Shown here one piece after another: positions 1 to 30,012 of a DNA stretch of 30,012 nucleotides. Both the position numbers and the translations under genes were made by a program. The stretch comes from a virus: IMG/VR virus record IMGVR_UViG_3300034019_000468, positions 1 through 30,012 of that record; one strand, written 5' to 3'. The notes beneath the pieces are model-generated. The model saw only the letters and a program-made list of their open reading frames with translations, ran no database searches and was not told where the DNA came from. Every line of letters starts with the position of its first letter. The stretch's first letter is position 1.

Positions 1-212
1 ATCCATTTAAGGACCCAAATCCGGGAGTTGAGGAAAAACCAAAAGCGAGTACAAAAGAAAAACAAGCACCAACAAAACCAGGAACAAAAACACCAACTAG
101 AAGAAAGGGTAATCCTTTTAAGGACCCAAATCCGGGTGTTAAAGAAAATCCAAAAGCAGAAGATCAAAAAAACGACTTTATGTCGGTATTAACTTCAATA
201 TTAAATAAATAA
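1..212 (+). CDS. C-terminal end of a repeat-containing protein (5' truncated by window)
   Basis: An open frame enters from the left edge (first full codon at 3) and ends with TAA at 210-212, one base before the next start codon at 214, so the two genes are probably co-transcribed. The visible 69 residues are rich in Lys, Pro and Thr and look disordered. They contain two copies of a 15-residue unit (PFKDPNPGVEEKPKA and PFKDPNPGVKENPKA) whose first residues are 37 apart. The last residues (FMSVLTSILNK) form a short hydrophobic, possibly helical tail. I do not recognise the family. Its place ahead of the terminase and the repetitive linker-like composition suggest a virion-associated protein, but that is inference. 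The start and most of the gene are outside the window. Confidence 0.6.
   Translation, partial: PFKDPNPGVEEKPKASTKEKQAPTKPGTKTPTRRKGNPFKDPNPGVKENPKAEDQKNDFMSVLTSILNK
3..158 (+). repeat. Two-copy direct repeat, period 111 bases
   Basis: Bases 3-47 and 114-158 are near-identical and encode PFKDPNPGV followed by a Glu/Lys-Pro-rich end. The period of 111 bases is a whole number of codons (37). Differences are mostly third-position, with three amino-acid changes, so the repeat is kept at protein level. More copies may lie upstream of the window. Confidence 0.8.
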
Positions 213-213
213 A

Positions 214-1584
214 ATGGGAAAAAGAGAATTAGAAAACTTTATAAGAAAAATTGTAAAAGAAGCACCAATAGATTATGGTGATAATCCGGAAAGAATGCAC
301 CCAAGGACTCAACAAAGAATTGAGGATCCTGAAGGAATTTATGCAAAAAATAGAGCGTTTAAGAAAGGTGTTTCAGATGTTGAGAAATTAACAGGTACAA
401 GATTTAAAGAAATTGTTAACTATGTTAAAAGATATTATAGTACTGAAAGGAATGTAACAGACCCACAAATAAAAAGAGCTATCCAGATGGAACAAATGTT
501 ATCTGTTAGACAAGCTATGCAAATTGAACCTCGTTATCGTGAACAATTAAGAGACTTAGCTGTTGAGATTGCAGCAAAAGAAGAAGGGTGGATGCCATAT
601 AATAAAACTATGGAACAAGCGATTGAAGAGGGTCTTGTTTTAAAAAACAGAAAACAAGGTGGTGTTGTTTATGAATTTGATTTTGTTAATATGTTAACAT
701 TTCTAGGTGAACAAGGTATTGACCCAGGTATTTTCCAAATGAAATCAAAAGAAAATCAAAAATTACCATTACCTCCAAATTTTTCTTTTGATATTGATGA
801 ATTGACACCAGAAGAACAAAAACAATTGGAAATTGAAAAAAGAAACGTTATCAATGCAATTATAATGGGTAAAGGAAAACGTGGACAATTTGCTTACCAA
901 ATGTTTAAAGACAGATTAGATGCAATTGATCCAGGACTATATCCACTATATAATAAAATTATGGGTGCAAATGATTTAATGTATTTCACTGATGAAGATT
1001 TAATTGAAGCTTTGGGTGGAAATGCTGCTGGTGCCGCTGGTAAAATGAACGAAAATGATGACGACGATGATGATGAAGACCAAGGTGGTGAGGAAGATAG
1101 TAATGACACTTATTATGCAAACGGAGTTATTTTTCCAATCTTACTTCACGAATTATTTAAATCATTCTCAATGATTCAGTCAAGAGCACAATGGAAAGAT
1201 ATGGACCCAGAAATGGCAACACAAGTTATTTCACAAACAGATACAATGCAAAATGAACCAATGAATTTCCGTGTTGGTGGTGAATTAGTTAGAAAATTAA
1301 GAACTTTATTACCAGATGAATTAACACTAGATCAAGATGGTAAAAAATATGTTCCGTTTTTTGAACAACTACTTTATAGTATCCCGGCTGAAGAATTTTT
1401 AAAAGATGTAATTGCAAATGTTATTTCTGATGAAAAATCAGATAATGATAAAGCTGTTAGAAAATTTAATGAATTATTACAAAAAGCAAAAGCAGAATAC
1501 AAAAAATATAAAGAAGGTGATGACGATGATGATTATGAAGATGAGGACGAAGATGATGATATTTTAACTAGATTAGGATTATAA
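214..1584 (+). CDS. Acidic hypothetical phage protein with capsid-targeting-like N-terminus
   Basis: The 456-residue product is not one I recognise. Residues 4-17 (RELENFIRKIVKEA) form a short amphipathic helix ending in a VKE-A site, which resembles the N-terminal tags at 14723 and 17437 in this window and the T4 pattern in which packaged internal proteins carry a short N-terminal capsid-targeting peptide cut by the prohead protease. The middle (about 60-270) looks globular and mixed alpha/beta. Two runs of Asp/Glu follow, one near residue 280-300 and one at the C-terminus just before LTRLGL. The gene starts one base after the previous stop and is followed by a strong hairpin terminator, so it ends a transcription unit immediately upstream of the terminase gene. 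A minor head or neck protein is a reasonable guess, but no catalytic motif is visible. Confidence 0.75.
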   Translation: MGKRELENFIRKIVKEAPIDYGDNPERMHPRTQQRIEDPEGIYAKNRAFKKGVSDVEKLTGTRFKEIVNYVKRYYSTERNVTDPQIKRAIQMEQMLSVRQAMQIEPRYREQLRDLAVEIAAKEEGWMPYNKTMEQAIEEGLVLKNRKQGGVVYEFDFVNMLTFLGEQGIDPGIFQMKSKENQKLPLPPNFSFDIDELTPEEQKQLEIEKRNVINAIIMGKGKRGQFAYQMFKDRLDAIDPGLYPLYNKIMGANDLMYFTDEDLIEALGGNAAGAAGKMNENDDDDDDEDQGGEEDSNDTYYANGVIFPILLHELFKSFSMIQSRAQWKDMDPEMATQVISQTDTMQNEPMNFRVGGELVRKLRTLLPDELTLDQDGKKYVPFFEQLLYSIPAEEFLKDVIANVISDEKSDNDKAVRKFNELLQKAKAEYKKYKEGDDDDDYEDEDEDDDILTRLGL

Positions 1585-1606
1585 GATAAAATATTAAAAT
1601 AAGATT

Positions 1607-1639
1607 AAACCCCCTTTTATGAAAATAACTGGGGGTTTT
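1607..1639 (+). terminator. Rho-independent terminator upstream of terminase gene
   Basis: AAACCCCC at 1607-1614 pairs with GGGGGTTT at 1631-1638 across a 16-base AT-rich loop, and the right arm runs into a short T tract. Five consecutive G:C pairs are conspicuous in DNA this AT-rich. It closes the transcription unit ending at 1584 and lies directly ahead of the TATTTAT element of the terminase gene. Confidence 0.8.
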
Positions 1640-1640
1640 G

Positions 1641-1650
1641 ATATTTATAT
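1641..1650 (+). promoter_or_regulatory. Candidate late promoter (ATATTTATAT) of terminase
   Basis: ATATTTATAT sits between the terminator and the ATG at 1663. With its flanks (GATATTTATATTAAAA) it is almost the same as the element read on the - strand upstream of the gene starting at 21646. Position right after a terminator is what a promoter needs. The match to a family of sites upstream of structural genes is seen directly; recognition by the gp55-like sigma is inferred. Confidence 0.45.
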
Positions 1651-1662
1651 TAAAATATCTTT

Positions 1663-3435
1663 ATGGCTTTAACAAAAGAACAAGTAATGTTGGAATATGT
1701 GAAGTGTATGAGGGACACCCCATACGCACTAAGAACATATTTACAAACATATGATAATACGGTATCAAGATATGTACCATTGGAATTATTCCCAGATCAG
1801 GTTTCTTTATTAAGGGATTATGAAGAATATGAAGAAAATATTGCGTTAAAATATCGTCAGGCCGGTGTATCAACAGTAACTGCCGCTTGGATATCAAAAA
1901 GACTTGTATTTGCAAAAAAAGAACAACCAGAAAAAATTCTAATTATTGCCAACAAACTTGATACATCAATGGAGATGGCAAATAAAATTAGAGCTTTTGT
2001 CGATCAATGGCCAAAATGGGTTGGTGCTGGATTTTCTGTTGATAAAAATTCACAAAGACATTATAAATTAACAAATGGTTGTGAAGTAAAAGCAGTAGCA
2101 ACATCACGAGATGCCTTGAGGGGTTATACACCAACAATTCTTGTTTTTGATGAAGCCGCATTTATCGAAGCTGACGGTGATTTCTGGGCTGCTTGTATGG
2201 CATCACTATCTACCGGTGGTAAAGTAATCGTTGTGTCAACACCAAATGGTTATGACCCAATTTATTATGAAATCTATGACCAAGCGGTAAGAGGTGTTAA
2301 TAATTTTAAAATATCAGAAATGTTCTGGTGGAAAGACCCAAGATACTCAAAAGATTTGTTCTTGGTACCAACTGAGGATATGGTTGATTATTTGTTAAAT
2401 AAAGATGAAAAAGACCACTCTGGAAATATTTCATTTGCAGATACAGACCCTTATGAAAGAGATTATGACGTAATAAAAGAATATTTTTCAAAAGGATATA
2501 AACCATGCTCAACTTGGTATGAGAAAATGGTTAAAAAACTTAAATACGATAAAAGAAAGATTAACCAAGAGCTTAACTGTGAATTTCTGGGATCCGGTGA
2601 TAACGTATTTGATTCAAAACAACTTGAATACATAAAAGAAAACACAATACAGGACGCACCAAATAAAATGATGGGTAATTCATTATGGATGTGGAAAGAA
2701 CCAGTTGAGGGTCATAAATACATTATGGGTGTTGACGTTTCCCGTGGTGATAGTGAAGATTTTTCCTCAATTCAAATTGTTGATTTTGATGATAGAGAAC
2801 AAGTATTAGAATATGTTGGGAAAATTCCACCAGACGCTTTGGCTGAAATTGCTTATAAATGGGGTTTAATGTATAATGCTTTTTGTGTTGTTGATATTAC
2901 CGGTGGTATGGGAATTACAACTGTAAGAAAAATGCAAGAATTAGGTTATAAAAATCTCTATATTGATGGTGTTGATACAACAAATATTTGGTCATATAAC
3001 GCTAAAGCTCAAGATAAAATCCCAGGTATAAATTTTAATAATAAAAGGGTACAAATTATTGCTGCTTTTGAAGAATATGTAAGACATAAATTTAAGATTA
3101 GAAGTACAAGGTTATATAATGAGATGAACACATTTATTTATATAAACGGAAGACCAGATCACCAGAAAGGACAACACGATGACCTTATTATGGGAATATC
3201 AATGGCAATTTACGTTGGTGAATCTTCATTTCAAAAACTAGAAAAGGTTGTTGAAAAAACAAAAATAATGATTGAGTCTTGGACGGTATCAAATAATGAT
3301 TCGGTTGGTAAACAACTTCATTTTGATCCGGTATTACCAAATACACATATGATGTCAGAAAGAAATAAAATGAACTCCGGACCATCAAAAGATGATTATA
3401 TCAAATATGGTTGGTTATTTGGAGGTAAAAGATAA
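1663..3435 (+). CDS. terL: Terminase large subunit (T4 gp17-like)
   Basis: This is the DNA-packaging motor: an ATPase that translocates DNA into the prohead and a nuclease that cuts concatemers. The N-terminal ATPase shows a terminase-type Walker A at residues 64-71 (YRQAGVST) and a Walker B at 160-165 (LVFDEA), followed by a coupling-like segment (VVSTPNG). The C-terminal RNase H-like nuclease shows the expected acidic residues: D358 in GVDVSRGD, D411 in VVDITGG and D506/D507 in HDDLIMG. At 590 residues it is close to T4 gp17 (610). The start follows a terminator and a TATTTAT element with no Shine-Dalgarno sequence. It is followed after five bases by a small TP-linker gene and then by the portal gene. 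The T4 tail sheath and tube genes that lie between terminase and portal in T4 are absent here. Confidence 0.95.
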   Translation: MALTKEQVMLEYVKCMRDTPYALRTYLQTYDNTVSRYVPLELFPDQVSLLRDYEEYEENIALKYRQAGVSTVTAAWISKRLVFAKKEQPEKILIIANKLDTSMEMANKIRAFVDQWPKWVGAGFSVDKNSQRHYKLTNGCEVKAVATSRDALRGYTPTILVFDEAAFIEADGDFWAACMASLSTGGKVIVVSTPNGYDPIYYEIYDQAVRGVNNFKISEMFWWKDPRYSKDLFLVPTEDMVDYLLNKDEKDHSGNISFADTDPYERDYDVIKEYFSKGYKPCSTWYEKMVKKLKYDKRKINQELNCEFLGSGDNVFDSKQLEYIKENTIQDAPNKMMGNSLWMWKEPVEGHKYIMGVDVSRGDSEDFSSIQIVDFDDREQVLEYVGKIPPDALAEIAYKWGLMYNAFCVVDITGGMGITTVRKMQELGYKNLYIDGVDTTNIWSYNAKAQDKIPGINFNNKRVQIIAAFEEYVRHKFKIRSTRLYNEMNTFIYINGRPDHQKGQHDDLIMGISMAIYVGESSFQKLEKVVEKTKIMIESWTVSNNDSVGKQLHFDPVLPNTHMMSERNKMNSGPSKDDYIKYGWLFGGKR

Positions 3436-3440
3436 ATATT

Positions 3441-3743
3441 ATGGGATTAGATAGGAGAAGAGTTTCTGGTAAAATTTATAATGGATCAACATTAATTGTT
3501 CCCGGACAACAAGTATCTAGTGTAAAAGTAATTCCAATAACTTTCCAATATAAAAAAGGAAGTTCAAGAGACTTAGAAAGGGAATACCAAGAAATAAAAC
3601 CAACAACAACACCCACACCAACTGTAACTCCAACACCTACACCAACACCAGTACCACCGGAAGTATTATTTAATGCGATTATAACAGATAATCAAGAATA
3701 TATAAATGTTGGTAATAATTATTATTTACAATATGTGGAATAA
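3441..3743 (+). CDS. Small virion-like protein with Thr-Pro linker
   Basis: A 100-residue protein with three parts. The N-terminal part (1-50) is basic and beta-like (GKIYNGSTLIVPGQQVSS). A Thr-Pro linker follows at about 54-72 (alternating PTPT). The last 30 residues end in IITDNQEYINVGNNYYLQYVE. Low-complexity TP linkers are common in phage structural proteins, where they tether small head or tail decorations. It starts five bases after the terminase stop, so it is probably translated from the same transcript, and it sits where T4 has its neck and tail genes. A decoration or head-tail completion role is possible, but I do not recognise the family. Confidence 0.7.
   Translation: MGLDRRRVSGKIYNGSTLIVPGQQVSSVKVIPITFQYKKGSSRDLEREYQEIKPTTTPTPTVTPTPTPTPVPPEVLFNAIITDNQEYINVGNNYYLQYVE
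3600..3657 (+). repeat. Low-complexity ACA/CC-rich tract encoding TP linker
   Basis: An imperfect array of ACA, ACC and CCA codons encodes the Thr-Pro linker of the small protein that starts at 3441. It is far more C-rich than the surrounding sequence and is a likely place for length variation between related phages. Confidence 0.7.
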
Positions 3744-3760
3744 TAATATAAAAAATGTAA

Positions 3761-3770
3761 ATATTTATAT
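3761..3770 (+). promoter_or_regulatory. Candidate late promoter (ATATTTATAT) of portal gene
   Basis: An ATATTTATAT element lies in the 54-base gap before the portal start at 3798, identical over ten bases to the one before the terminase gene. The overlapping TATATTTG at 3766-3773 also fits the Bacteroidetes -7 box, but no TTG is found at a suitable distance upstream, so I favour the phage-specific element. Confidence 0.4.
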
Positions 3771-3797
3771 TTGATACTTATGTATTAATTTTTTAAT

Positions 3798-5585
3798 ATG
3801 GAACAAAATACAAATCAATTAACTATTTGGCAAAAATTGTCTAAAACATTCGGACCTAATTCATTATTAGGTCAAGACATTTCTACCTACAAATTTGATA
3901 AACAAGAATTATTAAGAACAAAAGATAGAAATGAGTTTGAAAAAGAAAAATTACAAGCGCAACAATCTTTATATCTTTCAGGCCAATGGCAGAAGATTGA
4001 AAGTAATTTATATACTCAAGCAATTTATTATGAACCAACAAGGTTGGCGGCTTTCTATGATTACGAATCAATGGAATTTACACCAGAGATTTCAACAGCA
4101 TTAGACATTTATGCCGAAGAATCAACAACACCAAACGAAGATGGTCACATATTACAAATTTATTCCGAATCAAAAAGGATTAAAGGAATATTGGCGGACT
4201 TATTTAACAATACACTTGATATCAACACGAATTTACAAATGTGGATTAGAAACACTTGTAAATATGGTGATAATTTTGTGTATTTAAAATTAGACCCAGA
4301 AAAAGGTGTAATAGGAGGAGTACAATTACCGAATATTGAAATCGAAAGGTTAGAAAGAGGGATGTCACCAAAAAGTCCAAATACTGAAGTTAAACCGGGT
4401 GAAAAGGGTTTAAGATTTAATTGGAAAGAAAAAAATATGGAGTTTAACACTTTTGAAATTGCTCATTTTAGGCTTTTAGGTGATGACAGAAAACTTCCAT
4501 ATGGAACCTCTATGTTAGAAAAAGCTAGACGGATTTGGAAACAACTAGTGTTAGCTGAAGATGCGATGTTAATTTACCGTACCTCAAGAGCTCCGGAAAG
4601 AAGAGTATTTAAAGTATTTGTTGGTAATATGGATGATAAAGATGTTGAGCCATATGTACAACGTGTTGCAAATAAATTTAAAAGAGATCAAGTTGTTGAC
4701 AATAAAACTGGAAATGTTGATTTAAGGTTTAATCAAATGGCCGTGGATCAAGATTATTTTATCCCAGTTAGAGATGCTACACAAACAATGCCAATTGAAA
4801 CTTTACCAGGTGGTACAAATTTATCCGAAATTGCTGATATTGAATATATCCAAAAGAAACTTGTTACAGCATTAAGAATACCAAAAGCATATCTTGGTTT
4901 TGAGGAACCAGTTGGTGATGGTAAAAACTTATCATTACTTGATATTCGTTTTGCTAGAACAATTAATAGAATCCAAAAAAATATATTATCAGAATTAAAT
5001 AAAATTGCAATAGTACATTTATTTCTTTTAGGTTTTGAAGATGAATTAAGTAATTTTACATTAGGGTTAAATAACCCATCCAAACAAGCAGATCTTTTAA
5101 TGGTTGATGTTTGGAAAGAAAAAATAACTCTTTATAAAGATATGGTTACAGAAATTGCAAACACATTACAACCAACTTCGGCAACTTGGGCTAAAAAACA
5201 TATTTTTGGTTGGTCTGACGATGATATTAAATTGGATACACAAAGAATTAGAATGGAAAGAGCTGTTGCCGCAGAACTTGCAAATACTGCGACAATTATC
5301 ACACATACTGGTTTATTTGATAACATTGATAAATTATATAAATCTGTTTCAGGATCTACAGCATCAGCAGGAGGAGAACCACCTGGCGGTGGTGCACCAC
5401 CAATGATGGGTGGGGGCCCACCTGAACCACCATCGGGTCCACCACCAGGTGGTGAAGCTGGAGGATTACCAGAAAGTAAAAACAAATTAGAAAATTTACT
5501 TTTAGAATCTGATGATGAAATGTATATAACAAATTCATCTTTAGGTGATATGGAAAAGGAATTAATGAAAATATTAAAAGATTGA
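3798..5585 (+). CDS. Portal protein (T4 gp20-like)
   Basis: The portal forms the dodecameric ring at the head vertex through which the terminase pumps DNA and onto which the tail docks. The 595-residue protein has the gp20-type pattern: an N-terminal region reading YEPTRLAAFYDYESME, then a core with FEIAHFRLLGDDRKLPYG, DAMLIYRTSRAPERRVF (near 255-272) and the segment PGGTNLSEIADIEYIQKKL. It is longer than T4 gp20 (524) because of a Gly/Pro-rich tail (about 523-560) followed by KLENLLLESDDEMY. That tail carries an LLE-S site resembling a prohead protease cut. It is preceded by a TATTTAT element and followed after 23 bases by a coiled-coil gene, in a position where T4 has its small core genes 67 and 68. 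Confidence 0.92.
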   Translation: MEQNTNQLTIWQKLSKTFGPNSLLGQDISTYKFDKQELLRTKDRNEFEKEKLQAQQSLYLSGQWQKIESNLYTQAIYYEPTRLAAFYDYESMEFTPEISTALDIYAEESTTPNEDGHILQIYSESKRIKGILADLFNNTLDINTNLQMWIRNTCKYGDNFVYLKLDPEKGVIGGVQLPNIEIERLERGMSPKSPNTEVKPGEKGLRFNWKEKNMEFNTFEIAHFRLLGDDRKLPYGTSMLEKARRIWKQLVLAEDAMLIYRTSRAPERRVFKVFVGNMDDKDVEPYVQRVANKFKRDQVVDNKTGNVDLRFNQMAVDQDYFIPVRDATQTMPIETLPGGTNLSEIADIEYIQKKLVTALRIPKAYLGFEEPVGDGKNLSLLDIRFARTINRIQKNILSELNKIAIVHLFLLGFEDELSNFTLGLNNPSKQADLLMVDVWKEKITLYKDMVTEIANTLQPTSATWAKKHIFGWSDDDIKLDTQRIRMERAVAAELANTATIITHTGLFDNIDKLYKSVSGSTASAGGEPPGGGAPPMMGGGPPEPPSGPPPGGEAGGLPESKNKLENLLLESDDEMYITNSSLGDMEKELMKILKD

Positions 5586-5596
5586 TATATTTATAT
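5586..5596 (+). promoter_or_regulatory. Candidate late promoter (TATATTTATAT)
   Basis: TATATTTATAT occupies most of the 23-base gap between the portal stop and the ATG at 5609. It contains the same TATTTAT core (5588-5594) at the same distance from the start codon (14 bases) as the terminase element. Confidence 0.4.
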
Positions 5597-5608
5597 TTAA
5601 AATAAGAT

Positions 5609-6325
5609 ATGAAATTTGGTTTAATAAAAAGTAAAATTGAGAGATGTTTAATCGAGTCTTACAAAAAAGATTCATTTAAAACTAATATGTTTGTATTTAA
5701 CGAACTTGTACTTGAAAATAAAAATTTAAGTAAATTATACTTTTTATACGACGAACTTTCAACAAACAAGGGTTTGAACGAATCGTTAGCAAACGAATTA
5801 ATCAATCAGTCTGTGGTTATTTATGAAAACACAATAAATAAAATATCAAAAAATGATATTAATGATTTAAACTTGTGGTTATCGGAGGTAAAAACAAAAA
5901 ATAATTACGAACATATTGATAATTTATTTTCAAATAATGTTTTGACGTTAGAAAATAAAATTAAAAGTAAAAATATTATTGTTGAGAATTTAAGAAATTC
6001 TCCAGTAAAAATGGAAGGTACATTAAATTTACCGGTAAAAAAATTGGTTGATGTTGCAAATAAAACGGTTAATAATTTTTTAGAAAGTCTAAATGAAAAT
6101 AGTAAAAAAACTTTAATAAAAATATTATCTGAAAACGAAGACAAACTAAAATTAAAATATGAAGTTTTAAAAGAAACCGTTGTTGACAAATTAGAAGAAC
6201 TAAAAGAGATTGAAAATGAAACTGAAGTTATTTCTAGAATAAATGAGACAATAGGTAAAATCCAAAAAGAAAAATTCGATAGAATTAACTATTTTAAATT
6301 ACAAGAATTATACAAAAATATTTAA
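5609..6325 (+). CDS. Hypothetical helical protein between portal and protease
   Basis: A 238-residue, Lys/Glu/Asn-rich protein that appears almost entirely alpha-helical. It starts with KFGLIKSKIERCLIESYKKD, an amphipathic helix containing an LIE-S site like those of other proteins in this window, and ends with long helices (about 150-238, for example LKETVVDKLEELKEIENE). I do not recognise the family by sequence. In T4 the genes between portal and protease (67 and 68) encode prohead core components that are cut by the protease, and the position, charge and helical nature fit such a role. That is inference from synteny only. The 3' end overlaps the end of the bS21 gene on the other strand by four bases. 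Confidence 0.75.
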   Translation: MKFGLIKSKIERCLIESYKKDSFKTNMFVFNELVLENKNLSKLYFLYDELSTNKGLNESLANELINQSVVIYENTINKISKNDINDLNLWLSEVKTKNNYEHIDNLFSNNVLTLENKIKSKNIIVENLRNSPVKMEGTLNLPVKKLVDVANKTVNNFLESLNENSKKTLIKILSENEDKLKLKYEVLKETVVDKLEELKEIENETEVISRINETIGKIQKEKFDRINYFKLQELYKNI

Positions 6326-6507
6326 TTATTTGATACAAATTTTTGTCTAAAAATTGCTTTCTGTTTTTCTTGTCTTCTCTCAACTGATTTTTTAGTAAAT
6401 TCTTTTCTGTAATTTAAATGAGAATTTTGTCTAGTTCTAATCACCTTACTCTTTAATTCTTTTAAAGCCTTTTCGATGTCGTTTTTTTTAACTTTTACTA
6501 TTAACAT
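6322..6507 (-). CDS. rpsU: Ribosomal protein bS21, phage-encoded
   Basis: The 61-residue product follows bS21 along its whole length: start MLIVKVKKNDIEKALKELK, then FTKKSVERRQEKQKAIFRQKF, close in length and wording to the Bacteroidetes form (MLI-PVKEGE, KPSVxxRAxxQKAQY). bS21 sits on the 30S platform near the anti-Shine-Dalgarno tail. In Flavobacterium ribosomes it helps hide that tail. An aromatic at residue 53 (QKAIF) aligns with the Tyr that I recall (Tyr54) as contacting it. Viral bS21 genes are known from other phages. This one lies on the - strand inside the + strand head module, tail-to-tail with the preceding gene, and has its own host-type promoter. There is no Shine-Dalgarno sequence ahead of its start, unlike what has been described for the flavobacterial chromosomal gene. 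It probably swaps into host ribosomes during infection. Confidence 0.8.
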   Translation of the reverse strand: MLIVKVKKNDIEKALKELKSKVIRTRQNSHLNYRKEFTKKSVERRQEKQKAIFRQKFVSNN

Positions 6508-6543
6508 ATTTTTTAAATAATTTTATTATATTGATATATACTT

Positions 6544-6575
6544 CAAAATTACATAAACTTTTAAAAAATAAACAA
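6544..6575 (-). promoter_or_regulatory. Host-type (Bacteroidetes) promoter of the bS21 gene
   Basis: Read on the - strand, TTG (6575-6573) is followed after 21 bases by TAATTTTG (6551-6544). This matches the Bacteroidetes primary-sigma pattern TTG / TAnnTTTG. The predicted start of transcription is a few bases downstream, giving a leader of about 30 bases before the ATG at 6507. The spacer length is the same as in the other host-type promoter of this window (16924-16955). Confidence 0.5.
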
Positions 6576-6595
6576 TATTGATATGAAAAAAAATT

Positions 6596-7063
6596 ATGAA
6601 AAAAGGGAAAACCGCAAAAATCACAGGGTTCAGAACATCAAAAATTTCTTATGGAACAGTAGATTCTAAAGAATTTAAATCACTTTACTTAAACATACAA
6701 ACCTGGGTAGAACCAAAAATCGATAGTGAAAACTGGAATAGAGTTGTATTAAACACAAGTAGATCTATAAAACATTCAGTTTATGATAACTTAGATAAAA
6801 ATTTATTTGATAATAAATTTATTGTAGACTTAGATTTAAGAACAAGCGGTCTACAATTAAAAAAGAAATCATTTATGAATTTAGAAATAAATTTATTTTT
6901 AAATCAATAAATAGATTTTAAATCAACAAAATTAAAAAAATCATTAAAAAATTTAGTAAAAGAAATATACAATGATGTATTCATTGGGAATGAAACTTTT
7001 AAATTTTATTTAACTAAAAATGGTAATTCAAAAACAATTAAAGTAAAAACCGAAAAAGTTTAA
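6596..7063 (+). pseudogene. Gene interrupted by an in-frame TAA (104 + 50 codons)
   Basis: The frame opens at 6596 (MKKGKTAKITGFRTSKISYG), stops at TAA 6908-6910 after 104 codons, and then continues in the same frame without a break for 50 more codons to TAA 7061-7063. The downstream part (IDFKSTKLKKSLKNLVKEIY ... SKTIKVKTEKV) has protein-like composition and no in-frame Met, so it cannot easily be translated alone. The simplest reading is one ancestral gene of about 155 codons hit by a nonsense change, but a working truncated protein, stop readthrough or a base error in the assembly would look the same. I do not recognise the family. The segment KSLYLNIQTWVEP and the LDLRTSG motif look beta-rich. 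It lies between bS21 and the protease gene. Confidence 0.6.
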
Positions 7064-7070
7064 TATTTAT
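7064..7070 (+). promoter_or_regulatory. Candidate late promoter (TATTTAT) of prohead protease
   Basis: TATTTAT begins immediately after the TAA of the interrupted gene and lies 15 bases before the ATG at 7086. The extended form is AATATTTATTATAAAA, a weaker match to the ATATTTATAT form seen before the terminase and portal genes. Confidence 0.35.
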
Positions 7071-7085
7071 TATAAAACTTTTAAA

Positions 7086-7802
7086 ATGAAAATACTAGGA
7101 CCAAACGAAACCGGTAAAGGAATTCTTATTGAATACGATGCCGGATATATTAACCCAAAGAGTACTAATAACCATTATATAATGGAATCTCAAAACTTTT
7201 TGGACCATTCTAAACCATTTGAATTCTATGCGGTATTACAAAAATACGACACACCAAATAGAAATGGTAGAGTATATCCGGAAAAGATATTAAAACGAGA
7301 AGCTGAAAATTATAAAAAAATGATTGAGAAAGGTACATCTCTTTCAGAATTAAATCACCCAGAATCATCACTTATTGATCTTGACCGTGTATCACATATT
7401 ATAACTGAAGTTTGGTGGGACGGACCCGTATTACTTGGTAAATTAAAACTTTTAACAAGTCCTGGTTTTCACGAAAGAGGTATTGTATCAACAAAAGGTG
7501 ATATGGCCGCAAATTACCTTAGACAAGGTGTTACACTTGGTATTTCTTCTCGTGGTGTTGGGTCGTTAAAAAAAGTTGGTGAACAAAATGAAGTACAAGA
7601 TGATTTTGAATTAATCTGTTTTGACCTTGTGTCATCCCCATCAACACCTGGAGCTTACTTATTTTTAGATAAAAATGACAGACATAAATTTGATGAAAAT
7701 TTAGAAGAAGATAAAAGAATGGCTATTGAAAGAAATATTGGTGAAGCTGGCAACAAATCTCTTGACTTAATGAAAAGATTATCCGATTATTTGGGAAAAT
7801 AA
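7086..7802 (+). CDS. Prohead core protease (T4 gp21-like)
   Basis: A serine protease that matures the prohead by cutting scaffold, internal proteins and the capsid protein. The 238-residue product shows the fold's signature segments: FYAVLQKYDTPNRNGRVYP near residues 47-65, the probable catalytic His91 in ELNHPE, and the nucleophile Ser154 or Ser155 in GISSRG. The T4 enzyme cuts after Glu in (L/I)xE sites. The protein itself has such a site near the C-terminus (IGE-AG, residues 218-222), which would fit self-processing. It is followed by a small DUF4494-like gene, a terminator and the scaffold gene, giving the usual protease-scaffold-capsid order. The substrate specificity is inferred from the T4 family. 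Confidence 0.92.
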   Translation: MKILGPNETGKGILIEYDAGYINPKSTNNHYIMESQNFLDHSKPFEFYAVLQKYDTPNRNGRVYPEKILKREAENYKKMIEKGTSLSELNHPESSLIDLDRVSHIITEVWWDGPVLLGKLKLLTSPGFHERGIVSTKGDMAANYLRQGVTLGISSRGVGSLKKVGEQNEVQDDFELICFDLVSSPSTPGAYLFLDKNDRHKFDENLEEDKRMAIERNIGEAGNKSLDLMKRLSDYLGK

Positions 7803-7809
7803 AAAAATT

Positions 7810-8025
7810 ATGGAACAAGGAGAAAAATATTTTGTAGCAAAGATTACATCAGATTTATTGGATAGTGAATCTGGAAGAGTAAAAAAAGTAAAAGAAGAAA
7901 AATTAGTTTTGGGTTACACACCGACAGACATTGAGGCTAAAGTTACTAAAGTATACGAAAACTATACAATGGACTGGAGGATTACTTCAATAACCGAAAG
8001 TAAGATAGATGAGGTTATAGAATAA
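7810..8025 (+). CDS. Small DUF4494-like protein
   Basis: A 71-residue protein (KYFVAKITSDLLDSESGRVKKV ... MDWRITSITESKIDEVIE) that resembles the N-terminal part of the Bacteroidetes family DUF4494: an opening beta strand followed by a Lys-rich EKLVLGYTPTDIEAKVTK segment and a closing strand. The role of that family is unknown. The gene starts seven bases after the protease stop with no promoter of its own and is followed by a terminator, so it is co-transcribed with the protease. A small accessory protein of prohead assembly is possible from position alone. The family assignment is from memory of the pattern and is moderate. Confidence 0.65.
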   Translation: MEQGEKYFVAKITSDLLDSESGRVKKVKEEKLVLGYTPTDIEAKVTKVYENYTMDWRITSITESKIDEVIE

Positions 8026-8049
8026 AAAAAGAAAAAATATAAAAATAAT

Positions 8050-8084
8050 AAATGGGAATGACAATAGTTGTTCCCATTTTTTTT
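8050..8084 (+). terminator. Rho-independent terminator after protease operon
   Basis: AAATGGGAA (8050-8058) pairs with TTCCCATTT (8071-8079), giving a 9-bp stem followed by an eight-T tract (8077-8084). It separates the protease transcript from the scaffold transcript. Confidence 0.85.
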
Positions 8085-8104
8085 GTCTTTAAATTATAAA
8101 AATT

Positions 8105-8134
8105 AAACTTTTCTAAAAAATGATGTATTTATAT
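8105..8134 (+). promoter_or_regulatory. Candidate late promoter of scaffold gene (AAACTTTT + TATTTATAT)
   Basis: AAACTTTT at 8105-8112 is followed by TATTTATAT at 8126-8134, ahead of the ATG at 8156 and after the terminator at 8050-8084. The first box starts 21 bases before the second, as it does upstream of the major capsid gene. Confidence 0.45.
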
Positions 8135-8155
8135 GAATAAAGTCAAAAAAATAAA

Positions 8156-9790
8156 ATGGCAAGAAAACAACAAGAAGTAGAGGACGCATTATTCCAGATT
8201 AAAAATTTGGAAGAGTCCTTACAAAAAAATGCACAAGGAATACTTTCTTCAACAATGAAGAAAGAAATTAGTTCATTAGTAAAAGAATCTCTTAAAGAAC
8301 AAGATGAGGTTGACGATGAAGAAGTTGAGGATGAGGTTGATACCGAATTTGATACTGATAATGAAGAAGATGTAGATTACGAAGAAGAAGACACATTTGA
8401 TGTGGATGACGAGGATATGACTACTGATGTAACTATGCCTTCTGATGATGACACAATTGATATGACCGGAGCTTCTGATGCTGAAGTATTAAGAGTATTT
8501 AGAGCTATGGGTGATAATGACGGTGTTGTCGTAAAAAGAGACGATAATATGATACATTTATCAGATAACGAAAACGACACAGAATATATCATTCAGTTAA
8601 GTGAGTCTATGATGGAAGATCCAGAACTTAAAGAATTTGGAAAATCTGAATTTGATATGTATTCTCACCATTTTGGTGATGAAGACGAAGATGATTTTTC
8701 ATTTGAAGACGAGGACGAAGAAGACTTTGATTTTTCATTTGATGATGAAGAAGATGATGATTTTATGGCTAAAGCTCGTTGGAATACACCTCTTTCTGAT
8801 TATGATGAGGATGAAGATGATTCTTTTACTATTAAACCAAAACATATGCGTGATATGGATGATGATTTTAGTGAATTAGGTGAAGAACAAATTTACGAAT
8901 TAGAACTTGATGATTTACCAAAAGGTGAACAAACATCAAAATTTAGTTTTGCTGAAGATGCGGATTCAGATGAGTTTGATTTAGATGATTCAGATTCTGA
9001 ATACTTAGAATTTGATGAAGATGAGGATCCTTATGCTAACACAACGGTAGAACCAAGACCAACCCAAATGCAAGAAGCTAAAAACAGATTTAAAGCTAAA
9101 GGTATGGGTATGGGTTCCGCTTCTAAGTATAAAATGAGTAAAAAACCAAATATGGATGGTGGCTTTAAAACTGTTAAGAAAAAAGTCAACAAAACTATGG
9201 GCACTGGTAAAGCAAAATTTGAATACAAAGAAGAAGTTAATGTTGATGGATTTGATAAAAAACCTATGAAAAAAATGGAAACCAAAGAAGCCGCTAGAAC
9301 AAGAGGTAATGGTGATAGATTTAGAGAAGGTGGTTTACCAAAACCAAGAGCACATTCTAGTGCTAATATCAACATTAAAAAAGGTAGAATGAATGAAGAG
9401 GTTGAACAATTAAAAGAAAAAAATGAAGAGTATAGAAGAGCACTTGATTTATTTAGAACAAAATTAAATGAAGTTGCAGTATTTAACTCAAATTTAGCTT
9501 ACGCTACTAGATTGTTTACTGAACATTCAACAACAAAACAAGAAAAGATTAATATTCTTAAAAGATTTGATAACGTTGAAACTTTAAAAGAATCTAAAAA
9601 TCTTTACAGAGCTATTAAAGACGAAATTGGAAATGAAAAAGTTGGTGGTGAAAGTACAATAACTGAATCAATCCAAAGAACAGTTTCTAGAACACCAGAA
9701 ACTGGTTCTGCGGTTAATTTGATTGAGTCAAAAACTTACGAAAACCCACAATTCTTAAGAATGAAAGACTTAATGGCAAAAATAAAATAA
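8156..9790 (+). CDS. Prohead scaffold / core protein (T4 gp22-like position)
   Basis: A 544-residue protein placed between protease and major capsid gene, as T4 gp22 is. The N-terminus (1-45) is a coiled-coil-like helix with LVKESLKEQ. Residues about 50-300 are extremely rich in Asp and Glu. Residues 300-400 turn basic (KKKVNKTMGTGKAKF, KPMKKMETKE). A C-terminal helical region (about 413-460, EEVEQLKEKNEEYRRALDLF) reads like the conserved end of phage scaffolds. Several (L/I)xE sites are present, including LNE-V, LKE-S, ITE-S and LIE-S, consistent with removal by the prohead protease. It is much longer than T4 gp22 (269) because of the acidic stretch. The role comes from synteny and composition, not from a recognised catalytic or binding motif. 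Confidence 0.82.
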   Translation: MARKQQEVEDALFQIKNLEESLQKNAQGILSSTMKKEISSLVKESLKEQDEVDDEEVEDEVDTEFDTDNEEDVDYEEEDTFDVDDEDMTTDVTMPSDDDTIDMTGASDAEVLRVFRAMGDNDGVVVKRDDNMIHLSDNENDTEYIIQLSESMMEDPELKEFGKSEFDMYSHHFGDEDEDDFSFEDEDEEDFDFSFDDEEDDDFMAKARWNTPLSDYDEDEDDSFTIKPKHMRDMDDDFSELGEEQIYELELDDLPKGEQTSKFSFAEDADSDEFDLDDSDSEYLEFDEDEDPYANTTVEPRPTQMQEAKNRFKAKGMGMGSASKYKMSKKPNMDGGFKTVKKKVNKTMGTGKAKFEYKEEVNVDGFDKKPMKKMETKEAARTRGNGDRFREGGLPKPRAHSSANINIKKGRMNEEVEQLKEKNEEYRRALDLFRTKLNEVAVFNSNLAYATRLFTEHSTTKQEKINILKRFDNVETLKESKNLYRAIKDEIGNEKVGGESTITESIQRTVSRTPETGSAVNLIESKTYENPQFLRMKDLMAKIK

Positions 9791-9817
9791 ACTTTTTAAA
9801 AGTACAGTATATTTATA
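9789..9817 (+). promoter_or_regulatory. Candidate late promoter of major capsid gene (ACTTTTTAAAAGT + ATATTTATA)
   Basis: ACTTTTTAAAAGT at 9791-9803 is a perfect 6-bp inverted repeat around one base. It is followed by TATTTAT at 9810-9816 (extended form ATATTTATAAT), all within the 67-base gap before the capsid ATG at 9858. The left box overlaps the scaffold stop codon. A related dyad precedes the TATTTAT of the gene at 11879. Confidence 0.45.
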
Positions 9818-9857
9818 ATATACATAAATAAAAAATAAAGCTAAAAAAACAAATAAA

Positions 9858-11729
9858 ATGGGAGCATTATTAGAATCAGGTCTTGTTGGTAACATCGGTT
9901 TAAAACACCTTAAAGTTATCAAAGAAGATACAATTAACAAATGGGATAGATTAGGATTCCTGGAAGGTCTTAAAGGACATTTAAAAGAGAACGTTGCACA
10001 GTTATATGAAAACCAAGCATCTCACCTAATTAACGAAGCAACTTCTGAAGGTTCAAATGGAGCTTTTGAAACTGTTGTTTTCCCTATCGTTAGAAGAGTA
10101 TTCTCTAAATTATTAGCTAACGATATCGTATCTGTACAAGCTATGAACTTACCTATCGGTAAATTGTTCTACTTTGTACCTAAAATTCAAGGTTATTCAA
10201 GTGGTTACGATAACGGAACATCAGGTGTTCATTATCCACCAGTTGGTTCTCCAGAAGCAGTTAACTCTGGTCAAAACAGTCCAGGACAAGGTTATGACTC
10301 TGGATTCCCTTACGCAAAAAATCTTTATGATTTATTCTACGAAGGTGCAGAACCAGGATTAGATCCAGGTGGTTTATTTGACTATTCAAAAGGTCGTTGG
10401 TCGGCTATTACAGCTCCAGCTACAGTTGTTGTTTGGACTGGTAGTTCTTTAGTTGATGCAACAGGAACATTAGTTAATGCTTATACTGGTAACACAAGAA
10501 AAGTTCTTATCAAACTTTGTGGATGGAATAACGTACCAGGTGCAGGAAAATTAATTGGACCTGATGGAAATGAAATTGATTCTGAAACTTTCCTTTCTGA
10601 TTTGAAAATTTTACCTGACACAGGTCTTGGTTTTTCAGCTTCTAACGTTTGTCCACTTCCTACGGCATCTACACCACTTTTATTTAGAGTTGTTACTCAA
10701 AAATATGGTAAAGGAATTGTAGAATATGGTCAACAATCACAAACTTATTTCCCAGCTGGAAGTCCTGCAGGGACTGCATCTAACACAGGTAATGGTGGAT
10801 CTTTCTACGATATTTGTGATGCAAATGGTTGTATCTTCTTAGAAGTTGACCTTTCTTGTCCTGCTTGTGCTACTTGTGGTGATACATCATTAGACGGATA
10901 TACAGGTTCTTCTATTTCTGCAATTACTTCTGGTACATCATTTACTGCTGTATGGAAAAGATATGAAGAATTAGAATTTGAAGAAAAAATCGGAGAAGTT
11001 TCTTTTGATTTAGAGTCTGTAACAGTTTCTGTATCTGAAAGAAAATTAAGAGCGCAATGGTCTCCAGAACTTGCTCAAGACGTTGCTGCATTCCATAACA
11101 TCGATGCTGAAGCTGAATTGACAGCTTTATTATCTGAACAAGTTGCTGCTGAAATCGATAGAGAAATCCTTAGAGACCTTAGAAAAGGTGCTGCTTGGAA
11201 TTTGAGATGGGATTACAACGGATGGAGAAGATTGTCACTTACAACTTCTTACACTCAAAAAGACTGGAATCAAACGTTGATTACTGCGATTAACCAAATT
11301 TCTGCACAAATTCACAAATCTACTTTGAGAGGTGGTGCTAACTGGATCGTAGTTTCTTCTGAAATTTCTGCAATCTTTGATGACTTAGAATACTTCCACG
11401 TATCTAACGCGTCTCCTGAGCAAGACCAATACAATATGGGTATCGAAAGAGTTGGTACATTAGCAGGTCGTTACCAAGTGTATAGAGATCCTTACTTCCC
11501 ACCAAACACAATCTTGTTGGGTCATAAAGGAACATCTCTTTTAGACACAGGTTACATCTACGCTCCGTACGTACCTCTACAATTGACACCTACAATGTAT
11601 AACCCATTCAACTTTACACCTATCAAAGGTATAATGACTCGTTACGCTAAGAAAATGGTTAACAACCGTTTCTACGGAAGAATCACAGTTGATGGAGTTA
11701 GAACATTTGACTTGAGAGAATTGAGATAA
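9858..11729 (+). CDS. Major capsid protein (T4 gp23-like)
   Basis: The main shell protein. The N-terminal prodomain (1-60) contains TINKWDRLGFLEGL, comparable with the NKWKPLLE region of T4 gp23, and ends with HLINE-ATSEG. INE-A fits the prohead protease rule, so mature protein probably begins at Ala61 (T4 gp23 is cut after residue 65). VVFPIVRRVFSKLLANDIVSVQAMN (written here in parts: VFPIVRRVFSKLL, ANDIVSVQAMN) corresponds to the gp23 segment MVRRAIPNL / FDICGVQPMN. The C-terminus GYIYAPYVPL ... PIKGIMTRYAKKM matches the gp23 end. At 623 residues it is about 100 longer than gp23, with an insertion (about 185-355) holding a cysteine cluster at 320, 325, 334, 337 and 340. It is flanked by a candidate late promoter and a strong terminator. 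Confidence 0.95.
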   Translation: MGALLESGLVGNIGLKHLKVIKEDTINKWDRLGFLEGLKGHLKENVAQLYENQASHLINEATSEGSNGAFETVVFPIVRRVFSKLLANDIVSVQAMNLPIGKLFYFVPKIQGYSSGYDNGTSGVHYPPVGSPEAVNSGQNSPGQGYDSGFPYAKNLYDLFYEGAEPGLDPGGLFDYSKGRWSAITAPATVVVWTGSSLVDATGTLVNAYTGNTRKVLIKLCGWNNVPGAGKLIGPDGNEIDSETFLSDLKILPDTGLGFSASNVCPLPTASTPLLFRVVTQKYGKGIVEYGQQSQTYFPAGSPAGTASNTGNGGSFYDICDANGCIFLEVDLSCPACATCGDTSLDGYTGSSISAITSGTSFTAVWKRYEELEFEEKIGEVSFDLESVTVSVSERKLRAQWSPELAQDVAAFHNIDAEAELTALLSEQVAAEIDREILRDLRKGAAWNLRWDYNGWRRLSLTTSYTQKDWNQTLITAINQISAQIHKSTLRGGANWIVVSSEISAIFDDLEYFHVSNASPEQDQYNMGIERVGTLAGRYQVYRDPYFPPNTILLGHKGTSLLDTGYIYAPYVPLQLTPTMYNPFNFTPIKGIMTRYAKKMVNNRFYGRITVDGVRTFDLRELR

Positions 11730-11750
11730 TCAAAACTAAAAATAAAATGG

Positions 11751-11780
11751 AAAGGAGATAAGAAATTATCTCCTTTTTTT
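11751..11780 (+). terminator. Strong rho-independent terminator after capsid gene
   Basis: AAAGGAGATAA (11751-11761) and TTATCTCCTTT (11766-11776) form an 11-bp stem closed by a GAAA tetraloop, followed by a T tract to 11780. It is the most stable hairpin in the window and isolates the capsid transcript from the secreted-protein gene at 11879. Confidence 0.9.
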
Positions 11781-11838
11781 GTGAATAATAATTTAATAAC
11801 ACCAAATGTTCATTTGACACAAAATTTACTTTATAATT

Positions 11839-11859
11839 AAACTTTTTCAAAGTATTTAT
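11839..11859 (+). promoter_or_regulatory. Candidate late promoter of secreted-protein gene (dyad + TATTTAT)
   Basis: ACTTTTTCAAAGT at 11841-11853 is a 5-bp inverted repeat around three bases. TATTTAT at 11853-11859 follows directly and shares one base with it. It follows the capsid terminator and precedes the ATG at 11879. The first twelve bases (AAACTTTTTCAA) are nearly those upstream of the capsid gene, so both genes may share regulation. Confidence 0.4.
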
Positions 11860-11878
11860 TAAGAAAAAATACTTAATT

Positions 11879-14455
11879 ATGAAAAATTTTTTAATCTTAC
11901 TATTTACCCTAATTTCTTTTTTGGGTTTTACACAAGTATCAAGTCTTTATTCATTTTCTGAAACAACTGGTACATATACAGCAATTGTTGGTGGTACGCA
12001 ATTAGTAACAACAACAGGCGGTGCTATCACTTATGATACTGATGGTAGTTATTTTACAATACCATCTGGTTCACAATTTCAGTTTAACAATACAACAATT
12101 ACATCTGTTAATATGACAGCAGATGGTGCTTTGTTTTTAAACCCAGGAACAACAACAACAGGAAACGGTGTAACGGGACCAATATCATCAACAGGTACTG
12201 CAGTAGGTGTTATTGCAGGTATGGGTATGGATTTAAGAAGTACGGCAATTGCGTCACAAGTATATGAAAGAAGATGGGAGGATGTAGGTACTGAAGTGGT
12301 GTTTCAATGGCAAAATGCCGCAAGATATTTACAAAGTAGTTCAGAAAGATTTTCATTTCAAATTAGAGTAAACAAATCAAATGGTCAAATAAGTGTTGTG
12401 TATGGTAATATGACGACAATTACAACAAGTACAACTTATCAACCAATGGTTGGTTTAAGGGGTTCCACAAATACAGACTACAATAACAGAAGATTAACAA
12501 CTTCTATACCGGATGCAACACCAAATTGGGGGGCACCAAATGGTACAACCGCTGGAACATCTAATGCTCACAACGTAAGGTTTCGTAGTGGATGTGTTCC
12601 TTCAACAGGGTTAATATTTATTTGGACTGTGCAATCTTGTATAGGACCCACATTACCAACAATATCGTACACTTCATCATCAACCGCAAATCTTTCTTGG
12701 ACAGCACCATCACCAACACCAAACAATGGTTATAATTGGGAATTAAGGTCGTCAGGTGCGGGAGGAAGTGGGGCTACAGGTCTAGTGGCGTCTGGTTCAG
12801 TTGCCGCCGGAACAACAACCACGACTGCGAGTAGTTTAACCCAACAAACGTCCTATATTCTTTATGTGCAAAGTAATTGTGGTGGAACTACAAGTTCTTG
12901 GGTTGCTTCTACTGCATCTATAAGCCCACCAACTAATAATGATTGTTCAAATGCAACATCTGTCACAGTAAACAGTTCTTCAACTTGTACCTCAACAACT
13001 TCCGCTAGTAGTGTTGGTGCGACACAATCCTCAGCGGCATGTACCGGTACAGGTGCTGATGATGATGTTTGGTTTTCTTTTGTTGCAACAAATACTTCAC
13101 ATATTATTACTGTCACACCAGGTACTATGGCTGATGTTGTTTTTCAAGTGTATGGTGGTAATTGTGGTGGACTTTCATCACTAGCTTGTATTGATGTTAC
13201 AGGAGGTTCTAGTGTAGAAACCACAACAGTTAATAGTTTAAGTATTGGTGTTACTTACTACATAAGAATTCATAGTTACGCATCCACTGTTGGGTCAAGG
13301 GGTACTTTTACAGTTTGTATTACAACACCCTGTACGACACCAACAACCGCAGGAACACTTTCTTCTAACAAAACATCTACCGTTGTAAATGATGCTGTTA
13401 CATTCTCAATTGTGGGAAATGGAGGTAGTGTAACATTATTAGAATGGTCTTTTAATAATTTTAGTACAGTTGCTGGATCAACAACAAATCCAGTTATGCC
13501 ATACACATTACAACTAAATGTTGCACAAACAAATATGTATTTTAGAACAACTTCAGTAAATGGTTCTTGTCCCGCCGGTGTTACATCACCAATTTTAGTC
13601 ACATTAGAACTTGCACCACCATATACTTATGGGGTTAGTGATGGTGATTATATTACAAATGTAACTTTAAGTGATATTAATAACACATCTACTGAAGACG
13701 GAGACGCATATTCTGATTACCTTTCAATTGTCGGTAATTTAGATATTGGTGGCGTTTATACAATATCTGTTTCAGGTACACTAACTTTTGGTTCGTACCC
13801 TGGTTATGCCGCTTGGATTGATTGGGACCAAGACGGGGTATTTCAAACAACAGAAAATGTGTTATTATCAGCACCAGGTGCGACAGGTTCTGCTTCTGTT
13901 AATGTACCAAATGATGCTATCGGGGGTACAGTTAAAATGAGAGTGATTTCTGTTTGGAATGCGACACCAACAAATGATGCTTATTATTCGACAGGGTATG
14001 GTTATGGTGAAATAGAAGAATATAGTGTACTATTAAGTGTTGCATTACCTGTTGAATTGAGTCAATTTGAGGGATTACCATACCAACAATGGAACGTAAT
14101 AAAATGGTCTACCGATTCCGAACAAAATTCAAGTCATTTTGATTTAGAATCAAGTATTGATGGTGAAAACTGGAGAAAAATAATAACAATTCCGTCAGCA
14201 GGAAATTCAACAGAAGAATTAAAATATTCTTACATTGATAATAATTTAAATAGTATTGTTTATTATAGATTACAACAATTTGATATTGATGGTAAATTTG
14301 AAACATACGGTCCGATAGTTATCACAAGGGATGTTACAGATAAAAAAATTATAGGTTATATTAATTTATTGGGTCAAAAGGTTAACCCTATATATACTAC
14401 CGGTGTAATTATTGAGATTTATGATGACGGAACTATGGTTAAAAAGATTAAATAA
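11879..14455 (+). CDS. Large secreted surface protein with FN3, GEVEDY and T9SS-like C-terminal domains
   Basis: An 858-residue protein built like a flavobacterial secreted protein, not a virion protein. Residues 1-19 (MKNFLILLFTLISFLGFTQ) are a typical signal peptide. A beta-rich domain follows to about 255, then a fibronectin III-like domain (about 265-345, ANLSWTAPSP ... YILYVQSNCGG). Next is a pre-peptidase-C/CUB-like domain (about 353-480, DDDVWFSF ... YYIRIHS) and a GEVEDY domain (about 582-718) with AAWIDWDQDGVF and GEIEEY at 710-715. The end is a PVELS-type domain from 723 (LPVELSQF ... NWRKI ... YYRLQQFDIDGKFE) and a final segment NLLGQK ... IYDDGTMVKKIK resembling type IX secretion sorting tails. 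It probably passes the inner membrane by Sec and reaches the host surface by the host T9SS. Flanking genes on both sides are phage genes. Function is unknown; surface masking or adhesion are guesses. Confidence 0.8.
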   Translation: MKNFLILLFTLISFLGFTQVSSLYSFSETTGTYTAIVGGTQLVTTTGGAITYDTDGSYFTIPSGSQFQFNNTTITSVNMTADGALFLNPGTTTTGNGVTGPISSTGTAVGVIAGMGMDLRSTAIASQVYERRWEDVGTEVVFQWQNAARYLQSSSERFSFQIRVNKSNGQISVVYGNMTTITTSTTYQPMVGLRGSTNTDYNNRRLTTSIPDATPNWGAPNGTTAGTSNAHNVRFRSGCVPSTGLIFIWTVQSCIGPTLPTISYTSSSTANLSWTAPSPTPNNGYNWELRSSGAGGSGATGLVASGSVAAGTTTTTASSLTQQTSYILYVQSNCGGTTSSWVASTASISPPTNNDCSNATSVTVNSSSTCTSTTSASSVGATQSSAACTGTGADDDVWFSFVATNTSHIITVTPGTMADVVFQVYGGNCGGLSSLACIDVTGGSSVETTTVNSLSIGVTYYIRIHSYASTVGSRGTFTVCITTPCTTPTTAGTLSSNKTSTVVNDAVTFSIVGNGGSVTLLEWSFNNFSTVAGSTTNPVMPYTLQLNVAQTNMYFRTTSVNGSCPAGVTSPILVTLELAPPYTYGVSDGDYITNVTLSDINNTSTEDGDAYSDYLSIVGNLDIGGVYTISVSGTLTFGSYPGYAAWIDWDQDGVFQTTENVLLSAPGATGSASVNVPNDAIGGTVKMRVISVWNATPTNDAYYSTGYGYGEIEEYSVLLSVALPVELSQFEGLPYQQWNVIKWSTDSEQNSSHFDLESSIDGENWRKIITIPSAGNSTEELKYSYIDNNLNSIVYYRLQQFDIDGKFETYGPIVITRDVTDKKIIGYINLLGQKVNPIYTTGVIIEIYDDGTMVKKIK

Positions 14456-14468
14456 ATGAATAGATTTT

Positions 14469-14699
14469 TTAATTTTCGACTCCAAATTCTTCTCTAGATA
14501 GAACTCTAATTGCTTTTGAGATTACTTCGGTTTCTCCAATAGTAAATGCGTTTCTTTCGTAAGCCGCTTTAACGGATTCAATCATATAAACCAATGCGTG
14601 AGATTTATCCATAGTTTCTAAAATAACTTCTAAATGATCTTCACTGATTAAATCGATTGAATTGAATAAATTCCCGTATACTTTATTTTCGTTTTCCAT
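14469..14699 (-). CDS. Small conserved-looking hypothetical protein
   Basis: A 76-residue acidic, helical protein (SIDLISEDHLEVILETMDKS ... ISKAIRVLSREEFGVEN). I do not recognise it. It lies divergently from the gene starting at 14723, sharing a 23-base intergenic region, and ends 13 bases from the stop of the secreted-protein gene coming the other way. No terminator is visible between these convergent genes. Length, charge pattern and a clean Met start support a real gene. Confidence 0.6.
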   Translation of the reverse strand: MENENKVYGNLFNSIDLISEDHLEVILETMDKSHALVYMIESVKAAYERNAFTIGETEVISKAIRVLSREEFGVEN

Positions 14700-14708
14700 A
14701 TATTATGA

Positions 14709-14715
14709 TATTTAT
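14709..14715 (+). promoter_or_regulatory. Candidate late promoter (TATTTAT) that decides the start at 14723
   Basis: TATTTAT lies between the divergent starts at 14699 (-) and 14723 (+), seven bases before the ATG at 14723. It would fall inside the coding region if the upstream ATG at 14705 were used. The very short distance would give an almost leaderless transcript. Confidence 0.3.
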
Positions 14716-14722
14716 TATAGTA

Positions 14723-16186
14723 ATGATAATTGAGGATTTAATAAAGAAAATATTAAAAGAAGCAACAACAGATTCTGGAAGTAGGGGGTCTTATGCACCA
14801 CCATTACAACCTGGAATACGTGACTTTGACAAATCAAAATTAGCACCATTCACAGATTCTGTATCAAACTATAAAAGTCCTTTAGTTGCTTATGATAGTT
14901 ATGATTACGATTGGGATTTACCTCAAAATCAAAGACAAAGATTGGAAAAAACGGCAAGAAAAATATCAAACTTTATAAAGAAACACCCAGGGTCAACAAA
15001 TAGTGACGAAGATGGTAATGTTTTAAACAGAACACCAAGTGGTAAAGAAAATTCAAAAAAATTAGAAATTGTTCCAATTAAAGAAGCTGATACTGCAACG
15101 TCTGCTGGTGAATATACGGGGCCGATTGAATTGGGTCTGAAAAAATGGAAAAAGAATAATTTAGCACCATTTACGGAATTTATAGATACAAAATTTAACC
15201 ACCAAAAAAAACAAAAAACTGTTAAAAACAATATTAAAAAAACTGTCGGTGTTTGGGAAAAAAATTCAGATGGAACGTACAAACAAGATGAACACGACGT
15301 ACATACATTAACAGAAGATTTAGCCGTTTGGTTTGGTAAAAAGAAAAAACCAAAAGGCTCCTCACAACCAAAAGGTCCTTGGGTTGATATATGTAGAAAA
15401 GTTGATGGTAAACATCCACCTTGTGGTAGATCAGATGCCAGTGAAGGTTCTTACCCAAAATGTAGAGCTGCCGGTGTTGCTGGTAAAATGTCAGATTCCG
15501 AAAAAAGAAATGCTTGTAGTCAAAAAAGAAAAGCAGAAAAAAATGACCCACAATCTGGTAAAGGACAAAAACCAGTAATGGTATCACATAAGAAAAAAAC
15601 AAATGAAAATATGAAAAGAAGAATTATTACCCTTACGGAAGATGATTTAACAAGAATTGTTAAAAGGGTTTTGAATGAAGAAAAAACGGAACCAACAATA
15701 TCACCCGATCAAGATATAACTTTGACTTGTCAGGATTTTAAGTTTTACATGGAAGGTGAAACAAAAAAAATAAAATTATATTCAAAATATAACATTGATG
15801 GTAAACTTTCTACAGATTCTAAGGTATTAGAAGGTGGAAGTTTTACTGATACGGGTCATTTACCTGGAGAGGCGTGGGGTACAGGATTTGTTTCTGAAAC
15901 TGGTAGTGAATACGGTTTAAGTTTTTATGTTGATGAGAATAGTACTACATCACCAGTAGATTCACCTTATGAACCGGTAAACAGCAAATTACAAAGGTTT
16001 GATTTAGTTCCTATGTCAAAAGAATTTAAAGATATATTGGGTATATCAACACTAGGAGACCACATGATTTTTCACATGGAAGGAGGTAGAAAACAAGGAT
16101 ATTGCGTGGTATCAAGTAATCCCCCAAGTGAAGAATTCAAAAATGAGTTAGTTTCAAATTGGGGGTTGAATAATGACGTATTTTAA
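14723..16186 (+). CDS. Modular polyprotein-like phage protein with repeated protease-like sites
   Basis: A 487-residue protein made of units separated by (L/I)xE sites. Residues 1-14 (MIIEDLIKKILKEA) form an amphipathic tag with LKE-A. A unit of about 26 residues ending LAPFTD follows and is repeated after IKE-A (119-122) as GEYTGPIELGLKKWKKNN-LAPFTE; both copies fit G-x-Y-x-x-P-[LI]-x-x-G-[IL]-[KR]. After LTE-D (196-199) comes a basic module with GPWVDICRKVDGKHPPCGRS, YPKCRAAG and many Lys. After LTEDDLTRIVKRVLNEE (about 304-320) comes a beta-rich C-terminal domain. I chose the ATG at 14723 over 14705 because it gives the same type of N-terminus as the proteins at 214 and 17437 and leaves TATTTAT outside the gene. 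An internal, protease-processed capsid protein is the best inference. The 3' end overlaps the convergent lipoprotein gene by four bases. Confidence 0.8.
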   Translation: MIIEDLIKKILKEATTDSGSRGSYAPPLQPGIRDFDKSKLAPFTDSVSNYKSPLVAYDSYDYDWDLPQNQRQRLEKTARKISNFIKKHPGSTNSDEDGNVLNRTPSGKENSKKLEIVPIKEADTATSAGEYTGPIELGLKKWKKNNLAPFTEFIDTKFNHQKKQKTVKNNIKKTVGVWEKNSDGTYKQDEHDVHTLTEDLAVWFGKKKKPKGSSQPKGPWVDICRKVDGKHPPCGRSDASEGSYPKCRAAGVAGKMSDSEKRNACSQKRKAEKNDPQSGKGQKPVMVSHKKKTNENMKRRIITLTEDDLTRIVKRVLNEEKTEPTISPDQDITLTCQDFKFYMEGETKKIKLYSKYNIDGKLSTDSKVLEGGSFTDTGHLPGEAWGTGFVSETGSEYGLSFYVDENSTTSPVDSPYEPVNSKLQRFDLVPMSKEFKDILGISTLGDHMIFHMEGGRKQGYCVVSSNPPSEEFKNELVSNWGLNNDVF

Positions 16187-16461
16187 TTCTTATTAAAGAT
16201 TAATGAATCGGCTTTTTGTTTTGTTATTAAAGCGTTTTTAAAAAACTCTTTTTGTTCGTCAGTAAAATCATCCCAAGAGTTTATTATTGCAATCTCAAAA
16301 TCTGACATCTTTGTATTATCATAGTCCTTACCACTTGGAAATGAACTAGTTGTGTGTTGACTATAAGACATAGGTTTAACTTGTGTATACACTTTTGGTT
16401 TATAAACAGAACAGGAAACTATAAACATTGAAATAAAAAAAACTAAAATTAAATTTTTCAT
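16183..16461 (-). CDS. Small lipoprotein
   Basis: A 92-residue protein with a lipoprotein signal: MKNLILVFFISMFIVSC, lipobox IVSC with Cys17 as the lipidated residue. The mature part is short, begins SVYKPKVYTQVKPMSYS, and ends in a polar helix (FTDEQKEFFKNALITKQKAD). It should be anchored in a host membrane, most likely the outer membrane. Phage lipoproteins of this size act as outer spanins in lysis or as blocks to superinfection; nothing in the sequence decides between these. It is downstream of the gene starting at 16900 with a gap of ten bases, so both are probably driven by the host-type promoter at 16924-16955. If early expression is right, superinfection exclusion becomes more likely than lysis. 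Confidence 0.8.
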   Translation of the reverse strand: MKNLILVFFISMFIVSCSVYKPKVYTQVKPMSYSQHTTSSFPSGKDYDNTKMSDFEIAIINSWDDFTDEQKEFFKNALITKQKADSLIFNKN

Positions 16462-16471
16462 ACTATATAAA

Positions 16472-16900
16472 TTATTGGTTGGTACGATTTGAAACTTTTT
16501 CTAATACGTTATGTAACGAATTTTTTATCTGAGAGTTGATTGTGTCTTCATAATTTAAACGTCTTTTCTCTGTTTCTTGGTCAAATATTTTGGTAATTCT
16601 TTCCCAATCTCGATTGTTTAATTTAACACTATAATGATATACGTGGTTTGTTAAATCGATACGACCACTATCCATTGTTATAAAAAGATCCATTTGTTTA
16701 TTTTCAAGATACCTTTTATTTGACATTGGTGCAATCATAAACTTTGTTTCTGGATTTTGTATCATTTTAAGACAAATCAAAAAACAAGTTTTTTCATATG
16801 TTAATGGTTTATCTTGATGTGTTGGTGCAAAACCATTTCTTCTGAATGCTAAATATACTCTTATTTTTAATCTTTTAAAAAATCTTTTAATTCTTTTCAT
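16472..16900 (-). CDS. Basic hypothetical protein
   Basis: A 142-residue protein with a strongly basic N-terminus (MKRIKRFFKRLKIRVYLAFRR), a middle with TCFLICLKMIQNPETKFMIAP, and a mixed C-terminal half (HYSVKLNNRDWERITKIFDQE). The N-terminal arginine/lysine helix could bind nucleic acid or a membrane surface. I do not recognise the family. It is the first gene of a two-gene unit with the lipoprotein and is preceded by the best host-type promoter in the window, so it may act early in infection. Confidence 0.7.
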   Translation of the reverse strand: MKRIKRFFKRLKIRVYLAFRRNGFAPTHQDKPLTYEKTCFLICLKMIQNPETKFMIAPMSNKRYLENKQMDLFITMDSGRIDLTNHVYHYSVKLNNRDWERITKIFDQETEKRRLNYEDTINSQIKNSLHNVLEKVSNRTNQ

Positions 16901-16923
16901 ATTATCTATTGTTTATTGTTCTA

Positions 16924-16956
16924 CAAAGATAATGAATTTTATTTGAATTAAACAAA
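16924..16956 (-). promoter_or_regulatory. Host-type (Bacteroidetes) promoter of the 16900/16461 unit
   Basis: Read on the - strand, TTTG (16956-16953) is followed after 21 bases by TATCTTTG (16931-16924), an exact fit to the Bacteroidetes TTTG / TAnnTTTG promoter. Transcription would start about 15-20 bases before the ATG at 16900. The spacing is the same as at the bS21 promoter. Confidence 0.55.
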
Positions 16957-16972
16957 TTATTTTAAGTAAATT

Positions 16973-17437
16973 TTAACAATAAACACCAGAACAACGTTTT
17001 TTACCATCTAAACCAGGTTTAGATCCTTTACAAACTTGTACAGCGTAACCATTTGCATAAGCACTAGGATACACGTCAAATTTAGATTTAGCAGCAGCTT
17101 TTCCTCTTGCACATAATTTTGTTCCAGTTTTCTTTCTACCTTCCATCATAACCATATCTTTATCATCAATATTCATAGACATTTCCATACCGTCTTTTTT
17201 TGATTCGTTCATAAGAAAATCAAAAACCTGATCCATATTATTTTTTGCTTCAGCAATATGGTCTTGAGCCCAATCGTGACCATTTTCTAAAATAGATTCT
17301 ACCATTTGTTGGTCTAAATCTAACAGTAAATCACACTGTCTTCTCATCTGTTGAAGATTTGAGAAGAACATGTATCTTGATGACCCACGTTCTTCTTCTC
17401 TTAAAACTTTTCTAATTATACTATCTAAATTTATCAT
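16973..17437 (-). CDS. Protein with capsid-targeting-like N-terminus and basic Cys-containing C-terminal module
   Basis: A 154-residue protein in two parts. The N-terminus MINLDSIIRKVLREEE is an amphipathic helix with an LRE-E site, closely comparable with MIIEDLIKKILKEA of the protein starting at 14723. A helical middle follows (MRRQCDLLLDLDQQMVE ... EAKNNMDQVFDFLMNESKK). The last 50 residues are a Lys/Gly/Cys-rich module: KLCARGKAAAKSKFDVYPSA, YANGYAVQVCKG, then GKKRCSGVYC. I recall this YPSAYANGYA-type module from uncultured marine and freshwater phage proteins, but not a function. If the prohead protease cuts at LRE, a basic protein would stay in the head with the DNA. It sits four bases downstream of the tail-fibre gene at 17442. 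Confidence 0.75.
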   Translation of the reverse strand: MINLDSIIRKVLREEERGSSRYMFFSNLQQMRRQCDLLLDLDQQMVESILENGHDWAQDHIAEAKNNMDQVFDFLMNESKKDGMEMSMNIDDKDMVMMEGRKKTGTKLCARGKAAAKSKFDVYPSAYANGYAVQVCKGSKPGLDGKKRCSGVYC

Positions 17438-17441
17438 ATTA

Positions 17442-20177
17442 TTAAGCGTTTAATCCGTTAGGTCCACCTAATACAACCATATTTAATTGTGTAACCTCTC
17501 TACCATAACCATCAGTCCATACTGGATGTGGTGGTGCAACTGCTGTTGATCCAGTAAATTCACAATCTGGAATACAAATAAAGTTTTCGGTGTTTGCACT
17601 TCTTGGTGAATTTACAACTGATGATTCACAAAATGTACAATTAAAATAAAACTCAACCGCAGTAAATCCTTGTTCTTCTAAAGGTATTGGACAAAGATTT
17701 GTTATTTGATAACAACTACCATTAGAATCTTTAACACTATAATTTGTTAATGAACCAAAATTATAAATTGACAAGTAATTATCAAGTGTTATACTAACAA
17801 AAGACTCAACAAGGGTATCACAATTAACTAATGTAACACCAATTAATCCTTGTGAGTTACAAGTTTCACAACTATCATAAATTAATGTTGAACCAAGTCC
17901 ATTTTTTTGTGTATTGTAATAAGTATAATAACCACTGTAAGAACTAACGGTGTTAATAAGGCCAGCACAAATCCATTCATTTGAACCCCACATTAATTTA
18001 ACAGTATCACCCTGTGCTACTGTATCATCCGTTGTAACATAAAAAGAGCTATATGTGTTTGAATTTGTACATGCTGAAGCATTCCATATCTGTATATTTG
18101 GTTGTCCATTAAAGTAACAAGTAGCACAATCATCGTCGTTACCACTAAAAGTTTCAACACTATATAATGTGTCATCATAATACGTTGAAGAAGTTCCAAC
18201 TATAGTACAACATTCATCAATTGCTGGATTATAAAAAACAGAACCATTTTGTAAATATTGGTATGATTTTATATATCCACTCAAAGTTGAACCACCAGTT
18301 TGAGAGAAATACCTTAATCCATCATTTCCACCATCATCGTTTTCAAATCCAAGATAAATATTATTATTAACATTGTAGAAATCAAAACCATAACAACAAT
18401 TAGAAGATGGTGTTACCGTATCATTTGTTACAACAATACCATTTGTTAACGGATTTATTTTTAATAAACCATTTGGTAGTGCAACATATATGTAACCATC
18501 ATAATTATTATATCTGATATTACCTGGAGATTGAGGTGTTGTTATTGTATTTGTTACAGTTTTTGTTGTTGTATCAATAACTTTTACTTGATTATATCCA
18601 CTACAAGTAACATACATATTTCCACTAGTTGGCTCATATGCAATATCATAAGAACCATTAACGGGTATTGATGTAACGTGTGTTAGTGTGTTTGGATTAT
18701 AAACCTCAACACTATAATAACCACTTGCAGTTGTATAAACCTCATCATTAATTGGATCATATGATATAAATTTTTCATAATAGCCACTTGCTGTTGAAAT
18801 TGAACCTGTTACCGTATTTGATAGTGTGTCAAATATTTTAATACTATAGTCACTACAAGTAATAAATAATCTGTTATTTGGTAAATCTTTTGTCATACGA
18901 AACGACGTTGAACCAATACTATATGGTGTTGTTGTTCCAGAAATATCAATTGATGTATCTAATTTACGAATATTAGTTTGGTTATTACTTGTAAGATACA
19001 TCGTATTTGTATCATAATATAAAATATCGCCAGTACCACCACCAGGTATTGTATATTGAGTATAGACAGAGTTTGTTGATGGGTCAGCAACAATCATTCT
19101 TGTTGATTGAGTTGTTGTGTACATATGTTGTGTATCTGGGTTATACTCAACATCAAAAGGAGTTTCACTTGTACCCTCAAAATCAATTAAACCGTCATAT
19201 GAAAAACCAGAAATAGGATAACAAGTTTCGTATTGGTAGTTAATACCATTACACTCAATACAAGGTTCACACCCTGGTTGTGGATCAAAGTTTAAATAAT
19301 TATTAATTGTTACATCGTCTTCTGTTAAACCAGAAACTATAAAACAACCACTATCGGTTGATAAATTTGATATATCACCAGTCCCAAATAAACTTGCAGC
19401 CCAAACAACTTCAGTATATTCAGGGTCAGTACAACTTTGTAGTAATACTTTTTGATTTTCAGTTGCAAGACAGTCATCACAAGTTGCACTACCACCGTCA
19501 CCACCTAAACCATAATCATTAATAAATGTAAATGGAACGCCACCGGTACCTAATCCAACTACAGTTCCACAATATTCGTTAACTCCATCTGAGTATGCTA
19601 TAATATGATCTATAAAACTATTATTTATTAATAACACGTAATCTGTTACGTCATCTGTACATCTTTGAACTTCATAAGAAAGTGAGTTACTAGATAAACA
19701 GTCTTGACAATCAGTTTCTAATGTTGGTACTATTTGTACTACACCTATTTTTCCATCAGCAATACTATTATTATAATCACTTTCTGTAAGTTGCCGAATA
19801 CCCCCCTCTCTATCAACAGTAACACAAGTTGTAATTAAATTAGATCCTATTAAAAATGTTAAATAATACGTAGCACCAATTGTTGGTAAAAAACCAAAAC
19901 TTTCTAATGTTAAAGTATATTGACGATTTTTAAAATTAAAACAATCTGTTACCGTAACAATGCCATAATTATTTGACATACAGTCATAACAATCAGTATA
20001 TAGTGTGGTTAATAACGTTGTACTACTACCTTCAGTAATTCCAGTTGTTATTGTTACACAATATGGTCTATCATCCGAAGTGTTCCAAACTTCACCAATT
20101 GAGGGTATGTTTCCGTTAAAATTTACTGATAGTGATTTATTTTCATCTTGACAGTAAGTCGCGTTATCTAATGCCAT
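17442..20177 (-). CDS. Tail fibre/adhesin-like protein: seven-bladed beta-propeller between CxxC modules
   Basis: A 911-residue protein with no signal peptide. The N-terminal third has repeated modules of about 75-80 residues, each ending in a Cys pair: DCYDC (63/66), DCQDC, TCDDC and GCEPCIEC. Residues about 338-655 are a YVTN-type beta-propeller with about seven blades of 40-45 residues (IYVALPNGLLKINPLTNG, MYVTCSGYNQVKVIDTTT, VYTTASGYYSVEVYNPNT). Further CxxC modules follow (DCATC, SCETC, NCTFC), then a C-terminus reading HPVWTDGYGREVTQLNMVVL. Propellers of this type bind proteins or glycans, so a host-recognition role at the tail tip or virion surface is likely. It is in the baseplate operon, 11 bases after the fibre-like gene. 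The Cys pairs may form disulfides or bind metal. The virion role is inferred from context. Confidence 0.8.
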   Translation of the reverse strand: MALDNATYCQDENKSLSVNFNGNIPSIGEVWNTSDDRPYCVTITTGITEGSSTTLLTTLYTDCYDCMSNNYGIVTVTDCFNFKNRQYTLTLESFGFLPTIGATYYLTFLIGSNLITTCVTVDREGGIRQLTESDYNNSIADGKIGVVQIVPTLETDCQDCLSSNSLSYEVQRCTDDVTDYVLLINNSFIDHIIAYSDGVNEYCGTVVGLGTGGVPFTFINDYGLGGDGGSATCDDCLATENQKVLLQSCTDPEYTEVVWAASLFGTGDISNLSTDSGCFIVSGLTEDDVTINNYLNFDPQPGCEPCIECNGINYQYETCYPISGFSYDGLIDFEGTSETPFDVEYNPDTQHMYTTTQSTRMIVADPSTNSVYTQYTIPGGGTGDILYYDTNTMYLTSNNQTNIRKLDTSIDISGTTTPYSIGSTSFRMTKDLPNNRLFITCSDYSIKIFDTLSNTVTGSISTASGYYEKFISYDPINDEVYTTASGYYSVEVYNPNTLTHVTSIPVNGSYDIAYEPTSGNMYVTCSGYNQVKVIDTTTKTVTNTITTPQSPGNIRYNNYDGYIYVALPNGLLKINPLTNGIVVTNDTVTPSSNCCYGFDFYNVNNNIYLGFENDDGGNDGLRYFSQTGGSTLSGYIKSYQYLQNGSVFYNPAIDECCTIVGTSSTYYDDTLYSVETFSGNDDDCATCYFNGQPNIQIWNASACTNSNTYSSFYVTTDDTVAQGDTVKLMWGSNEWICAGLINTVSSYSGYYTYYNTQKNGLGSTLIYDSCETCNSQGLIGVTLVNCDTLVESFVSITLDNYLSIYNFGSLTNYSVKDSNGSCYQITNLCPIPLEEQGFTAVEFYFNCTFCESSVVNSPRSANTENFICIPDCEFTGSTAVAPPHPVWTDGYGREVTQLNMVVLGGPNGLNA

Positions 20178-20188
20178 AATATTTTTTT

Positions 20189-21646
20189 TTATTTTTTATT
20201 AACTATTTGAAATTTTATTTGTTTCTTATAAGTATTTACTTCTCCAGAAGAAATTACCTTTAAATCAATATAATATTCATTTGGTATTTTATCTCTTGTG
20301 TCAAAAATGAAATAATACTCATTTGGTGTTCTATTTAGTTTTGTCCAGTCTTGAACTTGAACTTCTGTTTGACCTTCTCTTACATAAGCCCTATAATAAC
20401 CTTCTACTTTTGGTAGTCTTTTATTTTTTGTGTAAGCTTGTTTTATTATTACGCCGACTTTTCTAATATCAGTATTTAATATTTTTTCATCTTGTTTTAG
20501 ACCATAAAAATCAAAACCATAAACTTTTGGGTCTACAGAATCTAAACCAATTTGTAATGAACTTTGTATTGGTAAAATAACAAATTCATTTATAACATTT
20601 GGTAATGAAAAACCATTAACTTTTATGTTTGACCAAGTATCTAAAAATAAACAATTTGTTGGGTATCCGAGTAATGGTGGAATTGTAACTTCATATACAC
20701 CTTGTGTTCTTTGACAACTAGGTAAATTAATTAATCCCGGTATTGGTGTCCCAGATTGGTCTGAAATTGTAACAAACGGTGTTTCATCAAGATTTAAAAA
20801 ATTACCATCTTCAAATGAGTATAAGTAAAGTTTGTTTGTTTTACCTAATGAAAAATTAGTTCTATCGTCCTGGATTAAATCATCATATACTGTTTCTAAT
20901 CTTGGTTCATAAAATGTTTGTGTGTGTCTTGAAAAGAATCCCGTATAGTATGCTTTTGTTGTCCCGGTTAAATTTTCTAATTGTGGTAAATATGAAATAC
21001 CCCAACCAACTGGATTAACAAATGAACCATCTAAAATTGCATTGATCTCATCTGTCATATTAAACTCAATATCCTCATTACCAAATTCAAAATGTTGTAT
21101 ATCAACAATTGTTAATGCTGAAAATGGAAATATACCTCCGTTTGTATTATCATAAATTCCTTCTTGTTCCCAATTATATAATGTTTGTCTTTGGACCCAA
21201 TTTGATGGTCTAATGGAATAGTTTCTATCACCAGGTACTGAATCTAAATCCGTAAAATCATAACCAACACCTTCATCCCAATATTGTGGTAATGTTTCAT
21301 TATATTGTTCATATGGAATTCTCCATAAAATTAAATCAAATGATGTTGCTCTTTCTTTTTCTTCTGATGTTTTTGTATTAAGAAAATCCCTATTAAATGA
21401 TCCAGTATTGACCATTCTTAATGTATGTGTGATATTATCTGTACAACCAGTTGATATTGTACCGTTAATATATTTTTCTTTTAGTTCGGTTAAATCAATA
21501 TCAAAAATAGACCTTGAAAATCCGTATGGAATTTTTACATTACCATCACCATAATATAATTCTATAATTGGATTTCTACCCGTATTTGTATAACCACTAT
21601 AAACAATTGTATTGTTTCTACTAAAATAAGAATTATGAATTGACAT
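20189..21646 (-). CDS. Predicted tail fibre / virion structural protein
   Basis: A 485-residue protein (MSIHNSYFSRNNTIVYSGYT ...) with beta-rich, Tyr/Asn/Trp-rich sequence. Residues about 20-150 contain a pattern like DNRLRE-type stalk domains (FDIDLTELKEKY ... FDLILWRIPYEQ ... WDEGVGYDF, then RPSNWVQRQTLYNWEQEGIY). A segment with GFFSRHTQTFYEPRLETVYDD follows. The C-terminal half has beta-sandwich character with KVGVIIKQAYTKNKRLP and a final FQIVNKK. I recall similar proteins in phages of Bacteroidetes as virion proteins, without a fixed name. It is the next gene after the gp5-like protein and before the propeller protein, which fits a distal baseplate or fibre component. It has its own TATTTAT element. 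Confidence 0.72.
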   Translation of the reverse strand: MSIHNSYFSRNNTIVYSGYTNTGRNPIIELYYGDGNVKIPYGFSRSIFDIDLTELKEKYINGTISTGCTDNITHTLRMVNTGSFNRDFLNTKTSEEKERATSFDLILWRIPYEQYNETLPQYWDEGVGYDFTDLDSVPGDRNYSIRPSNWVQRQTLYNWEQEGIYDNTNGGIFPFSALTIVDIQHFEFGNEDIEFNMTDEINAILDGSFVNPVGWGISYLPQLENLTGTTKAYYTGFFSRHTQTFYEPRLETVYDDLIQDDRTNFSLGKTNKLYLYSFEDGNFLNLDETPFVTISDQSGTPIPGLINLPSCQRTQGVYEVTIPPLLGYPTNCLFLDTWSNIKVNGFSLPNVINEFVILPIQSSLQIGLDSVDPKVYGFDFYGLKQDEKILNTDIRKVGVIIKQAYTKNKRLPKVEGYYRAYVREGQTEVQVQDWTKLNRTPNEYYFIFDTRDKIPNEYYIDLKVISSGEVNTYKKQIKFQIVNKK

Positions 21647-21659
21647 TTATGTTTTTAAT

Positions 21660-21666
21660 ATAAATA
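21660..21666 (-). promoter_or_regulatory. Candidate late promoter (TATTTAT) of fibre-like gene
   Basis: Read on the - strand the sequence is GATATTTATATTAAAA followed by the ATG at 21646. These 16 bases match those upstream of the terminase gene on the other strand exactly, although the genes are unrelated. It fills the 20-base gap after the gp5-like gene. Confidence 0.45.
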
Positions 21667-23157
21667 TCAATTAATTCTAATATTTTTATTTAAGATTGTA
21701 TTTTGTGCGTTATTTAATGCCGTCTCAATTTGAGATACCGTCACCGTATCTTTTGGTTCTTGTATTGGTGGTTCATTTATGTTATGTGTATGTTGGGATA
21801 AAAACTTAACAATCAACCTTATAAGTTCAATTAATTCTTCACCTCTAACCATAGAACTTGTATTTGGAAATATTTCTTCAGTAAATTTTTCTTGTGGTAT
21901 ACCATATAATGTATCTGATAAACTAAATGGATTTTTATCAGGAATTTCACTTCTATGTGATAAAAAATATAAAAAATCACCCCCAATTGAAGCATATGTA
22001 ACCGGGCTTTCAATGTATTCGCTTTTATCGATTACTTGAGTTTCAGTAACTTTTTGTGGTCCTATTGTATTTTTTTCCCATACCACAACAAATCCGGCTT
22101 CATTATTAACTTCGTTTAATTTAACATTGTTATAAATTGAAATAACAAAATTTGAAATTACTGGGTCGTCACTCAAATATTTATTATAAGTTTGAACGTT
22201 TGGTCCAAAAACAAATGGGAATTGTCCGGATAAATTACCGTTATTTGGAAAATCGTTATAACCATTTACAACAACTTTACCTCTATTAAAACCTTTAATG
22301 TATTGTGAAATAAATTGGCCTGCTTGTGAGATTGTTAATCCGGAAAAATTCATTTGAGAACCCGGAACGGGAAAGCAATTTATTGTTGTAGCACTAGCTA
22401 TTTCAAATGTGGAGACTGTAGTTGTTTCACTATTTCCTTTAACACTATTTGTTCTTACATAACCACTAACCGTTGCGCCGGTTGTATCGATATAATCAAT
22501 TGACCACTCAACAAAATTTTTAACCTCAATGTCTTTATATACGCTATATTCTAAAGTTTCAGTTCCTTTTTTTATTTTTTCTAATGTGTAATTAGATAAT
22601 TGTACCCAAGACCTTTGATTATTATATCTTGGTTTTTCAACACCCGGAGTTGTTTTATATTTTCCGGCTCTTAAAATAATGTCCTCACTTTTTATTAATA
22701 AATCTGTTGTGCCTCGACCTAAAAAAGCGTTATCACCCGGTAATGGATATATCCCAACTAAACCTTCTTGTATCTCACCTAACGGCCCAGTTCTAACATT
22801 TTCTGCTTGTTTTATATAGGCACCATCGGCCAACATTGATTTTGAGTTAGAATAAGATTCTTGAGGATTATTCCAAGGCCTTGTTATTGGTCCTTGTATG
22901 TAAAATTTATTTGGGTCTTTTGTTTCGTCACGAGTGGCAAAAATAATATTAACGTATTCACCAACTTTTGGTACTTGACTAAGATAGTACGGAATTAATG
23001 GTAGACAAACCATAGGGTCTTTATTTGTCCATTCTTCATTTTTTGACGGTTCGTTCTGTTGTTCGTTTTCAATTATGATTTGAACTCTAACTCTACCCAA
23101 CATAAGTGGGTCATCTGAATTTAAAACTTTACCGGGAACTATTATTCTACTATCCAT
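21667..23157 (-). CDS. Baseplate hub/spike protein with gp5-type OB-fold
   Basis: A 496-residue protein whose first 115 residues look like the OB-fold of T4 gp5 and related spike proteins: GKVLNSDDPLMLGRVRVQI, then WTNKDPMVCLPLIPYYLSQ and VPKVGEYVNIIFA. In this family the domain forms the base of the membrane-piercing spike. The rest (about 120-496) has no lysozyme motif that I can see, unlike T4 gp5, so it is a hub or spike without the lytic domain. The C-terminal part holds IELIRLIVKFLSQHTHNINE, a helix with a metal-like HTH motif, before a helical end. The ATG shares one base with the stop of the upstream coiled-coil gene (TAATG), so translation is coupled. Confidence 0.82.
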   Translation of the reverse strand: MDSRIIVPGKVLNSDDPLMLGRVRVQIIIENEQQNEPSKNEEWTNKDPMVCLPLIPYYLSQVPKVGEYVNIIFATRDETKDPNKFYIQGPITRPWNNPQESYSNSKSMLADGAYIKQAENVRTGPLGEIQEGLVGIYPLPGDNAFLGRGTTDLLIKSEDIILRAGKYKTTPGVEKPRYNNQRSWVQLSNYTLEKIKKGTETLEYSVYKDIEVKNFVEWSIDYIDTTGATVSGYVRTNSVKGNSETTTVSTFEIASATTINCFPVPGSQMNFSGLTISQAGQFISQYIKGFNRGKVVVNGYNDFPNNGNLSGQFPFVFGPNVQTYNKYLSDDPVISNFVISIYNNVKLNEVNNEAGFVVVWEKNTIGPQKVTETQVIDKSEYIESPVTYASIGGDFLYFLSHRSEIPDKNPFSLSDTLYGIPQEKFTEEIFPNTSSMVRGEELIELIRLIVKFLSQHTHNINEPPIQEPKDTVTVSQIETALNNAQNTILNKNIRIN

Positions 23158-23369
23158 TATCCTTTTCTAGATTTATATTCTTTTAACAAAACATTATAAG
23201 TTGATTCTAACTTATCTAAATGTTCTGACATTTTTAATAAATTTTCTTTTGTGTGATCAAAATCGGCTTTAACAAATTTCATAGCAATCTCAAGATCCTT
23301 ATTTGGTCTTTCTTTTCTTTCCGTTATAATTTCTAAAACTTCTTTAGATGTTATTTTTAATTTATCCAT
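23157..23369 (-). CDS. Small coiled-coil protein in baseplate operon
   Basis: A 70-residue helical protein (MDKLKITSKEVLEIITERKE ... MSEHLDKLESTYNVLLKEYK) with heptad-like spacing over its second half. It starts one base after the large structural gene and overlaps the gp5-like gene by one base. Size and context suggest a small baseplate component or assembly chaperone for one of its neighbours. I do not recognise it. Confidence 0.7.
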   Translation of the reverse strand: MDKLKITSKEVLEIITERKERPNKDLEIAMKFVKADFDHTKENLLKMSEHLDKLESTYNVLLKEYKSRKG

Positions 23370-23370
23370 A

Positions 23371-25371
23371 TTACATTTTTTTTCCGTAACAAAATCCTGG
23401 TATTGTTATACCTATTGGTGTAACAGTAAAACCCTCACAAGCAACTTGTACTTGACCATTTTCTGCTTCTTCTTTATCTGTACTATCAATTAAAGCTTTA
23501 ACTGCCGCCATAAATTTATTTGGTGAACCGTCTGACATTGGACCAGTCTGTATACCAAGTTTTTCAAATTCTTCAATTGTATTTAAATATGCTCTTGTTG
23601 CGGAAAACCCACTTAAAAATTTTGAGGTTAATAACAAAGGTAATGGTATTTGATTTCCTTGACTACTAATCCTTTTTGAGACCAATTTTAACGAATTTAA
23701 TAAACTATCAATAACATTTTTACACTCTCTAAAATCTTGTATAAGGTTTGCAATTGATGTTATTAATTGTGATAACGATAATATAACAGCGTATCTTTTT
23801 TTATTTTTTTCTGATTGTATGTCCCCTAATATATCTTGTATTAATTTTTTAATGTCTTTAACAACTAAATCAAAAATTATTTTTACAAATAAAGCTTGGA
23901 TTTTTGTTGCAAGTTGTGTAAAAAATTCTACAAAAGCTCTAATAAATTTAGGAAAAGTGTCTATTGCGTTTAATATTGGTTTACCAACGGCTAAAAGAAC
24001 AATCGCTAAAGGTAACAAAACTTTAGGTGAAAGTATTGAAAATACAACAGCTTTTGGGAATTCCTTAATAAAGTCGGCATCTAAATTAATTTGTAATGGT
24101 AACCAATCTGGGTTTTCCGTTATTGAATTTGTAACATCAATGGCATTTTCAATTGCGTTGTTATTGTTAGTACCAGGTACAAAAATTAAATTATTTATTG
24201 CTCCTATTATTGCGTCTGGATTTATAGGCAATCTAACATTGTCACATTCTGTAAATTCGGCAACACCCTGAATTACATTTGACACTTGTTGATCAATAAA
24301 ATTTAAATCAACTTCAGTTAATTCAAAAAACGAGTTGTCAATATTATTTAGTTCAGAAACTTTTGCTGTTCCAGAAACATCAATTTCTTTTGTGTTATCA
24401 ATACATAATCCCATAATTCTCTGGAAGAATAATATTGTTTTATAATATTCACCAAGATCTCCTTTACCATCACCTTTTTTAAATGAAATTGCCCCGGTTA
24501 GTTGGTTCATTATGTTTGCGAAAATATTTTTAAAATCAATAATTTCTATTGTTGTAAAATAATCTTTTAAAAATTCTTTAATCTTATTTCCCGTTACTCT
24601 ATTAGCGAGAGTAACTTTGTAGTAATTACCAGGAATGTTAAAGTTATCTAGCTCTGTATATTCTATATCAAACAAATTTTGAGTTGAGGTTCCTTGATAT
24701 TGTGATGAATATTGAATTGAAAATGCTTGGTTAATATTTTGTATTCTATTATACAATTCCTTATTCATTGGAAAAGGTTTTGTTGGATATGTTAAACTTA
24801 AATCTTCATATATTGCAAGACCAACATCTGAAGTTGGGTCAACTTTTAATTGACCTAAATAATCAATAGATGGTATTTTAATATATAATGTTTGACCTGG
24901 TGTGTATGTTTGGTCTTGAGAACATCCGGCAGCATTTAAAATCTCTTCTTGTAATAGTTTTAAAATTTGCGGTTTTAATTCTTCAACACCGGTTACAAAT
25001 TTACCTATTATATATTTTTGTACCTTTCCACCAAATTTTTGTTTTTTTGATTTAACTTTTTTATTTTCACTTAGTGGTTTTGGTTTGTCAACAACGGGTT
25101 CATCGTTATCATCAGAAATTAATTTTATATTAAAAAGTCTTTCTAAAAGAGACTCTTGTGGTTTTTTTTCTTTATTAGGATTTTGTGTATTACCAGAAAA
25201 AGCCTGATTTAATTTATTAAATCTTTTTGTTATTGCAGACTTCTTTTTTTCAAAAGTACTACCAGCTTTCTTTTTTAATCTTTTGTAATCTCTAACAACT
25301 TGTTTATACGTTTTGTTTTTAGAAAGATCATCACCAATAGATTTAAAACTATCATCAATTTCAAATGCCAT
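23371..25371 (-). CDS. Large predicted tail/baseplate structural protein
   Basis: A 666-residue protein. The first 130 residues are highly charged and probably disordered or helical (KNKTYKQVVRDYKRLKKKAG). Residues 150-420 are mixed. A hydrophobic segment at about 437-470 (FPKAVVFSILSPKVLLPLAI, VLLAVGKPILNAI) is followed by long amphipathic helices (about 475-560). The C-terminus ends in TVTPIGITIPGFCYGKKM. The hydrophobic segment could be buried in a tail protein or could insert in a membrane on infection. I recall this type of protein in related phages as an unnamed virion protein. It lies between small helical genes in the same operon as the gp5-like protein, so a baseplate or tail role is inferred. 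It is too short to be an obvious tape measure for a large myovirus. Confidence 0.7.
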   Translation of the reverse strand: MAFEIDDSFKSIGDDLSKNKTYKQVVRDYKRLKKKAGSTFEKKKSAITKRFNKLNQAFSGNTQNPNKEKKPQESLLERLFNIKLISDDNDEPVVDKPKPLSENKKVKSKKQKFGGKVQKYIIGKFVTGVEELKPQILKLLQEEILNAAGCSQDQTYTPGQTLYIKIPSIDYLGQLKVDPTSDVGLAIYEDLSLTYPTKPFPMNKELYNRIQNINQAFSIQYSSQYQGTSTQNLFDIEYTELDNFNIPGNYYKVTLANRVTGNKIKEFLKDYFTTIEIIDFKNIFANIMNQLTGAISFKKGDGKGDLGEYYKTILFFQRIMGLCIDNTKEIDVSGTAKVSELNNIDNSFFELTEVDLNFIDQQVSNVIQGVAEFTECDNVRLPINPDAIIGAINNLIFVPGTNNNNAIENAIDVTNSITENPDWLPLQINLDADFIKEFPKAVVFSILSPKVLLPLAIVLLAVGKPILNAIDTFPKFIRAFVEFFTQLATKIQALFVKIIFDLVVKDIKKLIQDILGDIQSEKNKKRYAVILSLSQLITSIANLIQDFRECKNVIDSLLNSLKLVSKRISSQGNQIPLPLLLTSKFLSGFSATRAYLNTIEEFEKLGIQTGPMSDGSPNKFMAAVKALIDSTDKEEAENGQVQVACEGFTVTPIGITIPGFCYGKKM

Positions 25372-25372
25372 A

Positions 25373-25741
25373 TTATTTTTTCATTTTGTAAGAATTATCA
25401 GACGTATCCTTATCTATTAAAGATTTCATAATATCATCATCTAAATCTAAATCAGAAAGTGTAAATTCGTCTTGTTTGTCTTGAGACTTTTGCCAAATTT
25501 GTGCTTGTAGTTTTGAAAGAGATAATTTTTTTTCAACACAATCGTTAATTATTTTTTGTTGTTTTTCAATAACGGGACCAATAAGTGTCATATCTTCTGG
25601 TTCTTTCATCATTGTTAACATTTTATTTTGAATTCTAATTGCGGTATTTCTTTGTTCAACAAGTTCATTATAGATTTCTTGCATCAACGATAGCATTGAT
25701 TCTTTTGTTAAATTAATCTGTTTTTTTTGAGGTCTTGGCAT
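25373..25741 (-). CDS. Small helical protein of the baseplate operon
   Basis: A 122-residue, mostly helical protein: a long coiled-coil-like region (MLSLMQEIYNELVEQRNTAI ... IEKQQKIINDCVEKKLSLSK) followed by an acidic tail (TLSDLDLDDDIMKSLIDKD). It starts the structural operon downstream of the sigma factor gene and is separated from the large structural gene by a single base. I do not recognise the family; it may be a tail assembly chaperone or baseplate component. Confidence 0.7.
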   Translation of the reverse strand: MPRPQKKQINLTKESMLSLMQEIYNELVEQRNTAIRIQNKMLTMMKEPEDMTLIGPVIEKQQKIINDCVEKKLSLSKLQAQIWQKSQDKQDEFTLSDLDLDDDIMKSLIDKDTSDNSYKMKK

Positions 25742-25745
25742 ACAA

Positions 25746-25752
25746 ATAAATA
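25746..25752 (-). promoter_or_regulatory. Candidate late promoter (TATTTAT) at head of baseplate operon
   Basis: On the - strand TATTTAT lies in the 11-base gap between the sigma factor stop and the ATG at 25741 of the first structural gene. It is four bases from the start codon, so it would give a leaderless or nearly leaderless RNA, or it may be a chance match. Its location at the boundary between the sigma gene and the structural operon makes a promoter attractive. Confidence 0.3.
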
Positions 25753-26502
25753 TTAATCTTTTAAAATATCTTGTAATAAATCGGTATATATTTTTTTATA
25801 CCTTTTCATTGAGTTTCTAATTTCTTTTGTAGATAAATTAGTCATTTCACGTAATTCAAATAGTATAACATTTTTATTAAATTTATTATTATTTGAGTCT
25901 GGTATCATAGATTTGTAATTATCAAATAGTTCAGAAATTGCTTGTCCTAATTTTTTTTCTTGATCGGAAATTTTTGTATCGTCCATAATTTCTAATAAAC
26001 GATCTTTAAATTTTAAAATAATTTCTTCTGTCGTTATATCTTCATTATCAATATAATAAACCATTTCTGGATTATTTTGTAAATCCGTAGAGATATCTTC
26101 ATATGAAATTTTCCTATTCATATCTTTTTGGTCTTTCATAATTTGACCCATAAGATAATTCTTACAAATCGTCCCAAAATATGAATAAGCCTTTTTTTCT
26201 TTTGATGGTTTAAATTTATCAATTTTAGTCATCAAAAATGAATGAGTATCTAAATGGATTTCTTCATAATCCATATCTCTTCTATATAATTTATAACGTC
26301 TTATTATTGACGAAATCATTTTATCTAAAGGGTATTTTAAATAGTTGTTGTAAATTCTATTTTTTTCTTCAAAAGTGTCTGCCGTTAAATAATCTCTCAC
26401 AGCATTTTCTTCTTTTTCTGCAAAATAATTTTTTACAGTTGATTTTCTCCCTTTCTTTTTCTTATCATTACATCCTTCACAAATTTTTTCATCCTCTAAC
26501 AT
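25753..26502 (-). CDS. Late transcription sigma factor (T4 gp55-like, sigma-70 family)
   Basis: A 249-residue divergent sigma factor that should redirect host RNA polymerase to phage late promoters. The N-terminus has a lone CxxC (ICEGC, residues 7-11) and a basic stretch. Region 2 is visible at about 65-135: LDKMISSIIRRYKLYRRDMD, then FKPSKEKKAYSYFGTICKNY and LMGQIMKDQKDMNRK, comparable with T4 gp55 (NFDETKYKNPHAYITQ). Unlike T4 gp55 (185 residues), the C-terminus carries a possible helix-turn-helix (LREMTNLSTKEIRNSMKRYK, about 216-235). The ATG shares a base with the stop of the glycosyltransferase gene upstream. Candidate target sites are the TATTTAT elements listed here; that link is inferred. 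Confidence 0.8.
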   Translation of the reverse strand: MLEDEKICEGCNDKKKKGRKSTVKNYFAEKEENAVRDYLTADTFEEKNRIYNNYLKYPLDKMISSIIRRYKLYRRDMDYEEIHLDTHSFLMTKIDKFKPSKEKKAYSYFGTICKNYLMGQIMKDQKDMNRKISYEDISTDLQNNPEMVYYIDNEDITTEEIILKFKDRLLEIMDDTKISDQEKKLGQAISELFDNYKSMIPDSNNNKFNKNVILFELREMTNLSTKEIRNSMKRYKKIYTDLLQDILKD

Positions 26503-27308
26503 TAAACTTCTTGTGGTTCGTACTTTATTTCTCTATCTTTAATATAGAAATATTCTTTTTTAGCCAAATCAATCCAGAATCTAACCTCATCTTCGCTTAA
26601 CTTATTATCACCATTTTTATAGTTCCAGAAAATAGAACCTTCTCTTAAATTCATATGTTTATATCCAATTCTTGGTATTGTCATAAATTTAACAGAATTG
26701 TTTGTCATTCTTAAAAGAAATTCATAACCGAAAGTTAATTTGAAAGACTCTTTTATCATTCCATTTTTTACAAAAGATTCCCGTTTAATTAACAATCCGG
26801 ATATTTGGAAATTTTGGTAAGTTAATAACGTTTCATTTGTTAGTACACCGATTTCAGACGAGAAATTAGCAGCAAAAGTTGCCTCATTTGTAAAACCAAC
26901 AAAAACGCTTTTATCGTCAACATCAACAACAATTGGTAAAAATGCGTCATAATCTTTATATATTTCCATATAATTTTTAGCGTTTTTAAACCATATGTTT
27001 GAATATTCGTCATCGAACTCTAAAAAACTAACCCAATCTGATGTTGCTTTCTCAACACCGAAGTTTATTTGTCCAGCAAAACTCGGAGTTTTATCATATT
27101 CAAATACTAATACATTTAAATCTTCAAAATCAAATGTATTAATGTAAGAACTAAAAGAATCTTCACCTGTGTGTACAATTATTAATTCTTTTACATATTC
27201 TTTTTGATTTTTTACTGATGTTATTGCTTTCTCAAAAAAGTCATCAAAACCAACAGCATTTCTTGTTTTAATTGGTAATATTACCGATATTGTGTTATTC
27301 ATTTCCAT
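26502..27308 (-). CDS. Glycosyltransferase, GT-A fold (GT2-like)
   Basis: A 268-residue protein with a GT-A nucleotide-sugar binding start (ISVILPIKTR at 7-16, AITSVKNQ, ELIIVHTGED), followed by the acidic metal-binding segment at 97-101 (EFDDE, the DxD-like position) and a C-terminal part (GLLIKRESFVKNG, FGYEFLLRMTNN) typical of family 2 enzymes. It transfers a sugar from a nucleotide donor; the acceptor cannot be read from the sequence. In phages such enzymes modify DNA bases, virion proteins or host surface glycans. It forms a tight run with a second, GT-B glycosyltransferase (gap of one base) and overlaps the sigma factor start by one base, so it is expressed with the late regulator. Confidence 0.82.
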   Translation of the reverse strand: MEMNNTISVILPIKTRNAVGFDDFFEKAITSVKNQKEYVKELIIVHTGEDSFSSYINTFDFEDLNVLVFEYDKTPSFAGQINFGVEKATSDWVSFLEFDDEYSNIWFKNAKNYMEIYKDYDAFLPIVVDVDDKSVFVGFTNEATFAANFSSEIGVLTNETLLTYQNFQISGLLIKRESFVKNGMIKESFKLTFGYEFLLRMTNNSVKFMTIPRIGYKHMNLREGSIFWNYKNGDNKLSEDEVRFWIDLAKKEYFYIKDREIKYEPQEV

Positions 27309-27309
27309 A

Positions 27310-28371
27310 TTATTCTATTGTTTCAAATTTATTTAGTTGTTCTTCAAATGTTTTCATTCTAATTTCAATTATATTAGAAAATGTTTCTAAAACAGATTTT
27401 TCAAATTTTTCAAAATCACTATAAGTGTTTGCCGTTGATTCCATTTCAGAGTATAGTTCTGGGTTAATATTGTCTTCTAACCAATTTTGTACAAAATCTG
27501 CAATTACATCAACAATTGAGTTTTTATTTACTAACCACAAACCATTATCTTCATTTAACCATTCTGGTTTTAAATTTGGTACCATACCTATTACTGGAAT
27601 ACCCATTTTCATAGATTCTAATGGGAATGTCCCAAAACCACTTGTTATGTCAACCCAAACAGATAGAAAGTTATCTTTCATTGCATTTGCAAATTCATTT
27701 TCACTTAAACCTCTTAAATCTCTAAATGTAATCCATCTATATTGTGGAAATCTTGCATAAAATTGTTTTATTATGTTTACAGTATCTCTCTGGTCTCTTG
27801 TGTGAATACCAACAATTGTTTTTGCCGGGTATTCCGACTTTTTAAAACAATCTGAAATTACTGGTTTGATAACCTCAAAAGAAATTTTTCTCATTAACTT
27901 ATCAATATGTTCTTTTTGTGCTTCAGACGTTGTGATACATTTATGAAAACCTAACTGACTCCAAGTTTGACCAGGTTCTAAAGTTTCAAAAATATGGTCA
28001 TATGCTTGTGTCAAAACAATTTTACCACATGGAAGACTTTTTACCTGATCCATAATGTATCCAAATATTTCTGGAATAATTAAAAGATCGTCTGGTGAGA
28101 TTTCTAAATTACCACCATCAATTGATTTATGTGGTAGTTCGTCCATATATTCTTGACCTAACCATTCACCAACACCAAAGTATTCTTTATTTTCGTGTAG
28201 TATAGTTGGATTATACCCATCTTTCTTTAAGACCATCGCCATTTGATAGACATATCTCAAAGAAGCTTTTGCGTTTCCTTTTGTATCCTGAACCACAAAA
28301 TACAAACGAGATTTTTTATCCTTCATATTTTGAATGGATTTTTCTAATTTTTTTACCTGTTCCGTATTCAT
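27310..28371 (-). CDS. Glycosyltransferase, GT-B fold (GT4-like)
   Basis: A 353-residue protein of the GT-B type. The N-terminal domain begins SRLYFVVQDTKGNAKASLRY, with a domain boundary near 185-195 (KTIVGIHTRDQR). The C-terminal donor-binding domain has VDITSGFGTFPLESMKMGIP at about 237-257, a Glu-containing segment of the kind that contacts the nucleotide sugar in GT4 enzymes, followed by VIGMVPN and NEDNGLWLV. The C-terminal helix is long and charged. The acceptor is unknown. Pairing with a GT-A enzyme one base away suggests two steps in building one glycan. It ends the group that includes PhoH, the HAD-like protein and a small acidic protein. Confidence 0.8.
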   Translation of the reverse strand: MNTEQVKKLEKSIQNMKDKKSRLYFVVQDTKGNAKASLRYVYQMAMVLKKDGYNPTILHENKEYFGVGEWLGQEYMDELPHKSIDGGNLEISPDDLLIIPEIFGYIMDQVKSLPCGKIVLTQAYDHIFETLEPGQTWSQLGFHKCITTSEAQKEHIDKLMRKISFEVIKPVISDCFKKSEYPAKTIVGIHTRDQRDTVNIIKQFYARFPQYRWITFRDLRGLSENEFANAMKDNFLSVWVDITSGFGTFPLESMKMGIPVIGMVPNLKPEWLNEDNGLWLVNKNSIVDVIADFVQNWLEDNINPELYSEMESTANTYSDFEKFEKSVLETFSNIIEIRMKTFEEQLNKFETIE

Positions 28372-28377
28372 ATTTTA

Positions 28378-28683
28378 TTATATTTTGTTTATTATGTTTT
28401 TCATTATTAATGAATTAAATGAGATTTTAAATGGTATTGACACCTCATTACTTTTCATTCCTAAATCTTCATCAACTTCATTTGATTCTGTTAAAATTGT
28501 TTCTAACATAGTTTTAACAAGTTCATATTTTACTAAATGTATTTTAGTTTCAGATTCAAGTTCAATCACTGAATCTTCATCATTTTTTTTAGATAATACT
28601 TTATCCTCTTCCTCATCGATTTGTACGTAATTATCAATTGCGTCTAAATCGATGTAATAATTTTCGTTAAAAATTTTAAACAT
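28378..28683 (-). CDS. Small acidic hypothetical protein
   Basis: A 101-residue acidic protein (FKIFNENYYIDLDAIDNYVQ ... HLVKYELVKTMLETILTESN ... IPFKISFNSLIMKNIINKI). The N-terminal strand-helix pattern and the VKYELVKTMLETIL helix look ordered. I do not recognise the family. It overlaps the end of the HAD-like gene by eight bases and precedes the GT-B gene by six, so it is part of the same operon and translationally coupled. Confidence 0.65.
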   Translation of the reverse strand: MFKIFNENYYIDLDAIDNYVQIDEEEDKVLSKKNDEDSVIELESETKIHLVKYELVKTMLETILTESNEVDEDLGMKSNEVSIPFKISFNSLIMKNIINKI

Positions 28684-29338
28684 ATTCTTTTGTTATTTTT
28701 TTTAATAATAAGTTAAAATCGGATAAAGTAGATATTTCCAATTCTGACTTAATGTCTTTATTGTAATCTTGTGTAAATTTTATTACCGTTTTACCATCTG
28801 GTTTATTTAAGATTAAGTCTGGGTTTGATGTTATTAAAATATCAACCTCATCCCACATATTTTTTTTTGTTATTTCACTATAAAAAAATACCTTCTCAAG
28901 CAAACAACCAAATTTTGCTAAGAAAAATAATGAAGCCGGTTTTGATTTACCAATTTCATCAGAAACAATTATAAGTTCAAACTCGTCTCTTAAATCATAA
29001 TACAATTCATTCAGAATATTAAACGTGTTCATTTCTGTTGATGGTGCGTGTCCGAATAATTCCATAGTATATTCTTCATAGATAAAAGAATATAACTCTT
29101 CTTTATTTTGAAATAAGAAATGGTCCATCAAATTTAATGATGTTACGTCACTCAATATTTCATACTTGAACGGTTCTTGAATTTCATTTTCTTCTGTGTT
29201 ACCAGATAAGTCTATTTTAAATGTTTGTCCAACAAATTCATCTTGATAATTATCAATTAAATGTTTTTGATAAGTCTGTTTGAATTTTTCTATTGTATCT
29301 CTTAAAACACCATTAATCTCAACCCCTATTCTCTTCAT
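28676..29338 (-). CDS. HAD-like protein with degenerate active site
   Basis: A 220-residue protein with the outline of the haloacid dehalogenase fold. Motif I reads IGVEINGVLRD (residues 4-14), where catalytic members have hhhDhDGVhRD: the two catalytic Asp positions are Glu7 and Asn9. Motif II is present as LIIVSDE (about 119-125). The KP-containing helix GKSKPASLFFLAK could supply the motif III Lys. Motif IV is weak (WDEVDILITSNPD, about 160-172). The enzyme is therefore probably not an active phosphatase, or works by an altered mechanism. It overlaps PhoH by 20 bases and lies in an operon with two glycosyltransferases and the sigma factor. A binding or regulatory role, or a role in nucleotide-sugar metabolism, is possible but not shown. 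Confidence 0.68.
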   Translation of the reverse strand: MKRIGVEINGVLRDTIEKFKQTYQKHLIDNYQDEFVGQTFKIDLSGNTEENEIQEPFKYEILSDVTSLNLMDHFLFQNKEELYSFIYEEYTMELFGHAPSTEMNTFNILNELYYDLRDEFELIIVSDEIGKSKPASLFFLAKFGCLLEKVFFYSEITKKNMWDEVDILITSNPDLILNKPDGKTVIKFTQDYNKDIKSELEISTLSDFNLLLKKITKEYV

Positions 29339-30012
29339 ATTTTGCTAAAATTTTACCTATTAATGGGTTACGAACATTTTTTGCATCTCTAAAATCATAA
29401 ACACCAATGTTTGGAATATCAGTAAATCTTTGTATTGCATCATATAGACCAGATTGTTTTTTATCCTTATATCTATCGGTTTGTTCTAAATCTCCGGATA
29501 TAAAGAATTTACTATTAAAACCAATTCTAGTCAATAGTAATTTCATTTGATTTGGTGTTGAGTTTTGTGCCTCTTCAAAAATTAATATTGAGTTATCAAT
29601 GTTCATACCTCTCATATACGCAAGAGCAAATACCTCAATAATTTCGGCCTCTTTTAATTTTTCTCTAGCTTCTTTCCCAATAATTTTATTTAAAAGATAG
29701 TAAGACGGAAAAATATATGGATCTAATTTTTCTTCAAGATTACCAGGTAATGAACCTAATTTTTCTTCAGCTTCGACTGCTGGTCTAACAATGATAATTT
29801 TTTCATACGAATTATCCGGGTCAATAAGTAAATCAACAGCGGCTTTCATCGCTATATATGATTTACCAACACCGGCGGCACCAGATGCGACTGTTATTTC
29901 ATTATTTTTTAAAATATTGTAATACTCTTCTTGATGTTCTGTTAAAAATTTATTTCTTTGTTTTTTCTTTATAACAGAATTTATAAAATCTTTCCTTGAA
30001 AAGGGTTGTGTT
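29319..30012 (-). CDS. phoH: PhoH-like ATPase (5' end beyond the window)
   Basis: The frame is open from the right edge of the window to the stop at 29319, giving at least 230 residues; the Met at 29849 is internal, because the Walker A motif lies upstream of it (GAAGVGKS, coded at about 29883-29860). The PhoH signature follows: EKIIIVRPAVEA, LGSLPGNLEEKLDPY, the Walker B region ILIFEEAQN (with Glu where most members have Asp), and KFFISGDLEQTDR. PhoH proteins are predicted ATPases or helicases linked to RNA metabolism, are widespread in phages and have no settled role. It overlaps the HAD-like gene by 20 bases and is the most upstream gene seen of the - strand operon that includes the glycosyltransferases and the late sigma factor. 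Confidence 0.9.
   Translation of the reverse strand, partial: TQPFSRKDFINSVIKKKQRNKFLTEHQEEYYNILKNNEITVASGAAGVGKSYIAMKAAVDLLIDPDNSYEKIIIVRPAVEAEEKLGSLPGNLEEKLDPYIFPSYYLLNKIIGKEAREKLKEAEIIEVFALAYMRGMNIDNSILIFEEAQNSTPNQMKLLLTRIGFNSKFFISGDLEQTDRYKDKKQSGLYDAIQRFTDIPNIGVYDFRDAKNVRNPLIGKILAKYEENRG

Follow-up and report, generated by a model that had tools for sequence, protein, structure and literature searches.

A Candidate Capsid-Targeted Precursor, with Prohead-Protease-Like Sites before Its Units, in an Uncultured T4-Like Phage

An uncultured, T4-like virus likely encodes a capsid-targeted precursor, that is, a protein of 487 amino acids which the prohead protease would cut to yield several internal head proteins. 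As the starts of this protein's modules are all preceded by the motif that is expected of such a protease, one gene probably delivers several small proteins, with the protein itself probably carried inside of the virus head. This reading is underpinned by the co-variation of sites and units among relatives, by unit losses which fall at sites, by the existence of the C-terminal domain as a tagged gene in its own right, and by the presence of both a head protease and a comparable site in gp23. Counting against it are the looseness of (L/I)xE as a motif and the weakness of internal depletion of such motifs in units A and C. Cleavage, packaging, DNA binding, and injection are what I infer from these comparisons of sequences.

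The Gene, Its Units, and Its Phage

The window, meaning here the whole stretch of DNA that was analyzed, is a 30,012-base IMG/VR record from an uncultured virus. I read its open reading frames as including those for a large terminase subunit and a portal protein, and it is because of these, along with a head maturation protease, an acidic protein that occupies the scaffold position, and gp23 (Pfam Gp23, E 5.8e-72), that the virus can be described as T4-like. Flavobacterium phage immuto and Rhodothermus phage RM378 are among the cultured relatives of the window's gp23, and on this basis the host is probably a bacterium of the Bacteroidota. Downstream of the protease, scaffold-candidate, and gp23 genes is found the gene considered here, which is on the plus strand, starts with an ATG at either 14705 or 14723, and ends at 16186. 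Residues of its product are counted from the ATG at 14723 (Table 1).

Units A and B of this product open with GSYAPPLQPGIR...LAPFTD and GEYTGPIELGLK...LAPFTE, respectively. The original prediction had seen in these a duplication, and indeed the two openings align as homologues across some 36 columns (E 1.5e-11 and 97% probability by profile-profile comparison), diverging past that point. Present as well, at the residues claimed for them, are the four motifs that had been described, LKE-A, IKE-A, LTE-D, and LNE-E. Isoelectric points are 8.8 for unit A, 8.9 for unit B, about 10 (9.9-10.0) for unit C, and 4.6 for unit D. No Pfam family matched the protein above its curated cut-off, nor did any NCBIfam family match.

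Table 1. Positions in the window of the 487-residue protein's parts, and of other head-associated features (a slash marks the presumed cut)
Feature	Coordinates	Strand	Basis
Head-cluster protein, N-terminal tag ending VKE/A, residues 14-17	214-1584	+	Tag scan; site at residue 16
gp21-type head maturation protease, presumed cutter	7086-7802	+	phrog_207, E 1.2e-41
gp23 major capsid protein gene	9858-11729	+ (strand of its INE/A site)	
Reference site INE/A, gp23 residues 58-61	10029-10040	+	LINE/A or LINE/S in listed gp23 N-termini
Tag 1, residues 1-13, MIIEDLIKKILKE, putative capsid-targeting sequence	14723-14761	+	Predicted helix 3-10
Site 1, LKE/A, residues 11-14	14753-14764	+	48/48 unit A starts after [ILV]xE
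Unit A plus its C-terminal linker, residues 14-121	14762-15085	+	Opening homologous to unit B
Site 2, IKE/A, residues 119-122	15077-15088	+	48/48 unit B starts after [ILV]xE
Unit B, residues 122-198	15086-15316	+	Absent in seven relatives
Site 3, LTE/D, residues 196-199	15308-15319	+	52/52 unit C starts after [ILVM]xE
Unit C, basic Cys/Lys module, residues 199-296, four Cys	15317-15610	+	phrog_23735, E 2.3e-5
Tag 2, internal, residues 297-319, MKRRIITLTEDDLTRIVKRVLNE	15611-15679	+	Same motif opens separate genes in relatives
Site 4, LNE/E, residues 317-320	15671-15682	+	E in 7/7 homologues with following domain
Unit D, beta-rich domain, residues 320-487, two conserved Cys	15680-16183	+	Modelled alone: pLDDT 73, pTM 0.72
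Neighbouring tagged protein, LRE/E residues 12-15, C-terminal basic Cys module	16973-17437	-	phrog_27331, E 1.1e-15

Two further proteins of the window may be mentioned. Between gp23 and the gene of interest is encoded an 858-residue, adhesin-like protein (11879-14455) possessing a signal-peptide-like start plus fn3, GBD_T9SS_assoc, and GEVED domains; proteins with similar ends are found in the same place in L001, L004, L016, L019, L020, and L021, and it looks like a host-type secreted protein that is carried by the phage. A 911-residue protein (17442-20177, minus strand) has a beta-propeller-like stretch of YncE/YVTN type (E 7e-10, which is below the family cut-off) and is possibly a fibre or receptor-binding protein.

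Sites at the Unit Boundaries

In phage T4, gp21 cuts after L/I-x-E and matures internal proteins by removing their capsid-targeting sequences (PMC9026906). It is mainly because of that known specificity, together with a matching site in gp23, that the boundary motifs are read here as protease sites. That is, (L/I)xE is present at the proposed cut positions (as LKE, IKE, LTE, and LNE), and a gp21-type protease as well as a gp23 with a like site (LINE/A) share the window's contig. In the same viruses, all of the more than 40 distinct gp23 N-termini that are listed have LINE/A or LINE/S at around residue 60, with ATSDGSSGSFETVVFP or some version of it coming next; an example of how unit A opens in relatives is LRE/ATSDSGGSRGSY. 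The gp23 propeptide was considered in addition as a source of the tags and was rejected, alignments in five pairwise comparisons being marginal at best (p 0.03 to 0.17).

Within the 487-residue protein itself there are six [LI]xE motifs versus 3.6 +/- 1.7 in shuffled sequences, a number that is within chance and which, as evidence, was rejected. The claim therefore rests on relatives. (The two motifs that are not at sites 1 to 4, IIE at residues 2-4 and LTE at 304-306, are inside of tag helices.) Two scans of IMG/VR led to 89 related loci, with at least 351 relatives in the second scan, and from the scanned loci plus the window 75 distinct proteins were drawn. Fifty-two of these, all from uncultured T4-like phages and including the window's own protein, are less than 80% identical to one another. 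The refuting case set beforehand was that of units being kept without their sites, and what is found among these 52 homologues is [ILVM]xE directly before 148 of 148 unit starts (by unit, Table 1). P3 is I, L, or V, and once M, while P2 varies, K, N, R, S, and T being among its residues. From composition, [ILVM]xE would be expected at about 1.4% per exact position, as for unit C, and at about 12% for units A and B, any of roughly nine positions there being accepted. E198 is invariant, and E13 and E121 are nearly so.

It might be supposed instead that this is not a head protein at all, i.e., that its xE motifs are a coincidence unrelated to the prohead protease and that its action is at the tail or within the infected cell. 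The looseness of (L/I)xE and its within-chance count in a single protein are in keeping with that supposition, as too is one relative's tagged protein that has GDSL, peptidoglycan-binding, and SLT domains (below). Conservation at 148/148 boundaries, versus approximately 1.4% per exact position, nevertheless argues against it, as does the gene's placement downstream of protease and gp23, and I consider a non-head protein to be highly improbable.

The 12 residues upstream of the sites at boundaries A, B, and C form 18, 30, and 14 unrelated groups, respectively (members of a group being at least 40% identical to its founder), and persistence of the sites therefore is not simply a by-product of linker conservation. 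In L003 the IKE is gone, reading VKH, yet KINE/I is found directly before unit B, while in L007 and L008 insertions place ILIE/A and LNLNE/I right before that same unit. Unit B is absent from the close relative L001 and from L076, L078, L081, L084, L088, and L090, with unit A joining unit C directly, and unit A is absent from L042, L043, and L086, in which a tag or linker is followed directly by unit B. These losses fall exactly at sites, a site remaining directly before the next unit each time. The claim that the site belongs to the unit is borne out in this manner, as sites and unit boundaries co-vary across the 52 homologues and the site survives both linker swap and unit loss. Within unit B, furthermore, [IL]xE is depleted (3 versus 25.9 +/- 4.6 expected from shuffles), whereas in the shuffle comparison for units A and C depletion of [ILV]xE is weak and not clear; avoidance of internal sites therefore is partly supported. 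At site 4, at least 10 of 27 C-terminal tags that lack a following domain have no hxE, as compared with the seven homologues of Table 1, but the dependence of this site on the following domain is suggestive (Fisher p 0.08) and was set aside.

As a separate observation, the linkers of L007, L008, L019, L031, L033, L064, and L076 contain two xE motifs that are 10-17 residues apart (NE/WVEV.....INE/), between which a short acidic peptide could be excised from between units.

Cutting of one protein into a number of pieces is also a property of the T4 core proteins gp22, gp67, and gp68, from which gp21 generates several fragments, via L/I-x-E sites, that mostly are removed (PMC9026906). The 487-residue protein could, by analogy, be a scaffold-like component of the prohead core, one that is targeted and cut in the same way but with pieces which aid assembly and then are expelled before DNA packaging, and its gene indeed is downstream of those of the protease, scaffold candidate, and gp23. 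The T4 proteins are scaffolds, however, while the sites of the 487-residue protein bound conserved, exchangeable units. Of those units, A, B, and C have basic isoelectric points (8.8 to 10.0), relatives can do without individual ones, and unit C, instead of being acidic filler, is a module that is both shared and well conserved. A multi-module relative from cyanophage S-SCSM1, in addition, is annotated as a virion protein. Expulsion as scaffold consequently seems unlikely.

Overall confidence is low in the AlphaFold2 model of the full-length protein (pLDDT 52.5). Residues 30-90 of unit A are modelled with confidence, helices are seen at both tags (3-10 and 306-317), and all four sites are within stretches of pLDDT below 50 (11-26, 94-138, 194-214, and 318-326), i.e., in what are predicted to be disordered linkers. 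For domain D, also modelled alone, there was no significant Foldseek match to its fold (VIA Z at most 4.2), and its two Cys are invariant in 11 divergent sequences. Disorder at the sites is relevant to yet another alternative, which is that of a multidomain virion protein that is not cut, except perhaps in losing tag 1, and whose inner xE motifs are kept for other reasons such as the capping of unit starts. As unit C's invariant LAVWF comes right after E198, this residue could in fact be part of that unit's fold. A hydrophobic P3, free P2, and E at P1 nonetheless are seen at all three boundaries, despite differing downstream residues, the same pattern terminates the tags as well as the gp23 propeptide, and the sites are in predicted disorder. 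A protein that stays uncut appears quite unlikely.

Two Tags, a Putative Fusion, and the Proposed Processing

Tag 1 is predicted to be a short helix, ending in LKE/A, that is found also on other proteins of these phages and which in sequence is unlike the T4 tag; the tag peptide as a query against phages gave no useful match. Delivery had been predicted to involve a single targeting tag, a view that is not supported in that wording since residues 297-319 form a second, targeting-like helix, and since the domain behind this second tag is, in relatives, a separate tagged neighbour gene. Tag 2 is complete and of a type with which other proteins of these phages also begin; the codon at 15611 may formerly have been a start codon. 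An N-terminal helix ending in hxE is present as well on the window's neighbouring minus-strand gene and on the gene at 214-1584, and for the neighbour the hxE is constant among relatives while the type of tag differs. Three large relatives have several unrelated genes that begin with these tags or with ones like them.

The related domain D that is a separate gene is found just downstream in L034, L061, L081, and L134, its proteins having their own N-terminal peptide, which ends in PLLxE/Q. For this reason the window gene is best seen as having arisen through the joining of two tagged genes, i.e., as a fusion, with E319 putatively at the position where a separate D protein would be cut. The opposite direction, of one gene having been split in relatives, is a possible alternative. 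In L044 an interruption of the domain D frame occurs between the tag and the domain. L040 has a TAA in frame (11111-11113) between tag 2 and D, with D lacking an obvious start codon; read-through, a recent gene split, or decay might each account for that TAA. Unit D as a query against viral contigs matched solely the known close relative.

Tags elsewhere deserve some description in their own right. In one relative, G001 (L098-L104), many unrelated genes start with one of three classes of hxE-ended N-terminal tag, LTExDLxxLIKRVLxE, xESEKxRILxLHxxxLxE, and RFxQLLESxMGNVKPLxxE, two of which were recognized by eye and by pattern; these may suggest a large set of head-targeted proteins. L099 encodes a protein (242-853) that bears the tag MLDNIIKRVINE and has, at its C-terminal end, a basic module, AEHRGKKVKLGSPFRTPGG... 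(phrog_7595), after SINE/A, a repeat in another gene of the site-before-module pattern. In L106, from a relative, the protein encoded at 12358-13947 (minus strand) begins in tag-like fashion (MKIIIKESQLKKIIAIISE) and then has domains of GDSL hydrolase, peptidoglycan-binding, and SLT type. This is possibly an instance of cell-wall enzymes as head cargo or instead an indication that the tag is not restricted to the head, and with such enzymes behind a tag, specificity for head cargo may be doubtful.

As to how the precursor would be processed, tag 1 (and tag 2) would bring it into the prohead core, as T4 capsid-targeting sequences do. During head maturation the gp21-type protease would then cut after E13, E121, E198, and E319, removing tag 1 and releasing A, B, C, and D as separate proteins, with tag 2 staying on the C-terminus of the released unit C. 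Once released, the units would stay DNA-associated and could be injected. Unit C, being basic and possessing four Cys, most likely binds DNA.

Unit C in Other Phages, Known Systems, and Implications

Among phage isolates none was found with the whole protein. Unit C alone (phrog_23735) is matched, with further occurrences in Pelagibacter phages and in marine cyanomyoviruses; Flavobacterium phage immuto gave no unit C match, which by itself is uninformative. In cyanophages unit C sits in T4-GC119/phrog_727, a multi-module protein, encoded near terminase genes, that contains DUF6321 along with other basic Cys modules and, in some cases, DUF192, and which was called a hypothetical protein in a 2010 survey (PMC3037559). 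As read off from the sequences, LNE precedes KGRKSYE or KGRRSYE in 13 of 14 of these cyanophage proteins; the other modules often are preceded by E, with a looser P3. The 487-residue protein has no full-length phrog_727 match and no DUF6321 match, but phrog_23735 alone, over unit C. For the S-SCSM1 copy (S-SCSM1_29) the link to the virion is a GenBank annotation as virion protein, the ORF going unnamed in the main text of the paper that reports 45 virion proteins by mass spectrometry (PMC9602691).

T4-GC119/phrog_727 proteins (e.g., Bellamy gp123 and S-SCSM1_29) resemble the 487-residue protein in combining unit C with small basic Cys modules, many of them directly after E. They differ in that units A, B, and D are not matched, P3 is looser, no such N-terminal tag was noticed, and the location is near terminase genes. 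T4's IPI, IPII, IPIII, and Alt carry capsid-targeting sequences and are matured by gp21, Alt being cut at its C-terminus as well (PMC9026906, PMC3012670). Shared with these are a short N-terminal peptide ending in a gp21-type site, basic cargo, and variability of the cargo behind conserved tags. The T4 proteins, though, have one tag per cargo, whereas the 487-residue protein has several modules, a site before each, and a second, internal tag, and no sequence similarity was found between it and the T4 internal proteins' cargo. Inner head proteins of phiKZ and SPN3US likewise have multiple prohead-protease sites per protein (PMC9026906, PMC10052503), but the extra sites chop a discarded propeptide rather than separating conserved units. 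Polyvalent proteins, of phages and conjugative elements, similarly have several domains per chain and are thought to be packaged, injected, and often processed, but mostly are larger chains with enzymatic domains and built-in peptidases (PMC5512222). Several enzymatic or effector domains are what define them, while in the 487-residue protein, with its small modules and separate prohead protease, no enzyme domain was recognized by Pfam, PHROGs, or NCBIfam.

The original prediction had supposed this strategy not to have been described for these phages. That stands to the extent that, in the open-licence literature, no description was found of a modular, protease-punctuated internal head protein of such a kind; it is weakened in that a multi-module relative, with modules that mostly come after E, is widespread in marine cyanophages, although no paper was found that presents this relative as a processed cargo polyprotein.

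A broader proposition, over which I am evenly divided, is that marine cyanophages and those T4-like phages with probable Bacteroidota hosts share the use of a true capsid polyprotein, that is, one precursor of small, shuffled, and mostly basic modules, each with its own prohead-protease site, that are released in the head. The precursor reading predicts exact new N-termini. Among known T4 internal proteins there is one tag and one cargo, from which a module and cut site that travel together would differ. If true, then phages could change their internal head proteins quickly, module and site moving jointly, and there would follow function hypotheses for phrog_23735, phrog_727, DUF6321, and phrog_27331. 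A precursor of this sort would, in addition, lend itself naturally to loading a capsid with several proteins in fixed ratio.
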